DNA of 64,000 nt from Aquibaculum arenosum (GTDB taxonomy: Bacteria; Pseudomonadota; Alphaproteobacteria; Kiloniellales; DSM-21159): positions 1 through 64,000 of the forward strand of contig NZ_JARHUD010000004.1 of the NCBI RefSeq assembly GCF_029222965.1, written 5' to 3'. Positions 1-64,000 of this stretch are shown piece by piece (positions within the stretch are counted from its first letter, which is position 1; the number at the start of each line of letters is the position of its first letter). A model generated the notes under the pieces. The model ran no database searches. It had not been told where the DNA came from and was given only the letters and a program-made list of their open reading frames with translations. The position numbers and the translations under genes were made by a program.

Positions 1-146
1 CAGAGAGGACCGCCGACCTCCATAGCCCCGCCGAGGCTGCAGGGTAAGGCGAGCGCAGTAATGAAGCACGGCGCGGCTTGGCTGCTTCAGAACATCAAAC
101 CCGGTTGTTAGAGGTCCTCAGCTGTCTCATGCAACTGGGGGTCGCC

Positions 147-1130
147 ATGCTCGAGATCTGGTTGCCGCTGCTCGGAGGCCTGATCCTCCTCATTGCCGGT
201 GGCGAGCTGCTGGTCCGCGGCTCGGTGCAGGTCGCAGCCGCTCTGGGCGTATCACCGCTGGTGATCGGCCTGACCCTGGTCGGCTTCGGCACCTCGACAC
301 CGGAACTCGTCACCTCGGTGCAGGCGGCGCTCATTGCCGCCCCCGGCATCGCCTATGGCAACATCGTCGGCTCGAACATCGCCAACATCCTGCTGATCGT
401 CGGCCTGGCCTCCCTGCTCAGCCCGATTGCCGTCGCCTCCAGGGCGCTCAAGCGCGATGCGCTCTTCATGGTCCTGGTCGCCCTGGTCTTTGCCGGGCTG
501 GCGGCGGTCCTGCCGATGGGCCGGGTGATCGGCGCCGGGCTGGTGGCCGCGTTGATCGCCTATGTCTATCTCGCCTTCCGGCAGGAGCGAATGCTGGCAA
601 CCGCGGGTCACACGGCGGTGTTTGATAAGAGCCAGGCTTTGCAGGGAGCGGATAGCGCCCTGACGCCGCCTGCACGTGCCCATGGCTCCTTGGCGCTCTC
701 CGTGGTTATCGCTCTGGCGGGGCTGGCACTGGTCGTGCTGGGCGGCACCTTTCTCGTCGAGGGCGCGATCTCGCTGGCGCGGGGATTTGCCATCTCCGAA
801 GCCGTGATCGGCCTGACCATCGTTGCTGTCGGCACTTCCATGCCAGAGCTTGTCACTTCCGTGGTGGCGGGCCTGAAGCGCCAGGGGGACGTGGTCTTCG
901 GCAATATCGTTGGCTCGAACATCTACAACCTGCTGGGAATCGGTGGGGCGACAGCGCTTATCGCGCGCAGCCGGGTGCCGGCCGAAATCGTCGCGTTCGA
1001 CAATTTGGTGATGGTGGGCGTCACCCTGGTGCTCGTGCTCTTTGCCTGGAGCGGGCGGCGGATCGCGCGCTGGGAAGGGGCGCTGCTGCTCGCCGGTTAT
1101 GGCCTCTATATCTTCGTGCTCTGGCCGTGA
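147..1130 (+). CDS. calcium/sodium antiporter, CaCA (YrbG) family
   Basis: Inner-membrane cation exchanger of about 327 residues, predicted to swap Ca2+ for Na+ or H+. The protein is almost entirely hydrophobic and has the two inverted alpha-repeats of the family: GFGTSTPELVTSV with GNIVGSNIANI in the first half, and AVGTSMPELVTSV with GNIVGSNIYNLLG in the second. The acidic residue in each PEL motif is the usual cation ligand. I chose the ATG at 147 because a GGGGG Shine-Dalgarno-like tract lies about 7 nt upstream and the protein then begins at its first membrane segment; in-frame ATGs at 78 and 129 are less likely. Real substrate specificity cannot be read from sequence. Confidence 0.9.
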   Translation: MLEIWLPLLGGLILLIAGGELLVRGSVQVAAALGVSPLVIGLTLVGFGTSTPELVTSVQAALIAAPGIAYGNIVGSNIANILLIVGLASLLSPIAVASRALKRDALFMVLVALVFAGLAAVLPMGRVIGAGLVAALIAYVYLAFRQERMLATAGHTAVFDKSQALQGADSALTPPARAHGSLALSVVIALAGLALVVLGGTFLVEGAISLARGFAISEAVIGLTIVAVGTSMPELVTSVVAGLKRQGDVVFGNIVGSNIYNLLGIGGATALIARSRVPAEIVAFDNLVMVGVTLVLVLFAWSGRRIARWEGALLLAGYGLYIFVLWP

Positions 1131-1222
1131 ATCGCCGCATAACCGGGGGGAGCCGGAATGCAAACGTGGTAGGGTCCGGTCGAATCGAGTCTCACGCCGG
1201 TGACCTTGTCCATGAACCTGCC

Positions 1223-1396
1223 ATGCAGCAGCTGAACCGCATCCTCCAGATCTTCCTGTTTCACCTGACGCGCCGGATCGTCAATCGGCTGCCCATGGCG
1301 CTGGTGATCGTTCTGACCGTATTGGTGATCGCGCTGATGTTGGCGCTGCCCCATCTTTCTGACTGGGGCATCTCGCTGGGGCCTCTGACCCAGTAG
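1223..1396 (+). CDS. small single-span membrane protein, hypothetical
   Basis: A 57-residue open frame beginning MQQLNRILQIF and containing one long hydrophobic segment (MALVIVLTVLVIALMLALP) preceded by arginines, so the N-terminus is probably cytoplasmic. It lies 92 nt after the antiporter on the same strand and may be co-transcribed. The frame extends upstream to 1127, overlapping the antiporter stop, but that part has no coding character. No family is recognised. The regular hydrophobic helix makes it more credible than a chance frame. Confidence 0.45.
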   Translation: MQQLNRILQIFLFHLTRRIVNRLPMALVIVLTVLVIALMLALPHLSDWGISLGPLTQ

Positions 1397-1462
1397 AAGA
1401 GCAGTAGCCAGAGGGGACGCCGCGTCGGCGCCCCCTCACGCCCCCCTTATCCCCTGAAATCG

Positions 1463-2623
1463 CTACTCCAGCTCGGCGAAGATTTCGGGATTCTCCTCGC
1501 CTTCCACATCCAGCCAGCCGGCCAGGCCGCGCTCGACGCGGGAGAGGGAATGGTCCACCAGGACGTAGCGCCCGGGCACTTCCAGATCCATTTCGACGAT
1601 GGTGGCGCCGCCGGCTGGCACCAGCACGGTCTGCACGTCCTCCTGCGGCGGCGAGGTGACCGATCCGTTCACGTAGACCCGGTCGAAGATTTCGCCGATC
1701 ACGTGGAAGGAGGAGACGAAGTTCGGTCCGCCCACGCCGAAGTAGATGCGCACCGTCTCTCCCACATTGGCCTTCATCGGGAAGTGCTCGGTCAGCGCGC
1801 CGACGTGACCATTGAGGAAAAAGTATTCGGGGCGTTCCTCAAGCATCTTGTCATAATCTTCGGTGAGCAGGCCGCTAGAGCCGAAGCGCTCGTGGGTGTA
1901 GAGCTCTCCTTGCATGACGTAGAATTCGCGATCCACCGGCGGCAGGCCCTCCTCCGGTTCCACCAGAATGAGCCCGTACATGCCGTTGGCGATGTGCAGG
2001 GCCACCGGTGGCACCGCGCAGTGATAAACATAGAGCCCGGGCTTCAGCGCCTTGAAGCGGAAGGATTTTTCCTCACCCGGAAAGCATGTCGTCGCCTCTG
2101 CGCCGCCGCCGGGGCCGGTGCAGGCGTGGAAGTCCACGTTGTGTGGCATCCAACTGTCCTCGGCGTTGCGCAGCGTCACCTCGACCGTGTCGCCGACCCG
2201 CACCCGCACGAAGGGCCCTGGCACCGTGCCGTTGAAGGTCCAGTAGCGGAAGGTGGCGCGTCCGTCGAGATTGGCTTCCTTTTCGATGGTCTCCAGTTCC
2301 ACGCGCACCGTCTGGGGTTCGCGCCGGTCCAGCGGAGACGGCAGGCTTGCGGGGTCGTGGGCGACATCGTCGGCGACGCGCTCCGGCATGGAATAGGCCC
2401 GCTGGCTGAGGCTGCCGCTCGGACCCGGCGTCGACGTTGATCCCGCTGCGCCGGTGCCATGCTCGTGATCGGCCCGGACCTTGCCCGCCAGGGCAAGTGA
2501 GCCGAGCGTCAGGCCGGCGGAGCCAGCCAGCAAACCACGGCGGGAGATGCGACCGGTTTCTTCGGGAGTCTCACCTGTCTTCGCGTTCGCGTCCGCGTTT
2601 GGTCGTTTCGGTGCGTCGGTCAT
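1463..2623 (-). CDS. nirK: copper-containing nitrite reductase (NO-forming)
   Basis: Periplasmic enzyme of denitrification that reduces nitrite to nitric oxide. The 386-residue protein starts with a Tat signal (SRRGLLAGSAGLTL at about 28-41). Two cupredoxin domains follow. Type 1 copper ligands are H161, C202, H210 and M215 (in MPHNVDFHA and YHCAVPPVALHIANGM). Type 2 ligands are H166, H201 and H307, and the catalytic Asp is D164. A linker rich in Gly, Ser and Pro follows the signal peptide. The ATG at 2623 has AAGGTGAG about 6 nt upstream. It is divergent from apt, with a 273-nt gap. No norB, nosZ or nnrR is nearby, and I saw no convincing FNR/NNR box, so NO handling must be encoded elsewhere. 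Confidence 0.96.
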   Translation of the reverse strand: MTDAPKRPNADANAKTGETPEETGRISRRGLLAGSAGLTLGSLALAGKVRADHEHGTGAAGSTSTPGPSGSLSQRAYSMPERVADDVAHDPASLPSPLDRREPQTVRVELETIEKEANLDGRATFRYWTFNGTVPGPFVRVRVGDTVEVTLRNAEDSWMPHNVDFHACTGPGGGAEATTCFPGEEKSFRFKALKPGLYVYHCAVPPVALHIANGMYGLILVEPEEGLPPVDREFYVMQGELYTHERFGSSGLLTEDYDKMLEERPEYFFLNGHVGALTEHFPMKANVGETVRIYFGVGGPNFVSSFHVIGEIFDRVYVNGSVTSPPQEDVQTVLVPAGGATIVEMDLEVPGRYVLVDHSLSRVERGLAGWLDVEGEENPEIFAELE

Positions 2624-2896
2624 GGGACACTCACCTTACTGCTGTGAAGAGTTGCGGCTTCGAGCCAGGCATCGCGGCAAATGTTGTTCCTCTAGGAGCG
2701 GACCGCGGGGAGTAATGCCCACAAATTACTTGCATTTATGGATCGAAGCACATGTAGCAAGGTAGCGCATTGCTGATTCCATGCAAGCTTTCCTCAGATC
2801 CTACGCATTCTTCTCGTGCCACGTTGTCCCTGCCTGTGGCTGTCGCTATAGAAAGCGCCCGGTGCAGCAGCTGCTCCCAGAGGAAAGGGCAACCCC

Positions 2897-3412
2897 ATGG
2901 ATCTGAAGGACCACATTCGCACGATACCGGACTTCCCGAAACCGGGGATCCTTTTCTACGACATCTCGACACTGTTGATGCATCCCCAGGCCTGGCGCAC
3001 CACCGTCGAGCGGCTTGGAGAGGTGATCGCGCCCTACAAGCCTGATCTGCTGGTGGGCATCGAATCCCGTGGCTTTCTCACTGCTGCGCCCCTGGCGCTG
3101 CATCTGGACCTAGGCTTCTTCATGGTGCGCAAGCGCGGCAAGCTGCCGGGCGATACGCTGAGCTACTCCTACGGCCTTGAGTATGGCAGCGACACCATCG
3201 AGATCCAGGCCGATGCGGTGCAGCCTGGACAGCGGGTGGTGGTGCTGGATGATTTGCTCGCCACGGGTGGGACCATGGCGGCCGCCGTCCACCTGCTGCA
3301 GCGTGCCGGCGCGGAGGTCTGCGCTGCGGCCTGCATCGTAGAGTTGAACTTTCTCGGCGGCCGCGACAAGCTGCCGGTGCCGGCCCATTCCCTCCTGACC
3401 TACGACGCCTGA
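2897..3412 (+). CDS. apt: adenine phosphoribosyltransferase
   Basis: Cytoplasmic purine-salvage enzyme converting adenine and PRPP to AMP and pyrophosphate. The protein is 171 residues, the usual length. It has the N-terminal segment [17 protein letters not shown] typical of Apt and the PRPP-binding motif [14 protein letters not shown] near residues 115-129. GAGGAAAGG lies upstream of the ATG. It is a single gene, divergent from nirK and with no obvious link to the sensor kinase downstream. Confidence 0.96.
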
Positions 3413-3597
3413 CTCCCCCTGGTCCCCGTTTGGGCTCGTTAGAATACCACTAAAGTATATCCATAATCCTCTGGCGCATCGGTCCGTGCAAAGGCTAGAA
3501 TGCACCCCATTGGGGGTGAGTCGAACATTGGGCTGTGCGCATGCTGTCGGCCGCAGTTTCGACTGTGCCGCGAGCCGGCAGATGAGGGTAGAGGACC

Positions 3598-5640
3598 TTG
3601 CCGCATACACCGGAAGAAGCCGAGCGCAGGGAACGCGCCCTGGCACTGCTATTGTGCGACGCCACCAAGGGGCGTTCGCCCTACGAAATCGTCTGCGAGG
3701 CTCTGAGCCAGTTGCTCGGCTATCGCTGGATCGGCGTGGCGCGGCTCAAGTCGTCGAGCCAGGCGGTTCAAGTGGTCGCCCTTCGATCGGATGGCGTGCA
3801 AGTCTCGCCCTTCGATGTTTGCCTGGAGGGCAACCCCTGTTCGGAGGTCTATGGCGGCACGAGCCACTGCTACTGGCCTGAAGGCGTGGCAGCCGCCTTT
3901 CCGGAATGTTCGCAGTTGACGAAGTGCGGAGCGGAAGCCTTCGTGGCCCACGCCTTGCGCCGCCATGATGGCCGGCGCATCGGACATATCTTTGCGGTCG
4001 ATGATCGGCCCGACAGCCCACACCTGCGCCATCGCGACCTGCTGGAGTTGATGGCGAAGTGGTTGAGCACGGAGATCCAGCGCCGCGAGGCGGTGGAGGC
4101 ACGCGACTCCTCCGATCGGCTGTTGCAGGTCTTCTTCGATCACATGGCCGAAGCGGTGCTGGTGGTGAACGGTGCGGCTCGCATCATGGCCTACAACCGG
4201 CGTCTGCAAGAACTCTTCGAGTTGCCGGCCAGCCTGCTCGACGGCGGTGATCTTCCGGCGCTGCTGGAGTTCCGCGCCCGCCGCGGCGATTACGGGCCGG
4301 GCGATCCCGAGGTGGAGGTGCGCAAGCGCTACAATCTGCTGATGGGTGGCGCTCCGCTCGTCTACGAGCGGTCACTGCCAAATGGCCGCCTCTTAGAGGT
4401 TCGCATCAATCCCCTGCCCGAAGGCGGTTTTGTCGGCAGCATCGCCGAGGTGAGTGACCGCCGCCGGGTGGAGGCGGCCTTGCGCGAGAGCGAGCACCGC
4501 TACCGCCTGATCACCGAGATGACCTCGGATCTGGTCTTTTCCTACGTCCTCAGGGATGGCCGGCTGGACCCGGAGTGGATGGTAGGCTCGCTGCTGGCGC
4601 GCCGGTTGGGGGGAGGCCCTCGGCTCAACCTCGAAGAGCTGGTGCATGACGACGACTTGCCCCTGCTGTACGGGGTTCGCCGGCGCCTGCTGGCCGGCCA
4701 AGGCAGCACCGAGGAACTGCGCCTGCGTGTGGCCAAGGGCACTGCGGTGATGTGGGCGCGGCTCATCGTCCGTCCGCAGGTGGACCCCCTCACCGGGGAG
4801 ACGGAGCGCGTTTACGGAGCCCTGCAGGACATCACCGAGCGCAAGCTCGCGGAGGTGGAACTGCTCCAGGCCATGCACGCGACCGAACTGGCCAATCGCA
4901 CCAAGAGCGAATTCTTGGCCAACATGAGCCACGAGCTGCGCACACCCCTCAACGCCATCATCGGCTTTGCCGAACTCATGGCGGCCGAGATTGCCGGCCC
5001 CCTGGGCGCGGCGCGCTATCAGGAGTACGTGGAGGACATCCGCCAGAGCGGCGTACATTTGCTGGGCATCATCAACGACATCCTCGATGTCTCCAAGGCC
5101 GAAGCGGGCAAGCTCACCCTTGACGTGAAGTCCGTCTCGCTGCTCCCGATTGTCGAGGCCTCGCTGCGATTGGTGCGCCCACGCGCCGAGGCGTCTGGCG
5201 TGGAGCTGCTCGCGGACCTGCCGACCAGCGTGCCGCCAGTGCTGGTCGATCCCCTGCGCCTGCAGCAGGTCCTGCTCAACCTTTTGAGCAACGCGGTCAA
5301 GTTCACGCCGCGCAGCGGACGGGTTACCTTGAGCATCAGTGTCGGGCCCAAAACCGGGGCGATCCTGGAAATCCGCGACACCGGTATAGGAATGGATGCC
5401 GGCGAGCTTCAGCAAGCGTTGCAGCCCTTTATCCAACTGCATCCCGGCTTCGGTTTTGGTCAGCAGGGCACCGGCCTCGGCCTGCCGCTCACCAGCACCC
5501 TGGTGGAACTGCATGGTGGCCGCCTGACTCTGCAAAGCGAGCGCGGGCAGGGCACCCTGGCCCGTGTGTGGCTGCCTCCGGACCGGGTGAACCACCGGGC
5601 ACAGGCCGCGGAGCCGGAAGCGCAAACCGAAGCGGAGTGA
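3598..5640 (+). CDS. soluble PAS/GAF-type sensor histidine kinase
   Basis: A 680-residue cytoplasmic histidine kinase without membrane segments. In order: a GAF-like region (about 20-165), a PAS domain (about 175-285), a second PAS domain (about 295-420), a HisKA dimerisation domain with phospho-acceptor His445 (FLANMSHELRTPLN), and a HATPase_c domain with the N box NLLSNAVKF, the G1 box DTGIGM and the G2 box GTGLGLPL. The start is TTG at 3598: an in-frame TGA at 3583 excludes anything earlier, and a GAGGGTAGAGG purine tract sits just upstream. No receiver domain is fused and no response regulator is adjacent, so this is an orphan kinase. The PAS/GAF parts suggest sensing of an intracellular cue, but the ligand is unknown. 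Confidence 0.9.
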   Translation: MPHTPEEAERRERALALLLCDATKGRSPYEIVCEALSQLLGYRWIGVARLKSSSQAVQVVALRSDGVQVSPFDVCLEGNPCSEVYGGTSHCYWPEGVAAAFPECSQLTKCGAEAFVAHALRRHDGRRIGHIFAVDDRPDSPHLRHRDLLELMAKWLSTEIQRREAVEARDSSDRLLQVFFDHMAEAVLVVNGAARIMAYNRRLQELFELPASLLDGGDLPALLEFRARRGDYGPGDPEVEVRKRYNLLMGGAPLVYERSLPNGRLLEVRINPLPEGGFVGSIAEVSDRRRVEAALRESEHRYRLITEMTSDLVFSYVLRDGRLDPEWMVGSLLARRLGGGPRLNLEELVHDDDLPLLYGVRRRLLAGQGSTEELRLRVAKGTAVMWARLIVRPQVDPLTGETERVYGALQDITERKLAEVELLQAMHATELANRTKSEFLANMSHELRTPLNAIIGFAELMAAEIAGPLGAARYQEYVEDIRQSGVHLLGIINDILDVSKAEAGKLTLDVKSVSLLPIVEASLRLVRPRAEASGVELLADLPTSVPPVLVDPLRLQQVLLNLLSNAVKFTPRSGRVTLSISVGPKTGAILEIRDTGIGMDAGELQQALQPFIQLHPGFGFGQQGTGLGLPLTSTLVELHGGRLTLQSERGQGTLARVWLPPDRVNHRAQAAEPEAQTEAE

Positions 5641-5689
5641 GGGAGCACCCGTAACTGCGAGGAGGCCGTCAGCGGGCACGCCCCTACCT

Positions 5690-5785
5690 CGTCATTGCGA
5701 GGAGGCCGTCAGGCCGACGCGGCAATCTAGGGCCACAGGCTGCAGCCCTGGATTGCCGCGCTCCTGCTGGTCGCTCGCAATGACG
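5690..5785. repeat. dispersed palindromic repeat, copy 1
   Basis: About 96 bp that can fold into one long hairpin. The ends CGTCATTGCGAG and CTCGCAATGACG are perfect 12-bp inverted repeats, and the internal arms GCGGCAATC / GATTGCCGC also pair. A second, similar copy lies at 43802-43894. A solitary half-end resembling the left arm (AACTGCGAGGAGGCCGTCAG) sits about 40 bp upstream at 5653. It lies between convergent genes, as such repeats often do. Confidence 0.8.
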
Positions 5786-5804
5786 GTGTAGAGGGGGCGT
5801 CGCG

Positions 5805-7052
5805 CTACTCCGGCGTTGCCACCACCTTGCGGGCGAAAGCAAGCAGCGCCCGGTCAGCGCCGGCCGGGGCAATCAGCCCGATCCCGAGCGGGCAGCCGTC
5901 GACACGGCCCAGTGGCAGGCTGATCTGCGGTAGGCCGGCGTGGCCGGCAAGGCTGGTAATAGCCAAGACCGTGGCGCGATGGGCACGCAGAGCCGGAAGG
6001 TCGGCGTTCAGGAAGGGCGCGGCGTCGGGAGCGCTGGGCAAGAGCAGCAGGCCATCGTCGCCCAGCAGGTTCGTCAGGCGCTCCGTCAGTCGGCTGCGCG
6101 CGGCCTGCGCCTCGACCTCCTCGTCGGCGGTCAGGGTGGCAGTCCAGGCCAGGCGCTCGGCGATCTCGGTCTCGAAGTCCGGTTGCTCCGCCGCCAGCCA
6201 TGCGCCGTGGTGCTTGTGGATTTCGCGACCCTGCAGCACGCGGAAGCAGTCTCCCCAGAAGGTCAATCCCTCCGGATCACCAGGGCGCAGGCTCTCCGGC
6301 GGCGACAGCAGGCGCGCCAGGCGGGTCTCGGCCTCGCGCAGGCAGGCCTGGCCCGCGGGCACAGCCCGCTCCACCGCATCCTGGGCCAGCAGCAGGCGGC
6401 GGAAGGTGAAGGACTGGCTGTCCTCGCCCAGCAGCACGCCGCCGACCTGCTCCAGGGTCTCGGCGTCGCGTGCGAACCAGCCCACCGTGTCGAAGCTGGT
6501 CGCCAGCGGTGTTACGCCGGTGAGCGGGATGCGGTCGTGGGTCGGACGCAGACCGAAGAGGCCACAATAGGAGGCCGGCACGCGGATCGAGCCGCCCGTG
6601 TCGCTGCCCAGCGCCGCATCGCAGAGCCCGCCGGCCACCGCCGAAGCTGAGCCGCAGGAGGAGCCGCCGCAGGTGCGCCCCGGCGCTTCGGGGTTCGCGG
6701 GAGCGCCGTAGTGCTTGTTCCGGCCGCTGAGGCTGTAGGCCATTTCGTCGGTGATCGTCTTGCCCACCACCGCGGCCCCGGCGCGCAGCAGGCGGATCAC
6801 CGCTTCGGCATGGGCCTCGGCCGGCGGATGGCTGCGGGCCCAGTCGGGGTTGCCGCTGCCGGTCACCAATCCCTCGGTGTCGAAGATGTCCTTCACCGCG
6901 ACGGTGAGGCCGTTGAGCGGGCCGATGCCCAGGGGCGGCAGCTGCAGCCGCGGGCCGGGCAGGAAGGCGCCCAACGGGTCGCGGGCCTGGTCGAAACCGT
7001 CGCCGTTCGTACGAGTCGATCGGGGCGGTGTCTGGGAGGGTGTTTCGGACAT
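5805..7052 (-). CDS. amidase signature family hydrolase
   Basis: Ser-cisSer-Lys amidase of 415 residues. The catalytic set is visible: Lys54 in VAVKDIF, cis-Ser131 in CGGSSCGSASA, and nucleophile Ser155 in SDTGGSIRVPA. Members of this size hydrolyse small amides such as indole-acetamide or allophanate; the substrate cannot be assigned. The ATG overlaps the stop codon of the upstream secreted-protein gene by one base (TGATG), so the two are probably translationally coupled. A second amidase is transcribed divergently 549 nt away. Confidence 0.9.
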   Translation of the reverse strand: MSETPSQTPPRSTRTNGDGFDQARDPLGAFLPGPRLQLPPLGIGPLNGLTVAVKDIFDTEGLVTGSGNPDWARSHPPAEAHAEAVIRLLRAGAAVVGKTITDEMAYSLSGRNKHYGAPANPEAPGRTCGGSSCGSASAVAGGLCDAALGSDTGGSIRVPASYCGLFGLRPTHDRIPLTGVTPLATSFDTVGWFARDAETLEQVGGVLLGEDSQSFTFRRLLLAQDAVERAVPAGQACLREAETRLARLLSPPESLRPGDPEGLTFWGDCFRVLQGREIHKHHGAWLAAEQPDFETEIAERLAWTATLTADEEVEAQAARSRLTERLTNLLGDDGLLLLPSAPDAAPFLNADLPALRAHRATVLAITSLAGHAGLPQISLPLGRVDGCPLGIGLIAPAGADRALLAFARKVVATPE

Positions 7053-7432
7053 CAGGTGCGAATCTCCTCGGGGCTGTCGTCTGAACCGTCGGTGTCGTCC
7101 CCGTCTTGCTCGTTCTCCTCCTCGCGATTTAGGCGAGGAATGACGATATCACCATTCTCCTCGATCCGCGGCAGGCCGTACTGCGGCACGGAACTCAGAA
7201 AACCGCGCAAGGCACGCAGCAGCAGTTCCACCCCTTCGCGTGCCATTTCTTCCGGGGCGTTTTCGGATGTGCCGCTCTCGGGTTCGATCGCTCCTGGCGG
7301 CTCTTCCTCCTGCGCCAGGACCGGCGCAGTGGCAAGGCTGCTCGCAAGCAGCGCCATCGCAATAGGCGGCATCAGCCGCGAGACGACTGACAGCGGTGCT
7401 GTGCGTCGGGTTGTGCCGTGGTGCCGTTTCAT
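7052..7432 (-). CDS. small secreted protein, hypothetical
   Basis: A protein of 126 residues if it starts at MKRHHGTTRRT. It begins with a basic region and a hydrophobic signal segment (MPPIAMALLASSLATAP) followed by a likely AQ cleavage site. The mature part is acidic, with one helix-like stretch (LLLRALRGFLSSVPQYGLP), then ENGDIVIPR and a low-complexity Asp/Glu tail. Proteins with a comparable SxPQY...ENGDIxIxR core are common in alphaproteobacteria (from memory), with no assigned function. It is coupled to the downstream amidase by a TGATG overlap. Confidence 0.7.
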   Translation of the reverse strand: MKRHHGTTRRTAPLSVVSRLMPPIAMALLASSLATAPVLAQEEEPPGAIEPESGTSENAPEEMAREGVELLLRALRGFLSSVPQYGLPRIEENGDIVIPRLNREEENEQDGDDTDGSDDSPEEIRT

Positions 7433-7600
7433 CCCGGGTTCCTCCTGCTCTCGCGCATTCTGCCCCCCTTGCGCCCGGCATGCCAGGGTGTCGGCCGGGC
7501 GGGCGTCCTCCATCGGCTTGCGCGCAATCCATGGCTTTTGCACCGCCGCCATCCGCTATAGTCTGGCCGGCAAACAAGACCAAGCAGGGAAAATCGCCTT

Positions 7601-9031
7601 ATGTCGGATGCCGCCCGCAGCCAGGATCCCGCCCTTCTCTCGGCCACGGAACTGCTCTCCCACTACGCTGCCGGCACGCTCTCGCCGGTCGAGGCCACCG
7701 AGGCCGCGTTCAAAGCCATCGAACGCCACGACTCTACGCTCAATGCCTTCTGCCTGCTCGATCGCGAAGGCGCGCTGGCCGCCGCGCGCGAGAGCGAGGC
7801 GCGCTGGCAGGCCGGCAGGCCGCAAGGGCGTCTGGACGGTGTGCCGACCTCGGTGAAGGATCTGCTGGTGACCAAGGGCTGGCCGACCCGGCGCGGCTCG
7901 CGCACCACCGACGATACGCCGTCGCAAGAGGACGCGCCCAGCGTCGGCAACCTGCGCCGCCACGGCGCCGTGCTGATCGGCAAGACCACCACGCCGGAGT
8001 TCGGCTGGAAGGGCGTTACCGACAATCCGCTGACCGGCATCACCCGCAACCCCTGGAACCCGGCCATGACGCCGGGCGGCTCCAGCGGCGGCGCTGGGGC
8101 GGCCGCTGCGATGGGCATGGGCGCGCTGCACTTCGGCACCGATGGGGGCGGCTCGATCCGCATGCCCTGCGGCTTCTGCGGCATCCCTGGTATCAAGCAG
8201 AGCTTCGGGCGGGTCTCGGCCCATCCGCTCAGTCCTTTTGCCTCGGTGTCGCACGTGGGGCCCATGACCCGCACGGTGGCGGACAGTGCGCTGATGCTCA
8301 CCGTCATGGCCGGTCCGGACCCGCGCGACCCCTACAGCCTGCCGGCAAGCGACGAGGACTTTACGCTGGGGCTCGATGGTGGGGTGAAGGGCCTGCGTAT
8401 CGCCTACAGCCCCGATCTTGGCATGAACACCAAGGTGAAGGTCGATCCGGAGATCGCCACCTTGGTGGCGGCGGCGGTGCAGCGCTTCAGTGACCTGGGG
8501 GCGCAGGTGGAGGAGGTAGACCTCTCCTACCTGCCGGATCCGACCTGGGCCTTCCGGGTGACCTGGTACTCGGGCGCGGGACGTCTGCTCTCGAAGATCC
8601 CGTCGGAAAAGCAGGAGCTCATGGACCCTGGCCTGCGCGAGATCGCCGCCGAGGGCGACAGCTACTCCCTGCGCGGGTTCCAGGAATCGGTCTCCCAGCG
8701 CGAGGCCTACTCCATCGCCATGGCGAGGTTCCATCAGGACTATGACCTGCTGCTGACCCCAGGCCTGCCGATCCCGGCTTTCGAGGCCGGCCGCGAGTGG
8801 CCCGAGGGCGCAGACGTCGAGCGCTGGTGCGACTGGTCGCCCTTCACTTGGCCGTTCAATCTGACCGGCCAGCCCGCGGCCAGCGTGCCCTGTGGCCTCA
8901 CGGCCGCCGGCTTGCCAGCTGCCTTGCAGATCGTCGGGCCACGCCACGCCGATGCTCTGGTCCTGCGCGCCGCCCACGCCTTCGAACAGGCTGCGCCCTT
9001 CGCGCTGCCGCCGGGTGCCGGGAGCCTCTGA
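7601..9031 (+). CDS. amidase signature family hydrolase
   Basis: A 476-residue amidase with the full catalytic set: Lys86 (TSVKDLLV), cis-Ser161 (TPGGSSGGAGAA) and nucleophile Ser185 (TDGGGSIRMPCGF). The length and the GIKQSFGRV and HVGPMTRTVAD segments match general amidases (EC 3.5.1.4), which act on aliphatic or aromatic amides. It shares the family but little detailed sequence with the amidase at 5805-7052. It is followed by a hairpin terminator. Confidence 0.92.
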   Translation: MSDAARSQDPALLSATELLSHYAAGTLSPVEATEAAFKAIERHDSTLNAFCLLDREGALAAARESEARWQAGRPQGRLDGVPTSVKDLLVTKGWPTRRGSRTTDDTPSQEDAPSVGNLRRHGAVLIGKTTTPEFGWKGVTDNPLTGITRNPWNPAMTPGGSSGGAGAAAAMGMGALHFGTDGGGSIRMPCGFCGIPGIKQSFGRVSAHPLSPFASVSHVGPMTRTVADSALMLTVMAGPDPRDPYSLPASDEDFTLGLDGGVKGLRIAYSPDLGMNTKVKVDPEIATLVAAAVQRFSDLGAQVEEVDLSYLPDPTWAFRVTWYSGAGRLLSKIPSEKQELMDPGLREIAAEGDSYSLRGFQESVSQREAYSIAMARFHQDYDLLLTPGLPIPAFEAGREWPEGADVERWCDWSPFTWPFNLTGQPAASVPCGLTAAGLPAALQIVGPRHADALVLRAAHAFEQAAPFALPPGAGSL

Positions 9032-9089
9032 GGCTCGTCTTCTTGGCCGCCTCATTTGGGCCAGGGAAAAACGCACCGACAGCAGAAAA

Positions 9090-9120
9090 GCGGGCCGCTA
9101 CCCCTTGTGCAGCGGCCCGC
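9090..9120 (+). terminator. hairpin terminator after the amidase gene
   Basis: Perfect 10-bp inverted repeat GCGGGCCGCT / AGCGGCCCGC with an 11-nt loop, 59 nt after the amidase stop and 40 nt before the tRNA-Glu. A short T run appears on the minus-strand side, so it may also stop antisense transcription. Confidence 0.6.
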
Positions 9121-9160
9121 CATTGGTTATATCCCGGCCCTGGCCACGCCAAGCGCTTGC

Positions 9161-9236
9161 GTCCCCTTCGTCTAGTGGCCTAGGACGCCGGCCTCTCACG
9201 CCGGTAACAGGGGTTCAAATCCCCTAGGGGACGCCA
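9161..9236 (+). tRNA. tRNA-Glu (anticodon CTC)
   Basis: A 76-nt cloverleaf with acceptor GTCCCCT / AGGGGAC, anticodon stem CCGGC / GCCGG around the loop CTCTCAC (anticodon CTC), T-arm GGGGTTCAAATCCCC, discriminator G and an encoded CCA. Confidence 0.95.
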
Positions 9237-9619
9237 TTCTACAAGCTGGCGCTTTTAGCCTTTCCGCGAGAACTCGTCCTCGCGTGATTGTGTACACTTC
9301 AGTGTATTCCTGCGCGGCATGGCTATGGCGCAGAGGCCCTTGGTCTAATCTTGAAAACGCATCTCCGGCTGATCTCGTGGCTTGCCTGTGGCTTCGCCAC
9401 CGCGACCTGATTCTCTCTGGAACTTGGCTGGAGTCTTCGTCGCGTCATCCGCGCGTCATCTCCACGCCTGACTGTTCCTTCTCTTGCAGCGAACATCATG
9501 ATCGGACTCAATAGTCTTCGATACAGTTGCAGGTGTCTTGTTGTCCCGCTTTTGGCGTAGATCTCTGCTTCTGAGGTCTCCAAGGTTGAATTACTTTATA
9601 TTATATTGGGAATAGATGT
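9237..9619. other. intergenic, lower-GC flank of tRNA-Glu
   Basis: Some 380 bases with no credible gene. A small hairpin (CGCGAG / CTCGCG, 9265-9284) follows the tRNA and may end its transcript. GC falls markedly towards 9580-9615 (runs such as TTACTTTATATTATATTGGG), which may supply promoter elements for the methyltransferase. No repeat of the tRNA 3' end was found. Confidence 0.5.
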
Positions 9620-10219
9620 GTGCCACACTCGCTAATCAAGCGCAGTCGGGTTGTTTTGCCTGAGTTTATTGCCCGCCGCCTGGAGAGGGATTATTACAAG
9701 GATCTGAAACTGGGGCTCACGGGCAAGAAGGATCCGCGCGAGCGTTTGGAAGCGATTCTGCCTCTCGTGCAGCGGGCGGCCGGCCGCTCCGTCCTGGATC
9801 TGGGATGCGCCGAAGGCCTGATGCTGCAGCCTTTTCTTGCCAACGGAGCGCGCTTTGTCCACGGGGTGGACGAGAGCGCGCGGCGCATTCAGTCGGCCCG
9901 AAGGCGGGTGGGCTCCGGGAATAGCCGTTTCGACGTGGTCGACTTGAACTTCCCGGCGAACATTCGAGACCGAAGGATCTTCCGCGAAAGCTACAACATC
10001 GTCCTCTTCCTTGGCATCTATCAGCACCTTGATAAGCATGTCCGCGAGCGATCTCTGTCCCTCGCCCTGTCGATGGCGTCCGAATGGTTCGCCATTCGCT
10101 GCCCCCGCCCGCTGTTCGACGGCGCGATGAGGCTGATCACGAACCAGGGCTTCGCCATAGAGGACTGTATCTCCGGAGGCGGAAACGGCAGGCTCGCGAT
10201 CTGCAAGCGGATGGAATAG
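9620..10219 (+). CDS. class I SAM-dependent methyltransferase-like protein
   Basis: A 199-residue protein with the SAM-binding motif I VLDLGCAEGL near residues 58-67, an acidic motif II region (HGVDESARRI) and a later IVLFLGIYQHL stretch matching motif IV of small-molecule methyltransferases. The substrate is unknown. The proposed start is GTG at 9620, with GGGA about 8 nt upstream. Its upstream flank is AT-richer than the rest of the window and it lies just after a tRNA gene, which hints at horizontal acquisition. No transfer genes are present. Confidence 0.7.
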   Translation: MPHSLIKRSRVVLPEFIARRLERDYYKDLKLGLTGKKDPRERLEAILPLVQRAAGRSVLDLGCAEGLMLQPFLANGARFVHGVDESARRIQSARRRVGSGNSRFDVVDLNFPANIRDRRIFRESYNIVLFLGIYQHLDKHVRERSLSLALSMASEWFAIRCPRPLFDGAMRLITNQGFAIEDCISGGGNGRLAICKRME

Positions 10220-10407
10220 ACACGAAGCCGTGCCTGCCCGCTGGAGACGGCACTGGCGCGATCAGCAGCAGCGACATTCTGGCGGCAGTCTCCATCTTGT
10301 GTGGCGTCTCGATTGGTTCCTGCACATTGCCGAAACCGGACGTTTTCCTTGGACCGCTTTCGCTGCCAAAGTCCCGGCGAGCAGGATCGGATTCCAAGAG
10401 GTAGAAC

Positions 10408-11031
10408 ATGTACACGCCACCGGCTTTCCGCGACGAGGATGTCGAGAGTCTCCGGGCCACCATCCGCGCGTCGCGCCTGGCCCACTTCGTCACGGCCACC
10501 ACCGAGGGACCGCTTGCCACGCCCCTGCCGCTGTTTCTCGATGCGCGCGAAGGGGAGCGGGGCGTGATCTACGGCCACCTCTCGAAGGCAAACCCGCAGT
10601 GGCGGCAGCCGCCGCAGGGCGAGGCCTTGGCGATGTTCATGGGGCCGGATGCCTATGTGACGCCCTCCTGGTACGCGACGAAGCGCGAGACCGGCAAGGT
10701 GGTACCGACCTGGAACTACGTGGCGGTCCACGCCTATGGCCCGGTGGAGTTCTTCGATGATCCCGAACGCCTGCAAGAGGTGGTCACGCGCCTGACCGAT
10801 CTGCAGGAAGGCACGCGTCGGGATCCTTGGGCCGTGTCCGACGCGCCCGAAGACTTCATCAAGGCACAGCTGCGTGGCATCGTCGGCCTGCGCATGCCGA
10901 TCACCCGCCTGGAGGGCAAGCGCAAGCTGAGCCAGAACCGCAGCGCCGCGGATCGTGCGGGCGTGGCGGCCGGTTTGGCCGAGAGCGAGGATCCCGCCGA
11001 TCGCGCGCTCGCCGAACTGATCCCTAGGTAG
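10408..11031 (+). CDS. PaiB-like FMN-binding protein
   Basis: A 207-residue protein of the PaiB family (FMN-binding split barrel). In Bacillus the member is described as a negative transcriptional regulator. Typical segments are the N-terminal MYTPPAFR, LATPLPLFLD, GHLSKANPQW, SWYATK and VPTWNYVAVHAYGP. The ATG is preceded by GAGGTAGAAC. Many bacterial members act alone and may be flavin-dependent reductases rather than regulators, so the role stays open. Confidence 0.88.
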   Translation: MYTPPAFRDEDVESLRATIRASRLAHFVTATTEGPLATPLPLFLDAREGERGVIYGHLSKANPQWRQPPQGEALAMFMGPDAYVTPSWYATKRETGKVVPTWNYVAVHAYGPVEFFDDPERLQEVVTRLTDLQEGTRRDPWAVSDAPEDFIKAQLRGIVGLRMPITRLEGKRKLSQNRSAADRAGVAAGLAESEDPADRALAELIPR

Positions 11032-11069
11032 CTGCGCTCCGGTGCGTCGTGCTCACTGGGAAGGGTGGG

Positions 11070-11456
11070 TCAGTCTTCCCCGGTGAGCTGGCGGATGCGC
11101 GCTTCCAGCGACTTTACGGTCGCTTCCAGTGCGGCGACCCGGGCGTGGAGTAGGTCGATTTCGCCAGGCGCCCTTGTGGCCTCGGCGAGAGTCTTCCCGA
11201 ATTCAACTCCCACGTTGTATCCGCGTTTCCAGACGACGCGCACACGGCGTGTGACCTGGAGCTTGGGAATGGAAAGCTGAAACTGTTCAGGCAGAGTCTC
11301 GATCATCTCTAACTGAATCAGCGCTCCGTGTTGCGATATGTTGCGGATGATCGCACTCAGCGGCGGTTCGTCAGGGCGAAGAGTGAGCTGCGCCGAGAGC
11401 AGAGTTTGGCGGCGCTCTGAGCGTCGATCCTCCTCGGACTGACCGATGCCGCTCAT
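11070..11456 (-). CDS. PilZ domain protein with C-terminal coiled coil
   Basis: A 128-residue protein, probably a cyclic-di-GMP receptor. The PilZ signature is present: RRSERR near residues 11-16, then NISQHGALI about 30 residues later. The last 35 residues are heptad-like (LLHARVAALEATVKSLEARI) and should form a coiled coil for oligomerisation. A strong AAAGGAGGT lies 5 nt before the ATG at 11456, which settles the start. It is divergent from the secreted-protein pair. A GGDEF-EAL protein is encoded at 47.8-50.1 kb. Confidence 0.85.
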   Translation of the reverse strand: MSGIGQSEEDRRSERRQTLLSAQLTLRPDEPPLSAIIRNISQHGALIQLEMIETLPEQFQLSIPKLQVTRRVRVVWKRGYNVGVEFGKTLAEATRAPGEIDLLHARVAALEATVKSLEARIRQLTGED

Positions 11457-11726
11457 GTTACCTCCTTTAACCTTCTTCTTGTTGGAATAGCGCTCGGGTG
11501 CCGGTGTCTCGTGACCAGCACGATCATGACATATCCGGCTTGCGAGGCAATGACTTAGCATCCGATGCCTTGTGTGATCGCCCCTGCCCCTTCGAACGCA
11601 GGGGGCGACGGGGGTAGGCCTTTGCTAGCCTGCTTGAAAATCGCTTGCCCTCCCGGATGCATTTGCTTTCGGCCGAGGCCTGCGTGTTCGAGTTCTGAGC
11701 AAACGATCAAGGAGGCCATGGTCCCA

Positions 11727-12485
11727 ATGATGCGACGCCCGCTACTCTCCTCGTCCTGCGTTTTCGCCGCTGCACTGTTGGTCGGTCCGGCCCCGGCTCA
11801 GGACATGAATATCCCCGACTTCGAGGCGCCTGACGAGGTGGAGATCCTCGGCCATGTCAGGGCCACGCTGGACGGCGAGGATCGGGAGTGGGTGACCATC
11901 TACGGCATCGCCGGCGGTGAGGCGGGGGGCAGCGCTACCTGGAGCAGCGGCCTGCCGGGGGGACTGCCCGGCGGCTCGCAGGACGATGCCTTTGCCCAGA
12001 TGCAGGAAGGGGGGGGCCTGTCGCCGGAGCAGCAGGCCATGCTGGAGATGATGCAGGAACGCCTGGCGCACCAGCGCGCGGCCCTGCTGCAAACGATCGA
12101 CGTCTCCATCGCCGGCCACGACCCGGCCAGCGACAAGCTGCTGACCGAAGGCGTGCTCTCCTTGCAGCCCCAACTCGTCGGGGGCCCGGAGGAGTGGCAG
12201 GCCAATCTCGGTACTCCGATGTCGGCCGAGATACTCTATGTGATCGAGAGCAATCGCGGCATGCCGGCGGTCTTCTACACCACGGATACCGACATGAATG
12301 CCCTTGGCGAGATCACCTTCACGGACCTGAGCTTTGAGGAGCCTTTCGGGACTGCGGTCGGAAGCTTCAACGCGCGCCTCTGTCGTGTGGAGATGCCGAG
12401 CATGATGGAGGTCAACTCCTTTCCGGATGACTGTCTCGAGGTCGACGGCAGCTTTGAGACGGAGCTCTTCGCGGAACGCTACTGA
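11727..12485 (+). CDS. secreted protein, partner of the metzincin gene, hypothetical
   Basis: A 252-residue exported protein: signal peptide MMRRPLLSSSCVFAAALLVG with likely cleavage after APA-Q. AAGGAGG at 11709-11715 is 11 nt before this ATG; an in-frame ATG at 11718 is too close to it. A Gly-rich stretch (about residues 68-88) precedes a helical, Gln/Glu-rich segment (LSPEQQAMLEMMQERLAHQRAA). The last 60 residues contain three cysteines. The TGA stop overlaps the next gene's ATG (TGATG), so the two are almost certainly co-translated. I recognise no family. Confidence 0.75.
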   Translation: MMRRPLLSSSCVFAAALLVGPAPAQDMNIPDFEAPDEVEILGHVRATLDGEDREWVTIYGIAGGEAGGSATWSSGLPGGLPGGSQDDAFAQMQEGGGLSPEQQAMLEMMQERLAHQRAALLQTIDVSIAGHDPASDKLLTEGVLSLQPQLVGGPEEWQANLGTPMSAEILYVIESNRGMPAVFYTTDTDMNALGEITFTDLSFEEPFGTAVGSFNARLCRVEMPSMMEVNSFPDDCLEVDGSFETELFAERY

Positions 12486-15400
12486 TGCGTCCCGGCCTGG
12501 CGGCAGGGTTGCTCGGCGCGCTGCTGCTGGCGGCCACCGCTGTACAGGCACAGCGCGCAACCCTGCCGCTCTCGCCGGAAGCCCTGGAGGACGCCCCGAA
12601 ACCGCCGGCTATGGGCCTGCCAGAGATGGACCTCGAGTCCCTCGGCGGCATATTCCAAGCAATCGAGGACATTGCCGGTGGTGAGTGGGCCGGTGGTGAG
12701 TGGGCCGGTGGCGAGTGGATCGAGACGCCCGAGTACGACGATTGGCGCCTGTTCATCAACGAGCAGGCGGAAGGTGCCGTCCTGCCGCCCCTGATCACCA
12801 TTCCCGTGGTCTGGGGGTGGCGGGCGCACGGCGACTGGTCCTCCGAGCACAGCGGGCAGGCCCAGCTCACCGGCATCGTCTTCCGTGATCGGGTGCAGCT
12901 GATCGCGCCCCTGCGGGCCGAGGGCTTCGACTTCCCGCACCTCTTCTGGTCGACCGTTTCGCACAAGAGCCCCGACATCTTCCACGCGCCCTTCTATCAC
13001 TCTGAAGGTCGGGGCGGCACCGGGCTGGAGGCGATCAGCGACAACCTCTTTGCCAGCGAGCGCTTCCAGAACATCCCGCGCGAGCGGCTGCATGCCGGCA
13101 CCTTCGAGTCCCTGACCGGTGAGACGATCTTCGAGGGGCCGGAAACGCGGGTGGACAGCGGGCGCGTGCGGGTCGATCAGAGGCACGCCGCCGGTCCGGC
13201 CATCCAGTTTACGGCCTACGTCTCGGAGTATGAGGACGGGCCGGGCGTCACCCCGCAGCCCACCGGCCGGAGGGCCGAGATCAGCGGCTACATCTGTCCC
13301 ATCGAAGTCTGGGAAGCGGTGCCGGACTTCTGCCAGCCGGGCTTGAAGGTGGATGCGGTACAGCCGCCGCCGGGGCGCGAGAACGTCAACTACCATGACC
13401 CGAGCATCGCGGTGACCTTCAGCGAGCCCGTCGACCCGGAGTCGCTGGAGAAGGGCTTTAGGCTCTACACCCGGGCAGCTGACGGCGAAGAACTGGAAGT
13501 GGAGGGTCGCTGGGAGCAGGGCGATGGGCCGACCAACTATCGTTTCGAGGCCACGGGGGGCTTCGAGATGCGCTCGGGGATCGTCATGGCGGCGCGCATT
13601 GCCGGGGGCGAGGAGGGGGTGACGACCGTCGATGGGGAGCGCTGGCTGCAGCAGGATGAGCCCTGGCGCTTCTCCACCCTGCTCAACATGGCGAAGGAAG
13701 ACAATCCGCAGGATTTCTCCGGGCGGCTCCACAGCTTTCAGGTGGTGCGCGACGCGCCGCTGACCCGGGACAAGCCCAGCCTGACCCGGCTTTATCTCGA
13801 TTGGCAACTCCACGACGATATCGACGAGAACTGGCAGCCGCGCAGCTATCCCACGCGCCTGAAGATCACGCCGGACCACCCCCGTCTGGTGGGGCAGTAC
13901 GGCATCCTGCCGCGCGAGTCGCCGGATATGGTGCGGATCTGGCGAGATGAGGAGTTCGGCGAGGAGCGGCGGCGGCTTGCCGAGAACACGGTCAACTTCT
14001 TCGGCTGGAAGCCCGAGCGCGGCACGCGCGAGATCGTGGTCAGCGCGCGCGCCCACGAGCCCTTTCCGTCTGCCAGCACTGCCGAAGAGGGGCGGGTCGA
14101 CACCTCGGTCGAGGTCTGGCGCCATGATCCGGCACCGCACACCCTGCATTTCACCGCGGCGATGGTCGGAAGCTGGCGCGAGGGCATCCCCCAGGGACAG
14201 TGGCGGCGCATGCTGGCGACGCTGGATGCGGCGCGGGTCATGGCGCCGCAGTTCTTCCCCTATCGCTCGGTGCACGCGCGCTCGGCCAGTTTCATCCTGC
14301 TGGAGGACGTGGCGCGGATGGAAGCGGACGACCTGCGCAGCTTTGAGGTGAAAGACCTGGTCTTTGGCACCCAGCCGGTCGAGGGAGAGGCGTCGGGCAG
14401 CCTTTTGCACGACGCGCTGGAGAACGATGCGGTCATGCGTCTGCTGGGCTGGGACGAGGTGATCCCCGACCATGAGCGCCGTCGCGGCACAGCGAATGAG
14501 GAACACGCCGCCGACTTCGCCGAGCAGATCCGCAACCTGATGGTGGCCTTCCTGGTGCAGCTCGACCGCCTGTCCCGGACCATGTCGCCCAACGACACTT
14601 TCCTCGTCTTCGTGCCGACCGATTTCATGGATGCCCTGGGTGTCGGCGTGGGGTCCATGGTGCGACAGAAGAACGATCCCGGAATCTTCGTGGTCCCCGG
14701 CATGCGCGCCGCCCTGGTCGCCATCGGGGACGAGTACTGGCTCGGGGTGGATGAGATGGCCCAGGCCCTTCTGCACGAACTGGGCCATGAGCACGGCTTG
14801 GCCCACAATCCCGGCGATGCCGATCGCATCCCCCCAGGCATGAAGTACGTCTCACCGATCGAAATCGAGGCCTGGCGCATGGACCCGGGCGGGCTTTCGG
14901 GCTTCAACAAGTCTTCCGACGAGGGCAATGGCGAGCACCCGCAGGTCCTGGTGCCAATGATGTGGCCCTACATAATCCCGACGCGCGAAATGTCCATGAC
15001 CGACGCCGAGTACCGCACTCTGCTCCGCTCGATCGAGGGGGGCACCGATGCCGTGCGTTTCGGGTCGGCGCCGCTCGAGCCCTATCGTGTGGCGGCTGCC
15101 CCCGAGAGCAGCCTGGTGGACCTGGCGCCGGCGCCGGCCGAGCGCCTCGTGCTGCGCGGGCGCATTGCTGCTGATGGGGAGACGGCCGAGATCACCTCCC
15201 TGGAACTGAGCGCGGCGCCGCAGCCGGCCAACGCAGAGGGCCCCTATCGCGCGCAGCTGCTAAATGCGCGGGGCGCGACCTTGGCGGAGGCTTCCTTCGA
15301 GCTCTACGACCTGCTCGACGCCGAGGGCTGGGATGAAGATCGGCTACCGGAAACATTGACACGCCGGTTCAGCGTGAGCCTGCCCTGGCGCAGCGCTGCT

Positions 15401-16048
15401 GCGGAGTTGGTGGTAAGCACCGGCGAGCGCGAGCTGCTCCACCTCGAAGCGCCGATTGAGGCACCGCGTTTCGTCGTGCCCCCGCAGGTTCTGGCTGAGG
15501 ACTCCGATGCGCTGTTCGTTGGCTGGCGCATGCAGGACCCCGACCTGACCTACGACCTCGCCTACAGCCCCAACGGCACAGCGCCCTGGCACGGGATTGC
15601 CGTCCGGCAGCAGGGCAATGCTGCCTTGCTGCCGCGTGCCCTGCTGGAACCAGGGTCGGCGCCGACGCTTCGGGTCACGGTGCATGACGGCCTGCGTTTT
15701 GAGCGCGCCAAGCTGTCACTTGTCGAGAGCCTGGTGCCCGAGATCCACCTGGAGTCGCTGCCGGACGGTGAGGCCGTGGCCGAAGGAGTGCCGCTCACTC
15801 TGGCCTACACCGCGCCGCTCAGCCTCCAGGAACTCGAGAGCGGATTGCGGCTGGTCGATGCGGAAGGGAAGCCGGTGGCTGCACGCTTCTACGCCAACCC
15901 CGCCGCGCAACGGGCCAGTCTCTTTCTGCCGGCCGTGCAGGCGGTGGCCGGGCCTCTGACCTTGGAACTGGCACTGGAGCTGGGGCATCTGATCGGACCT
16001 GACGGTGAGGCCGCGACGCGAGTGACCCTGCCGATGCGCGGCGAGTAG
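12485..16048 (+). CDS. large secreted protein with metzincin-type zinc protease motif
   Basis: An 1187-residue protein with an N-terminal signal segment (PGLAAGLLGALLLAATAVQA). Residues 764-774 read HELGHEHGLAH, a full HExxHxxGxxH zinc site with catalytic Glu765. A downstream VPMMWPYI followed by MTDAEYRTL resembles the metzincin Met-turn and following helix. Before it, about residues 295-375, lies a bacterial Ig-like domain (VTFSEPVDPESLEKGFRLY); a second such module is likely near residues 1080-1180. Near the N-terminus the pentapeptide AGGEW occurs three times from a 15-bp tandem repeat. It is probably a surface or periplasmic metalloprotease. The substrate is unknown and the overall architecture is unfamiliar to me. 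Coupled to the preceding secreted protein. Confidence 0.85.
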   Translation: MRPGLAAGLLGALLLAATAVQAQRATLPLSPEALEDAPKPPAMGLPEMDLESLGGIFQAIEDIAGGEWAGGEWAGGEWIETPEYDDWRLFINEQAEGAVLPPLITIPVVWGWRAHGDWSSEHSGQAQLTGIVFRDRVQLIAPLRAEGFDFPHLFWSTVSHKSPDIFHAPFYHSEGRGGTGLEAISDNLFASERFQNIPRERLHAGTFESLTGETIFEGPETRVDSGRVRVDQRHAAGPAIQFTAYVSEYEDGPGVTPQPTGRRAEISGYICPIEVWEAVPDFCQPGLKVDAVQPPPGRENVNYHDPSIAVTFSEPVDPESLEKGFRLYTRAADGEELEVEGRWEQGDGPTNYRFEATGGFEMRSGIVMAARIAGGEEGVTTVDGERWLQQDEPWRFSTLLNMAKEDNPQDFSGRLHSFQVVRDAPLTRDKPSLTRLYLDWQLHDDIDENWQPRSYPTRLKITPDHPRLVGQYGILPRESPDMVRIWRDEEFGEERRRLAENTVNFFGWKPERGTREIVVSARAHEPFPSASTAEEGRVDTSVEVWRHDPAPHTLHFTAAMVGSWREGIPQGQWRRMLATLDAARVMAPQFFPYRSVHARSASFILLEDVARMEADDLRSFEVKDLVFGTQPVEGEASGSLLHDALENDAVMRLLGWDEVIPDHERRRGTANEEHAADFAEQIRNLMVAFLVQLDRLSRTMSPNDTFLVFVPTDFMDALGVGVGSMVRQKNDPGIFVVPGMRAALVAIGDEYWLGVDEMAQALLHELGHEHGLAHNPGDADRIPPGMKYVSPIEIEAWRMDPGGLSGFNKSSDEGNGEHPQVLVPMMWPYIIPTREMSMTDAEYRTLLRSIEGGTDAVRFGSAPLEPYRVAAAPESSLVDLAPAPAERLVLRGRIAADGETAEITSLELSAAPQPANAEGPYRAQLLNARGATLAEASFELYDLLDAEGWDEDRLPETLTRRFSVSLPWRSAAAELVVSTGERELLHLEAPIEAPRFVVPPQVLAEDSDALFVGWRMQDPDLTYDLAYSPNGTAPWHGIAVRQQGNAALLPRALLEPGSAPTLRVTVHDGLRFERAKLSLVESLVPEIHLESLPDGEAVAEGVPLTLAYTAPLSLQELESGLRLVDAEGKPVAARFYANPAAQRASLFLPAVQAVAGPLTLELALELGHLIGPDGEAATRVTLPMRGE
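12674..12718 (+). repeat. 15-bp tandem repeat (three units) inside the metzincin gene
   Basis: Three head-to-tail copies of a 15-bp unit, GCCGGTGGTGAGTGG twice and GCCGGTGGCGAGTGG once, encoding AGGEW three times. Being a multiple of three, changes in copy number would keep the frame. Confidence 0.9.
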
Positions 16049-16187
16049 CTCGGTTCCTTCGGCAGGGAATGCACGCCGCGACTCTTTGTCGCCCGTAGTT
16101 GCGAGGGACTCGCAACATGCCTCCTGACTCACCATATGATCGGTTAAGGCCGCGTTGGCGGCCCCTCGTTAGAAGGAGACCGAGACC

Positions 16188-16508
16188 ATGTGGATGATCT
16201 ATCCCGTCGCCGGCCCCGATGATGCCCGGTGGCAGGGCCGCCCGGTGTGGGAGCGTGTCGTGGTCGAGGCCGAGACGCCGGCCTTGGCTCGCCTGCGTGC
16301 CGCCGCCCTGGAGCGCCCGGCCAATGAGGTTCGCCTCGGCAACGAGTCTCTGCGCTTCCACAGCGCCTTCGAGGACGAGAAGCTCTATTGGGTGCGTCCC
16401 CTGGGCGCCGTCGAGGCGGCGGCTTGCCGCGGTGAGGCCCCGGACCCGCCGCTTGCCGGTGTGGTGGCCGCGCTGCCGCGCCGGAACCAGGCGGATCTGG
16501 ATGGATAG
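16188..16508 (+). CDS. hypothetical protein, 106 residues
   Basis: Small cytosolic protein beginning MWMIYPVAGPDDARW, with AGAAGGAGA upstream of the ATG. The sequence (VVVEAETPALARLRAAALE, then GNESLRFHSAFEDEKLYWVRPLG) has the alternating pattern of a compact alpha/beta fold. It has no signal peptide or membrane segment. Its stop overlaps the ribosome binding site of the next small gene, so the two form an operon. No family recognised. Confidence 0.65.
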   Translation: MWMIYPVAGPDDARWQGRPVWERVVVEAETPALARLRAAALERPANEVRLGNESLRFHSAFEDEKLYWVRPLGAVEAAACRGEAPDPPLAGVVAALPRRNQADLDG

Positions 16509-16518
16509 GAGAAGAACA

Positions 16519-16698
16519 ATGAGTATCTGGACTGATTCTGCAGCAGCGCGCCCCGTTTACCAGACCGACCGGCAGGATCGCCTGGAATCCGGCCGCCTGG
16601 AGCCCGTGAACTGCTTCAGCCTGGCGAACTGGGAGAACGAGGGCGGCGCCGTGCCGCTGCCGGAACCTGCGCGGACCGAGCAACCAGCCATCGGTTAA
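16519..16698 (+). CDS. hypothetical protein, 59 residues
   Basis: A short gene starting MSIWTDSAAARPVYQ, 10 nt after the previous stop, with AGGAGAAG 5-6 nt before the ATG. The hydrophilic product has one Cys (VNCFSLANWENEGG) and a Pro-rich tail. The good ribosome binding site and tight spacing to its neighbour support translation. No function can be assigned. Confidence 0.5.
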   Translation: MSIWTDSAAARPVYQTDRQDRLESGRLEPVNCFSLANWENEGGAVPLPEPARTEQPAIG

Positions 16699-16777
16699 GA
16701 CCTGCTGCCCGTTGCAGGCGCGGCGCGCCCCTCCCATACTCGGCCCAGCGAAGCGAGCAACCAGGGGAGGATAGGCG

Positions 16778-17455
16778 ATGCCGGCGTCACAGGCGCTTTT
16801 GGAGACCATTCGCAGCAAGCTGTTCAGTGCGGTGATCGGCGATGTGCTGGACAGCCGCGGATACCACCATCAGTTCCTGCCGCCGGAGATCCGGCCGCTC
16901 ACCCCCGAGATGGTGGTGGTGGGTCGGGCCATGACCGTGCTGGAGGCCGACTGCACCGGGGACCGGATGGGCCATAGCGGCGAGGCGGCGGCCTTCGGCC
17001 TGATGTTCAAGGCGCTGGACGAGCTGCAGGCCGACGAGGTCTATCTCGCCACCGGTGGCTCGCCCGACTATGCCTTCTGGGGCGAGATGATGAGCACCCG
17101 CGCCCGGGTGCTGGGGGCCGCCGGTGCGGTGCTGAACGGGCCCCACCGTGACACCGCCGGCGTGCTGGAGCAGGGCCTGCCGGTCTTCTCCGTCGGCGCC
17201 TTCGCCCAGGACCAGCGCATGCGCGGCCGGGTGATCGACTACCGCTGCCCCATCGAGTTTCCCAACCGCACCCGGGTCGAGCCGGGCGACATCGTCGTGG
17301 GCGACCGCGACGGCGTGGTGATCATTCCCAGTGCCGTGGAAGCGGAGATCGTGGAACTCGCCCTGGCCAAGGTTGCCGGGGAGCAGGACGTGCAGCGTAT
17401 GCTGGAAGAAGGTGTGAGCACCCAGGAGGTCTTCCGGCGCACCGGCATCATGTAA
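16778..17455 (+). CDS. RraA family protein (aldolase/RNase E regulator-like)
   Basis: A 225-residue member of the RraA/HMG-aldolase superfamily. Conserved features are IGDVLDSRGY near residue 20, the Arg124-Asp125 pair in NGPHRDTAG that binds substrate and metal in the aldolases, and the closing PGDIVVGDRDGVVIIP. GGGGAGGA lies 7 nt upstream of the ATG. Metal-dependent aldolase or decarboxylase activity on 4-hydroxy-4-methyl-2-oxoglutarate-type substrates is more likely than RNase E control, because stand-alone members of this length usually act in catabolism. The first position of the usual DGxxRD is Asn120 here. Confidence 0.85.
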   Translation: MPASQALLETIRSKLFSAVIGDVLDSRGYHHQFLPPEIRPLTPEMVVVGRAMTVLEADCTGDRMGHSGEAAAFGLMFKALDELQADEVYLATGGSPDYAFWGEMMSTRARVLGAAGAVLNGPHRDTAGVLEQGLPVFSVGAFAQDQRMRGRVIDYRCPIEFPNRTRVEPGDIVVGDRDGVVIIPSAVEAEIVELALAKVAGEQDVQRMLEEGVSTQEVFRRTGIM

Positions 17456-17482
17456 GGCGGATCGACGGGCCGTGCGGCCCGA

Positions 17483-18199
17483 TCACGGGGCGGCGCGGCA
17501 GTCCGCAAGACTGCGCCGCTGCCGCCCCTCCGCGTCGAAGTTGGCGGGATCGAGCCAGGCTTCGAAGCCGGCTTTAACGGCGGGCCAGTCCCGGTCGATG
17601 ATGGCGAACCAGGCAGTGTCGCGGTTGCGCTGCTTGTAGACCGTGGCCTGCCGGAAGGTGCCCTCGTAGACGAAACCGAGCCGCTCCGCCGCGCGGCGGG
17701 AGGGGGCGTTCAGCGCATCGCACTTCCACTCGTAGCGGCGATAGCCCAGTTCCTCGAAGACCCGGCGCATCATCAGGTACATGGCCTCGCTCGCCAGGCG
17801 GCTGCGCTGCAGCGCCGGAGCGAAGTTGATGTGGCCCACCTCGATCACCCCCACCTCCGGCTGCAGCCTGAGATAGCTGGCCACGCCGACCGCCCGTCCG
17901 CTCTCGCCGTCCAGGATGGCGTGGAAGAAGGGGTCGCTGCCCCCGGCGGCCGTCTCCAGCCAGGCGCGATAGGCGCGTTCCTCGGCAAAAGGGCCGATGG
18001 GCAGGTAGGTCCAGTTGCGCCCCTCGCGGTCGGCGGCATTGGCGGCGAAGAGCTCGGCAGCGTGGCGTGCGGGCTCGAGCGGCTCGACCCGTCCGTAGCG
18101 CCCGACCATGGGGCTGCGCGGCGGCAGCGGGCGGGGCGCCCAGTCGGGCAGGGGTTCGCCAATGGGCTGGTCGAGGGCGTTGAGGCGCGGGGAGGGCAT
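17483..18199 (-). CDS. GNAT family N-acetyltransferase (RimJ/RimL-like)
   Basis: A 238-residue acetyltransferase. The GNAT core spans about residues 40-210, with IEVGHINFAPALQRSRLASEA as beta-4 and the acetyl-CoA loop, and ALNAPSRRAAERLGFVYEG as the typical closing motif. The N-terminal 30 residues are Pro-rich. It resembles the RimJ/RimL type that acetylates protein N-termini or small molecules, but the substrate cannot be stated. The stop faces the RraA gene convergently. Confidence 0.88.
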   Translation of the reverse strand: MPSPRLNALDQPIGEPLPDWAPRPLPPRSPMVGRYGRVEPLEPARHAAELFAANAADREGRNWTYLPIGPFAEERAYRAWLETAAGGSDPFFHAILDGESGRAVGVASYLRLQPEVGVIEVGHINFAPALQRSRLASEAMYLMMRRVFEELGYRRYEWKCDALNAPSRRAAERLGFVYEGTFRQATVYKQRNRDTAWFAIIDRDWPAVKAGFEAWLDPANFDAEGRQRRSLADCRAAP

Positions 18200-18314
18200 G
18201 GCGGGTCCGGTCGGGTGGAAGAGGCTTCCCCACCCTTAACCTTCCGATCACCCAGGCAACAGAGCCACTTACCGTGCGCGGGCGGCGCCAAAGCAAGCGG
18301 GGAGGGCCTGCGGG

Positions 18315-18662
18315 TTACAGGACCGAGAGAACCTGTTCCGGCGGCCGGCCGATGGCGGCGCCCTTGGGGCCGACGACGATGGGCCGTTCGATCAGGATGG
18401 GGTGCGCGACCATAGCGGCGATGATCTCCGCTTCGCCCTTGCCCGGATCGTCGAGGCCGAGCTCCTTGTAGGGCGCTTCCTTGCGCCGCAGCAGGTCGCG
18501 GGCTTGCATGCCCAGCAGCGAGAGCAGGTGCGTCAGCGTTTCCGCATCCGGCGGCGTGCGCAGGTACTCTACCACACGCGGTTCCACCCCTTGCTCTTCC
18601 AGCAGCTTGAGGGTCTGCCGCGATTTGCTGCAGCGTGGATTGTGGTAGATCGTGACAGGCAT
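18315..18662 (-). CDS. arsC: arsenate reductase, glutaredoxin-coupled ArsC family
   Basis: A 115-residue thioredoxin-fold protein, usual family length. The catalytic Cys11 lies in HNPRCSKSRQTL, and the arsenate-binding region HPILIERPIVVGPKGAAIGRPPE is intact, including the IERP arginine. It reduces As(V) to As(III) with glutathione and glutaredoxin. There are no arsB, arsR or acr genes nearby, so efflux must be encoded elsewhere, or the protein may have a related role such as YfgD-type members. It is divergent from the HAD phosphatase gene. Confidence 0.88.
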   Translation of the reverse strand: MPVTIYHNPRCSKSRQTLKLLEEQGVEPRVVEYLRTPPDAETLTHLLSLLGMQARDLLRRKEAPYKELGLDDPGKGEAEIIAAMVAHPILIERPIVVGPKGAAIGRPPEQVLSVL

Positions 18663-18787
18663 GGTCCGGACTCCCCCTTCGGGCGGTTAGCTAGCCCGCT
18701 TTGCGCGTCTGGCGCAAGGGCGACCTGCCTCCCGGTGCCGGCAAAGCGGCTTTTCGGATGGGGCAGGCTGTGGCAGAAGAGCGGCCC

Positions 18788-19684
18788 ATGAGCCAGACCG
18801 AAACCACTGCGGGCCGGCCGGTCGTTCTTGACGGCTTTGCCTCCCTCGCCGAGCGCTATGACGCGCTGATCTGTGACCTCTGGGGCGTGCTGCACGACGG
18901 CGTCGTCGCCTTTCCCCACGCGCTGGACTGCCTGGAGCAGTTGCACAGCCGGGGCACGCGCATCGTCATCCTCTCCAACGCCCCGCGCCGTGCCGCCGAA
19001 GTCGAGGCGCGCATGAACGAACTGGGCATCGCACCGCGCTTCTATGACAAGGTGCAGTCCTCGGGCGAGGACACCTGGCAGCATCTGGCCAAACGCCCCG
19101 ACGCCTTCTATCGGGACCTGGGGCGCCGCTGTTTCCACTTCGGTCCCGACCGCGACCGGGGCATGCGCGAGGGTCTGGACCTGGATTTCGTCGAGGAGCT
19201 GGAAGCGGCCGATTTCGTGCTGAACACCGGCGCGCACATGGCCGAGGACACCATCGACACCTACGGCAAGGAACTGGAAGCCGCGGCGGCGCTCGGTCTG
19301 CCGATGATCTGCGCCAACCCCGATCTGGAAGTGATCCGCGGCGGCAACCGCGAGATCTGCGCTGGGGCCCTGGCGGCGCACTACGAGGCGCTGGGTGCGC
19401 CCGTGCGCTATCACGGCAAACCGCACCGCTCGATCTACGAGACCTGCTTCGCCGCGCTGCCGGACGTGCCGCGCGAGCGCATCGCGGCGGTGGGGGATTC
19501 CCTGCGCACGGACATCGCCGGCGCGCAAGGGGCCGGCATCGACGGGGTGCTGGTTGCCGGTGGCATTCACGCCGAAAGCCTGGGCATCCGCGAAGGCGAC
19601 ATGCCCGATGCGGAGAAGCTCGCGCGCCTCTTCGCCGCGGACGAGCAGCAGCCCGTGGCCACTCTGCCGGTCTTTCGCTGGTAG
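18788..19684 (+). CDS. HAD superfamily class IIA phosphatase
   Basis: A 298-residue HAD phosphatase related to NagD. The nucleophile motif is CDLWGVLHDGV near residue 30, the IIA-type cap follows, and ERIAAVGDSLRTDIAGAQGAG supplies motif IV. This subtype (DLWGVLHDG) is characteristic of alphaproteobacteria. The substrate is unknown, probably a sugar or nucleotide phosphate. The start at 18788 gives the family-like N-terminus; an in-frame ATG at 18758 is possible. Confidence 0.88.
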   Translation: MSQTETTAGRPVVLDGFASLAERYDALICDLWGVLHDGVVAFPHALDCLEQLHSRGTRIVILSNAPRRAAEVEARMNELGIAPRFYDKVQSSGEDTWQHLAKRPDAFYRDLGRRCFHFGPDRDRGMREGLDLDFVEELEAADFVLNTGAHMAEDTIDTYGKELEAAAALGLPMICANPDLEVIRGGNREICAGALAAHYEALGAPVRYHGKPHRSIYETCFAALPDVPRERIAAVGDSLRTDIAGAQGAGIDGVLVAGGIHAESLGIREGDMPDAEKLARLFAADEQQPVATLPVFRW

Positions 19685-19807
19685 GGGAGGCTCAGGGCTT
19701 CCAGCCGGAGGCCGGGGAGCGATCCCGGGCGGCCGCGCGTTGGACAGGCGGGGCCACAAGGATTTAAATGCCTGCAAGACTGCAGATTCCTCAAGACGGG
19801 TAGGACC

Positions 19808-21964
19808 ATGGCCGATTTTCCAAAGCGGAGCCTCGACGACTGGAAGGAACTGGCAGGCAAGGAGCTAAAGGGCGGCGACCCGGACAGCCTCGTCTGGCAC
19901 ACGCCCGAGGGCATCGCGGTCAAGCCGCTCTATACGGCGGCCGACCTGGAAGCCATGCAGTTCGAGCCGGGGCTTCCCGGCTTCGAGCCCTTCATGCGCG
20001 GGCCGCGAGCCACGATGTACAGCGTGCGGCCCTGGACGCTCAGGCAGTATGCCGGCTTTTCCACCGCTGAAGAGTCCAACGCCTTCTACCGCGCCAATCT
20101 GAAGGCGGGGCAGAAGGGACTGTCGGTTGCCTTCGATCTCGCCACCCACCGTGGCTATGACAGCGACCATCCCCGCGTCGTCGGCGACGTGGGCAAGGCC
20201 GGCGTGGCCATCGATTCCGTCGAGGACATGAAGGTGCTCTTCGACGGCATCCCGCTCGACGAGATGTCGGTCTCCATGACCATGAACGGGGCGGTGCTGC
20301 CGGTGCTGGCCGGCTACATCGTCGCCGCCGAGGAGCAGGGCGTGCCGCCGGAGAAACTGAGCGGCACGATCCAGAACGACATCCTCAAGGAGTTCATGGT
20401 CCGCAACACCTATATCTACCCGCCCGAGCCTTCGATGCGGATCGTCGCCGACATCATCGAGTACACGGCGCAGAAGATGCCGCGTTTCAACTCGATCTCG
20501 ATCAGCGGCTATCACATGCAGGAGGCCGGCGCGACCGCGGTGCAGGAGCTGGCCTTCACCCTGGCCGACGGGCTGGAGTACGTGCGCGCGGCGACCTCCA
20601 AGGGCCTGAAGGTGGATGCCTTCGCGCCGCGGCTGTCCTTCTTCTTCGCCATCGGCATGAACTTCTTCATGGAGGTGGCAAAGCTGCGCGCCGCGCGCCT
20701 GCTCTGGGCCCACTATATGAAGGACCTCTTCGGCGCCGAGAACCCGCGCTCGCTGATGCTGCGCACCCACTGCCAGACGTCGGGCGTCAGCCTGGCGGAG
20801 CAGGATCCCTACAACAACGTGATCCGCACCACGGTCGAGGCGCTGGCCGCGGTGCTGGGCGGCACCCAGTCGCTGCACACCAATGCGCTCGACGAAGCGG
20901 TTGCCCTGCCCACGCCCTTCTCGGCGCGCATCGCCCGCAACACCCAGCTGATTCTCGCCGAGGAAACCGGCATTACCAATGTGGTCGACCCGCTCGGCGG
21001 CAGCTATTACGTCGAGAGCCTGACCTCTTCGCTGGCTCAGGAAGCCTGCAAGCTCATCAAGGAGGTGGAGGAGCTTGGCGGCATGACCAAGGCGGTCGAG
21101 AGCGGCATGCCGAAAATGCGCATCGAGGAGTCCGCCGCCCGCCGCCAGGCTCGCATCGACCGGGGCGAGGAGACCATCGTCGGCGTCAACAGGTACCGCC
21201 CGGAATCCCGGGACGAGGTCGAGATTCTCGACATCGACAACCGCAAGGTCCTGTCGCAGCAGATGGAGCGCCTCAACAAGCTCCGTGCCGAGCGCGACGG
21301 GGAGGCGGTGCGCATTGCGCTCGACCGCCTGTCGGAGGCGGCCGAGAACAAGAGCGGCAACCTGCTGGAACTGGCGGTGGAGGCGACCCGCCACCGCGCA
21401 ACAGTCGGGGAGATTTCCGATGCTCTGGAACGGGTCTTCACCCGGCACCGCGCCGTGATCCGCTCGATCTCCGGCGTCTACGGTGCGGCCTGGGAAGGCG
21501 ACGAGGGCTTCAAGCGCATTCAGGACGAGGTCGAGGCCTTCGCCAAGGAAGAGGGGCGGCGCCCGCGCATGCTCGTGGTCAAGCTCGGACAGGACGGCCA
21601 TGACCGCGGCGCCAAGGTGATCGCCACCGCCTTTGCCGACATCGGCTTCGACGTGGACGTGGGCCCGCTCTTCCAGACGCCGGAAGAGGCGGCGCGCCAG
21701 GCGCTCGAGAACGACGTCCACCTGATCGGCGTTTCCAGCCAGGCGGCCGGGCACAAGACCTTGGTGCCGGCCCTGGTCGAGGCGCTGCGGGCAGAGGGGG
21801 CGGGCGAGATCCTGGTGGTCTGCGGCGGCGTCATCCCGCCCCAGGACTATGCCTTCCTGCAGGAGCAGGGCGTGGCGGCGGTCTACGGCCCCGGGACCAA
21901 CATTCCCCAAGCGGCCCATGAGATTCTCGAGATGATCAGCAAGGCTCAGGGCGGGGCCGAGTAG
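19808..21964 (+). CDS. methylmalonyl-CoA mutase, large subunit
   Basis: Adenosylcobalamin-dependent isomerase interconverting succinyl-CoA and (R)-methylmalonyl-CoA in propionate metabolism. The 718-residue protein is full length: an N-terminal TIM-barrel catalytic domain ([36 protein letters not shown]) and a C-terminal B12 domain with base-off motif D596-x-H598-x-x-G601 (GQDGHDRG). A single gene without the small subunit or a MeaB chaperone beside it, so partners must lie elsewhere. GGGTAGGA precedes the ATG. Confidence 0.96.
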
Positions 21965-21987
21965 CGTGAATCCGGCCTAATCTCCGC

Positions 21988-23415
21988 TCAGGCGGTCTGC
22001 TGCCGGGCGCTGAAACCGGCGGCCAGCCCCCGCAGGCCGGCCAGCAGCGGCAGGGCCGCTACGGCGACGGCGCCGATCTGCAGCAGGAAGACCACTCGGT
22101 AGGCCCCGAAATCATTGGCCCCGAATGCCTTGGCCACGGCGAAGGCAATCTCCAGCAGTTCGAGCCCTGCTTCGGTGCCGATCATGATGGCCCCGGCCGG
22201 CAGCAGCGCCAGCAGGGCGTAACGGTCGGCCTGTCGGGTCGCCGTGACCACCACGGTCGCGGTCACGAGACCCATGCCCAGACTGGTGGACAGGCGCGCA
22301 CCGATGAAGAGCCAGTCCTCCGGCACCGTCGGGTAGAAGGCGTAGCCCACGATGCCCAGAAACACGAGCGGCAGGCTGGCGGCGATCAGCGGCACTGCCA
22401 GTGCGGCGTTGCGCGCGACCAGCGCGCCGGCCAACAGCACCGCCACCGCCTGGCCCAGGGCACCGATGCTGGCTCGGTCGGCAATCAGGCTGGCGCTGCA
22501 GAGATGGCGCACCAGATAGACCGTGTCGAAGAAACCCGTGGTGGGGATCTGCAGCAGGAAGAGGCCGAGCAGGAGCAGCAGCGGGGTGTTGGGGATGCCG
22601 GTCAGCGGCTTGACCCGGCGCATGTGGCTGGCGGTGACGAGAAGCGCTCCGGCGAAAACCACGAGCGCGACCACTGTCGCCACGCTGCTCCAGCCCACCA
22701 GCGTGCCCAGGGCGGTTGCGATCTGGAAGGCCAGCACGCTGCCCACGAAAAGCAGGATGCTGCGCCGGTCCAGGGCGAGCTGTTCCGCCTGGGCGTTGCT
22801 GTCGCCGCCGGCAATGCGCCGTAGCGACGGCAGCGCCACGGCGAGATAGACCAAGGGCAGCAGGGCGAAGATCAGGAAGAAGTTGCCGATGCCGATGTCG
22901 TGGGCCGTGAACTTGACCAGCTGCGGCGTCACCAGAAAGGCGAAGGGCGTGGCAAAGGACCAGAGAGTGGTCAGCATGCCCTGGGCCTTGTCGTCCTCCA
23001 AGGAGCTGATATGGAACTGGGCGAGCGGCGCCAGCAGGCCCAGCGAGAGGCCGCCGGCAACGAAGGATAGAGCGACCCCCAGTTCGCGCACCGGCAGGCT
23101 GGGCTGGGTGTTGAACAGCATCCCGAGCCCGGCAAAGGCGGCCGCGGCCAGGACCGAGGCCAGGGCGGCCAGATAGGGCGCCCGGCGCCGAGTGATCAAC
23201 AGCGGTGCCAGGGCGAGCGCGATCACCATGCTCCCGACGATCAGCTCGACGATGAAGTTGGTGCGCTCGACCGAGATGGTGAGGAAGCTGGCGAACTCCC
23301 CCTCGGAGATGAAGAGCGTCGAGGTGATGACCGACTTGAGGCCATTGCCCAGCAGGGCGGCCATGCCGAGCCCGCCGAAGGCCAGCACTCCGAAGCCTGT
23401 TGCCCGTTGTGTCAC
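21988..23415 (-). CDS. MFS transporter
   Basis: A 475-residue membrane protein with roughly 12 hydrophobic segments in two halves. No classical sugar or drug signature is obvious; GFFDTVYLVRHLCSASLIADRASIG sits at the middle. It overlaps the GMC dehydrogenase gene by 4 nt (ATGA), so it is the last gene of the 28.1-22.0 kb operon. Its role there is inferred to be import or export of the compound oxidised by the dehydrogenase. Confidence 0.8.
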   Translation of the reverse strand: MTQRATGFGVLAFGGLGMAALLGNGLKSVITSTLFISEGEFASFLTISVERTNFIVELIVGSMVIALALAPLLITRRRAPYLAALASVLAAAAFAGLGMLFNTQPSLPVRELGVALSFVAGGLSLGLLAPLAQFHISSLEDDKAQGMLTTLWSFATPFAFLVTPQLVKFTAHDIGIGNFFLIFALLPLVYLAVALPSLRRIAGGDSNAQAEQLALDRRSILLFVGSVLAFQIATALGTLVGWSSVATVVALVVFAGALLVTASHMRRVKPLTGIPNTPLLLLLGLFLLQIPTTGFFDTVYLVRHLCSASLIADRASIGALGQAVAVLLAGALVARNAALAVPLIAASLPLVFLGIVGYAFYPTVPEDWLFIGARLSTSLGMGLVTATVVVTATRQADRYALLALLPAGAIMIGTEAGLELLEIAFAVAKAFGANDFGAYRVVFLLQIGAVAVAALPLLAGLRGLAAGFSARQQTA

Positions 23416-25007
23416 AGCCGGCGTTGCACCTCTTCAGCGGCTCGGATGGCCAAGGCAGCGACGGTGAGCGTTGGCGCGTTGACCGGCGCGGTGATGTGCG
23501 TGCTGGTGCCCAGGATGAAGAGGTTGGCGTGGTCGTGCGTCACCATCTGCGTGTCCACCACCGAGCGCGTTGGATCCTCGCCCATGCGCGTCGTGCCGCC
23601 GATGATGGCGTTGGAGAGATAGGGCTCGTTCGACTGCACCTCGGTGGCGCCCAGCGCCTCGAAGATGCGACGGTTCAGCTCTTCCGCTTCCTGCAGGCCG
23701 CGGCGGGTGTATTCGTCCATGTGGACCGTCACCTGCGGCTTCGGCACCCCGGCGCTGTCGCGCTCCTCGGCCAGCTCGACCCGGTTGTCGGGGTCGGGCA
23801 GGATTTCCGCCGAGGAGTTGAGGCGCAGATGGCGGGATACCTGCTCGGCCACCGCCCGCGCCAGCTCGGGCCCGCGCTTGCCCTCGCCAATGAGCTTCTT
23901 CGCCAACTCCGTGGCGTCGCTGTTGCCTGACCAGCCGCTGTTCATGAAGGAGGTGCCGATGGCGGCTTTTTCCCCGCGGAAATCGCCATCGCGCAGCTCG
24001 ATCAGGCCGGCGGTCTGCTGCGGCCCGCGGTAGGGGAAGACCGGCTCTTTCGTCAGGCCCCAGGTGTCCTGATTGGCCTGGGTCAGGAGATAGCGGCCCA
24101 CCACCCCGGAGGAGTTGGCCACGCCCTGGGGCGCGGCCTCCTGGGCGGAGTTGAGCAACAGGCGCGGGTTCTCGATGGCATGGCCGCAGAGCGCGAAGAT
24201 GCGGCCCTCGACCCAGAAGGTCTCCCCGTCGGGGCGGCGCACCTTCACGCGGCGGACCTGCTGTGCCTCGTCCAGTTCCATGAAGGTGACCAGCGCATCG
24301 CACTCGACCCGCGCGCCCAGGGCCTCGGCCTTCTCGGCATGCATCGAGGCATCATACTTGGCGCCGATCGGGCAGATGGGCACGCAGGTGTTGTTGCCGC
24401 AGCAGGGCGGCCGGCCGTCGAACTCCACGGAGTTGCGCGCGTGGGAGAAGGGGCCGGCGTGCAGGCCGAGCTGGTCCAGCGCCTTGATCACCTGCTGATC
24501 CATGTAGCTCATGGGCACCGGCGGTAGGGGATAGGGCTCCTCGCGCGGCGCGCCCCAGACGTGATCGGGGTCGCCGGCCACGCCCCAGCGCCGCTCCGCT
24601 TCGACATAGTAGGGCAGCAGGTCCTCGTAGCCGAGCGGCCAGTCATCGGCCACGCCGAAGCGGCTGCGCATGCGGAAGTCGTTGGGGCGCAGGCGGTCGG
24701 CGAAGCCGGTCCAGTGCCAGGTGGTGCCCCCGAAGAGCCGCAGATAGGCGCCGATGAAAGAGATCGAACCCTTCTGGACGTAGAAATCGTCGTAGCCGCC
24801 ATCCTCCGGGTGCGGGGCCGAGGGCGCGCTGGGATAGGCGGCCTGCGGTCCCTTTACCGGATTTTCGTAGAAGTGCTTCACATAGGCCGAGCGCGGGCGC
24901 CGCGGTCCGGCCTCCAGGACCAGCACGTCCATGCCCTGCTGCACCAGGGAATAGGCCAGGTGCGCCCCGGCCATCCCGGCCCCGATGATGACGACGTCGG
25001 TGCGCAT
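23412..25007 (-). CDS. GMC family FAD dehydrogenase, catalytic subunit (gluconate/glucose dehydrogenase-like)
   Basis: A 531-residue flavoprotein. The N-terminus MRTDVVIIGAGMAGAHLAY is the FAD-binding Rossmann motif. A cysteine cluster C203-x4-C208-x3-C212 (CCGNNTCVPIC) matches the spacing of the [3Fe-4S] ligands in bacterial FAD glucose dehydrogenase. The C-terminal GMC domain carries NLFILGTSTHIT. Such subunits oxidise sugars or polyols and pass electrons to a c-type cytochrome. No signal peptide: export would ride on the small subunit, whose gene overlaps by TGATG. The substrate is not deducible. Confidence 0.88.
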   Translation of the reverse strand: MRTDVVIIGAGMAGAHLAYSLVQQGMDVLVLEAGPRRPRSAYVKHFYENPVKGPQAAYPSAPSAPHPEDGGYDDFYVQKGSISFIGAYLRLFGGTTWHWTGFADRLRPNDFRMRSRFGVADDWPLGYEDLLPYYVEAERRWGVAGDPDHVWGAPREEPYPLPPVPMSYMDQQVIKALDQLGLHAGPFSHARNSVEFDGRPPCCGNNTCVPICPIGAKYDASMHAEKAEALGARVECDALVTFMELDEAQQVRRVKVRRPDGETFWVEGRIFALCGHAIENPRLLLNSAQEAAPQGVANSSGVVGRYLLTQANQDTWGLTKEPVFPYRGPQQTAGLIELRDGDFRGEKAAIGTSFMNSGWSGNSDATELAKKLIGEGKRGPELARAVAEQVSRHLRLNSSAEILPDPDNRVELAEERDSAGVPKPQVTVHMDEYTRRGLQEAEELNRRIFEALGATEVQSNEPYLSNAIIGGTTRMGEDPTRSVVDTQMVTHDHANLFILGTSTHITAPVNAPTLTVAALAIRAAEEVQRRL

Positions 25008-25504
25008 CAGACGGGCCCCTTGTTGGCTTGGGTGTTGGCGGGAGCGTCCTGCCAGTGCCCGAAGGGCATGCCGCACAAGCCTGGCGCCGTGGCGAAGCCG
25101 AGGCCCGACCAGGCCAGGGCCCAGGGATACCAGGCAACGCGGGTGGCCCCGGCCGCGGTCGTGATCTCGCCGGTGTAGAGGAAGGCCGCGATCCAGCGCA
25201 GCTGATCTTCCAGGTCGTCGTCGCTGAGCCCGTTCTGGGCGGTAGACGGCGGCCCCAGGGCGTCCAGCGGCTGCCCCGCCACGGCCTGCAGCAGCGCCGG
25301 CATGGCCTCGTCGCCGTAGTGCTTGCGAAATGCCGCGGCGCAGCCCTCGACCAGGATGTCGGGAATCGCGCTCAGACCGCCGACCGCCCGGATCACTTCG
25401 GCAAAGGCCGCATCCTCGCGCCCGCTGCCCAGCGGTCCGGCCAGCGCCCGGCTTGCCGGCAGGGCGGCGAGCGCGGCCAGCAGGCTGCGGCGGGTGACAT
25501 TCAT
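25007..25504 (-). CDS. gluconate 2-dehydrogenase subunit 3-like protein
   Basis: A 165-residue small subunit with a twin-arginine-like leader (MNVTRRSLLAALAALPASRALA). It has the family's Trp/Pro-rich C-terminus (ATRVAWYPWALAWSGLGFA, then LCGMPFGHW). It serves as Tat hitch-hiker and assembly partner of the GMC catalytic subunit. Both ends overlap neighbours: ATGA with the phytochelatin-synthase-like gene and TGATG with the GMC gene. Strong translational coupling is expected. Confidence 0.85.
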   Translation of the reverse strand: MNVTRRSLLAALAALPASRALAGPLGSGREDAAFAEVIRAVGGLSAIPDILVEGCAAAFRKHYGDEAMPALLQAVAGQPLDALGPPSTAQNGLSDDDLEDQLRWIAAFLYTGEITTAAGATRVAWYPWALAWSGLGFATAPGLCGMPFGHWQDAPANTQANKGPV

Positions 25505-26205
25505 GGCCTGCGCACCACCACGAGGCCGCGGGAGAGCCCCGAGCCACTGTCCACTGCCTGCATGGCGGCCAGCATTTCGTCCAGCGTCAGCCAGGAGGGG
25601 GGATACTTGTACTTGGCGACGTCGAGCACCAGCAGGCTGTCGCTGTCGGGATGGTAAGCGCCGATGGGCGAGACATGGCCGGCGCCGATCTGGCCGATCA
25701 CCTCGCGGGTGTAGTTGACCACCAGGCGGGCATCGGGGTCGGCCAGGGTGTCCTGGGCGATCTGGCGCAGCGCGTCCGTGTCGAGCGCATCGGCATAGTG
25801 CACCTCGGCCTCGACACCCAGGTTGGTGAGGAAGGTTCCGATCTCCTCGAGGGTCATGCCCTCGTGTTCGACCTTGGCATAGGCCTTCACCGCCTGGTTT
25901 TCCTCGGTGAAGATCGAGTCCTGGGTGAAGAGCTCGAAGGGATAGATGCGCAGCGGCTGCGGCCGCTCGACGTCCAGGCTGTTGAGCACGCCGGCCATGG
26001 TGGCCGGGGCGCAGAAGGTCTGGATGTGCTCGTACTCGAGGTAGGTGGCGAGCGCGATGTAGTCGCTGAGCGGTTTGCTGGCGAGCAGCCGCTCGTCGCC
26101 CTCCGGAGTGGTGAGATAGACCGGCTCCGCCGCCGCGGGCGCTGCCAGGACGAGCAGGGCGCCCAGCGCCGCGCCCTTGAGGGCTGCAAGAACGCTCAGT
26201 TTCAT
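25501..26205 (-). CDS. phytochelatin synthase-like cysteine peptidase, secreted
   Basis: A 234-residue papain-fold protein. Catalytic triad Cys65 (QTFCAPATMAGVLNSL), His177 (GAGHVSPIGAYHP) and Asp195 (LLVLDVAKYKYPPSW). Spacings of 112 and 18 residues fit plant and cyanobacterial phytochelatin synthases. Only the catalytic half is present, as in bacterial one-domain members that mainly cleave Gly from glutathione or its conjugates. A signal peptide (MKLSVLAALKGAALGALLVL...AAA) predicts a periplasmic location. GGAG lies 7 nt before the ATG. It sits between cytochrome c and dehydrogenase subunit genes, with 4-nt overlaps on both sides, which is unusual for this family. Confidence 0.9.
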   Translation of the reverse strand: MKLSVLAALKGAALGALLVLAAPAAAEPVYLTTPEGDERLLASKPLSDYIALATYLEYEHIQTFCAPATMAGVLNSLDVERPQPLRIYPFELFTQDSIFTEENQAVKAYAKVEHEGMTLEEIGTFLTNLGVEAEVHYADALDTDALRQIAQDTLADPDARLVVNYTREVIGQIGAGHVSPIGAYHPDSDSLLVLDVAKYKYPPSWLTLDEMLAAMQAVDSGSGLSRGLVVVRRP

Positions 26206-26525
26206 CGTTGTTCTCCAAACCATTGGGCCAGCGCCTTGATGTCCTCGTCGCTAAGGTCGGCGGCGATGCCGGACATGACCAAGGCAGGGCCGCCGTTGCG
26301 CAGCCCCTCGCGGTAGCTTTTCAGCGCGCGTTCCAGATAGGCCGGCTGCTGCCCGGCGATAATCGGTACTTCCGGCAGCACCGGACGGCCCGAAGCGCCG
26401 TGGCAAGAAAGGCAGGAAGCCGCCGCCTCCGGCATGGCGGTCGCGCTCTTGTCGTCGTCCGCCAGCGCTGTCGCTGGTGTCAGGGCCAGCAGCAGGCCGG
26501 CCAGCAGGATGCCGTGTCGCGCCAT
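26202..26525 (-). CDS. monohaem class I cytochrome c
   Basis: A 107-residue periplasmic electron carrier: signal peptide MARHGILLAGLLLALTPATALA, one haem site CLSCH, and a distal Met in GGPALVMSGIAADLSDEDIKALAQWF. It resembles c553/c4-half proteins. GAGGAG, inside the end of the multicopper oxidase gene, lies 11 nt before this ATG; a GTG at 26537 is too close to it. It probably links the GMC dehydrogenase to the multicopper oxidase or a terminal oxidase. Confidence 0.9.
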   Translation of the reverse strand: MARHGILLAGLLLALTPATALADDDKSATAMPEAAASCLSCHGASGRPVLPEVPIIAGQQPAYLERALKSYREGLRNGGPALVMSGIAADLSDEDIKALAQWFGEQR

Positions 26526-26533
26526 GGCCCCAG

Positions 26534-28063
26534 TCACTCCTCGATGTTGATGTTGAGCATCATCCCCAGGTCCTCGTGCGGCAGGATGTGGCAGTGCATG
26601 ACGAAGCGGCCTGTGAAGTCGGTGAAGCGCGTGCGGATCGTCACGGTCCCGGCAGCCGGAACGGCAATGGTGTCCTGCCAGTGCTTGTACTCTTCCGGCT
26701 CGCCGTTGATCGCCACCACCTGGAAGGGATTGACGTGGATGTGGAGGGGGTGCGGGAAGGGTGTTTCATTGATGAAGACCCATTCCTCCGCCGTATTCAG
26801 CTTCGCGACCACGTCGTCGCGCCGCGGGTCGAAGGCCTCGCCATTGATGGTGAAAGTCATGTTCTTGTACATGCCCTCGACCGTGCGCGTGCCGAGCACG
26901 AACTGCCGCTGCGCGACGATCTCATCTTCGGTGATGTCCGTGAGGATGCGGTTCTCTGGCAGGGGGCCTGAAGGAAGGGCCGTGGCCATGGGAATGGAAG
27001 AGTCGACCCGGTCGGAATCGGCCGGCAGCACGATCACATCGGCCAAATGCACCTCGGGCAGCGCCTGGATGCCCTGATTGAAGGCCGGGCGGCGGAGCTC
27101 GTAATAGCCCTCCTTCTCGGCGCGGACCATGAGGTTCACCCGGTTGCCCGGCGCCAGGTCGACCTCGGTCATCTCCTCCGGCTCGTCCAGGGGATTGCCG
27201 TCGCGGCCGATCTCCAGGATCGTCAGGCCGTCGAGCGTGAAGGGCAGGAACTGGGCGTCGCCGGCGTGCAGCACGCGCCAGTGCTGTACCTCGCCCTCGC
27301 GCAGGTAGATGCGCGGACGGTACTGGCCGTTGATGAGGAAATCGCGCTCGGCGGTGAGCTCCCAGATGGAATCCATGGATTCGATCAGTCCGCCTTCCAC
27401 AGCGATGGGCGCCTGGACCACCAGGATGCGCTCCACCGCATCGCGGACCTCCGGCACCTCGTCCAGGGTGCCGTTGACGATCATCATGCCCGCCGCCCCC
27501 GAGGCGACCTGCGCGGCGACCGAGCCGTGGCGATGCGGGTGGTACCAGTAGGTGCCCGCGGGGTGGTCGTCGGGAAGCTGCACCACGTAGTTGAAGGTCT
27601 GCCCGGGTTCGATCTCGAGATAGACGTTGTCGCTGTTGCCGCGCGGGCTGACGTGGAAGCCGTGGAAATGCAGGTTGGTGCTGTTGAAGCGGTTGGGGGT
27701 GTTCATCACCGGCGTGCCGCGGTCCGGATTGGGCGGCAGGCGGTTCTCGAGCCGGATCTCCAGAGTGTCGCCCGGGTGAACGCGCAGGGTCGGGCCCGGC
27801 AGGGCGCCGTAGTTGCGCAACTCCGTGGCGCCGCCCGGCAGGGTGACGTCCTGCAAGGCCATGCGCAGGGTGGCGCGCAGAACGCCGTCGCTGGCGTGGA
27901 TTTCCGGAGGATTGGCCAGATCGTCGGCCAGGCCGAGCGGACTTGCCGCCTCCACTGCGTCGCTACCGTCCGCGGCCGACAGGCCTCTCAAGGGATAGTA
28001 GGCAAGTCCGCCGACGGGCAACAACAGCCCGGCGGTCAATAGTCCGCGGCGTGATAAGCCCAT
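26534..28063 (-). CDS. multicopper oxidase
   Basis: A 509-residue periplasmic multicopper oxidase with a Tat signal (LSRRGLLTAGLLLPVGG). All copper motifs are present: HFHGFHVSP, WYHPHRHGS, HPLHIHVNPF and HCHILPHEDLGMM, the last giving the type 1 His-Cys-His-Met set. Relatives are CueO, CumA and laccase-like enzymes oxidising Cu(I), Mn(II) or phenols with O2. It lacks a long Met-rich insert typical of CueO. First gene of the operon with cytochrome c, phytochelatin-synthase-like and GMC genes. Confidence 0.92.
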   Translation of the reverse strand: MGLSRRGLLTAGLLLPVGGLAYYPLRGLSAADGSDAVEAASPLGLADDLANPPEIHASDGVLRATLRMALQDVTLPGGATELRNYGALPGPTLRVHPGDTLEIRLENRLPPNPDRGTPVMNTPNRFNSTNLHFHGFHVSPRGNSDNVYLEIEPGQTFNYVVQLPDDHPAGTYWYHPHRHGSVAAQVASGAAGMMIVNGTLDEVPEVRDAVERILVVQAPIAVEGGLIESMDSIWELTAERDFLINGQYRPRIYLREGEVQHWRVLHAGDAQFLPFTLDGLTILEIGRDGNPLDEPEEMTEVDLAPGNRVNLMVRAEKEGYYELRRPAFNQGIQALPEVHLADVIVLPADSDRVDSSIPMATALPSGPLPENRILTDITEDEIVAQRQFVLGTRTVEGMYKNMTFTINGEAFDPRRDDVVAKLNTAEEWVFINETPFPHPLHIHVNPFQVVAINGEPEEYKHWQDTIAVPAAGTVTIRTRFTDFTGRFVMHCHILPHEDLGMMLNINIEE

Positions 28064-28366
28064 CCCCGTCCCTTAGTATTTCGTTTTATCCGAGTGTGAG
28101 TCTTATAAGCACTAGCAATCGAGCGCAAGAGTCCAGTTGGCTGGTCTTGGCCAACCAATAGCCCACCGCCAACTTCTGTGTTTACTTTACTGAAGCGCGC
28201 CAACCAATGGTCGTGCTATGCTATGCGCCAAGCAGACGGGGGCGGCTGTTCTCACGGTTCCATCGCTGCCATCTCGCTCCTACTCGGCAGCCTGTAGCTG
28301 CAACCCGGTGCATTGAGTACAGCTTGACCGCAACAATCACCGCAAGCGCGCAGCGTGGCGTGGCTT
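28064..28366 (-). promoter_or_regulatory. intergenic leader of the multicopper oxidase operon, repeated 10-mer
   Basis: About 300 bases without a gene. The decamer GCCAACCAAT occurs twice in direct orientation, at 28150-28159 and 28199-28208 (49 bp apart), and an inverted half (GTTGGC) lies at about 28136. The region is AT-richer than its flanks. It must carry the operon promoter; the repeated 10-mer is a candidate activator or repressor site. Confidence 0.4.
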
Positions 28367-29581
28367 TCAGACGATGCCTTTGTCGCGCAGCTTGGCGATC
28401 TCGTCCTCGGACAAGCCGAACTCGCGCAGCACCTCTTCGCTGTGCTCGCCCACACGCGGGGGCGGCCGGCGATAGGCCACGGGGGTCTCGGAGAACTTGA
28501 TGGGGTTGCCGATCAGGTCGACGGTGCCGGTCTCGCTGCCGGGGAAGGGCAGGGAGACCTTCATGCCGCGGTGCAGGATCTGCGGGTCGGCAAAGACGCG
28601 GTCGATGGTGTTGACGGGGCCGGAGGGCACACCCAGTTCCGCCAGCCCGTTTACCCACTCGTCCAGGGTCTTGCGGCGGGTCAGTTCCGGCAACAGGTCG
28701 TAGAGCGCGTCGCGATTGGCCACGCGCAGCGAATTGGTGAGAAAGCGCGGGTCCTCGCCCAGTTCCGGCGCACCGGCAAAGGCGCAGAAGCGCTGGAACT
28801 GCCGGTCGTTGCCCACGGCGATGATGAAGTGGCCGTCGGCGCAGGGCAGCACGTTGTAGGGGACGATGTTGGCGTGCTCGGTGCCGCGGCGATGCGGCAC
28901 CTTGCCGGAGGTCAGGTAGTTCAGCCCTTCGTTCACCAGCCAGGCCACCTGGGTGTCCAGCAACGCGAGGTCGATGTACTGCCCCTGGCCGGTCCGGTCG
29001 CGGTGGCGCAGCGCGGCCAGGATCGCCACACTGGCATACATGCCGCACATGACGTCGGCGATGCCCACACCCACCTTCATGGGCTGGCCGTCGGGTTCGC
29101 CGGTGATCGACATCATCCCGCCCATGCCCTGGGCCAGGTAGTCGTAGCCCGCGCGCGGCGCATAGGGGCCGGTCTGGCCGAAGCCGGTGATGGAGCAGTA
29201 GACGATGTCCGGCTTGACCTCCTTCATGGAGAGGTAGTCGAGCCCGAACTTTGCCAGGCCGCCCACCTTGAAGTTCTCCGCCACCACATCGCAGGAGGCG
29301 GCCAGCCGCCGGATCAGCGCCTGGCCCTCGGGCGCGGCGATGTCGACGGTGAGCGAGCGCTTGTTGCGATTGGAGGAGAGGTAGTAGGCGCTGGCATCGC
29401 TGTCGCTGCCATCGGCGTTCTTGACGTAGGGCGGCCCCCAACGCCGGGTGTCGTCCCCTTCGCCCGGCCGCTCGATCTTGATCACGTCGGCGCCGAGATC
29501 GCCCAGAAGTTGGGTCGAGGTCGGGCCGGCGAGGATGCGTGTGAGATCGAGAATGCGAAGGCCAGAAAGGGGTCCGGACAT
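28367..29581 (-). CDS. CoA transferase, family III (CaiB/BaiF)
   Basis: A 404-residue family III CoA transferase, the usual length. Signatures are LRILDLTRILAGPTSTQLLGD at the N-terminus, GADVIKIERP, SSNRNKRSLTVD, and the catalytic Asp in VGVGIADVMCGM. It moves CoA between acyl-CoAs and carboxylates (as formyl-CoA or carnitine transferases do). The substrate is unknown and no catabolic partner gene is adjacent. Confidence 0.9.
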   Translation of the reverse strand: MSGPLSGLRILDLTRILAGPTSTQLLGDLGADVIKIERPGEGDDTRRWGPPYVKNADGSDSDASAYYLSSNRNKRSLTVDIAAPEGQALIRRLAASCDVVAENFKVGGLAKFGLDYLSMKEVKPDIVYCSITGFGQTGPYAPRAGYDYLAQGMGGMMSITGEPDGQPMKVGVGIADVMCGMYASVAILAALRHRDRTGQGQYIDLALLDTQVAWLVNEGLNYLTSGKVPHRRGTEHANIVPYNVLPCADGHFIIAVGNDRQFQRFCAFAGAPELGEDPRFLTNSLRVANRDALYDLLPELTRRKTLDEWVNGLAELGVPSGPVNTIDRVFADPQILHRGMKVSLPFPGSETGTVDLIGNPIKFSETPVAYRRPPPRVGEHSEEVLREFGLSEDEIAKLRDKGIV

Positions 29582-29970
29582 GGGCGCCTGCCGTTGGAGA
29601 GTGTCAACAAGAACGGACCGGTCTTGTCGCCTGCCCTCCAGTGGGGGTCAAGGGAGGCGCAAAGGCGCGGCACCAGCCAGGCTTGTGCCTACATAGCAAA
29701 GGCCCCGCCGGAGCGGAGCCTGATAGCACTGGCCTGAGGATTGAAATCTCCCTGTATCTGGCCAGTGGCCCCTGGCGGGGTCTTAACGCGGATGGCCTGA
29801 GGAGAGCCGCTAACAACCCATATATGCGGTTTCAATATGTGGCGTGTCAAAGTGGACAGACAAGCCAAGGCCGTGCAGCACGCATCGGAGGTGTCGCGGA
29901 TATTCGCGCAGAGCCGGATGAACGACCTGCGCCTGAAGTAAGAACAGCGCGCCGCGCTACCTCCCCCGCG
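29582..29970. other. intergenic region with a nested hairpin element
   Basis: Nearly 390 bases with no credible gene; a frame at 29641-30051 runs into the opposite-strand DUF892 gene and has no coding character. It contains the strong nested inverted repeat at 29699-29784, described separately, and an AT-rich patch near 29815-29845. Confidence 0.6.
29699..29784 (-). terminator. nested hairpin downstream of the DUF892 gene
   Basis: Outer arms AAGGCCCCGCC / GGCGGGGTCTT pair at 10 of 11 positions, and inner arms CACTGGCC (29727-29734) / GGCCAGTG (29760-29767) pair perfectly. Read on the minus strand it ends in GGCGGGGCCTTTGCT, so it may terminate the DUF892 transcript. The size and nesting are more than a terminator needs. 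Confidence 0.45.
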
Positions 29971-30465
29971 CTATTTCCCTTCGGCCGCGGGGTCCTTTGC
30001 CTTCAACGCGAGATCGCCGAACTGCCGGTCCCAGCGCTGGCCTTCTTCTAAAGCGCTGGCGAGATGTTCTGCTGCGGGTTCATCGCCAAGACGGGTGGTG
30101 AGCAGTTGCAAGTTGGCCCAGCCGGCGAGGCAAAGGTGCTGCAGGCGGCGGGCGGCCGCCGCGGCTGCGAGTTGCTTCAACTCGGACGTTCCGGCTGCCG
30201 CGATCATCCGTCGCGTGTCCTGCACCAGAGCTGCGATCGGTTCGTTGTGGACCTCGCCCTCCTCCTCGCTGTGGAGTTCCAGGCAGCCGCGGATGTCGCT
30301 CAGCACCCGTTCACCTTCGCAGAGGCGCTGATCCAGCAAATGCTGCAGCCGGGAGTTGGGCGTGGCGGACAGCAGACTCGGCATGATGTCGCGCAGCTGT
30401 TCCTCGGCATTCTCGGCCAGGCGCAGCTCGTGCAGCAGCAATGCTTGCGGACTGTTGATCACCAT
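29971..30465 (-). CDS. ferritin-like DUF892 (YciE/YciF) family protein
   Basis: A 164-residue, almost wholly helical protein from MVINSPQALLLHELR. The spaced acidic and histidine residues (LHELRLAENAEEQL near residue 11, EGERVLSDIRGCLELH later) match the DUF892 four-helix bundle, a rubrerythrin/ferritin-like fold often linked to stress. AGAGGTG lies about 8 nt upstream of this ATG. The frame extends further upstream without coding character. It is divergent from dinB. Confidence 0.65.
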   Translation of the reverse strand: MVINSPQALLLHELRLAENAEEQLRDIMPSLLSATPNSRLQHLLDQRLCEGERVLSDIRGCLELHSEEEGEVHNEPIAALVQDTRRMIAAAGTSELKQLAAAAAARRLQHLCLAGWANLQLLTTRLGDEPAAEHLASALEEGQRWDRQFGDLALKAKDPAAEGK

Positions 30466-30581
30466 GCTCAGCGCACCTCTCGCCCTTGCCTGACCCTCGC
30501 TCCGGTATAAATCGCCTGTGCGAGTCGCAGTTCCGCACAGGAGAGGCAGTTGCGGCCTTCTTTCGCACGGGAAGGACTTGC

Positions 30582-30596
30582 GAACAAAAGGGGAAA
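30582..30596. promoter_or_regulatory. possible LexA site upstream of dinB
   Basis: GAAC, seven bases, GAAA: one base away from the alphaproteobacterial SOS box GAAC-N7-GAAC, 46 bp before the dinB start. It fits damage-induced expression, but a single near-match of this length can occur by chance. Confidence 0.35.
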
Positions 30597-30641
30597 AGAG
30601 TTCTCTGCTGCCTAGACCGGCTCTAGGTATAAAGGTAGGCA

Positions 30642-31790
30642 GTGTGCGTGACGGGCGCAACGACGGTGACGCGGCAGCCAGCGGCAGCAGAGCAGGGTGA
30701 CGCGGCTCCAGAACAGAGGGAGCCCCTGCGCAAGATCATCCACATCGACATGGACGCCTTCTACGCTTCGGTGGAGCAGCGCGACGATCCGGGCCTGCGC
30801 GGTCTGCCCGTGGCGGTGGGTGGCGCGCGCGAGCGCGGGGTGGTGGCCGCTGCGAGCTATGAGGCGCGCCGCTATGGCGTGCGCTCGGCCATGCCCTCGG
30901 TCACGGCGCGGCGCAAATGCCCGGAGCTCATTTTTGTTAAGCCGCGTTTCGAGGTGTACCGCGCGATCTCCCGGCAGATACGTGAGGTCTTCGCCCGCTA
31001 CACGCCGCTGATCGAGCCCTTGTCCCTGGACGAGGCCTATCTCGACGTGACCGAGAACCTGAAAGGCCTGCCTTCCGCGACCCACATCGCCCAGGAGATC
31101 CGCGCAGCCATTCGCGCGGAGACCGGACTGACCGCCTCGGCCGGGGTCTCCTACAACAAGTTTCTGGCCAAACTTGCCTCCGACCAGCGCAAGCCCGACG
31201 GGCTGTTCGTGATCACGCCGGCCCAGGGACCGGCTTTCGTCGAGGACCTCCCGGTCGGGCGCTTTCATGGCGTCGGCCCGGCCACCACCGCGAAGATGCA
31301 GGGGCTGGGGCTCCACAGCGGCCGGGACCTGCGCGGCTGCAGCCTCGCCTTCCTGCAGGCACACTTCGGCAAGGCCGGGCCGCACTACTACTGGATTTCC
31401 CGCGGCATCGACCGTCGGCCAGTGAAACCGGATCGGGTGCGCAAGTCCCTGGGCGCCGAGAACACCTTCTTCGAGGACCTCTACACCCCGCAGGACCTGC
31501 GGGCGGCTCTGCAGCCGATCCTGGACAAGGTCTGGAAGCACTGTGACCAGGCGGGCCTGCGTGGGCGCACCGTGACCTTGAAGGTGAAGTACGCCGATTT
31601 CCGTCAGATCACCCGCAGTCGCACGTTGCTGCAGCCGGTGGCGAGCCGCGCGGAACTGGAAGCGGTCAGTTTCGCCCTGCTTTCCGCCTTGCTGCCGGTG
31701 CCCAAGGGCGTGCGCCTGCTGGGGGTGACGCTTTCATCCCTGCTCACGCCTGCCGAGGACACCGACCGGGAGGGATTGCTGCTGCTGTGA
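30642..31790 (+). CDS. dinB: DNA polymerase IV (Y family)
   Basis: A 382-residue translesion polymerase. The catalytic motifs are HIDMDAFYASVEQRDDP (metal-binding Asp, steric-gate Phe-Tyr) and SLDEAYLDVT. A helix-hairpin-helix region (VGRFHGVGPATTAKMQGLGLHS) and the little-finger domain follow. Start GTG at 30642, or GTG at 30648, which is better spaced from AAAGGTAG. The N-terminal 30 residues are Gln/Ala-rich and variable. The C-terminus lacks a clear beta-clamp pentapeptide. Confidence 0.93.
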   Translation: MCVTGATTVTRQPAAAEQGDAAPEQREPLRKIIHIDMDAFYASVEQRDDPGLRGLPVAVGGARERGVVAAASYEARRYGVRSAMPSVTARRKCPELIFVKPRFEVYRAISRQIREVFARYTPLIEPLSLDEAYLDVTENLKGLPSATHIAQEIRAAIRAETGLTASAGVSYNKFLAKLASDQRKPDGLFVITPAQGPAFVEDLPVGRFHGVGPATTAKMQGLGLHSGRDLRGCSLAFLQAHFGKAGPHYYWISRGIDRRPVKPDRVRKSLGAENTFFEDLYTPQDLRAALQPILDKVWKHCDQAGLRGRTVTLKVKYADFRQITRSRTLLQPVASRAELEAVSFALLSALLPVPKGVRLLGVTLSSLLTPAEDTDREGLLLL

Positions 31791-31822
31791 GGGTAGCGGG
31801 TGTCGGCCCCGGGGTGATGGCC

Positions 31823-33058
31823 TCAGTTGTTGCGCCAGGCCTCGGGGTAGGGTTCGGTCTGGGCGGTGGCGGCTTCCGGGCCGGGGTCCGGGTGTTCCCC
31901 GGCCTCTTCCATTGGCTGCTGGTTGAAGTCCTCGCGCTGGGCCAGCTTGCGCTGATCGCTGGAGGAAACCGGCGGGGCCTGCATGTAGGCGGAGAGCAGG
32001 CGCGCCACGCCTTCCAGGGCGTGCAGGTGCGTGCGCTCATAGCCGTGGGTGGCGTCGGTGCCGAAGCAGACGATGGCAGTGCGGATGTCGTTGCCCGCCT
32101 CCAGGGCCGCTGCGGCGTCGCAGCGGTAGAAGCGGAAGACGTCGCGCACATGGGCGATGGAGTTGACCTGGGACAGCGCGATCAGCTTGCGCGTCAGGTG
32201 CCAGTCGAAGGGGCCGGAGGAATCGCGCATGCCGATGGTCACGCGCGTTTCGATCGACTCCTGCCCCGGCGCCTGGGGCGCGGTGTCGATGGCGACCATC
32301 TCGGCCACGTCCTGGTGCAGCACCGCAGAGGCGCCGACCCCAACCTCCTCGGAGATGGTGAAGAGCGGATGGCAGTCCACCGGCAGCACCACACCGGAGT
32401 CCATCACCGCCTTGACCGCTGCCAGCAGGCAGGCGACGCCGGCCTTGTCGTCCAGGTGGCGGGAATCGATGAAGCCGGCCGGCGTGACGCGTGGGTTGGC
32501 GTCCACGGCGACAAAGTCGCCCACCGCCAGGCCCAGCATCTCCAGGTCGGTGCGGGAGTAGACCTGCTCATCGAGGCGCAGTTCCACCTGGTCCCAGGTG
32601 ACCGGCTGGGTGTCGACGGCGGTGTCGAAGGCATGGCCGGACGCCAGGAGCGGGACGATGGTGCCGCTGCGCGAGCCCTGATCGGTATAGACAGTGACCC
32701 GCGCGCCCTCGGCAAAGCGGCTCGACCAGGTGCCGATGGGCGTGATGACCAGCCGACCATTGTCCTTCAGGCCGGAGACCATGGCACCGATGGTGTCCAG
32801 GTGCGCCACGATGGCCCGGTCCGGGGCGCGGCGGCTGCCCTGGATGTTGGCACGGATGGCACCGCGGCGGGTCAGTTCGTACTCGACCGCCAGGCGCTCG
32901 AGCTCCTCGCAGGTCCAGTGCACCACCTGATCCGTGTAGCCGGTGGGGCTGGGCAGCTCCAGCAGGGTGAGCATCACCTGCTGGAGGTAGTCCATGTCGA
33001 TGGGAAGGGCTTGCGGCAGGTCTCGGCTGAAGCCGGTGGGTATCTGGTGTAGGTCCAT
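31823..33058 (-). CDS. M42-like peptidase of the NAGGN operon
   Basis: A 411-residue metallopeptidase of the subfamily found in N-acetylglutaminylglutamine operons. Metal-binding segments are VAHLDTIGAMV, SRHLDDKAGVAC and TISEEVGVGAS, followed by VAIDTAPQ. The C-terminal 45 residues are hydrophilic and rich in Gln, Glu and Pro. The start lies 5 nt after the synthetase gene stop, so it is the third gene of the operon. It may process or degrade the dipeptide osmolyte; this is inference from context. Confidence 0.9.
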   Translation of the reverse strand: MDLHQIPTGFSRDLPQALPIDMDYLQQVMLTLLELPSPTGYTDQVVHWTCEELERLAVEYELTRRGAIRANIQGSRRAPDRAIVAHLDTIGAMVSGLKDNGRLVITPIGTWSSRFAEGARVTVYTDQGSRSGTIVPLLASGHAFDTAVDTQPVTWDQVELRLDEQVYSRTDLEMLGLAVGDFVAVDANPRVTPAGFIDSRHLDDKAGVACLLAAVKAVMDSGVVLPVDCHPLFTISEEVGVGASAVLHQDVAEMVAIDTAPQAPGQESIETRVTIGMRDSSGPFDWHLTRKLIALSQVNSIAHVRDVFRFYRCDAAAALEAGNDIRTAIVCFGTDATHGYERTHLHALEGVARLLSAYMQAPPVSSSDQRKLAQREDFNQQPMEEAGEHPDPGPEAATAQTEPYPEAWRNN

Positions 33059-33063
33059 GTTCC

Positions 33064-34746
33064 CTAGCTTGCCAGATGAGGGAACAGTAAGTCCATGAAG
33101 CGTTGTGCGGTGGGTGCCGGCTCGTGGTTGGCCAGCCCGGGACGCTCGTTGGCCTCGATGATCACATAGTCGCTGCCTTCAGGGCTGGGCACCAGGAAGT
33201 CGAGGCCCACCACGGGGATGTCCAGCGCCCGCGCCGCCTGGACCGCTGCCTCCTCCAGTTCGGGATGCAGCTGCTCGGTGACGTCGTGGATCGTGCCGCC
33301 GGTGTGCAGGTTCGCAGCCTTGCGCACCACCAGGGTTTCCCCCTCGGGCAGCACGGACTCCATGCTGTGGCCGGCCGCCTTGACGCAGCGCTCGGTCTCT
33401 TCGTCCAAGGGGATATGGCTTTCGCCTTGGGTGGCGGCCTCGCGGCGTCGGCTCTGCTTTTCGATCAACTGCGCCACGCTGTGCCGCCCGGTGCCGATGA
33501 CCTCCGCCGGTCGGCGCACCGCCGCAGCGACGACCTGGAAGTTGATGACGATGATGCGCAGGTCCTGGCCCTCGACGAATTGCTCGAGCAGCACGGTGTC
33601 GCAGTGCTGACGCGCGGTGGCGACGGCGGCTTCTACATCCGTCGCCCGCTGCAGGTCGACGGCCACCCCCTGGCCCTGCTCGCCGCGCAGGGGCTTGACC
33701 ACCACCCGGCCGTGCTTCTGCAGGAAAGTCGCGTTCTCCTCCGGGGTGCCCGCCTTCTGCTGCGCCGGCACCTTCAGGCCTTCACCCGCCAGGATGCGGT
33801 GCGTGACCGCCTTGTCGTCGCAGCGGCTCATGGCCACGGCGGTGGTCAGTTCCGACAGCGATTCCCGGCATACGATGGAGCGGCCGCCGTGGGTCAGGCG
33901 GAAGAAGCCGCCCTCGGCATCCAGGATCTCCACCGCGATGCCGCGGCGGCGCGCCTCGTCGACGATGATGCGGGCATAGGGATTGAGAGTCTCTTCCGGC
34001 GGCGGGCCGATGTAGAGCTTCTCGTTGATGGAGTTGCGGGTCTTGAGCGCAAAGCGCTGCACCGGATAGAAGCCCAGCTTCTCGTAAAGCGCGATGGCTT
34101 CCTTGTTGTCGTAGAGCACCGAGAGGTCGACGAAGGCCCGTCCGCGCGCCTTCAGACGCCGGGCGAGATCCAGCACAAGCGAAACACCGATGCCCGGATA
34201 GGGCGCCTGGCTGTCCACGGCCAGGCACCAGAGACTGGAGCCGCGCTCCGGATCGCCGAAGGCGGCCTCATGGTCGATGCCGGTGACCGTGCCCACAACC
34301 TCGCCGGAAGCTGCGTCGCAGGCCACCAGGTGCAGATAGCGCTCATCACCGCGGCAGGCGAGCAGGAAGTCCCGGTCGACTTCCACCATGCCGCGCCGGG
34401 CATAGCAGTGGTTGAGCGCCTCGGCGTCGGCGAGGCTTTCCAGCGGCCGGATGACGAAGGGGGGATCGCGCTCCTCCGGCAGTTCCCGGTGCAGGTCGAG
34501 GCGGTAGGTGTGGGAGGGGTCGAGGAAGATCTGCTGCGGTCGGCGCGACAGCAGCACATGCGGATCGTCCACATAGAAGGCGATGTCGCGGCGACCTTCC
34601 TCCTCGCTCAGCAGCGCGTCCAGCAGCGCTTCCCCATCGGCGAAGGTCTGGGCAAAGAGCAGCCGGCCCCAGCCACAGTCGAGAATGATGTCGCTCTGTG
34701 TCGGGGGCGGCTGATGGCGGGCGACTATTTCACTGCGCGGAAGCAT
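33064..34746 (-). CDS. ngg: N-acetylglutaminylglutamine synthetase (GNAT plus ATP-grasp)
   Basis: About 560 residues: an N-terminal GNAT acetyltransferase half (GSSLWCLAVDSQAPYPGIG, LYDNKEAIALYEKLGFYPV) fused to a C-terminal ATP-grasp half (VVVKPLRGEQGQGVAVDL, VEGQDLRIIVINFQVVAA, VIIEANERPGLANHEP). Together they make the acetylated glutamine dipeptide precursor of the osmolyte NAGGN. I chose ATG 34746 (MLPRSEIVARHQ) because GAGGAAGACGAGG lies just upstream; ATG 34770 is possible. It is preceded by asnO and followed by the M42 peptidase. Confidence 0.92.
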   Translation of the reverse strand: MLPRSEIVARHQPPPTQSDIILDCGWGRLLFAQTFADGEALLDALLSEEEGRRDIAFYVDDPHVLLSRRPQQIFLDPSHTYRLDLHRELPEERDPPFVIRPLESLADAEALNHCYARRGMVEVDRDFLLACRGDERYLHLVACDAASGEVVGTVTGIDHEAAFGDPERGSSLWCLAVDSQAPYPGIGVSLVLDLARRLKARGRAFVDLSVLYDNKEAIALYEKLGFYPVQRFALKTRNSINEKLYIGPPPEETLNPYARIIVDEARRRGIAVEILDAEGGFFRLTHGGRSIVCRESLSELTTAVAMSRCDDKAVTHRILAGEGLKVPAQQKAGTPEENATFLQKHGRVVVKPLRGEQGQGVAVDLQRATDVEAAVATARQHCDTVLLEQFVEGQDLRIIVINFQVVAAAVRRPAEVIGTGRHSVAQLIEKQSRRREAATQGESHIPLDEETERCVKAAGHSMESVLPEGETLVVRKAANLHTGGTIHDVTEQLHPELEEAAVQAARALDIPVVGLDFLVPSPEGSDYVIIEANERPGLANHEPAPTAQRFMDLLFPHLAS

Positions 34747-34781
34747 GACCTCGTCTTCCTCATCCTGCATGGCGGAGGGGC

Positions 34782-36557
34782 TCACAGTTCGTGTGTTTGC
34801 ATCCACGACTCGAGCAGGGCGATCTGCCACAGCTTCGAGCCGCCAAGCGGCGTGATGTGTTCGCTGGGGGCCTGGAGCAGCTGCTGCACGTAGTCCTCCC
34901 GGAACAGGCCGCGGCTGCGGGCCTGCGGGGCGTCGAGCACGCCGCGCACAAAGTTCAGCGCCTCGCCCTCGAGGTACTTCAGCGCCGGGACCGGGAAGTA
35001 GCCCTTGGGACGGTCGATCACGGCTGCGGGGATGACCTGGCGCGAGGCCTCCTTGAGCACGTACTTGCCGCCCTCGCGGATCTTCTGCTCCGCCGGGATG
35101 CGCGCGGCCAGTTCCACCAGCTCATGGTCCAGGAAGGGCACGCGCGCCTCCAGGCCCCAGGCCATGGTCATATTGTCGACCCGCTTCACCGGATCGTCCA
35201 CCAGCATCACCGTGGTGTCGATGTGCAGCGCCTTGTCCACCGGTCGGCTGGCCCGGGCGCGGGCGAAGTGCTCCTCCACGAAGCGCCGGGCATGGTCCTC
35301 GCCAACCAGTTCCGGGTTCACCACTTCGGCGAAACCGCGATGGTCGCGGTCGAAAAAGACGCGGGCATAGTCGGCCACCGGGTCGCTGCTCTCCAGCATC
35401 GGCGGATACCAGTGATAGCCGCCGAAGATTTCATCGGCGCCCTGGCCGGACTGAACCACCCGCACGTGCTTGGAGACCTCCTGCGAGAGCAGAAAGAAGC
35501 CGATGGCGTCGTGGCTGACCATAGGCTCCGACATGGAGGCGATGCAGTCGGGCAGGCTGGGGAGCAGCCGCTCGCGGCTGTCGACGAAGATCTTGTGGTG
35601 GTCGGTTTCGTAGCGCTCGGCGATGATGTCGGAGTAGATGAACTCGTCGCCGGCCTCTTTGCCGACGGTCTCGAAGCCGACGGAAAAGGTCTGCAGGCCG
35701 CTCTGGCCAGCCTCGGCCAGCAGGCCGACCACCAACGAGGAGTCCACACCGCCGGAGAGCAGCACGCCGACGGGTGTGTCGGCGACGAGGCGGCGTTTGA
35801 CCGCCGCGCGCATCTTTTCCAGCACCAGATCCTGCCAGTCGCGATCGCTGAGGGACTCGTCGCCCGGCTGCGGGCCGAAGGAGAGCTCCCAGTAGCAGCG
35901 CTGGTCGCGTGTGCCGTCGGGCTCGATCTGCAGGGTGGTGGCCGGGGGCAACTTGCGCACGCCCTTGAGGATGGTCCAGGGCGCCGGCACCACGGCATGG
36001 AAACTCATGTAATAGTTCAGTGCTTCCGGGTCGACGCTGGTGTCGACGCCGCCGCTCTTGGCCAGGGCCGGCAGGTTGGAGGCGAAACGCAGGCCGCCCG
36101 GCACCTCCGAGAGGTAGAGCGGCTTGATGCCCAGGCGGTCGCGCGCCAGCAGCACGCGACCCGTGTCCCGCTCCCAGAGGCAGAAGGCGAACATGCCGGC
36201 AAAACGGGTGACGCAGTCGCGGCCCCAGGCGTGATAGGCCTTGAGGATGACCTCGGTGTCGCCGTTGGTGAAGAAGTGGTAGCCGATGTCTTCGAGCTCC
36301 CGTTTGAGCTCGGCGAAGTTGTAGATCGCGCCATTGTAGACGACGCCCAGCCCCAGTTGCGGGTCGAGCATCGGCTGCTGGGAGCGTTCCGCGTGGTCGA
36401 TGATTTTCAGCCGCCGATGGGCGACCGCCAGCCCGCGCTGGGAATAGACGCCCAGGGCGTCGGGCCCGCGCCGGGCGATGTGTTCGGACATGGCATGGAC
36501 GCGCGCGAGGTCGGCCTCGGCGCCGTCGAAACGAATCTCACCGACAATTCCGCACAT
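34782..36557 (-). CDS. asnO: asparagine synthetase-like amidotransferase of NAGGN synthesis
   Basis: A 591-residue class II glutamine amidotransferase/asparagine synthetase. Nucleophile Cys2 (MCGIVGEIRFDG) begins the glutaminase domain, and the PP-loop LLSGGVDSSLVVGLL begins the synthetase domain. Immediately followed by ngg and the M42 peptidase, it converts the terminal glutamate product to the amide in NAGGN synthesis, a dipeptide used for osmotic balance. GGAG lies about 13 nt upstream of the ATG. Confidence 0.93.
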   Translation of the reverse strand: MCGIVGEIRFDGAEADLARVHAMSEHIARRGPDALGVYSQRGLAVAHRRLKIIDHAERSQQPMLDPQLGLGVVYNGAIYNFAELKRELEDIGYHFFTNGDTEVILKAYHAWGRDCVTRFAGMFAFCLWERDTGRVLLARDRLGIKPLYLSEVPGGLRFASNLPALAKSGGVDTSVDPEALNYYMSFHAVVPAPWTILKGVRKLPPATTLQIEPDGTRDQRCYWELSFGPQPGDESLSDRDWQDLVLEKMRAAVKRRLVADTPVGVLLSGGVDSSLVVGLLAEAGQSGLQTFSVGFETVGKEAGDEFIYSDIIAERYETDHHKIFVDSRERLLPSLPDCIASMSEPMVSHDAIGFFLLSQEVSKHVRVVQSGQGADEIFGGYHWYPPMLESSDPVADYARVFFDRDHRGFAEVVNPELVGEDHARRFVEEHFARARASRPVDKALHIDTTVMLVDDPVKRVDNMTMAWGLEARVPFLDHELVELAARIPAEQKIREGGKYVLKEASRQVIPAAVIDRPKGYFPVPALKYLEGEALNFVRGVLDAPQARSRGLFREDYVQQLLQAPSEHITPLGGSKLWQIALLESWMQTHEL

Positions 36558-36900
36558 GGGTTCGGCGGTCTGCTCCTTTCGTGCGGGGCGCCACCGAAAT
36601 GAAGGCGGGCGCGCAAAAGTCTCCCTCTTGCCCGGCCGATGTTCCGCCGCGGCCCCGAGATTTTCTGTTTCTCAAGCAAGCGATGGGTGAAGAAGTAGGC
36701 AGCGGCAGAAATGTTTCAAGGGAAAAGCGCGCTTCAATGACTGCGGAGGTCCGCCCGAAGTCATTGTTATGACAGTAAAAGGTCGTTCAGTAGCACCGCG
36801 TATACCTCGATCGGCGCGAGCGCTCTCGGCCCCCTGGATCCGCCACCTCTTGCTTGCATTGACCCGCGCCTCGATTAGACTGCGGCCCGCTTGGTGTTCG
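36558..36900. other. intergenic region upstream of the NAGGN operon
   Basis: About 340 bases between the divergently read asnO gene and tRNA-Leu. No gene is credible. It must hold both the asnO promoter and the tRNA promoter; no operator stood out by eye. Confidence 0.5.
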
Positions 36901-36985
36901 GCCCCTGTGGCGGAACCGGTAGACGCGCGCGACTCAAAATCGCGTTCCGAGAGGAGTGGGGGTTCGAGTCCCTCCAGGGGCACCA
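36901..36985 (+). tRNA. tRNA-Leu (anticodon CAA)
   Basis: An 85-nt class II tRNA with acceptor GCCCCTG / CAGGGGC, anticodon loop CTCAAAA between CGCGA and TCGCG, a long variable arm, T-arm GGGGTTCGAGTCCCT, discriminator A and encoded CCA. Confidence 0.95.
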
Positions 36986-37466
36986 AGATCTGCTCGGCCG
37001 GCTTCAGCGCCGAGTGGAAGGCATCCCGAACTATAGCTATGTTAAGCGGGCCTGGCGCTGCTGCAGTCAGGCGCTAAACGCTATTGCCTTTACGGTAGGA
37101 TAGGGTCGAGTAACTCGAATCCATCAAGGGCACAATTAGCCGAAGGTCTTCCGGAGAAGAGACTTGCACAAGCTGGCATGCCAATGAAGCCAGCGCATGA
37201 CTTTCTCATAGGCAACGCGACGCGCAAGTTCGCCATGCGCATCATTGGGGCTAGGTGGTGCGCGCCCGGACTTTGCCTTTGGTTTGATGCTCGCTGCCGA
37301 TTGTATTGCGGAACAATTGAGTTAGATGCAAGCGCCGCATAAACGACCGTTGAGTTACGAAGATATTGTCCACTTCCCATGGTGTGTAGCTCTTGGTTCT
37401 GAAGCAGGCGTCGCAGCCCGATGACAGCGAAGGCGTTTAATCTTCTCTAGCTTCAATCGCTGTTTC
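36986..37466. other. intergenic region after tRNA-Leu, no recognisable gene
   Basis: About 480 bases of somewhat lower GC than the flanking operons. A minus-strand frame at 37090-37380 has no recognisable family or good ribosome binding site, and I leave it out. No duplicated tRNA-Leu end was found. Confidence 0.5.
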
Positions 37467-37865
37467 TTAGTTGCTGCGGATCTGACCAGAAGGTTCATCC
37501 TCATCGCTCAGTAATTCCGCGATTTTCAGGGCAGTGCGCATCGACATAATGCGTTCGAGTCTTACCTGGGCCTTGTCAGGAGCGTGGGCTTGCACCGTAA
37601 GTTCAAAGGTGGGCGCACCTCGGCTTATGGCAACGTTGGCGGTATTGGGCCGCAGTTCGTCGGGTGCAACGCCTAGTGCTGTCGCCAGCTTCTTGAGACG
37701 CTCCGGCGACGGCATCGACTTGCCATTGATGTAGGTGCTGACGTTATCGCGGTTCAGACCAGCTTGGCGAGCCAGTTCACTCTGGTTCCATCCCTTCTCC
37801 AACATTAGATTGCGTAACTGGATGCTGAAGGCTTCCTTGCCCGAATCGTGTGAGTGGCGAGGCAT
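37467..37865 (-). CDS. XRE family helix-turn-helix regulator
   Basis: A 132-residue DNA-binding protein. The HTH spans about residues 17-70 (GWNQSELARQAGLNRDNVSTY, then PSPERLKKLATALGVAPDEL). The C-terminal half is unlike known regulators and ends with a hydrophilic tail. No toxin or phage gene is adjacent, so its targets are unknown. It lies in the accessory stretch between two tRNA genes. Confidence 0.85.
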   Translation of the reverse strand: MPRHSHDSGKEAFSIQLRNLMLEKGWNQSELARQAGLNRDNVSTYINGKSMPSPERLKKLATALGVAPDELRPNTANVAISRGAPTFELTVQAHAPDKAQVRLERIMSMRTALKIAELLSDEDEPSGQIRSN

Positions 37866-38127
37866 TGGGTTTGTCCATCCATTTCGTGCGGAACTAGAAT
37901 CTCAACCTAACGTCTTGTCTGGCGTGTGTCAAATAATATAGCCCAACGTAGGCCGACAATAAGCGACACGCTTAAATCAGATGGCTGTTGTCGCCATTCA
38001 GCGTTGGGGCATCAAGACGCCTGTAGTGATTCAATCAGTGCTGGAGCCGTGTTTGAGCGAGAATAGACCCCGATTCTACCACCGTTCACAGTGACGTTGG
38101 ACATTGATCTGAGTGGTCGGTCTTGCG

Positions 38128-38571
38128 CTAGCATGCTCCGCTGAACCGAAGCGCATTGATCCGCCAACTGGCCGGGGTTGGCTTGTTGCGAATCTGCTCC
38201 GCGCGGATGGTAGCCCGGCATACCAATGTTTGTGAGCGTGATCGGCCGCCCCCGGCTATGCTTGCGGCGAGATTGGCGGCAGCTCGTCCCATCCCGGGGT
38301 CGTTGTAGTGCATTCCGCCAGGCTGGTAGGTCGGTGCGTGATCAGTTACGACCCACGTGCTTTCATAGACAAATTCCCTTTCTCCACCAACGTCGTAACC
38401 GCCCACCGCCCGGAAGCCCGGGTTCTCGTTCAGGAAGGCATAGAGCGTCTGGCCCTGGTAAGACCGGGCCAACTCTTGCAGATATACTTGGTGCTCGGCG
38501 TCACTCCTTGCGCTGGTCTCGCAACCGGAGAGTGCGAAAGCTACCGTCGCGGCGGTCAGAAATACACGCAT
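38128..38571 (-). CDS. putative lipoprotein, hypothetical
   Basis: A 147-residue exported protein: MRVFLTAATVAFALSGCETS has a clear lipobox (ALSGC, lipidated Cys17). AAAGGGGGCG lies about 7 nt upstream of this ATG at 38571, which beats the upstream frame to 38688. The mature part contains YQGQTLYAFLNENPGFRAVGG, an aromatic YESTWVVT and a Gly-rich linker, and ends in Cys. No family recognised. Confidence 0.7.
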   Translation of the reverse strand: MRVFLTAATVAFALSGCETSARSDAEHQVYLQELARSYQGQTLYAFLNENPGFRAVGGYDVGGEREFVYESTWVVTDHAPTYQPGGMHYNDPGMGRAAANLAASIAGGGRSRSQTLVCRATIRAEQIRNKPTPASWRINALRFSGAC

Positions 38572-38955
38572 GGCAAACGCCCCCTTTGCTACGCGCAAGA
38601 GTAGCACATCCCGCAACACACGCAATGACGCCCAACTCGGTGTTTGTCGGGGTGTCGGATTGATTTTGTCGGGATGTCGGGTTTTCAAGGTATTTCACGA
38701 AGTTAGATGGTGGGCGCGGCTGGGATTGAACGGGCCGTGTTCCTGTCCGGTTCTTACTGCGAGCCAATTCACCTCTTTTGCAAAATCTTCCCGCCGGATC
38801 TGTCTGGCATGTCTACGAACCCTTCCCTTGGCGGCGATACGGTTCGAGGGCGCTATTCAAAAACCGCAAGGCACGTCCCGTGTGACGCCGCTATTCGTCG
38901 CGCGGAATGTAGTGACCACTCGGGTGAATGTCGTGGGCCTTGCGCTCATCCGTCT
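38572..38955. other. intergenic region with the left copy of the tRNA-Val repeat
   Basis: About 380 bases. The part to 38698 is upstream of the lipoprotein gene. The 33-bp tRNA-Val-like repeat lies at 38699-38731, and the remaining 224 bases up to higA contain no recognisable gene on either strand. Confidence 0.6.
38699..38731 (-). repeat. partial tRNA-Val 3' end, candidate attachment site (distal copy)
   Basis: Matches 39823-39855 at 32 of 33 positions. It reproduces the last 24 nt of the tRNA-Val gene including the CCA end, plus 9 flanking bases. This is the signature left when an element integrates into a tRNA 3' end. Confidence 0.75.
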
Positions 38956-39327
38956 TCAGGCCGACTCCAAGTGATAGGGTCGAACGAGACAATCTGCTGG
39001 CAGACCCCACTCTGCGTGCAGCCGGTAGATCATATCGACTGTAAGCGCCCGGCGGCGGTTCAGAATTTCGGATGCGCGTGAGGTCGAGCCAAACAATAGG
39101 GCCAGGTCAGCTTGAGTGCGGCCTGTTGCTTCCATGTGCGAGCGCAATAGCTCAATAGGCTCCAATTCAGGAAATGGGAAGTTGCGCTCCTCATAGTGCT
39201 CAACAAGGTCAACAAGGAGGTCGAGCTCATCACCGGCATCCGTGCCAGGTTCCGCGCGCCATAGCTCTTCGATGCGAGCGAGGGCTGCGCGGTGATCTTC
39301 CGCAGTGCGGATCGGATGAACGTTCAT
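38956..39327 (-). CDS. higA: HigA-type antitoxin
   Basis: A 123-residue XRE family antitoxin. The N-terminus (TAEDHRAALARIEELW) and ELDLLVDLVEHYEERNFP are typical of HigA, and the HTH is TGRTQADLALLFGSTSRASEI. It lies 10 nt downstream of the toxin gene, the toxin-first order of hig loci. It is expected to neutralise HigB and repress the promoter through the palindrome at 39653-39669. Confidence 0.9.
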   Translation of the reverse strand: MNVHPIRTAEDHRAALARIEELWRAEPGTDAGDELDLLVDLVEHYEERNFPFPELEPIELLRSHMEATGRTQADLALLFGSTSRASEILNRRRALTVDMIYRLHAEWGLPADCLVRPYHLESA

Positions 39328-39337
39328 GGTCCTGTCC

Positions 39338-39640
39338 TTAGTACATAGATACTGTCAGAGCATCGATGCGATCATACTCGGCATGGGTGCCGATGAACTC
39401 GATGAAGGCAATACCACGAAGGAAGTCGAACGCTGCTACCAGGCGATAGTTTCCGCCTTGGATCTCAAATCGTACGCGTTCGGCGTTCAATACCTTCGCC
39501 TTCGAAAAGGCCGTCTGAACATCTTGCGTTGTCTGCCACGATGCAGCCCTCGTTACCCGGAACCAATGTTCCAAAGGCGCGCGAGTCTCAGGGTGCTGGG
39601 CGATGAATTCGGTGATCGTGTTTCTTGCGATAACCCGCAT
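39338..39640 (-). CDS. higB: HigB-type mRNA interferase toxin
   Basis: A 100-residue RelE-fold toxin of the HigB family. Conserved segments are MRVIARNTITEFIAQHPE, RVRFEIQGGNYRLVAAFDF and the closing FIGTHAEYDRIDA. It probably cleaves mRNA on the ribosome when antitoxin is lost. GGGAGGCG lies about 5 nt before the ATG. Confidence 0.9.
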   Translation of the reverse strand: MRVIARNTITEFIAQHPETRAPLEHWFRVTRAASWQTTQDVQTAFSKAKVLNAERVRFEIQGGNYRLVAAFDFLRGIAFIEFIGTHAEYDRIDALTVSMY

Positions 39641-39652
39641 TCAGCGCCTCCC

Positions 39653-39669
39653 ATTCCCAATTTGGGAAT
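39653..39669. promoter_or_regulatory. palindromic operator upstream of higB
   Basis: Perfect palindrome ATTCCCAA-T-TTGGGAAT ending 13 bp before the higB start codon. Its position and symmetry fit an autoregulatory HigA binding site. Confidence 0.7.
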
Positions 39670-39822
39670 ATGAAACGTAGGGGTGCTCTGGGTCAAGAAG
39701 GGACCTCTTGGGACCCCCATTGTTGCCTGTGCGGTGGATCGGCGGTGTCGCCGTGGCGGCAGGCCTTGCGTGGCAGCCATCGGCTCTGCCATCACGGCAC
39801 CCACGATAATGGGGAAGAGCTG

Positions 39823-39855
39823 GAAGTTGGATGGTGGGCGCGGCTGGGATTGAAC
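39823..39855 (-). repeat. tRNA-Val-end direct repeat, proximal copy
   Basis: The partner of 38699-38731 (32 of 33 identical). It covers the 3' end of the intact tRNA-Val and 9 bp beyond. The distance between copies is 1124 bp. Confidence 0.75.
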
Positions 39856-39906
39856 CAGCGACCCCTACGATGTCAACGTAGTGCTCTCCCGCTGAGCTAC
39901 GCGCCC
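39832..39906 (-). tRNA. tRNA-Val (anticodon GAC)
   Basis: A 75-nt cloverleaf on the minus strand: acceptor GGGCGCG / CGCGCCC, anticodon loop TTGACAT between CTACG and CGTAG, T-arm GCTGGTTCAATCCCAGC, discriminator A and encoded CCA. Confidence 0.95.
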
Positions 39907-40075
39907 TTACCTGCGCCGAATTTCGGGACTGCGGGCTTCCCGGCGGCGCGGCAGGTGAGTAGCATCGGGTTTGGCCTTTGGCAAGACCCGCGTCGCGCCC
40001 GGTTCGGCGGCATCCGCCGGTCGCGGGAAACGATCGGCGGCGGCGCGAGAAAAGCATGGATTGAGGAAGGATTGC

Positions 40076-40555
40076 ATGAAGCTCGGTTTCACGATTCTCG
40101 CCCTTGGCGCGGCGCTGCTGCTGGGGGCTTGCGAGACCACAGGGGAGGGGAGTTCTGCCTCTACCGAACCCTCGCCCCAGGGCGCCGGCACCATGACCAA
40201 AGAGGAGCTGCTGGCGACCGAAGGTATGGAAGCGGTGAGCAGCGAAGAGGTGCGCAGCCACTTTGCCGGCAACACCGCATTCTGGGAGCCGGTGGGGGGC
40301 ACGCCGCAGCTTTTTGCCTCCTACTACGATCCCTCGGGCAGCCAGCGACAGCGTGAACGCCGCGCCACGGAGGTGATGGCCGGCTCCTGGCATATCGAGG
40401 AGGAGCGTTTCTGCCACCAGTTGGGCGACAACAATGACGAACGCTGCGGCTCCTTCGTGGCCACGCCCGAGGGTATCCTGGCCTTTTGTGCCGAGGGCGG
40501 GCGCTGCGACTGGCTGGTCGTGGGGCTGAACGAGGGCAACAGCCTCGAACTCTGA
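40076..40555 (+). CDS. putative lipoprotein, hypothetical
   Basis: A 159-residue exported protein starting MKLGFTILALGAALLLGACET, lipobox LLGAC. GAGGAAGG is 5 nt before this ATG. After a Ser/Pro-rich linker come VSSEEVRSHFAGNTAFWEPVGG and a cysteine-containing half (HQLGDNNDERCGSF, CAEGGRCDW). Similar short SHFxGNT lipoproteins occur in alphaproteobacteria (from memory); function unknown. Confidence 0.75.
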   Translation: MKLGFTILALGAALLLGACETTGEGSSASTEPSPQGAGTMTKEELLATEGMEAVSSEEVRSHFAGNTAFWEPVGGTPQLFASYYDPSGSQRQRERRATEVMAGSWHIEEERFCHQLGDNNDERCGSFVATPEGILAFCAEGGRCDWLVVGLNEGNSLEL

Positions 40556-40655
40556 CCTGGCGCGCGGCCGTCGGGGTCTGGCTTGCCGTGGCCGGGCGGA
40601 CATGCATTGAATGTCCGCACGCAAAGGGTGAGAGACAGTTCGAGGACCAGCCCCC

Positions 40656-41831
40656 ATGACCTATCACAGCGGTCGCCATTTCCTGCAGATTCCCGGTCCC
40701 ACCAACGTGCCGGACCGGGTGCTGCGCGCCATCGACGCGCCCACCATCGATCACCGCGGGCCGGACTTCGCCCGCCTGGGCGCCGAGGTGCTGGAGGGGC
40801 TGAAGCCGGTGTTCGGCACGCGAGGCCCCGTCGTCATCTATCCTGCGTCCGGCACTGGGGCCTGGGAGGCGGCGCTGGTCAACACACTGTCGGCCGGCGA
40901 CCGGGTGCTGATGTTCGAAACCGGACAGTTCGCAACGCTCTGGAAGCAACTGGCCGAGCGCCTGGGGCTGGAGGTGGAACTGCTGCCCGGCGACTGGCGC
41001 AGTGGCGTCGACGTGGCACAGGTGGAAGCGCGCCTGGCGGAAGACCGAGAGGGCGCGATCAAGGCGGTCTGCGCCGTGCACAACGAGACCTCCACCGGCG
41101 TCACCAGCGACATTCCCGGCCTGCGCCGGGCCATGGACCGTGCCGACCATGGAGCATTGCTGCTGGTGGACACCATCTCCTCGCTGGGCTCGATCGAGTA
41201 TCGCCATGACGACTGGGGCGTGGACGTCACCGTGGCCGGCTCTCAGAAGGGGCTGATGCTGCCGCCGGGCCTCTCCTTCAATGCCGTGAGCGAAAAGGCG
41301 CTGGCCGCCTCCAAGCAGGCCGGGCTGCCCCGGTCCTACTGGCGCTGGGATGAGATGCTGGGGCCGAACGCGCGCGGCTTCTTCCCCTACACCCCGGCCA
41401 CCAACCTGCTCTACGGCCTGCGCGAGGCGCTTGCCATGCTGCAGGAGGAGGGGCTGGAGCAAGTCTTCGCCCGCCACGCCCGCCACGGCGAAGCGACCCG
41501 CCGCGCGGTGCAGGCCTGGGGCTTGGAAGTGCTCTGCCGCAACCCGGCGGAGCATTCGAACAGCCTGACCGCCGTGCTCATGCCCGAGGGGCAGTCCGCG
41601 GATGCCCTGCGGCAGACGATCCTGGAGCGCTTCGACATGTCGCTAGGCGCCGGCCTGGGACGTCTGGCCGACAAGGTTTTCCGCATCGGTCATCTTGGCG
41701 ACTTCAACGATCTGACCCTTGCCGGCACCCTGTCGGGGGTGGAGATGGGCCTGGGCCTAGCCGGCGTGCCGCATCAGCGCGGCGGCGTTCAAGCCGCCCT
41801 GGGGCATCTGGCGGAAACGAGCGGTACCTGA
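40656..41831 (+). CDS. serine-glyoxylate aminotransferase
   Basis: A 391-residue PLP enzyme of the class V alanine/serine-glyoxylate family, from MTYHSGRHFLQIPGPTNVPDRV. The PLP lysine is in VAGSQKGLMLPPGL and the pocket motif is DTISSLGS. It converts glyoxylate and serine to glycine and hydroxypyruvate in the serine cycle or photorespiratory salvage. No serine-cycle partners lie beside it. Confidence 0.92.
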   Translation: MTYHSGRHFLQIPGPTNVPDRVLRAIDAPTIDHRGPDFARLGAEVLEGLKPVFGTRGPVVIYPASGTGAWEAALVNTLSAGDRVLMFETGQFATLWKQLAERLGLEVELLPGDWRSGVDVAQVEARLAEDREGAIKAVCAVHNETSTGVTSDIPGLRRAMDRADHGALLLVDTISSLGSIEYRHDDWGVDVTVAGSQKGLMLPPGLSFNAVSEKALAASKQAGLPRSYWRWDEMLGPNARGFFPYTPATNLLYGLREALAMLQEEGLEQVFARHARHGEATRRAVQAWGLEVLCRNPAEHSNSLTAVLMPEGQSADALRQTILERFDMSLGAGLGRLADKVFRIGHLGDFNDLTLAGTLSGVEMGLGLAGVPHQRGGVQAALGHLAETSGT

Positions 41832-41874
41832 ATGACCGCTGTCTGCTGCTCTGCCTCGCTGTGGAAGGACTGAT

Positions 41875-43689
41875 GTGGTCCGGATCCTGCTCTTCCTGCT
41901 GAAATCCCTGGTGGCGCTGCTGGCAGCGCTGGGACTGCTGCTGGTCGTGGTCGCCATCGGTCTCTGGTTCTTCTGGCAGGAGGTGCGCGATTGGCGCCTG
42001 GCCGATGACAATGGCCTGCCCGAGCGCATGGTGCTCACCCTCGACACCGCCGAGGGCCTGCGCGAAGGGCCGAGCCAGGGTCCCTTTGGACTGCCCGGGC
42101 TCGACGGCACCCCCAGCCTGAACCAGGTCCTGGAGGCGCTGGAGCGCGGCGCCGAGGATCCGCGGGTCGAGGGGGTGGCTTTGCGACTGGGCTATGGTGC
42201 GCTGTCGCCGGCACAGGCGCAGGAGCTGCGCGTCGCGCTCCTTCGCTTCCGGGAATCAGGGCGCTTTGCCATGGGCTTTGCCGAGAGTTTCGGTGAGGCC
42301 GGCGACGGCAATGAGCACTATCACCTCGCCACGGGCCTGGAAGAGATCTGGCTGCAGCCTTCCGGTGATCTCGATCTGCTGGGCTATCACCTGGAACAGC
42401 CCTTCCTGCGCGATCTGCTCGACGACTGGGACCTGCGGGTGCAGGCCGACCAGCGCGAGGACTGGAAGGGGCTGGTCGATCTGGCGAATCGGCGCGAGCT
42501 CGCTGAGCCGGTGCGCGAAAATCTGCAGGCGGTGGTCGACTCGCACTACGCGCAGCTTGCCGCCGCTGTGGCTGAGGCGCGCGGCCTGAGCCCCGCCGAA
42601 GCCGCGGACCGAATCGACGAGGGACCCTATACCGCCGAAGCGGCGCTGCAGGCTGGCCTGGTGGATCGTCTCGACTATCGCGACCGCTTCGAGGCGGCGG
42701 CCCTGGATGCAGTCGGGGAGGCGGCAGGCCTGGTCGGGGTGCAGGACTACCTGGACGGCGCACCGGAACCGGCCGCCGATGCCGCGACCATTGCGCTGCT
42801 CTATCTAGAGGGACCGCTGCGCCTGGGTGGCGAAACCGAAGGGCTGGCGCCGGGGGTGACTGGCGCCGAAGCGCTCGTCGGTCAGCTGCGGGCAGTTGCC
42901 GCGGATGAAGAGATCGCTGCCGTGGTGCTGCGCATCGACAGTCCTGGGGGCTCGCCGGTGGCTTCAGACATGCTCTGGCGCGCGGTGCAGCAGGTGCGCG
43001 AGGCCGGCAAGCCCGTTGCGGTCTCCCTGGGCAGCGTCGCGGCCAGTGGCGGCTACTACGTCGCCGTGGCAGGCCAGCCGCTCTTGGCCCAGGGCGGAAG
43101 TCTCACCGGCTCCATCGGAGTCGCCGGCGGCAAACCGGTGCTGGCCGACTTCTGGCCGCACCTGGGCCTGAGCTGGGACGGTGTGCAGGCGGGTCGCAAC
43201 GCCGGCATCTGGTCCACCAATCGCGACTTCACGCCAGAACAGTGGGAGCACTTCCAAGCCAGTCTCGACCGCACCTACGCCGATTTCATCGCCAAGGTGG
43301 CCGAGGGCCGCGGTCTGGAGGGCGCGGCGCTCGAGGCAGTCGTGGGCGGCCGGGTCTTCACCGGGCAGCAGGCTTTGGCGCTTGGCCTTGTGGACGAACT
43401 GGGCGGCCTGCGCGAAGCTGCCGCCGCGGCCGCGCGCGAGGCCGGGCTGGAGCCGGACAGGCCGCTGGTGTTGCTGGACTACGCCGAGCGGGGGCGCGGT
43501 TTTGAGGCTCTGCTCACCGACCTGCTGCGCGGTGAACTTTCGGGAAGTGCGGCAGGTGACCTCGAGGCATTGCGCCTGTTGAGCGAGGTGCAGGCGCTGC
43601 TGCGTCCGCTGCGCCAAGCCCTGGCCCCCTTCTCCGCCAACCCGCGCGAGACCCTGCTGCAGGCCCCGGCGCTCGGCTCAGGCGAGTGA
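41875..43689 (+). CDS. sppA: signal peptide peptidase SppA, 67-kDa type
   Basis: A 604-residue membrane-bound serine protease that degrades cleaved signal peptides. One N-terminal membrane helix (ILLFLLKSLVALLAALGLLL), then two SppA halves. Nucleophile Ser391 (GSVAASGGYYVAV) and general base Lys198 (REDWKGLVDLA) fit the Lys-Ser dyad of the long form. Start GTG at 41875 with GAAGGA 6-7 nt upstream. Confidence 0.9.
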   Translation: MVRILLFLLKSLVALLAALGLLLVVVAIGLWFFWQEVRDWRLADDNGLPERMVLTLDTAEGLREGPSQGPFGLPGLDGTPSLNQVLEALERGAEDPRVEGVALRLGYGALSPAQAQELRVALLRFRESGRFAMGFAESFGEAGDGNEHYHLATGLEEIWLQPSGDLDLLGYHLEQPFLRDLLDDWDLRVQADQREDWKGLVDLANRRELAEPVRENLQAVVDSHYAQLAAAVAEARGLSPAEAADRIDEGPYTAEAALQAGLVDRLDYRDRFEAAALDAVGEAAGLVGVQDYLDGAPEPAADAATIALLYLEGPLRLGGETEGLAPGVTGAEALVGQLRAVAADEEIAAVVLRIDSPGGSPVASDMLWRAVQQVREAGKPVAVSLGSVAASGGYYVAVAGQPLLAQGGSLTGSIGVAGGKPVLADFWPHLGLSWDGVQAGRNAGIWSTNRDFTPEQWEHFQASLDRTYADFIAKVAEGRGLEGAALEAVVGGRVFTGQQALALGLVDELGGLREAAAAAAREAGLEPDRPLVLLDYAERGRGFEALLTDLLRGELSGSAAGDLEALRLLSEVQALLRPLRQALAPFSANPRETLLQAPALGSGE

Positions 43690-43801
43690 TCGGGTCCCAC
43701 TCTCGCTCCAATGGGTCGCCGGCAAAGCCCAAAGCGCCGTCACTGCGAACCCCTAACTCCGCTGGACGGTGGTTGGTCTGGGAGGGGCCCTTTATCACAA
43801 C

Positions 43802-43894
43802 TGTCATTGCGAGGAGGCGAAGCCGACGCGGCAATCTAGGGCGGCTGCCTGTGGCCCTGGACTGCCGCGCTCCCTGCGGTCGCTCGCAGTGACG
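43802..43894. repeat. dispersed palindromic repeat, copy 2
   Basis: About 93 bp related to 5690-5785. Shares the CATTGCGAGGAGGC left arm, CGACGCGGCAATCTAGGGC centre-left, GCCCTGGA centre-right, and the CGCTCGCA(A/G)TGACGG right arm. A lone end fragment (GCCGTCACTGCGAA) lies about 60 bp upstream at 43737, as in copy 1. It again sits between convergent genes. Confidence 0.8.
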
Positions 43895-43937
43895 GCGGGG
43901 TGTGCCCTGTCGGCGTCGCACTGCCTGCTCGTTCTCC

Positions 43938-44684
43938 TCACGGCCCGAGCTTCCGTGCGGCCAGCAGGAACTCGCGGTTGCCATTGGGGCCGGTGATCGG
44001 GCTGTCGGTCAGTCCCAGGATCTCCCAGCCCGGGCGCCCCGACAGCCAGTCGCGCACCCGGGCGCAGGCACGCTGGTGCAGTGCCGGGTCACGCACCACC
44101 CCGCCCTTGCCCAGTGCCTCGCGCTCCAGCTCGAACTGCGGCTTCACCAGCACCAGGAGCTGGCCGCCGTGTGCGACCAGCTCCAAGCCGGCGGGCAGCA
44201 GCAGGGTAAGCGAGATGAAGCTGGCGTCGCAGACCAGCAGGTCCACCGCTTCGCCGATCTGACCTGCATTCAGATAGCGCGCATTGACGCCCTCCAGTGA
44301 GATCACCCGCGGGTCGGAGCGCAGTTTCGCCGCCAGTTGATCACGACCCACGTCAACGGCATAGACCCGCCGCGCACCCTGGTGCAGCAGCACATCGGTG
44401 AAGCCGCCGGTGGAGGCACCGATGTCGAGGCAGACCGCCTCGCGCGGATCGATGCCGAAGTGTTCCAGACCATGGGCCAGCTTGAGCCCGCCGCGCGACA
44501 CCCAGGGGTGGTCGCGCCCGGTGATGACGAGCGGTGCGTCGACCGGCAACTGCTCGCCCGCCTTGGCGATGACGCGGCCGGCGCTTTCCACCTTCCCGGC
44601 GGCGACCAGCGCCTGGGCCCGGCTGCGGCTTTCCGCCAGCCCGCGGTCCAGCAGCAGGCGGTCGACGCGAATGTGGGCGCTCAC
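43938..44684 (-). CDS. tlyA: TlyA family rRNA 2'-O-methyltransferase
   Basis: A 248-residue protein: S4 RNA-binding domain (RVDRLLLDRGLAESRSRAQAL) at the N-terminus, then an FtsJ-like SAM domain with DIGASTGGFTDVLLHQGA and the catalytic Lys/Asp segments VSRGGLKL, CDASFISL and VKPQFE. Members methylate ribosomal RNA; the haemolysin label is historical. It sits 5 nt after the MATE exporter gene, so probably co-transcribed. Confidence 0.92.
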   Translation of the reverse strand: MSAHIRVDRLLLDRGLAESRSRAQALVAAGKVESAGRVIAKAGEQLPVDAPLVITGRDHPWVSRGGLKLAHGLEHFGIDPREAVCLDIGASTGGFTDVLLHQGARRVYAVDVGRDQLAAKLRSDPRVISLEGVNARYLNAGQIGEAVDLLVCDASFISLTLLLPAGLELVAHGGQLLVLVKPQFELEREALGKGGVVRDPALHQRACARVRDWLSGRPGWEILGLTDSPITGPNGNREFLLAARKLGP

Positions 44685-44689
44685 GCCGA

Positions 44690-46117
44690 CTACACCCGGT
44701 CCAGCAGAGCCAGGCGCTCACGCCGGGCGAAGCGGTGCACCAGCAGAATGGCGGTGGCGGACAGGCCCAGCGCCCAGCCGATCCAGATGCCGACACCGCC
44801 CACGCCGAGTGGAAAGGTCAGCAGCCAGGCCGAGGTGAAGCCGATCACCCAATAGCCAACAGCGCTGTAGACCATGGGCACGCGCGTATCGGAGAGGCCC
44901 CGCAGCACCGACGTGCCGATCACCTGGGCGCCATCGGCCACCTGGAAGAGCGCTGCCACGGCCAGGAAGCGGATGCCCAGCGCGATCACGGCGGCGTTCT
45001 CGCTGTCGGAGAGGTCGAGGAAGAGGCCGATCAGGGTTTCGGGCAGCAGCCAGAAGGCAAGCGCTGCCAGACACATGAAGGCCGTCCCCAGGGCAAGCGC
45101 GCTCCAGCCGGCTCGGCGTACGCCCTCGGGGTCGCGCCCGCCGGCCGCCAGGCCCACGCGCACCGACGCCGCCTGGCCCACGCCCAGCGGCACCATGAAG
45201 GTGACGTGGGTGCACTGGGCCGCCACGGCGCTGGCGGCCAATGCGGCAGTGCCGACCCAGCCCATCATGAAGGTGCCGGAGGTAAACAGGCCCACCTCGA
45301 ACAGCAGGATGAAGCCCACCGGCCAGCCCACCCGCAGCAGTGCGCGCATGCGCGGCCAGTCACTGCGCCCGAAGCGGGCCAGCAGGTAGTAGCGTCGCAG
45401 GCGCCGCTCGCGCTGCACATAGGCCAGCATGCCAAGGAACATGGCGGTCTGCACGATGGCCGAACCCAGGCCGGCGCCGGCCACCTCCATCCGGGGCAGG
45501 CCGAAATTGCCGAAGATCAGGCCGTAGTTCACCAGGGCGTTGAGCAGCACGGCGCCCAGCATGGCCACCATGGCCGAAACCGGCCGCGAGAGGGCGGAGA
45601 CGAAGCCGCGCAGCACGACGAAGCCCATGGAGGGCAAGAAGCCCCAGAGCGCCATACGGGCGTAGTCGCCGGCCGTGTCCGCCAGGCCCGGGTCCTGTCC
45701 CACCAGGCGCAGCAGCGCCGGTGTTTGCCAGAGCAGCAGCATGGCCGGCAGCGAGAGGCCGATGGCAAGCCACAGTCCCTGGCGCACGGTGCGCCGGACG
45801 CCGCGGCTGTCGCGCGCGCCCAGCGCCTGTGCGGCCAGGGCCGGAACGCCGCTGAGCACGCCAAGGCAGAAGAGCCAGGGCAGGATGAACCAGTGCATCG
45901 CCAAGCTGCCGGCTGCCAGCGCTTCCGGGCCCAGCCGCCCCATCATCACGACGTCGGTGGTGTGGATGCCGACCTGGCCCAGCTGCATCAACACCAGCGG
46001 CCCGGCGAGCCGCAGTGTGGCGCGCAGTTCAACGAGCCAAGCCTCCGCCGCCGCGGAGCGGGCAACAGGCAGCGAAGCGCGCTGTGACGGCGGGCGAAGG
46101 CGGCGTAGGAGGCTCAT
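44690..46117 (-). CDS. MATE family efflux transporter
   Basis: A 475-residue exporter with about 12 membrane segments in two related halves. Family segments are LAGPLVLMQLGQVGIHTTDVV, MMGRLGPEALAAGSLA and VPLGVGQAASVRVG. It exports cationic drugs or metabolites using Na+ or H+ gradients. It is the upstream partner of tlyA. Confidence 0.9.
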   Translation of the reverse strand: MSLLRRLRPPSQRASLPVARSAAAEAWLVELRATLRLAGPLVLMQLGQVGIHTTDVVMMGRLGPEALAAGSLAMHWFILPWLFCLGVLSGVPALAAQALGARDSRGVRRTVRQGLWLAIGLSLPAMLLLWQTPALLRLVGQDPGLADTAGDYARMALWGFLPSMGFVVLRGFVSALSRPVSAMVAMLGAVLLNALVNYGLIFGNFGLPRMEVAGAGLGSAIVQTAMFLGMLAYVQRERRLRRYYLLARFGRSDWPRMRALLRVGWPVGFILLFEVGLFTSGTFMMGWVGTAALAASAVAAQCTHVTFMVPLGVGQAASVRVGLAAGGRDPEGVRRAGWSALALGTAFMCLAALAFWLLPETLIGLFLDLSDSENAAVIALGIRFLAVAALFQVADGAQVIGTSVLRGLSDTRVPMVYSAVGYWVIGFTSAWLLTFPLGVGGVGIWIGWALGLSATAILLVHRFARRERLALLDRV

Positions 46118-46206
46118 GCCATCACTCTATCCTTGGACCTGCCGGCCGCCCAGCGCCCGCAGTGCAAACCAGCAGTGCAATCCAGATGACGAAAAGTATC
46201 TGCTCT

Positions 46207-46243
46207 AAAACAAGGGCCCGCACCGATGTTCGGTACGGGCCCT
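46207..46243 (-). terminator. rho-independent terminator of the LivJ-like gene
   Basis: Stem GGGCCCG-c-ACCG / CGGT-a-CGGGCCC with a 5-nt loop (46214-46242), followed on the minus strand by TTGTTTTAGAGC. It is about 75 nt after the stop of the binding-protein gene. Confidence 0.8.
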
Positions 46244-46315
46244 GTCGGAGGCCGCAACTCTTGTCGCCGCCTCCGGCTTGGGTTCCTCGTCAGACCGCAG
46301 GCTGTGCGGCCGACC

Positions 46316-47572
46316 TTACTCGGCGCTGGGGTCGAAGACCCGCACCGTGGCGATCTCGCCGTCCTGGATCGCCCAGTGCTCGAAGGTGCCGGAGACGTCA
46401 CCGTTCTCGTCGAACTCCTGGTCGCCGGCGGCGCCGAGGTAGTCGATGTCGGTTCCGGCGGCGATCAGCTCGCGTGCCTTTTCCATTTCGCCCGGAAGGA
46501 TGACTTCGCCCGGAGCGTTGGAGACCTCGCGGATGGCGTCGCGAATGGCGGTGCCATCAGTGCTGCCGGCTTTCTCGATGGCCAGGAGCAGGATCATGGC
46601 GGCGTCATAGGCGGAGTCGATGTAGGGCAGCGGTGGCAGTTCGCCATACTCCGCCTCGTAGGCCGCGCGCCAGAGTTCGCCGGCCTCGCTCTCCATGGCC
46701 TGGGCGGCGGTGCCGTAGGCCCCTTCCAGATACTCGGCGCCGATCTCGGTCAGCAGGCCCTCGGCCTTCATCCCGTCGGTCAGGATGAAGCGGTCGAAGA
46801 GACCCTCCTCGAGCGACTGGCGCACGATGGTCAAGCCGCCGTCATCCGGATAGGCAATCAGCACCAGGGCCTCGGCTCCGGTGCCGGCCAGGCCGGACAG
46901 CTCGCTGCGATAGGAGGCCTGGTTCGGTTCGAAAGCCTCGGAACGGGTGACGGTGCCGCCGGCCTCAGTCAGTGACTCTTCGAAAGCCTCGGCCAGGCCT
47001 TCGCCATAGTCGTTGTTGACGTAGAGCACGGCGACGTTGGTGTCGCCGGCATCGGCCGCGATCTGTGCCAGGGCCACGCCCTGATAGGCATCTGAGGGCA
47101 CGGTGCGGAACAGGAAGTCGTCGTCGTCCAGCGTGGTGAGCGCCGGCGCCGTCGAGGCGTTGGAGATCTGCGGGATGCTGTTGGTCGAGGAAACGGTCTG
47201 GGCCACCGGAATGGTGTTGCCGGAGCCGAGTGCGCCAACGATGCCCGCCACGCCTTCGACCGAGACCAGACGCTGCGCCGCGTCCACGGCCGGCTGCGGG
47301 CTGGTCTGGGTGTCGCCGACCACCAGCTCCACCTCACGGCCGTCGAGCAGACCACCAGCGGCATTCACCTGCTGCACCGCCATGCGCACGCCGCGCATGG
47401 AGCCCTCACCGTAGGACTGCAGGCCACCGGTGAGGGGGATCAACGCCCCCAGCTTGACCGTCTCCTGCGCCGAGGAGGTGCCGGGCTGCATGACCGCGAC
47501 TGCAGCGGCCATGGCAACGCCGAATCCAAGCGCTGCGCGTCGCGAAAAACGGGAACCAACCATCCAGGACAT
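46316..47572 (-). CDS. branched-chain amino acid ABC transporter substrate-binding protein
   Basis: A 418-residue periplasmic binding protein (LivJ/LivK type) with a signal peptide (SRFSRRAALGFGVAMAAAVAV, Tat-like, cleavage near SSA-Q). Family segments are VKLGALIPLTGGLQSYGEG, VGALGSGNTIPVAQ and VAVLYVNNDYGEGLAEAFE. GGAGGA is 5 nt before the ATG. No permease or ATPase genes are adjacent, so it is an orphan that must serve a transporter elsewhere. The ligand may be an amino acid or another small carboxylate. Confidence 0.9.
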   Translation of the reverse strand: MSWMVGSRFSRRAALGFGVAMAAAVAVMQPGTSSAQETVKLGALIPLTGGLQSYGEGSMRGVRMAVQQVNAAGGLLDGREVELVVGDTQTSPQPAVDAAQRLVSVEGVAGIVGALGSGNTIPVAQTVSSTNSIPQISNASTAPALTTLDDDDFLFRTVPSDAYQGVALAQIAADAGDTNVAVLYVNNDYGEGLAEAFEESLTEAGGTVTRSEAFEPNQASYRSELSGLAGTGAEALVLIAYPDDGGLTIVRQSLEEGLFDRFILTDGMKAEGLLTEIGAEYLEGAYGTAAQAMESEAGELWRAAYEAEYGELPPLPYIDSAYDAAMILLLAIEKAGSTDGTAIRDAIREVSNAPGEVILPGEMEKARELIAAGTDIDYLGAAGDQEFDENGDVSGTFEHWAIQDGEIATVRVFDPSAE

Positions 47573-47646
47573 GCTCTCCTCCGAGTGTAAGTTTATCGAT
47601 CTTGTGCTGACTGCAGCCCCTGCGCGGCAGCAAACCTCTTTGAAAG

Positions 47647-47708
47647 TAGACCCGATCCACGCGATTGAGCGGGGGGTGTTTGTTCCCGCTCAACTGCGAT
47701 CGGGTCTA
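47647..47708 (-). terminator. nested hairpin between the GGDEF-EAL and LivJ-like genes
   Basis: Outer arms TAGACCCGATC / GATCGGGTCTA (11 bp, perfect) enclose inner arms TTGAGCGGG / CCCGCTCAA (9 bp, perfect). It lies about 80 nt after the GGDEF-EAL stop and 75 nt before the LivJ-like start. Transcription terminator or 5'-leader structure; no strong T run follows. Confidence 0.5.
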
Positions 47709-47786
47709 ACCTATCCAGCAGTCTGAAACCGCGCAACCAGTGCTTCACAGTCGCGCGCAGCATTCCCCGCGGTGGCGCCCGGCGTG

Positions 47787-50054
47787 TCAGGAAACCTGCC
47801 TGCTGTCATCTTCGGAGGCTTGGTTCATGCTCGCGGTGCTGCCCAGCCGCTCCGGCGGGTGCAGATGGAAGCCCTGGCCGAAGTCGACGCCCAGGGCGCG
47901 CAGATGGTTGAGCGCTTCCGTAGAGGCGACGGACTCGGCCACCACACTGATCCCCATGTTGTGGGCGATGCGGGTGATGGATTCGACGATCAGCGCATCG
48001 GTGGAGCTCGTCAGGCTGCGTTCGATCAAGGCGCCGTCCATCTTCACCGCATGCACCGGCAGCTGCTTCAGGTAGGAGAAGGAAGCCATGCCGCTGCCGA
48101 AATCGTCCAGCGCGAAGCGGAAGCCCCGGTCCACCAGGCTCTGCATGACAGTGGCGGTCTGCTGCAGGTTGTAGATCGCAGCCGTTTCCGTCACCTCGAA
48201 GCAGATTTGTTCCGGCTGGACCTGAGGGAAAGCCGCAAGCAAATCGTCGATCAGGGTGAGAAAGTCGGCGGAGCCCAGCGTAAGGCCGGAAAGGTTGACC
48301 GAATAGCGCACCCGGCTGCGGGCTTGCGGCTGCATCTGCGCGATCAGCGCGAAGATCCGGCGCAGAACATAGGCGTCGAGCTGCGTGATCAGGCCAAAGC
48401 GCTCGGCGGCGGGGACGAAGCTGCCCGGCGGTACCAAGTGTCCCTCGGCGTCCAGGAGGCGGACGAGTACTTCCCAGCGCCTGATGCCATCGGTCTGATC
48501 CGTCTGCAACTGCACGATCGACTGGGCAAAGAGAACAATTCTGTCCTCGCGCAGCGCGTCCTGCAGCCTCTTGTTCCAGTCCATGTCCCGCTGCTGCCTG
48601 CTGATGTCGATGTCGCTGGGCTTGCTGAATTGGATTCTGTTGCGCCCCTTCTCCTTCGCAAGGAAGCAGGCGGCGTCGGCAAGACTGAGCGCTTCGGCGT
48701 AGGTCAGCCCATGGTCCCGGCCGAAGAGAACCAGGCCGATGCTGATGGTCACCCCGTAGCGCTGGCCCTCCCAGAAGAAGTCGAGTTCCCTGACCTCGCG
48801 ACAGAGACGCTGGGCGAGGTTGAGCGCACCAGCCTCGTCGCTCAGCCGCAGGACCAGGGCGAACTCGTCTCCGCCCAGGCGGGCGAGCAGGACTTTCTCG
48901 CCAACGGACCGGCGCAGCAGGGTGGCCACCTGCTGCAGGAGCGCGTCGCCGGCGGCGTGGCCGCAGCGGTCGTTGACGATCTTGAAGTGATCCAGATCCA
49001 TGTAGAGCAGCGCGTGCGGGCCCGGATGCTGCTCGATGTTGATGATGGCCTGCGCCAGGCCGCGCCGGTTGCTGAGGCCGGTCAGGGAGTCGTGGGCGGC
49101 CTGATAGGATACCTCCTGCGCCAGTTCGTGGGCTTCGGTGACGTCGTGTCCCTGCACGAAGATGCCGCTGATCGCGCCCTCGAGCTCGCGGATCGGCTGG
49201 TAGATCAGATCGGTGTAGCGCTGTTCCAGGCCGCCGCCGGCCACCCGCTGCAGCTTGATCGGGACGGCGCGGCCGATGAAGGGCTCGCCGGTTGTGAAGA
49301 CGCGGTCGAGCTTGGCCAGGAAGCCCTGGCCGACCACTTCGGGCAGCACCTGCGCCAGAGGATGGCCGATGATCCGGCGGTGGCCGATCAGCTGGTAGTA
49401 GGCGTCATTGGCCAGTTCGTAGATGTGCTCCGGGCCGCGCAGCACGCAGACGAAGCCCGGCGCCTGCTGGAAGAGCTGTTGCAGGCGTTGTCGCTCCGCC
49501 GACAGAATTCGCTGCACATTGCGGGCCCAATGCTCCAAGGAGGTTCCCGCCGCGCTCGATGACTCCATCTGCTCGATTTCGTCCCCGCCCACACCCGAGG
49601 TCTGTTCTTTGGCTTCAATCGGCGGCTGGATTTCCTGCTGCTGGGCGAGTTCGGTTATGTCGGTCGGTTGATGCAGGATGGCCCAAAGTTCGCCCTCGTC
49701 GTTCAGCAGCGGCAGGTTGGAAATCATCCAGTAACGATCCTGGATGTGAGCCTGGTCCGGCGGGTTTGCCATCATCACCGGATAGTGCAGCAGCGGTATG
49801 TGGTGCGGCCGGCGCTGGGCGATGACGTAGGCGAAGGAGTCGCGCAGGATCTTCTCGTCCGGCGATCCGTGGCCGGGGAAAGTGGAGAAGAGGGGTCGGG
49901 AAATCAGTTGGTCACGCGTGATGCCGCCGGCGGCCTCGTAGGCCTGATTGCAGTCGAGAATGGTCAGATCAGGACTGAGGATGACCGCGGCATTGGGCGC
50001 ACGGTCGAAGACCTGTTGATAGCTGTCCGGGTCGAGCGGAGCGCGCGGGCGCAT
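47787..50054 (-). CDS. PAS-PAS-GGDEF-EAL cyclic-di-GMP signalling protein
   Basis: About 755 soluble residues. Two PAS domains (about 10-130 and 200-340), then a GGDEF domain with intact GGDEF at 394-398, then an EAL domain. The EAL signature reads EVL (E528), with NLSG, CFEVTETAA, DDFGSG and VKMDG conserved, so phosphodiesterase activity is plausible. It makes or breaks c-di-GMP, possibly acting on the PilZ protein at 11.1-11.5 kb. I chose ATG 50054 (GGAA about 10 nt upstream); longer starts at 50180 or 50255 remain possible. Confidence 0.9.
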   Translation of the reverse strand: MRPRAPLDPDSYQQVFDRAPNAAVILSPDLTILDCNQAYEAAGGITRDQLISRPLFSTFPGHGSPDEKILRDSFAYVIAQRRPHHIPLLHYPVMMANPPDQAHIQDRYWMISNLPLLNDEGELWAILHQPTDITELAQQQEIQPPIEAKEQTSGVGGDEIEQMESSSAAGTSLEHWARNVQRILSAERQRLQQLFQQAPGFVCVLRGPEHIYELANDAYYQLIGHRRIIGHPLAQVLPEVVGQGFLAKLDRVFTTGEPFIGRAVPIKLQRVAGGGLEQRYTDLIYQPIRELEGAISGIFVQGHDVTEAHELAQEVSYQAAHDSLTGLSNRRGLAQAIINIEQHPGPHALLYMDLDHFKIVNDRCGHAAGDALLQQVATLLRRSVGEKVLLARLGGDEFALVLRLSDEAGALNLAQRLCREVRELDFFWEGQRYGVTISIGLVLFGRDHGLTYAEALSLADAACFLAKEKGRNRIQFSKPSDIDISRQQRDMDWNKRLQDALREDRIVLFAQSIVQLQTDQTDGIRRWEVLVRLLDAEGHLVPPGSFVPAAERFGLITQLDAYVLRRIFALIAQMQPQARSRVRYSVNLSGLTLGSADFLTLIDDLLAAFPQVQPEQICFEVTETAAIYNLQQTATVMQSLVDRGFRFALDDFGSGMASFSYLKQLPVHAVKMDGALIERSLTSSTDALIVESITRIAHNMGISVVAESVASTEALNHLRALGVDFGQGFHLHPPERLGSTASMNQASEDDSRQVS

Positions 50055-50335
50055 GGTTGGGTTTCCTGACGGCGAAGCGGCTGGGGTGTCGAAAGTCTGC
50101 GGCTGATCGTGCTCGGTCTCTCCAATGCTTCTGCGGCGCTGGAGAACGCTGTCGTACGGTTTCCTGGGAAGGTCCGGCATGCCGCTATGACCCGAGGTAG
50201 ATTGCGCCAAAATTCTCTCTTGCCTAGATGGCGTCACTCCTGCTTTTGGGGTCAAGTGGATTCGGCGCTACTTGGTATCATTTTATGGTGTTCTGTGGCC
50301 GCTTTGCTTGCGTCATGCGCCAAGAGTTCGCGGTT

Positions 50336-51070
50336 CTATTCGCACTTCGGTTTAGCGCTTGGCCTGCGCAGAGCTGCCAGCTGCTCGGCAAAGGCCTCCT
50401 CGCTCAGTTCCACGGGAAAGACCGCCGTCTCGCGCAGGGCACGGCCGAGCAGCGCCTTGTAGTGGGCGCGGGGTAGGTCGATCGCGCCGAACTGGCGCAG
50501 GTGCGGCGTGGTGAACTGCGTGTCGAGAAGCTGAAATCCCCCTTGGCGCAGCCGCATGATCAGGTGCATCAGCGCCACCTTGCTGGCGTCGGTGACGCGG
50601 GTGAACATCGATTCCCCGAAAAAGGCCGCGCCCAGCCCGACACCGTAGAGGCCGCCGACCAGCCGCCGGCCGTGTGCTGCTGGAGCGTCGTTGCTCTCCT
50701 TCGTGAGGGCGGCGTCTGACGGATCTGTCGGTGTTTCAGGCAGCCAGACCTCGATGGAATGGGCAAAGCCCATGCGATGCAGTTCGCTGTAGAGCTGCTC
50801 GATGGTGCTGTTGATCCAGGTCTCCGGCCGGTTCTCCATGGGTGCGGCACAGGCCTGGATGACAGCGGGAAAGTCCTGGTTGCAGGTGACCAGGAAGCCA
50901 TTGCCTCGCAGCCGGCGATGGAGGCGGCGCGGCAGGTGCACACTTTCGAGCGGCAGCACGCCGCGCAGGTCGGGGTCGACCCAGTGCAGCTCTTCCGCTT
51001 GGCGATTTTCCGCCATGGGGAAGACGCCAAGCGCATAGGCGCGCAAAAGCAGGTCGGGGGTAAGCCGCAT
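50336..51070 (-). CDS. aat: leucyl/phenylalanyl-tRNA-protein transferase
   Basis: A 244-residue N-end-rule enzyme that adds Leu or Phe to N-terminal Arg/Lys. Hallmarks: LRAYALGVFPMAE, WVDPDLRGVLPLE, VTCNQDF, VGGLYGVGLGAAFFGESMF and LLDTQFTTPHL. There is an insertion of about 20 residues (PTDPSDAALTKESNDAPAAH) before LVGGLYGV, where most family members have a short turn. Confidence 0.92.
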   Translation of the reverse strand: MRLTPDLLLRAYALGVFPMAENRQAEELHWVDPDLRGVLPLESVHLPRRLHRRLRGNGFLVTCNQDFPAVIQACAAPMENRPETWINSTIEQLYSELHRMGFAHSIEVWLPETPTDPSDAALTKESNDAPAAHGRRLVGGLYGVGLGAAFFGESMFTRVTDASKVALMHLIMRLRQGGFQLLDTQFTTPHLRQFGAIDLPRAHYKALLGRALRETAVFPVELSEEAFAEQLAALRRPSAKPKCE

Positions 51071-51154
51071 GTTCCCAGTTTAACCGCGGACAAGCGCGAC
51101 GGGAACGACGAAGACGCAAGGCCTGGGGCTTGATCGCTGGAAAAAACGGGATTA

Positions 51155-51169
51155 GAACATAACAAGAAC
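51155..51169. promoter_or_regulatory. LexA (SOS) box of imuA-imuB
   Basis: Perfect alphaproteobacterial LexA box GAAC-N7-GAAC. It overlaps the -10 of a plausible promoter (TTGATC at 51130-51135, 17-bp spacer, TAGAAC at 51153-51158), as expected of a repressor site. A TATAAT at 51187-51192 is also present. Confidence 0.85.
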
Positions 51170-51190
51170 ATGAATGGCGCAGACTCTATA

Positions 51191-51937
51191 ATGACAGGAA
51201 GCGAGCCGGAGAACCTCGAGGTCTTGCGCGCGCATATCCGCCGGCTTGAGCAGAGCGGCGGGGCAAGAAGGGATGGAGCAACCCTGTCCCTGGGGGCAGC
51301 GGCGCTGGACCGGCGGTTGCCCGGCGGTGGCCTGCCTCTGGCCGGTTTGCATGAGGTGCGCCCGGCACATCCGGAATTGGATGATGGCCCGGCAACGGGC
51401 TTTCTCCTGCTGCTCGCCGCTCGCCTGCTCGCGGCGCGCGCCGGCCGGCTGCTCTGGGTCAGCCGCGCCGACGACCTCCATGCACCGGCTGCGGCGGTGG
51501 TTGGCCTGTCTACTGCGCGCCTGCTGCGCGCCTGTGCCGCTCGGCGGGAGGATCTGCTCTGGGCACTGGAGCAGGGGTTGGATTGCCCGGCTCTTGCCGG
51601 CGTGGTGGGCGAGGTCGATGCCGTGGATGCGGTGGCGGCCCGTCGGCTGCAGCTCGCGGCCGAGAAGGCGGGGCGCCCCTGCTTCCTGCTGCAGCGCTCC
51701 GCTGCAGGCACGCAAGGCCGGCTTGCCGGCAGCCCGGCTCTGACCCGCTGGCAGGTGGCTGCCCTGCCGAGCGATCCCGGCCTGCCTGATCTGGTGGGAC
51801 GGGCTTGCTGGCAGCTTGACCTGCTGCGCTGTCGCGGCGGCCGGCCGGCCAGTTTCGAGGTGGAATGGGACGATGCGACGGGTGATCTCGCTCTGGCTGC
51901 CCCGCTTCGCGATCGAGCGGCGGCGGGCGTCGCCTGA
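51191..51937 (+). CDS. imuA: ImuA, mutasome accessory protein
   Basis: About 248 residues, a RecA-like protein of the SOS mutagenesis cassette. Segments VLRAHIRRLEQSG, GLPLAGLHEVRP and GRLLWVSRADDLHAP match ImuA. It is thought to support ImuB and DnaE2 in translesion synthesis. The ATG at 51191 is used here. ATG 51170 lies directly against the LexA box and is unlikely; TTG 51224 after CGAGG is possible. It overlaps imuB by 65 nt. Confidence 0.85.
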   Translation: MTGSEPENLEVLRAHIRRLEQSGGARRDGATLSLGAAALDRRLPGGGLPLAGLHEVRPAHPELDDGPATGFLLLLAARLLAARAGRLLWVSRADDLHAPAAAVVGLSTARLLRACAARREDLLWALEQGLDCPALAGVVGEVDAVDAVAARRLQLAAEKAGRPCFLLQRSAAGTQGRLAGSPALTRWQVAALPSDPGLPDLVGRACWQLDLLRCRGGRPASFEVEWDDATGDLALAAPLRDRAAAGVA

Positions 51938-53417
51938 AAGCGCCCCCTTTGCGCTGTTCCAGCGTGAGGGCGGGCGCGAACTGCTCTTTGCCGTCAATGC
52001 GGCGGCCGAAGCGGGTGGCCTTCTGCCGGGGATGACCCTGTCACAGGCGCGGGCGCTCTGCCCCACTTTGGGCAGCGAGGAAGCGGCGCCACAGCAGGAC
52101 AAGGCCGCCCTGGCCCGCCTGGCAGATTGGGCGGAGCGCTTTACCCCCTGGGTCGCTCTGGACGGCCTGCCAGAGCCTGGCGGAGGGGCCGGGCTCTGGC
52201 TCGACATCACCGGCTGTGCCCATCTCTTCGGCGGTGAGGAGGCGCTTCTGCGCGCGCTGCTGGCCGGCTGCCGGCAGCAGGGCTACGCCGGGCGGGCCGG
52301 GCTGGCCGATACGCCGGGGGCCGCCTGGGCGCTGGCCCGACATGGCTGTGAGCCGGGAAGCAACCGGCGGCGGATCGAGGCCGGTGCGCAGCGAGAGGCT
52401 CTGGCTCCGCTGCCGCTGGCGGCTCTGCGCTTGCCGGCGGGCAAGGTGGAACTGCTGGCCCGCCTCGGGCTGCTGCGCATCGGAGATCTGCTGGCGCTGC
52501 CGCCGGCGAGCCTCACGACCCGGCTTGGTCCGGAGGTGGCGGCGCGACTGCGCCAGGCGTTGGGTGAAAAGGGCGAGCCGCTGTCTCCGCGCCGTCCCGC
52601 GCCGCCGCAGGAGGTGCGTCTGGCCTTCGGCGAGCCGCTGGCCGCGGCGGAGGATCTCGCCCGTGCGGTGGATTGCCTGATCGGGCGGCTGTGCTGCCGG
52701 CTGGAAACGGCCGGGCAGGGCGTGCGGCACCTGCGCCTTACGCTCTTCCGGGCCGAGGGCAGCCGCCAGGAACTTGAACTGGCCACCAGCCGCGCCACCC
52801 GCGAGCCGGCCCATCTCGCCCGTCTCTTCGCCCAGCAGCGCGAACGGCTGCAACCCGGCTTCGGCCTCGATGCTTTGGCGCTGGCGGCCTGCGTGGTCGA
52901 GTCGCTCAGCGCCTTGCAGATGAGCCTCGTTGCAGAGCCGTCCGGGCAAGCGGGACGTCCGGCCGACCCTGCCGCTGCTGCATCGGAGCCAGATGCAGCG
53001 GCGCTGGCATTGCTGATCGACCGCTTGACCTTGCGACTCGGGGCGGGGGCGGTGGGCTGTCAGGCGCCGCGACAAAGCCATTTGCCGGAGCGCGCAGTGA
53101 CCCGCCTGCCGGCCCTGCCAACGCGGCGTGCAGGTCAGTGGTGCCCAGCGCCGCCGCGGCCTCTGCGCCTTTTGGCTCGGCCGGAGCCGGTGGAGGTGCT
53201 GGCGCCGATGGCAGAGGGTGCGCCGACCCGTTTCCGCTGGCGCCGGCGTTTGCATCGGGTGACCCACGCCGAAGGTCCTGAGCGGCTTTCTGCGGAGTGG
53301 TGGCGTGATGGCCCGATAGACTCGCGCGACTATTTCCGCATCGAGGATCAGGACGGGCGGCGCTTCTGGCTCTACTGCCAGGCCGAACGCTGGTTCCTGC
53401 ATGGCCTCTTCGGGTAG
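51873..53417 (+). CDS. imuB: ImuB, inactive Y-family polymerase
   Basis: A 514-residue DinB-related protein beginning MRRVISLWLPRFAIERR. The catalytic acidic residues of active Y-family polymerases are not in place, as usual for ImuB, which acts as clamp-binding hub. The N-terminus has FAVNAAAEAGGLLPGMTLSQA; WLDITGCAHLFGG replaces the DEAY motif. The third cassette member, dnaE2, is absent: the next gene is an unrelated exporter on the other strand. Confidence 0.9.
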   Translation: MRRVISLWLPRFAIERRRASPESAPFALFQREGGRELLFAVNAAAEAGGLLPGMTLSQARALCPTLGSEEAAPQQDKAALARLADWAERFTPWVALDGLPEPGGGAGLWLDITGCAHLFGGEEALLRALLAGCRQQGYAGRAGLADTPGAAWALARHGCEPGSNRRRIEAGAQREALAPLPLAALRLPAGKVELLARLGLLRIGDLLALPPASLTTRLGPEVAARLRQALGEKGEPLSPRRPAPPQEVRLAFGEPLAAAEDLARAVDCLIGRLCCRLETAGQGVRHLRLTLFRAEGSRQELELATSRATREPAHLARLFAQQRERLQPGFGLDALALAACVVESLSALQMSLVAEPSGQAGRPADPAAAASEPDAAALALLIDRLTLRLGAGAVGCQAPRQSHLPERAVTRLPALPTRRAGQWCPAPPRPLRLLARPEPVEVLAPMAEGAPTRFRWRRRLHRVTHAEGPERLSAEWWRDGPIDSRDYFRIEDQDGRRFWLYCQAERWFLHGLFG

Positions 53418-53429
53418 CGGCGAAGAGAC

Positions 53430-53993
53430 TCAGAGGCCGAAGAGAGCGACCCAGAGGCCCAGCAGCAGGAAGAGCAGGGCGGCGATCGCGCGGATCGTCT
53501 TCAGCGGCAGCCGGTCGGCGAGCAGATGCCCCATCATCACCACCGGCGCATTGGCCGCCAGCATGCCGAGGGTGGTGCCGAGGATGACCAGTTCCAGGGC
53601 TTCGAAGCGCGCGCCCAAGGCTACGGTGGCGATCTGCGTCTTGTCGCCCATCTCCACTAGAAAGAAGGTAAGCGTGGCGGCCAAAAAAGGGCCAGCTCGC
53701 GACTTCTTGACCTTCTCCCCGTCGTCGAGCCGGTCCGGCACCAGCACCCAGGCAGCCATCCCCAGGAAGGAAGCGACCAGCATCCAGCGCAGCATCTGCT
53801 CGGAAACCAGCTCCGCCGCCATCTGTCCCACCAGCGCGGCCAGGGCATGATTGGCCAGGGTGGCAAGCGTGATGCCGGCCAGGATCTGCCAGGGCGCACG
53901 AAAGCGCGTCGCCAGCACCAGGGCGAGCAACTGTGTCTTGTCACCGATCTCGGCGACCGCGACCAGCAGCGTGGAGATGAAAAGGGGTTCCAA
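53430..53993 (-). CDS. TMEM165/GDT1 family cation exporter
   Basis: A 187-residue membrane protein with the two family signatures AEIGDKTQLLALVLATRF and VEMGDKTQIATVALGARF in mirrored halves of three helices each. Bacterial relatives export Mn2+. Start is TTG at 53993, because it gives the canonical N-terminus MEPLFISTLLVAVAEIGDK and no ATG lies upstream in a sensible place. Confidence 0.9.
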   Translation of the reverse strand: MEPLFISTLLVAVAEIGDKTQLLALVLATRFRAPWQILAGITLATLANHALAALVGQMAAELVSEQMLRWMLVASFLGMAAWVLVPDRLDDGEKVKKSRAGPFLAATLTFFLVEMGDKTQIATVALGARFEALELVILGTTLGMLAANAPVVMMGHLLADRLPLKTIRAIAALLFLLLGLWVALFGL

Positions 53994-54469
53994 AGGCGAA
54001 GGGGCGAGACGATGTGCGGGGAAAGGTGGGCTGGTGGCACCTCTTACCCGCGTGCCCCAGCGGGCACAAGGAAGAGCGCTTCCTCATGCATCATTGTGCT
54101 CGCGTGCATTCCGAACGGTCCGTGACACGCCCGCCTGGCGCAAAGCTCTTGCACTTTCGGGCCAGGCCCCTAAAGTCGTGGGCCATGGACAGAGCGATGA
54201 CCCAGGCCCTTCGACTTCTCCGCCCGGCTTCCTGAGGGAGCCGGGACAGCCCGCGTCGAACCGCCACCTTTCCGCCGGTCCAAAAATGAACAGCTTTTTC
54301 AAAACCTTTTCTGCCACGTTTGCCTGCGCAATCCTCGGTGCCGCTCTGCGACTTATCGGCGGTCGCTGGGCCTGACGGCCGCCCGCGACCGCAGCGCTTG
54401 TGCGCCGTCCGCCTCTGAGCGCAGTCAGAACCGAGACAGACATCCAGTACCGAACGGAGCCCGCAGGCC
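53994..54469. other. leader region between the GDT1 exporter and leuA
   Basis: About 475 bases. Two small hairpins near 54053-54084 (GTGCCC / GGGCAC; GGAAG / CTTCC) lie in the minus-strand leader of the exporter gene. On the plus strand a 29-codon frame and a hairpin precede leuA, described separately. No larger gene is credible. Confidence 0.5.
54287..54376 (+). CDS. possible 29-residue leader peptide upstream of leuA
   Basis: ATG at 54287 opens a 29-codon frame, MNSFFKTFSATFACAILGAA and then nine more residues ending RWA. It has Leu codons at three positions and a hydrophobic core. A perfect 8-bp stem GCGGTCGC / GCGACCGC overlaps its stop codon, which would couple ribosome position to RNA folding. 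It lacks a clear Shine-Dalgarno sequence and the run of Leu codons typical of leu attenuators, so it is only a candidate. Confidence 0.3.
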
Positions 54470-56140
54470 ATGTTGAGCCAACCCGAAAGTAAGTACCGCG
54501 CCTTCACGCCCATCGATTTGCCGAACCGACAGTGGCCCTCGCAGGTCATCACCCAGCCGCCACGCTGGCTGTCGACTGATCTGCGCGACGGCAACCAGGC
54601 GCTGATCGATCCCATGGACGGTACGAAGAAGCAGCGCTTCTTCGATCTGCTGATCAAGTCAGGCTTCAAGGAGATCGAGGTCGGTTTCCCCTCGGCCTCG
54701 GCCACCGACTTCAACTTCACCCGCAGCCTCGTGGAGAAGGAGCAGGTGCCGGAGGGTGTGCTGATCCAGGTGCTGACCCAGTCGCGCCGCGAACTGATTG
54801 AGCGCAGCTTCGAGTCCTTGCGTGGCAGCCGCGAGGCCATCGTGCACCTCTACAATGCCGTCTCTCCGGCCTTCCGGCGTGTGGTCTTCAAGATGAGCCG
54901 GGAAGAGGTGAAGGACATCGCGATCAAGGGCGCCGAGATGTTCCAGGCCGAGGCGGAGAAGCAGCCGAACACCGATTGGCACTTCCAGTATTCGCCCGAG
55001 ACCTTCAGCACCGCCGAGTTGGACTTCAGCCTGGAGGTCTGCGAAGCGGTACTCGACGTCTGGCAGCCGACCCCGGACAAGCCGGTGATCTTGAACCTGC
55101 CGGCGACCGTGGAAGCCTCCACCCCCAACATCTACGCCGATCAGATCGAGTGGTTTTGCCGCAACATTTCCCGCCGGGACTCGGTGGTGATCAGCGTGCA
55201 TCCGCATAACGATCGCGGCACCGGCGTCGCAGCGGCGGAACTGGCGGTGATGGCTGGCGCCGACCGCGTCGAGGGCTGCCTCTTCGGCAATGGCGAGCGC
55301 ACCGGCAACGTCGATCTCGTGACCCTGGCGCTGAACCTCTACACCCAGGGTGTGAACCCGGGACTGGATTTCTCGGATATCCAGTCCGTGGTCGAGGTAG
55401 TGGAGCACTGCAACCAACTGCCGGTACACCCGCGCCACCCCTACGCGGGTGAACTGGTCTTCACGGCCTTTTCCGGTTCGCACCAGGATGCCATCAAAAA
55501 GGGCTTCGCGGCGCGCGAGCAGCGCAACGACGATATCTGGGACGTGCCCTATCTGCCGATCGATCCGGCCGATTTGGGCTGCTCCTACGAGGCGGTGATC
55601 CGCGTCAACAGCCAGTCGGGCAAGGGCGGTGTGGCCTGGGTGCTGCAGCAGGAAAAGGGCTTGCAGTTGCCGCGGCGCCTGCAGATCGCCTTCAGTCATG
55701 TGGTGCAGGAGGTGGCCGACTCCACCAGCCGCGAACTGACCACCGCCGACATCTGGAAGACCTTCCAGGAGACCTTCCTGCAGGAGCAGGGTCGCTTCGT
55801 GCTGGAGGACTATGACAGCACGGCGCCGCGCCGCCCGGGACAGGAGCGCGCCTTCGTCGGCCGCATTCGCGTCGACGGGAAGGAACGCTCGATCAGCGGG
55901 CGCGGCAACGGCCTGATCTCCAGCCTGCTCGCCGCCCTGCGCGACGACTGCGGCCTCAGCCTGGAAGTGGTCGACTATCACGAGCACGCCTTGGGTCGCG
56001 GGTCCGGCGCCCAGGCGGCCTGCTACCTGGAATGCCAGACCGAGGACGGCCGGACCGTCTGGGGCGTGGGCATCGACGAGGATGTCTCGACCGCTTCGGT
56101 CAAGGCGGTCCTCTCCGCGGCCAATCTCGCGGACGCCTGA
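54470..56140 (+). CDS. leuA: 2-isopropylmalate synthase
   Basis: A 556-residue enzyme joining acetyl-CoA and 2-ketoisovalerate, first step of leucine synthesis. DRE-TIM barrel residues are present ([34 protein letters not shown]) and [15 protein letters not shown] follows. The C-terminal 110 residues form the LeuA regulatory domain for leucine feedback. This is the long, actinobacterial/proteobacterial type 2 form starting [17 protein letters not shown]. Confidence 0.95.
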
Positions 56141-56200
56141 AGAGTTTCCTGCACCCCGCGCTAACGCCGTGACGGGGTAGTTACCGGCGCTTTCGAGAGG

Positions 56201-56246
56201 GGGCGGCTCTTCTTCTGCTGCGGCAGGGAGGGCCGCCCTTTTCTTT
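56201..56246 (+). terminator. rho-independent terminator after leuA
   Basis: Stem GGGCGGC (56201-56207) / GCCGCCC (56232-56238), closed by TTTTCTTT. A shorter stem ACCCCG / CGGGGT at 56153-56178 precedes it. Confidence 0.7.
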
Positions 56247-56402
56247 GCGATACATTCCCCCGGGAAGAGGGGTAGCCTGCAGCGATTCCGGCGGGCGGCT
56301 ACCTCATACTCGAAGGCGGCTGACTCCACTGCCCCTCTCTGCAATTTTCGCGCCTGCGCCTAGGCTTGCTGCCATCGTCCAACTTCGGTGAGGCAGCGAA
56401 CA

Positions 56403-56999
56403 ATGCGGCACACAGTCAGCGCAAACAGACGGCGGCATTGCTTGGCACGGGGTCTGTCTCGGAGCCTGGCACGGGCTTTCTCTGTCCTCTTCGTGCTAGC
56501 CGTCCTCACGCTCTCCTCCGGGCCGGCCAAGGCCCAGGACGCGGAGGTCTATCGCCTGGGGCCGGGGGACAAGGTGCGCGTCAGCGTCTTCAACGAGCCC
56601 TCGCTTTCGGGCGTGTTCGAGGTGGATGGCTCGGGTCACGTGGCTCTGCCGCTGGTGGGCGAGATGCCGGCGCGCGGCATCACGGTGCGCGAACTGGAGG
56701 GGCAGCTGACCGAGGTGCTGGCCAGTGGCTATCTCGTTTCGCCGAAAGTCGCGATCGAGGTGATCAACTACCGACCCTTCTACATCATCGGCGAGGTGCG
56801 CGAGCCCGGCCGCTACCCCTATGTCGACGGCATGACGGTGATGAACGCCGTGGCCATGGCCGGCGGCTACACCTACCGGGCCCGCGAAAGCCGGGCGGAG
56901 ATCAAGCGCCAGGGCAAGGACGAGGTGGATCGCGATGCGAGCCCCAACGCCACGGTCATGCCGGGGGATGTGATCACCATTCCCGAACGCTTCTTCTGA
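56403..56999 (+). CDS. polysaccharide export protein (Wza/SLBB family)
   Basis: A 198-residue exported protein with a signal segment (LARAFSVLFVLAVLTLSSGPAKA-QD). The Poly_export domain spans YRLGPGDKVRVSVFNEP to SPKVAIEVINYRP, then one SLBB domain (FYIIGEVREPGRYPYVDG) ends at MPGDVITIPERFF. It is shorter than Wza and lacks the lipobox and C-terminal pore helix, so it probably serves as the periplasmic part of the export channel. GTGAGGC lies about 9 nt before this ATG; a GTG at 56388 is less likely. Confidence 0.9.
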   Translation: MRHTVSANRRRHCLARGLSRSLARAFSVLFVLAVLTLSSGPAKAQDAEVYRLGPGDKVRVSVFNEPSLSGVFEVDGSGHVALPLVGEMPARGITVRELEGQLTEVLASGYLVSPKVAIEVINYRPFYIIGEVREPGRYPYVDGMTVMNAVAMAGGYTYRARESRAEIKRQGKDEVDRDASPNATVMPGDVITIPERFF

Positions 57000-57009
57000 G
57001 TATCGAGGC

Positions 57010-57037
57010 CTACGGCTGCACGTTGGTGCAGCCGTAG
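57010..57037 (+). repeat. perfect hairpin between the export and kinase genes
   Basis: CTACGGCTGCAC / GTGCAGCCGTAG, 12 perfect pairs with loop GTTG. It lies 11 nt after the export gene stop and 57 nt before the kinase start. No T run follows, so attenuation, RNA processing or mRNA stabilisation are alternatives to termination. Confidence 0.7.
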
Positions 57038-57093
57038 CTCACCGTGGGGACTGACGCGCATCCGCCGCATCGGGTGTCGCCTGGAGGGTGCAG

Positions 57094-59319
57094 ATGAGAA
57101 CACCGAGTGACGGACACTATCGCGATGCCGTGGCCGAGGAGCCTCGGGGCGACGGCGCCCAGTTGGCCTCCACCCTGCAGTTCCTGCGCCGGCGCGTGGG
57201 GATCATTCTGGGTGGCTTTCTCCTGGTGACCGGGTTGAGCGCGCTGCTCGCCTACAGCTTCACCCCGCAGTATACGGCGCAGGCGCAGCTGATGATCGAT
57301 GCGCGCCAGGTGCATGTGACCGACGTGCAGTCGGTGCTGTCGGGCCTTTCGGCCGAGAATGCGGTGCTCCGTTCGGAACTGGACGTGCTGAATTCCGTGC
57401 CCTTGATGCGGCGTGTGGCGGAGCGGCTCGACCTCTACAACGATCCCTACTTCAACCCGCCGGAAGAGCCCAGTCGTTGGGCCGAGTGGCGCGACGAGGG
57501 GCGCAAGTTCCTGGCGTCGGTCCTGCCAACCAACCTGGTGCCGGCCTGGGCACTGGAACTGGAAGGGCCGCCGGCAAGCAATCTCGATGAGGAAGCCGAG
57601 CAACGCTGGGTCATAGATCGTCTGCTTGCCAAGCTGAAGACCGATAACGACGGGCGATCCTACACCATCAAGCTCAGCTTCACCTCCCCGGACCCGGAGA
57701 AGTCGGCCGAGGTGGTGAACGCCATTGTCGAGCAGTACCTGGAGGATCAGCTCGAAGCCAAGTTGGATGCCACGCGCTCGGCCAATGAGTGGTTGGTGCA
57801 GCGGCTCAATGAGCTCGGCGCCGAGGTGCGCGAGGCCGAGCTGGCGGTGCGAGAGTATCGCGAGACGCACGGCCTTATCGAGAGCCGCGGCGAGACGGTC
57901 GGCGAGCAGCAACTGGCGGAGATCAACGCCCAACTCGTGATGGCTCAGGTGGAGCGCTCCCAGGCCGAGGCACGCCTGCGCGCGGCGCGTTCAGGCAACC
58001 CCGAAGGGCTGCGCGATGTCGAAGGGGCGACGATCCTCTGGCACCTGCGCTCCGAGGAAGCGGCCCTGCGCCGGCGCGAGGCGGAACAGGCCTCGCGCTA
58101 TGGGCCGCTGCATCCCGAGATGCAGAAAATGCAGGCTGAGCGCGCCGACGTGCAGGCGAAGCTGCGCGAGGAAACCGGCCGAGTGGTGCAGTCGCTGGGC
58201 ATCGCCGTGCAGGAGGCCATTGCCAAGGAGGAGGCGCTGGCCACCGCCCTGGCCGGCCTGCGCCAAGACAGCAGCGGGACCCAGCGGGCCGAGGTCGAGC
58301 TGAACGAACTGATACGCCAGGCGGAATCGATCAGCGCCATCTATGCCAACTTCCTGCGCCGCTATCGCGAGACCTCGGAACAGGAGGGGCTGCAGCGTCC
58401 CGACGCCCGGGTGGTGTCCAGCGCCGAAACCCCGTCGGTTCCCTCCTTCCCGCGTCCGGCCTTGATGATGGGCGCCGGCGGCATGCTGGGCTTGTTGCTG
58501 GGCCTGATGATCGCTGCGGTGCTGGAGCTGATCGATCGTGGCTATCGGCTTTCGAACCAGCTCGAGCGCGACACGGGCCTGCCGGTGCTGGGGGTCGAAC
58601 CGCTCCTGCGCAGCCGCCTCGAGCCCTCCACCTACGCCCTGGCCAAGCCCTACTCCGCCTTCAGCGAGGGTGTGCAGGGTTTGCGTATGAGTCTGCAGTT
58701 GACGCCGGAGGAGGGGCCGCATCGGGTCATCATGGTCACCTCCTCCGTGCCCTCGGAGGGCAAGACCTCGCTTTGCCTGACGCTCGGGCGGATGGCGGCG
58801 CGTTCCGGCGCGCGCACCCTGCTGGTGGAGGCCGATCTGCGCCGCCCCCGCATGGCCTATCGTCTGAAGTTGCGGCCGCGGGCCTTCCTGGCCGACGTGC
58901 TGGACGGAACGCATCGCCTCGACGAGGCGGTGGTCGAGGACAAGTTCAGCGGCATGCACATCCTGGCTTCGCGCCATGGCGTTTCCAGTCCGCTGGAGCG
59001 GGTGGCATCGCGGCGCATGGCGGCCTTCATCGAGAGCGTGCGCCATCGCTACGACCTGGTGCTGTTGGATACCCCGCCGATCATGGCGGTGGCCGATGCC
59101 GGGCCCTTGGCGAAAATCTCGGACGCCGTGGTCTTCGTCGTGCGCTGGGGCCACACCCCGCGTGACACGGTCAAGGCGGCGCTGCGCAAGCTGGCGGTGG
59201 TCGATATTGCGGTCACCGGGATCGTGCTGTCGCAAGTGGATCTGCGCAAGCAGGCCACTTATGGCTACGGCGACTACGGCTACCACTACGACCGCTACAA
59301 GGGCTACTACGCCGAGTAA
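57094..59319 (+). CDS. exopolysaccharide tyrosine autokinase (Wzc/BY-kinase)
   Basis: A 741-residue inner-membrane co-polymerase and kinase. A Wzz domain (about 25-120) with membrane helix VGIILGGFLLVTGLSALLAY, a long periplasmic coiled coil, a second membrane helix (MMGAGGMLGLLLGLMIAAVL), then the BY-kinase. Walker A is SVPSEGKTS (Lys557), Walker A' VEADLRRPRM, Walker B LVLLDTPPIM. The tail is tyrosine-rich (YGYGDYGYHYDRYKGYY), the autophosphorylation cluster. GGAGGG is 5 nt before ATG 57094. It controls chain length and polymer export. Confidence 0.94.
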   Translation: MRTPSDGHYRDAVAEEPRGDGAQLASTLQFLRRRVGIILGGFLLVTGLSALLAYSFTPQYTAQAQLMIDARQVHVTDVQSVLSGLSAENAVLRSELDVLNSVPLMRRVAERLDLYNDPYFNPPEEPSRWAEWRDEGRKFLASVLPTNLVPAWALELEGPPASNLDEEAEQRWVIDRLLAKLKTDNDGRSYTIKLSFTSPDPEKSAEVVNAIVEQYLEDQLEAKLDATRSANEWLVQRLNELGAEVREAELAVREYRETHGLIESRGETVGEQQLAEINAQLVMAQVERSQAEARLRAARSGNPEGLRDVEGATILWHLRSEEAALRRREAEQASRYGPLHPEMQKMQAERADVQAKLREETGRVVQSLGIAVQEAIAKEEALATALAGLRQDSSGTQRAEVELNELIRQAESISAIYANFLRRYRETSEQEGLQRPDARVVSSAETPSVPSFPRPALMMGAGGMLGLLLGLMIAAVLELIDRGYRLSNQLERDTGLPVLGVEPLLRSRLEPSTYALAKPYSAFSEGVQGLRMSLQLTPEEGPHRVIMVTSSVPSEGKTSLCLTLGRMAARSGARTLLVEADLRRPRMAYRLKLRPRAFLADVLDGTHRLDEAVVEDKFSGMHILASRHGVSSPLERVASRRMAAFIESVRHRYDLVLLDTPPIMAVADAGPLAKISDAVVFVVRWGHTPRDTVKAALRKLAVVDIAVTGIVLSQVDLRKQATYGYGDYGYHYDRYKGYYAE

Positions 59320-59572
59320 TAAGAAGGCAGGGAACCGCCAGACAATAATATCCGTAATATCACCTGCGAAGAAACGACATACTCCTTAAAAACAAAAGAA
59401 CAGAAAAAATTTAAGTAAACCGCACAGATTGTTGCGGAGGAGAAAACTTGCTAATACCGACGAACAGGAAATAGCTCTTTTGATTTTTGGCGAATAGCCC
59501 ACAAGTTTGTTATTTGTAGTGAAGCGATTTTGTTTTTGTGTGAGTGGGTAAATCAGAGGGAGGGGCACCTTG
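59320..59572. promoter_or_regulatory. AT-rich leader of the antiterminator/sugar operon
   Basis: Some 250 bases with far lower GC than the surroundings (long A/T runs near 59380-59410 and 59475-59545). No real gene. It must carry the promoter for the NusG paralogue. GAGGGAGGGG at 59556-59565 is its ribosome binding site. Confidence 0.5.
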
Positions 59573-60100
59573 GTGAAGCGGGAGCAGGTCGAGGGACGGG
59601 GCGGTTGGTACTGCGTTCACAGTCAGGTGGGAAAGGAAGCCCTCGCGCTGCGGCATCTGCAGCAACAGACTTTCGAAGCCTTCCTGCCGCTTCTGGCCCG
59701 CACGCGCCGCCATGCCCGTCGGACCGATACCGTCCTGGCGCCACTCTTTCCCTCCTACCTCTTTGTCCACCTCGATCCACAGCGCCAGGCTTGGCGCTCG
59801 GTCAATGGGACGATCGGTGTGGTGCGCCTGCTCAGCTCCGGCGAGCGGCCCCTGCGGGTGCCGCCGGGCGTGGTCGAGGCTTTGCTGGCCGCAAGCGACC
59901 GACGCGGGCTGCTGCAGGCCGAACGTCTGGAGCGTCTGCAGGTCGATGACGATGTTCGCATCCTGGTGGGGCCCTTCGCGGACCATCTGGCCCGGGTCGT
60001 CCGGCTTGAGCCGGCGGGACGGGTTAGGGTCCTTCTCGAGTTTCTGGGTGGCCGGGTGCCGGTCACTTTGCCGCTGAACGCGGTGCGCAAGAGCGCCTGA
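59573..60100 (+). CDS. NusG/RfaH-like transcription antiterminator
   Basis: A 175-residue NusG paralogue. The N-terminal NGN domain reads GWYCVHSQVGKEALALRHLQ, FLPLLARTRRHARRTDTVLA and PLFPSYLFVHLD, which match RfaH-type proteins, and a KOW region follows (LQVDDDVRILVGPFADHLARV). Such paralogues make RNA polymerase pass terminators within long surface-polysaccharide operons. GTG 59573 is 7 nt from AGGGG; TTG 59570 is also open. Encoded directly before the sugar-nucleotide genes, where an ops-like site lies. Confidence 0.88.
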   Translation: MKREQVEGRGGWYCVHSQVGKEALALRHLQQQTFEAFLPLLARTRRHARRTDTVLAPLFPSYLFVHLDPQRQAWRSVNGTIGVVRLLSSGERPLRVPPGVVEALLAASDRRGLLQAERLERLQVDDDVRILVGPFADHLARVVRLEPAGRVRVLLEFLGGRVPVTLPLNAVRKSA

Positions 60101-60193
60101 CGGCGCTTCGGTCCTTTGTTGGTCCTTTAACCGGTCGCCCCTTTGCGGAGCGGCCGCGGTCCCCGGCTGAAAGCGCGAAGCTTTCACCCGGAC

Positions 60194-60205
60194 TGCGGTA
60201 GCGTG
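60194..60205 (+). promoter_or_regulatory. ops-like element (RfaH recruitment site)
   Basis: TGCGGTAGCGTG matches the E. coli ops element GGCGGTAGCGTG at 11 of 12 positions, the 11 being consecutive. It sits in the 174-nt gap between the RfaH-like gene and wbpA, 70 nt before the wbpA start, on the transcribed sense strand. Binding by the neighbouring protein is inferred. Confidence 0.55.
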
Positions 60206-60274
60206 GCCGCCCCTCGCGGGCAGCGCGCGTTCCACCCAGAAGCACACCTTCAACCGCGATGTGGAGACGAGGGA

Positions 60275-61615
60275 ATGTCGATCCTGCTGCAGCCCCCTCC
60301 GGTTCAGGACTGGCTGTCCGACCTGCTCGGCGCCTTTCAGGCACGCACTGCGCGCATCGGCATCGTCGGGTTGGGTTATGTCGGGCTGCCTCTGGCGCTG
60401 CGCAGCGCGGCTGTCGGCTTTCCAGTGCTGGGCTTCGACATCGACGAAGAGAAGGTGGCGCGCCTCAACGACGGGCGCAGTGACATCGAGCACATTCCCT
60501 CCGAGCGCGTGGCGGCAATGCGTGCCGATGGCTTCGAGGCCACGGCAGATTTTGCCCGGGTCGGTGAGGCCGATGCGCTGATCCTCTGCGTGCCCACACC
60601 GCTGACCCGCCACCGCGAACCTGACCTGAGCTTCGTGTTGCGCACGATGGAGGCCCTGCTGCCACACCTACGCCCGGGACAGCTCATCTCGCTGGAAAGC
60701 ACGACCTATCCCGGGACTACTGCCGAAGAACTGGCGCCGCGCATCGCCGGCGCGGGCTTGGTGCTGGGAGTGGAGATCTTCCTGGTCTACTCGCCCGAGC
60801 GCGAGGATCCGGGCAACGGGCACTTCGAGACCGCCTCAATTCCCAAAGTGGTGGGCGGCCACAGCCTCGCCTGCCGACAGGCCGGGGTCGCGCTCTATGA
60901 GCAGCTTGTGGAGACCGTTGTGCCGGTCAGCTCCACCCAGGCGGCGGAGATGACCAAGCTGCTGGAGAACATTCACCGCGCGGTCAACATCGGCCTGGTC
61001 AACGAAATGAAGCTGGTGGCCGATCGCATGGGCATCGACATCTTCGAGGTGATCGACGCGGCCGCCACCAAGCCCTTCGGCTTCACGCCCTACTATCCCG
61101 GCCCCGGCCTTGGCGGGCACTGCATTCCCATCGACCCCTTCTACCTGACCTGGAAGGCGCGCGAGTACGGCATCAACACCCGCTTCATCGAGCTGGCCGG
61201 CGAGATCAACCAGTTCATGCGCGAATGGGTCGTGGTCAAACTGTCCGAGGCCTTGAACGAGCGCGGCAAGTCCCTGAAGGGCAGCCGGGTTCTGGTGCTG
61301 GGTGTTGCCTACAAGAAGAACGTCGATGATATGCGCGAGTCTCCCTCGGTGGAAATTCTCGAGCGGCTGGTGGCCAAGGGGGTGCTGGCGGACTACAGCG
61401 ATCCCCACGTCCCGCGCTTTCCCAAGCTGCGCCAGCATCGACTGGAGATGACCAGCGTTCCGCTGACCGCCGGCAGCCTGGCCCGCTACGACGCGGTGCT
61501 GCTGCTCACCGATCATGACCGTTTCGACTATGAGCTGATCCGCCGCCATGCGGCGCTGATTGTCGACACCCGCGGGCGCTTCCGCCGCCTCGACGCCTGC
61601 GTGGTCAGCGCCTGA
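60275..61615 (+). CDS. UDP-N-acetylglucosamine 6-dehydrogenase (WbpA-like)
   Basis: A 446-residue nucleotide sugar dehydrogenase that oxidises C6 of UDP-GlcNAc to the uronate. NAD-binding motif [19 protein letters not shown] near residue 28; catalytic Cys283 in [20 protein letters not shown]. This last stretch is close to WbpA of Pseudomonas rather than to ManNAc or glucose dehydrogenases. The two genes downstream are WbpB- and WbpD-like, consistent with synthesis of UDP-2,3-diacetamido uronic acid. Start ATG 60275; frames upstream are not coding. Confidence 0.92.
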
Positions 61616-61674
61616 GCGCGCAAGTTTTCAGACCTGTTTGAGCCAGTTCGAGCCAGTTCGAGAAGGAGTGAGGG

Positions 61675-62640
61675 ATGGTTGCCTTCGCGTTGATCGGTGC
61701 CGCCGGCTACATCGCGCCGCGCCACATGCGGGCGATCCGGGACTGCGGCGGCCAACTGGCCGTCGCCTGCGACGTCAGCGATTCCGTCGGCGTGATCGAC
61801 GGCCTGGCTCCGGAAGCCGCCTTTTTCACCGAGTTCGAACGCTTCGAGGACTATTGCTACCGCCTGCGCCGTCCGCGTGGCACGGGGCTCGACTTCCTGA
61901 GTGTCTGCACCCCCAACCATCTCCACCACGCCCATGTGGCGGCCGGACTGCGGCTGGGCTGCGACGTGATCTGCGAAAAGCCCCTGGTGCTGACAACGGC
62001 CCTGCTCGACGATCTGGCGCAGTTGGAGCAGGACAGTGGAGCGCGGGTCAGCACCATCTTGCAGCTCCGCCTGCACCCGGTGATCCGCGCCTTGCGCAGC
62101 CTGGTGGGACAGGCGCCGCCCGGGACGCTGCACGAGGTGGAGCTGACCTACATCACCTCGCGTGGGGCCTGGTACGACACGAGCTGGAAGGCCGATCCGC
62201 GCCGCTCCGGCGGCCTGGCCATGAACATCGGCATCCATTTCTTCGACATGCTGCACTATCTCTTTGGCGAGCGGCAGCGCAGCGTGCTGCATCTGGCCGA
62301 GGAGCATCGGGCCGCCGGTTACCTGCGCTTCGATCGTGCGCAGGTGCGCTGGTTTCTCTCCACCGATGCCGCCGACCTGCCCCGGCAACGCGCGCCGGGC
62401 CAGACCACTTTTCGCGCAATCACTCTGGATGGCCGGGACGTTGAGTTTTCGGACGGTTTCGCCGACCTGCACAGCCGCAGCTATGCGGAGGTGCTGGCCG
62501 GGCGCGGCTTCGGCTTGGCGGAGGTGCGGCCCTCGATCGAAACGGTCGAGGCCATTCGCAACGCTCGGCCGCGCGCGCCCGAGGCCGGCGAAGCGCATCC
62601 CTGGCTGCGCAGCGAAGCGCGTGAAGCGGTGCCGGCATGA
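61675..62640 (+). CDS. Gfo/Idh/MocA oxidoreductase, WbpB-like
   Basis: A 321-residue NAD-dependent oxidoreductase acting at C3 of UDP-GlcNAc uronate. The nucleotide fold starts [20 protein letters not shown], followed by [24 protein letters not shown] and the substrate-side segment [26 protein letters not shown] lies 7-8 nt before the ATG, after a duplicated GAGCCAGTTC decamer. Its ATGA end overlaps the acetyltransferase gene. Product feeds an aminotransferase (WbpE-like), not in the window. Confidence 0.9.
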
Positions 62641-63182
62641 CGAGCGCGCTTTCCGTTCATCCCACGGCGTGCGTCGACCCCGGCGCGGATCTGGGGGAGG
62701 GCACCCGGGTCTGGCACTTCAGCCACGTCAGCGCCGGCGCGCGCATCGGCCGCGCCTGCGTGCTGGGACAGGGGGTCTATGTGGCGCCGGGGGTGACGAT
62801 CGGCGACGGCGTGAAGATCCAGAACAATGTCTCCGTCTATGAGGGCGTGACGCTGGAGGACGAGGTCTTCTGCGGCCCCGGCGTGGTCTTCACCAACGTC
62901 ATCAACCCGCGCTCGGCCGTCTCGCGCAAGCATGAATACCGTCCGACCCGGGTCTGCCGCGGCGCGACGCTGGGGGCGAACAGCACGCTGGTCTGCGGCG
63001 TGACCGTCGGCGCCTACGCCTTCGTCGGCGCCGGCGCGGTGGTGACGCGCGACGTGCCGGCCCATGCGCTGGTGGTCGGCACACCGGCGCGGCAGATCGG
63101 TTGGATGAGCCGGACGGGCGAGCGCCTCGCCCATCCACCGGGCGAAACGCTGCTCTGCGCGGCGGAAACCTCACGTGAATAG
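62637..63182 (+). CDS. left-handed beta-helix N-acetyltransferase, WbpD-like
   Basis: A 181-residue hexapeptide-repeat acetyltransferase. Repeats run from [15 protein letters not shown] to [21 protein letters not shown], and [20 protein letters not shown] is the active-site loop of the WbpD/WlbB class. It acetylates the 3-amino group made on the UDP-GlcNAc uronate backbone. Its start overlaps the WbpB-like gene by 4 nt. Confidence 0.92.
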
Positions 63183-63195
63183 GGAGCAAGACGCC

Positions 63196-64000
63196 ATGGC
63201 GGGCTGGGCGGACAACTTCAGCTACGACTACTACGCTCGCCTGGTGGAAGCGGCCAGCCGCTTTCTCACCCCGCGGCTCTTCCGTGAGGTGCCCTCGCTT
63301 CGGGCCGACGGCGGCCACCTGCTGTTGCGCCACGACATCGACTGCAGCCTGGAGGCTGCCTTGGCGCTGGGCCGGCTTGAGCACGACATGGGGGTGCGCG
63401 CCACCTACTTCGTGATGATGCAGTCGCTGCTCTACGACCCCGAGCAGGGCGATGCGCTGCGCGAACTGCGCGACCTGGGCCACGAGGTGGGCATCCACTT
63501 CGACTGCCCGCCCGAGCAGCGCGGCGACGACCGCGCCGGCCTGGAAGCGCGGGTGCGCATGGACTGCCATCGGCTGCAGGCGGTGCTGGGCGAGGCTGTG
63601 ACCTCGATTTCCTTCCACCGGCCGGTGGAGAGCTTCCTGCGCGGACCGCTCTTCATCGCCGGGCGCGTGAATGCCTACGCCGCGGAACTGATGACTTGGT
63701 ACATCTCCGATTCCCGCGGTTCCTGGCGCTGCGGCGAGCCGCTGGACGAGCTCACCCAAGCGCGCCACGGCACGCTGCAACTGCTCACTCATCCCATCTG
63801 GTGGGGTCGCGAGCACTTGGCGCCGGCCGACCGGCTGCAGCTCTTCTTTCGCCAGTCGACCAGGCATATGAGCCGGCGCGAGCGCGCGGTCTTCGATGCC
63901 ATTCTCACCGCAACCATGCCCGGCGTGCGGCGCAACGGCCTTTATGCCCCGCCGCCCAGCCTTCTCCGCCAGCAGCCTCCGCTGCCGCGAGAAGCGGATC
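63196..64000 (+). CDS. polysaccharide deacetylase-like protein (partial at window edge)
   Basis: At least 268 residues; the reading frame is still open at the last base. The start ATG at 63196 follows AGGGAG. The NodB-type metal motif RHDIDCS is near residue 47, with VGIHFDCPP and SFHRPVESF further on and LLTHPIWW near residue 196. Such proteins remove acetyl groups or act in polysaccharide assembly; the chemistry here is not certain because the classical catalytic base is not obvious. Confidence 0.8.
   Translation, partial: MAGWADNFSYDYYARLVEAASRFLTPRLFREVPSLRADGGHLLLRHDIDCSLEAALALGRLEHDMGVRATYFVMMQSLLYDPEQGDALRELRDLGHEVGIHFDCPPEQRGDDRAGLEARVRMDCHRLQAVLGEAVTSISFHRPVESFLRGPLFIAGRVNAYAAELMTWYISDSRGSWRCGEPLDELTQARHGTLQLLTHPIWWGREHLAPADRLQLFFRQSTRHMSRRERAVFDAILTATMPGVRRNGLYAPPPSLLRQQPPLPREAD

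What the first reader, a model, noticed from the sequence alone, without database searches (positions are those of the whole stretch)
11727..16048. Coupled pair of secreted proteins, the second a giant metzincin-like protease
The pair is translationally coupled (TGATG) and both proteins are exported. The larger has an intact HELGHEHGLAH zinc site at residues 764-774, a Met-turn candidate, one or two Ig-like modules and a triple AGGEW repeat. The first protein could be a propeptide, inhibitor or targeting partner. I know no described family with this order of domains.
Basis: partly seen in the sequence, partly recalled or inferred. Interest (0 to 1): 0.6.

Follow-up and report, generated by a model that had tools for sequence, protein, structure and literature searches.

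The report
Exported zinc protease with dedicated partner
Two overlapping genes encode an exported zinc-dependent protease of a previously uncatalogued family and a small exported partner that travels with it across salt- and alkali-loving bacteria, a pairing that resembles known proteases that are kept in check by their own chaperone.

Summary
ORF A (11727-12485, 252 aa) and ORF B (12485-16048, 1187 aa) overlap as TGATG, and both begin with signal peptides. ORF B belongs to a family that I assembled here (27 proteases). All 27 keep HExxH plus the third His, and at least 26 keep a methionine in a (L/M)MxP turn 50-70 residues later. The predicted catalytic module matches metzincins (StcE Z 9.6, adamalysins and ADAMs Z 8-9), but no Pfam or NCBIfam peptidase model reaches its cut-off. 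Named relatives are annotated only as 'Ig-like domain-containing' or 'hypothetical'.

ORF A is a real, dedicated partner. It lies directly upstream of 16 of the 27 proteases, is under purifying selection, co-diverges with its protease (Mantel r 0.82) and has two invariant cysteines. Its confident model has an LpqH-like beta fold. It is clade-specific: four proteases have a different upstream partner and seven have none found.

Most likely this is a periplasmic or secreted zinc endopeptidase with a co-made chaperone/inhibitor, analogous to CpaA-CpaB; the partner's role is inferred, not shown. The genome lacks the T2SS marker (T2SSG), so the export route differs from StcE and CpaA. The triple AGGEW is a local 15-bp duplication, not a family feature.

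The parts
11727..12485 (+). ORF A: exported partner protein, 252 aa, LpqH-like beta fold, no Pfam or NCBIfam family
11727..11798 (+). Predicted Sec signal peptide of ORF A (cleavage near APA|QD)
   Evidence: sequence inspection; relatives have similar leaders
12381..12434 (+). The two invariant cysteines of the partner family (C219, codon 12381-12383; C236, codon 12432-12434), likely a disulfide
   Evidence: alignment A3
12483..12487 (+). TGATG stop/start overlap (translational coupling inferred)
   Evidence: junctions in relatives
12485..16048 (+). ORF B: exported metzincin-like zinc protease, 1187 aa
12485..12550 (+). Predicted Sec signal peptide of ORF B (cleavage near VQA|Q)
   Evidence: sequence inspection
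12674..12718 (+). AGGEW x3: 15-bp tandem repeat x3, specific to this copy
   Evidence: absent in relatives
12776..13342 (+). N-terminal beta-rich region with a conserved Cys pair (residues 98-286)
   Evidence: not significantly related to the partner
13343..13678 (+). Big_5 bacterial Ig-like domain (residues ~287-398)
13697..14149 (+). Beta-sandwich domain with conserved Q419, K430, R435, W440, W450, N504, G507, W508, directly before the catalytic domain
14150..15070 (+). Metzincin-like catalytic domain (residues ~556-862)
14774..14806 (+). HELGHEHGLAH zinc-binding motif (H764, E765, H768, H774)
14960..14962 (+). M826, conserved Met-turn methionine in (L/M)MxP
15071..16045 (+). C-terminal extension (residues 863-1187); relatives carry a second Big_5 at the C-terminus

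Best explanation
ORF B is an exported zinc endopeptidase with a metzincin catalytic domain behind Ig-like and beta-sandwich modules, belonging to a family that is not in the current profile libraries. ORF A is its dedicated exported partner. The partner is translated just before and in step with the protease, crosses the inner membrane by Sec, forms a small disulfide-bonded LpqH-like beta protein, and binds the protease in the periplasm. There it acts as a private chaperone/inhibitor that lets the enzyme fold and stay harmless until it reaches its place of action outside the cell or at the surface, in the manner of CpaB with CpaA. Shown by computation: family membership, conservation of the active site, the metzincin-like predicted fold, and the conserved gene linkage and co-divergence of the partner. 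Inferred: proteolytic activity, translational coupling, physical binding, and the chaperone/inhibitor role.
For: Active-site residues are invariant in 19 members and the zinc motif in 27. The fold matches StcE Z 9.6 (290 residues aligned, 4.7 A), 1dth Z 9.3 and ADAM33 Z 9.0. The profile search found an archaemetzincin at E 3e-4, with reprolysins and serralysin below it. The partner is directly upstream in 16 of 27 loci and as a clade label on the tree needs 2 changes against 8.7 when shuffled. Partner and protease co-diverge (Mantel r 0.82, p 5e-5, 15 pairs; r 0.80 within the window's clade). dN/dS is 0.22 for the partner and 0.28 for the protease in one pair. The confident partner model (pLDDT 84.7) matches LpqH at Z 9.1 over 113 of 118 residues. 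There is a precedent: CpaB, encoded next to the metzincin CpaA, is needed for its stability and secretion and blocks its active site with its C-terminal tail (PMC7542363).
Against: Binding of the two proteins was not tested. Some clades lack this partner or use another protein. Partner-type genes also occur away from proteases in several genomes, so the fold may have other uses. CpaB is membrane-anchored, whereas this partner shows no lipobox or membrane anchor after its signal peptide. The genome lacks the T2SS marker T2SSG, so the CpaA analogy fails for the secretion route. Linked genes co-diverge to some extent even without binding. The protease model is of moderate confidence (pLDDT 61, pTM 0.66).
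Confidence: 0.5

Rival explanations
1. The protease is a metzincin as described, but the partner is a substrate-recognition or cell-surface targeting subunit (or a soluble regulator in the periplasm) rather than a chaperone or inhibitor.
For: The partner is a compact beta domain like LpqH, HtaA-CR and avidin folds, which bind ligands or sit at the cell surface. It exists as a tandem double domain in L020 and L021 and as standalone genes elsewhere, which suits a binding module. Several proteases lack it.
Against: Its strict position immediately upstream, often overlapping, and its co-divergence with the protease suit an obligate co-folding factor at least as well. No ligand site is conserved apart from two Cys and a few Gly, Leu and Phe positions.
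Confidence: 0.3
2. The enzyme is a glycopeptidase (mucinase-like), functionally a StcE/CpaA counterpart acting on O-glycosylated proteins in the saline habitat.
For: StcE is the top structural match and covers both the beta-sandwich and the catalytic domain. The Ig-like modules next to the active site resemble the arrangement described for CpaA and StcE.
Against: StcE is tied with adamalysins within Z 1. No Peptidase_M66 match reaches the cut-off. No glycan-binding residues could be tested, and host mucins are not an obvious substrate for free-living halophiles.
Confidence: 0.2
3. The adjacent partner gene is merely co-transcribed and has no functional link to the protease.
For: Standalone partner-type genes exist, and one clade of proteases has no partner found.
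Against: It is directly upstream in 16 of 27 independently retrieved protease loci, across Rhodovibrionaceae, Rhodobacterales, a Sphingomonadales plasmid and Halomonas.
Confidence: 0.07
4. A degenerate or non-catalytic metzincin fold used for structural or binding purposes.
For: The Gly of HExxHxxGxxH is replaced by A, S or D in a few members. No activity data exist.
Against: The zinc-binding His residues and the catalytic Glu are invariant in all 27, and two homologous protease pairs show purifying selection.
Confidence: 0.05

Closest known systems
StcE / peptidase family M66 (metzincin glycoprotease of E. coli)
   Same: Top fold match (3ujz, Z 9.6, 290 residues over beta-sandwich plus catalytic domain); HExxHxxGxxH zinc site; exported; Ig-like modules.
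   Different: No Pfam M66 match above cut-off (best E 0.048, 7 of 13 members). M66 is reported to lack the conserved methionine (PMC7518263), whereas it is conserved here. StcE uses T2SS, whose marker T2SSG is absent from this genome. I know of no adjacent partner gene for StcE.
CpaA-CpaB of Acinetobacter (M72 metzincin with its dedicated chaperone)
   Same: Exported metzincin with Ig-like domains and an adjacent gene for an exported partner; chaperone-substrate complex chain 6o38_F, which I take to be CpaA, matched at Z 6.1.
   Different: CpaB is membrane-anchored and CpaA goes through T2SS. This partner looks soluble, has an LpqH-like fold, and the genome has no T2SSG. Domain order differs from CpaA's four tandem Ig repeats.
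Adamalysin/ADAM (M12B reprolysin) catalytic domains
   Same: Catalytic-domain fold (1dth Z 9.3, 1r54 Z 9.0, TACE Z 8.7).
   Different: Sequence matches to Reprolysin models stay below cut-off; architecture and partner are different; the spacing from the third His to the Met is 50-70 residues.
Archaemetzincin (M54)
   Same: Best sequence-profile hit in the PDB (2x7m, E 3e-4).
   Different: Lacks the four cysteines that define archaemetzincins (motif quoted in PMC3427221); M54 matched one member at E 0.17 only.
LpqH, 19-kDa mycobacterial lipoprotein (fold of the partner)
   Same: 113 of 118 residues superpose at Z 9.1; small exported beta protein.
   Different: Sequence identity 13%, no Pfam match, no lipobox; adds a helical hairpin that short partners lack. 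Z 9 for a small beta protein may mean only a common arrangement.

Membership tests
Metzincin clan (MA(M)) | Extended zinc motif HEXXHXXGXXH (three His and a catalytic Glu) | tested here: met
   Present in ORF B (764-774) and, for HExxH plus the third His, in all 27 relatives; the Gly is mostly but not always kept
Metzincin clan (MA(M)) | Conserved methionine (Met-turn) downstream of the third His | tested here: met
   M826 aligned in 19 of 19; (L/M/V)MxP pattern found in 26 of 27, the exception being a gene split into two ORFs. Geometry of the turn in 3D was not measured
Metzincin clan (MA(M)) | Metzincin catalytic fold | tested here: met
   28 metzincin structures at Z 7.8-9.6, standing above the unrelated rows at about 5; model pLDDT 61, pTM 0.66
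Peptidase M66 (StcE) | Match to the Pfam M66 profile above cut-off | tested here: not met
   7 of 13 members match weakly, best E 0.048
Peptidase M66 (StcE) | Secretion by T2SS | tested here: not met
   T2SSG absent from this genome and from 11 of 14 genomes tested, while the E. coli and Caulobacter controls ring
Peptidase M66 (StcE) | Cleavage of O-glycosylated substrates | not testable with these tools
   needs biochemistry
CpaA/CpaB-type protease-chaperone pair | Exported partner encoded next to the metzincin | tested here: met
   16 of 27 loci
CpaA/CpaB-type protease-chaperone pair | Membrane-anchored chaperone and T2SS export | tested here: not met
   cleavable-looking leader without an anchor (by eye); no T2SSG
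CpaA/CpaB-type protease-chaperone pair | Physical complex with the active site blocked by the chaperone tail | not testable with these tools
Archaemetzincin (M54) | Four conserved cysteines after the zinc motif (HEXXHXXGXXHCX4CXMX17CXXC) | tested here: not met
   no such cysteines in ORF B or the family alignment
LpqH family (partner) | LpqH fold | tested here: inconclusive
   Z 9.1, 113 residues aligned, 13% identity; no sequence-profile support
LpqH family (partner) | Lipoprotein signal (lipobox) | tested here: not met
   leader ends APA|QD without a lipobox Cys (by eye)

The most novel reading that the evidence does not exclude
A new metzincin family, mobile among haloalkaliphilic proteobacteria, that carries an LpqH-fold protein as a dedicated periplasmic chaperone/inhibitor and reaches its site of action without a type II secretion system: a protease-chaperone pairing that evolved independently of CpaA-CpaB.
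Probability: 0.3. Interest if true: 0.6.

Novelty: new variant of a known kind. Interest (0 to 1): 0.42.

Why it matters
It adds an uncatalogued family to the metzincins, one that databases now list only as 'Ig-like domain-containing' or 'hypothetical' protein. It also identifies a conserved partner, so that protease-chaperone pairing can be studied outside T2SS. The enzymes come mostly from saline and alkaline habitats and may be useful salt- or alkali-tolerant proteases or glycoproteases.

Tried and rejected
(1) Partner and protease N-terminal domain as homologues: both have a G..hC...PD.C ending, but profile comparison is not significant (prob 0.3-0.4%). (2) The AGGEW repeat as a functional module: it is a 15-bp tandem duplication absent from relatives. 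(3) G001 (same genus) seemed to have a partner but no protease; its contig ends inside a protease 94% identical over the matched part to the third copy of this genome. (4) The third protease of this genome seemed to lack a partner; the partner is split between the end of contig C6 and the start of C1. (5) A first genome-collection scan with the single protein found nothing; the alignment found 12 loci. (6) dN/dS for L022/L024 was out of frame and is discarded. (7) No promoter or terminator consensus sites were found around the genes, which is uninformative for this organism. (8) CpaB itself did not appear among the fold matches listed for the partner, which excludes nothing.

Full report
WHAT IS THERE. 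The stop of A and the start of B overlap (TGATG). Both begin with a typical Sec leader, judged by eye. Neither protein matches a Pfam, NCBIfam or PDB sequence above threshold; B has a sub-threshold Big_5 Ig-like hit. Fodinicurvata is Rhodovibrionaceae, Alphaproteobacteria.

THE PROTEASE FAMILY. Searching near relatives gave two more paralogues in the same genome and four in two same-family genomes taken to be Fodinicurvata. A profile scan of one genome per species gave 12 loci in Rhodobacterales, Halomonas alkalisoli, Oceanicaulis, Roseospira and Fodinicurvata. Further copies came from genome G072 (six copies), from three plasmids and from G452. In 19 aligned members the three zinc His, the Glu and the Met are invariant. 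All 27 keep HExxH plus the third His. The Met sits in a (L/M/V)MxP turn after a conserved I(E/D)G.R...DG..G..K....GN.(E/Q) segment. The one member in which that pattern was not found, the Qingshengfaniella plasmid copy, is split into two overlapping ORFs. Many hosts come from saline or alkaline places, judged from their names and recorded sources. The tree disagrees with host taxonomy (Halomonas next to Loktanella; this genome's third copy next to a Croceibacterium plasmid copy), so the family probably moves horizontally. It is rare: 3 of 385 genomes of the class had a match.

FOLD. Residues 405-862 were modelled with 13 sequences (pLDDT 61, pTM 0.66; the core around the zinc helix about 80). 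The second-look comparison puts StcE (M66) first (Z 9.6, 290 residues over both the beta-sandwich and the catalytic domain), followed by adamalysins, ADAM33, TACE and ADAMTS4 (Z 8-9), clearly above unrelated rows near Z 5; the chaperone-substrate complex chain 6o38_F, which I take to be CpaA, is at Z 6.1. Foldseek alone gave no match at E below 0.001 but ranked ADAM17 first. A profile search of PDB sequences puts an archaemetzincin first (E 3e-4) with reprolysins, serralysin and MMPs below. Weak hits to M10, Reprolysin, M66, M43 and M57 models occur in many members; none of those checked in detail is above cut-off. The conclusion is a metzincin not assigned to a library family. StcE and the adamalysins are tied within Z 1, so closeness to M66 in particular is not shown.

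THE PARTNER. An alignment of ten partner domains from eight loci shows two invariant cysteines among nine invariant columns. The partner lies directly upstream of the protease, overlapping it or within about a hundred bases, in 15 of 27 loci. For a sixteenth, this genome's third copy, the partner start is at the very end of contig C6 and its last residues are at the start of C1, with one more small exported ORF before that protease. So all three proteases of this genome have one. The same-genus genome G001 repeats the third pair, with its protease cut by the contig end. On the tree the partner label needs 2 changes against 8.7 when shuffled. Partner and protease distances correlate (Mantel r 0.82, p 5e-5; within the window's clade r 0.80, p 7e-4); linkage alone can contribute to this. 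Purifying selection acts on both genes (dN/dS 0.22 partner and 0.28 protease for L029/L090). A second clade (L017, L018, L031, L098) has an unrelated 227-249 aa exported protein in the same place; in Fodinicurvata it sits in a run of coupled genes with a WG-repeat protein and, in G003, a vWA protein. A third clade has a longer N-terminus and no upstream partner. Partner-type genes also occur alone. The partner model is good (pLDDT 84.7, pTM 0.75) and superposes on LpqH (Z 9.1, 113 of 118 residues) ahead of OmpW-, HtaA- and avidin-type barrels. Standard Foldseek gave no significant match, so the fold assignment is tentative.

HOW IT PROBABLY WORKS. The pattern of an exported metzincin, Ig-like modules beside the active site, and a co-made exported partner is that of CpaA-CpaB. 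There the chaperone, encoded next to the protease, is needed for stability and secretion and plugs the active site with its tail (PMC7542363). The most likely role of ORF A is therefore a private chaperone/inhibitor in the periplasm. Against a simple copy of that system: the partner looks soluble, and T2SSG was not found in this genome or in 11 of 14 hosts in all, while controls were positive. The enzyme either works in the periplasm or leaves by another route. Binding, inhibition and substrate are not shown.

NOVELTY AND INTEREST. It is a new family within a known clan, with a conserved partner of an unexpected fold: a new variant of a known kind. A protease specialist would want it catalogued and the complex tested; nothing in it overturns established views.

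Noticed in passing
L017 6133-13113 (-) and L018 2771-8477 (+), Fodinicurvata: Overlapping operon of a WG-repeat protein, a 249-aa exported protein and a 932-aa metzincin of this family, preceded in L017 by a vWA protein, with stop/start overlaps between the genes.
   Followed up: partly
G072 (loci L093-L098): One genome carries six paralogues of this protease family spread over the tree; none of the other 16 genomes searched in its family has any.
   Followed up: partly
L040 (end of contig C6) and L015 (start of contig C1): The two ends of what looks like one partner gene suggest that contigs C6 and C1 are neighbours across an assembly gap.
   Followed up: yes
L015 1-600: An additional small exported ORF lies between the third partner and the third protease of this genome.
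   Followed up: no
L090, L091, L092 (plasmids): The partner-protease pair is plasmid-borne in Roseinatronobacter, Croceibacterium and Qingshengfaniella, preceded by a further ~250-290 aa hypothetical protein and, further upstream, regulators; the Qingshengfaniella protease is split into two overlapping ORFs.
   Followed up: partly
L101 6808-7431, L102 6895-7488, L104 6009-6572, L105 6045-6569, L106 6864-7364: Standalone genes of the partner type without a protease of this family nearby; their role is unknown.
   Followed up: partly
window 11070-11561 (-): A PilZ-domain protein is transcribed divergently from the pair.
   Followed up: no

Follow-up and report, generated by a model that had tools for sequence, protein, structure and literature searches.

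The window (the whole stretch of 64,000 nucleotides that was analysed) carries a run of six consecutive minus-strand genes. An earlier note on this DNA had claimed this run, and all six genes were confirmed. They are listed here together with the region upstream of them.

26534..28063, minus strand: multicopper oxidase (MCO) of 509 aa, with a Tat-type signal (MGLSRRGLL)
26202..26525, minus strand: monohaem cytochrome c, c4/c554-like and predicted to be secreted, with CLSCH at positions 38-42
25501..26205, minus strand: papain-fold protein resembling phytochelatin synthase (PCS), with a Sec-type signal, the triad Cys65/His177/Asp195 and Glu59 at the oxyanion position
25007..25504, minus strand: Tat small ('hitchhiker') subunit of a GMC dehydrogenase, 165 aa, with a conserved C-terminal Cys144
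23412..25007, minus strand: GMC/FAD large subunit, with C202/C208/C212 for a [3Fe-4S] cluster, His98 for covalent FAD, Ile468/Ala511, His504 and Asn510
21988..23415, minus strand: divergent MFS-fold membrane protein of 475 aa, with an AlphaFold2 model and structure matches
28064..28366, no strand assigned: intergenic region upstream of the six-gene unit, the presumed promoter region, with a G+C content of 56% as compared to 66-68% around it

Junctions within the unit are tight. If the cytochrome starts at a GTG (26537), its gene overlaps the end of the MCO gene, stop codon included, by 4 nt; if it starts at the ATG at 26525, the two genes lie 9 nt apart (8 nt counted from the stop). Overlaps of 4 nt were found between the cytochrome and PCS genes (ATG at 26205), the PCS and small-subunit genes, and the GMC and MFS genes, and an overlap of 1 nt between the small-subunit and GMC genes. 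Residues of the PCS-like protein were counted from ATG 26205; an alternative start is ATG 26223. A 303-nt gap lies upstream of the unit; on the downstream side, the end of a convergent methylmalonyl-CoA mutase gene is 23 nt from it. These junctions and boundaries indicated that the six genes likely stand alone as a single predicted transcript.

Comparison of upstream regions yielded no regulatory motif common to the loci with this gene set (hereafter cassette loci). A sigma-70 scan gave no promoter-like site, and terminator-like sites occurred at chance level. When loci of the same genus were compared in search of the insertion site, synteny broke at the mutase gene's 3' end and a clean empty site was not found. 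Elsewhere in the window, an M42 peptidase gene (31823-33058) adjoins an ATP-grasp open reading frame (about 33508-33735; weak glutathione-synthetase-type match, 33.5 bits), an arrangement that we take to resemble genes for the osmolyte N-acetylglutaminylglutamine amide.

Distribution and inheritance of the gene set

Scanning with the window's PCS-like protein as a single query did not detect relatives in genome contigs. These were found with an alignment-based scan, which returned 22 loci from about 85,000 species genomes; no relatives were found in viral contigs. In 21 of these 22 loci, each fetched independently, the complete six-gene set was present in the same order and on the same strand. 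In the remaining, truncated locus (L028), the MCO and cytochrome genes precede the PCS gene and the contig ends about 20 bases after it. This conserved order is far beyond chance. The survey, of a kind that the earlier note had proposed, placed PCS genes of this clade beside these families, and the note's view of the PCS-like protein and the electron-transfer enzymes as one unit with export signals was borne out. As a control, 25 proteobacterial PCS loci outside the clade were inspected, none of which had cassette partners within about 1.5 kb. No description of this gene set was found in the open-access literature.

Hosts of the 22 loci belong to several alphaproteobacterial orders and include Kiloniella, Thalassospira, Alloyangia/Salipiger, Nitratireductor, Hoeflea and Neorhizobium, as well as metagenome-assembled genomes labelled Rhizobium, Sneathiella, Rhodospirillales and Rhodobacteraceae. 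Beyond these 22, the set also occurs on a Salipiger plasmid, and genomes G360 and G765 add to the count; L083 likewise stands for a further genome with the fixed order. Of 63 genomes from the window's order, 11 had the PCS gene; eight of these belong to one genus and share the same neighbours. Among 385 alphaproteobacterial genomes, strong matches to the PCS-like protein, the small subunit and the GMC subunit all fell in the same four.

From protein to protein, the six sets of pairwise distances agree closely (r 0.92-0.98; 23 loci). Flanks of the cassette loci are unlike one another, and an all-against-all comparison of open reading frames in 20-kb loci showed no recurrent neighbour beyond the six, except scattered ABC and LysR genes. 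Nitratireductor clusters with Alloyangia/Salipiger despite belonging to another order, a pattern that horizontal transfer would produce. Horizontal spread of a cassette that scattered alphaproteobacteria carry in one piece best explains this distribution; it forms part of an overall reading to which we assign an even chance (see below).

Catalytic centres and redox partners

The PCS-like protein matched PF05023 with 166.7 bits (cut-off 24.9), and a sequence search of solved structures returned only NsPCS entries. Its AlphaFold2 model (pLDDT 81) aligned with NsPCS at TM scores of 0.84/0.91. The full Cys65-His177-Asp195 triad reported earlier was recovered in the ATG-26205 numbering and is invariant across aligned cassette loci. 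Second-substrate residues R167, K200 and Y201 (equivalent to Arg173, Lys206 and Tyr207) are kept. D219 and R226, which presumably correspond to the gamma-Glu site of NsPCS, are also present and conserved.

One of two changes that the earlier note does not mention, the other being in the GMC subunit, lies in the oxyanion hole. Six residues before the catalytic Cys, every cassette PCS and the related L040 have Glu (Glu59 in the window), as opposed to Gln in all other PCS homologues examined, and on the PCS tree the Gln-to-Glu replacement is a single change (support 96/90). This position is Gln in papain, NsPCS (Gln64) and AtPCS1 (Gln50), and in AtPCS1, where it is essential, a Q50N variant is inactive (PMC3855540). 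The replacement may have ended peptidase activity on glutathione in the cassette PCS. In papain, the corresponding Gln19Glu change yielded an engineered nitrile hydratase that protonates a thioimidate (PMC6584820; reference 3 in PMC6843525), a parallel to Glu59 that is one of analogy. Separately, a lone Glu-type PCS gene in genome G396 (L040/L082; G396:C67, about 898-1515) contains one in-frame TAG, at the position of a Tyr in its relatives just before the catalytic Asp, and is either a pseudogene or the result of a sequencing error.

Best solved relatives of the GMC subunit were the FAD-glucose dehydrogenase of Burkholderia (414 bits) and fructose dehydrogenase (378 bits). In the Burkholderia enzyme (BcGDH), His476 and Asn519 form the catalytic pair, FAD is covalently bound to His105, Cys212/218/222 hold the [3Fe-4S] cluster and a bridge links Cys213 with small-subunit Cys152 (PMC6719666). 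Cofactor residues His98 and Cys202/208/212 of the cassette GMC align with their BcGDH counterparts and are invariant, and the inter-subunit Cys pair (GMC Cys203 and small-subunit Cys144) is retained. However, an ungapped alignment showed Ile468, Ala467 and Ala511 at the positions of His476, Asn475 and Asn519. The catalytic His/Asn pair is absent, with Ile468/Ala511 instead, from every complete cassette GMC aligned, while His504 and Asn510 are invariant. As this pattern is conserved at 59-72% identity, it does not reflect decay. Lacking both catalytic residues, the protein could be a non-catalytic electron relay; with the pair lost and another His conserved, however, its substrate is probably something different from a simple sugar or polyol.

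The small subunit has an RR-type N-terminus, and a homologue is annotated as 'sugar dehydrogenase complex small subunit'; it had no match of its own in Pfam, NCBIfam or PHROGs. A second [3Fe-4S]-type GMC/small-subunit pair in the window's genome (G000:C12:39696-41303; L097 8381-10312) has no MCO neighbour, adjoins glycolate-oxidase-like genes and keeps the catalytic His (GAGHIIGTTRMG).

All type 1, 2 and 3 copper ligands are present in the MCO, which comprises three Cu-oxidase (cupredoxin) domains. Its copper motifs HFHGFH (132), HPHRH (175), HPLHIH (438) and HCHILPHEDLGM (490) are conserved across 24 sequences. The nearest solved relative was a Thermus laccase (241 bits), and the CueO score of 136 bits lay below the equivalog cut-off of 525. 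The 14 Met residues of the MCO are scattered and a Met-rich segment was not found. The earlier observation that a monohaem cytochrome takes the place of a triheme one applies to the whole family, as a single CxxCH occurs in 25 of 25 loci. On its own, the MFS-like protein had no Pfam match, the window's member scoring below cut-off; MFS_1 was matched weakly (E ≤ 1) by 17 of 17 family members. Best structural matches of its AlphaFold2 model (pLDDT 83, pTM 0.84) were all MFS proteins (TM about 0.66) and included EfpA, EmrB, QacA and NorC.

GMC-MCO pairs also occur without an adjacent PCS gene. Skermanella plasmids NZ_CP086108 and NZ_CP086112 carry a small subunit-GMC-MCO triplet without PCS, cytochrome or MFS genes. 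In G396, small-subunit and GMC genes lie beside divergent MFS, MCO and porin genes, the catalytic pair is absent and the PCS gene is located separately. MCO-linked GMCs from the cassette, Skermanella and G396 form one clade (support 100/99), and GMCs that have no MCO neighbour, including the second copy in the window's genome, retain the catalytic His. From this clade and the shared loss, GMC-MCO pairing and loss of the catalytic pair appear to be older than the six-gene set. On the Skermanella plasmids pSM-2 and pSR-1 (L075, L076), the triplet adjoins genes for glyoxylate carboligase, hydroxypyruvate isomerase and pyruvate kinase; this PCS-free system perhaps serves a C3/C4 sugar acid. In G396, the gene for the porin-like outer-membrane protein (L094 12200-13402) directly follows the MFS and MCO genes, which suggests a compound that is exported or imported.

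Proposed function and alternative explanations

Our preferred explanation is an O2-linked module for oxidation in the periplasm, based on flavin, haem and copper and including a PCS-like enzyme that has been repurposed, all encoded by a horizontally spread cassette; taken as a whole, we consider this reading as probable as not. The MCO, cytochrome and small subunit have Tat- or Sec-like N-termini and that of the PCS-like protein is Sec-like, which would place these proteins in the periplasm. The small subunit would take the folded FAD/[3Fe-4S] GMC subunit out via Tat. There, the GMC subunit would draw electrons from a periplasmic substrate and, judging from family knowledge and N-termini, pass them from FAD via the [3Fe-4S] cluster and the monohaem cytochrome c to the MCO and O2. 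The occurrence of GMC-MCO pairs without PCS in Skermanella makes an electron route from GMC to MCO plausible. Against the reading, transfer from cytochrome to MCO is hypothetical, and the Skermanella gene set contains no such cytochrome. With its Cys-His-Asp triad and Glu for the oxyanion Gln, the PCS-like protein would form an acyl-enzyme and make or process either the substrate or the product. This compound, most likely of the gamma-Glu-Cys (glutathione-derived) type or another thiol or acyl compound, would be moved across the inner membrane by the MFS protein; we infer both this substrate class and the transport role. A glutathione synthetase encoded in the host genome (248 bits) indicates that a gamma-Glu-Cys compound is available.

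Catabolism of glutathione conjugates is an unlikely alternative. It would involve periplasmic removal of Gly from glutathione or its S-conjugates, oxidation of an alcohol group by the GMC subunit and transfer of electrons to the cytochrome and MCO. Retention of the triad, of the second-site Arg/Lys/Tyr and of D219/R226 is consistent with it, as is the hydrolysis of glutathione S-conjugates by other PCS enzymes (PMC3561135). However, with Glu for the oxyanion Gln in all cassette PCS and no equivalents of His476/Asn519 in the GMC subunit, neither textbook reaction is expected to proceed in the usual way. The pathway in the earlier note, in which a glutathione-type compound is trimmed and then oxidised, assumes ordinary PCS and GMC chemistry and lacks support in that form.

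A role in handling of copper or other metals, in which the MCO oxidises Cu(I), the PCS-like protein, in which Cys65, Glu59 and His177 lie near one another, binds metal or makes thiol chelators, and the GMC subunit and cytochrome keep redox balance, has a low probability. The MCO belongs to the CueO/laccase superfamily and has all copper sites, and the PCS family is known for its association with metal-linked peptides. Nevertheless, genes for a metal exporter, a chaperone or a regulator of the metal type are absent from the conserved unit, and the metal-detoxification unit that the earlier note had offered as an alternative gains no positive support. The MCO lacks a Met-rich segment, the loci share no upstream motif, a Pfam scan of a few flanking genes identified no metal gene, and a complex of the FAD sugar-dehydrogenase type would have no obvious role.

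Least probable is a secreted, peptide-derived compound, for which the papain-fold enzyme would form or break an amide or thioimidate bond, the GMC subunit and MCO oxidise an intermediate and the MFS protein export the product: an exporter-like MFS fold, altered catalytic centres in both enzymes and the papain Gln19Glu precedent agree with it, but the unit lacks genes for a peptide synthetase, a ligase or a precursor, and the papain analogy is built on one residue.

Comparison with known systems

If the O2-linked oxidation module is correct, its dehydrogenase complex, with an MCO at its end, would constitute a soluble relative of biosensor enzymes that is linked to O2. In cultured Kiloniella, Thalassospira, Salipiger and Hoeflea, the cassette ties the PCS fold to a predicted chain of flavin, haem and copper electron carriers in the periplasm, and makes the role of bacterial PCS-like enzymes testable in a defined operon. 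Clade-wide residue changes in the PCS-like and GMC proteins suggest undescribed chemistry, and these two active-site changes yield sharp, assayable predictions. By analogy, a natural Gln-to-Glu papain-fold enzyme might act via a thioimidate or through another acyl step that does not involve a peptide. It would be combined, in a new kind of periplasmic oxidase pathway, with a GMC subunit that lacks its catalytic pair, uses a relocated His and passes electrons to a copper oxidase rather than to the quinone pool; we regard this specific combination as rather improbable.

By sequence, the cassette is homologous to PCS and to the glucose/fructose dehydrogenase complexes, but lacks defining features of both. 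Since the oxyanion Gln, the catalytic pair and the triheme subunit are missing, assigning its enzymes to either group by activity is unwarranted. With NsPCS (Alr0975, Nostoc) and PF05023 PCS, the PCS-like protein shares the fold, the Cys-His-Asp triad, the second-site Arg/Lys/Tyr and the presence of a catalytic domain only. It differs in having Glu for Gln64 and a conserved His114 (VEH/VDH), and in that its gene is embedded in a redox operon.

Resemblance to the glucose dehydrogenase of Burkholderia cepacia and the fructose dehydrogenase of Gluconobacter extends to large-subunit homology, the FAD-binding His, the [3Fe-4S] Cys residues, the Tat small subunit and the Cys pair. In contrast to these enzymes, the cassette GMC has Ile/Ala for His476/Asn519 plus the invariant His504, and the triheme subunit gives way to a c4/c554-like protein with one haem and to an MCO. 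The Skermanella triplet is closer, with a GMC that is 46-47% identical, belongs to the same clade and has lost the catalytic pair, and with an adjacent MCO and small subunit; its MCO, however, is only 37-38% identical, and it lies amid glyoxylate carboligase/tartronate-type genes. Bacterial laccases and CueO share with the cassette MCO the three cupredoxin domains and all copper ligands; unlike them, the cassette enzyme is devoid of a Met-rich segment and has a dehydrogenase as its operon partner.
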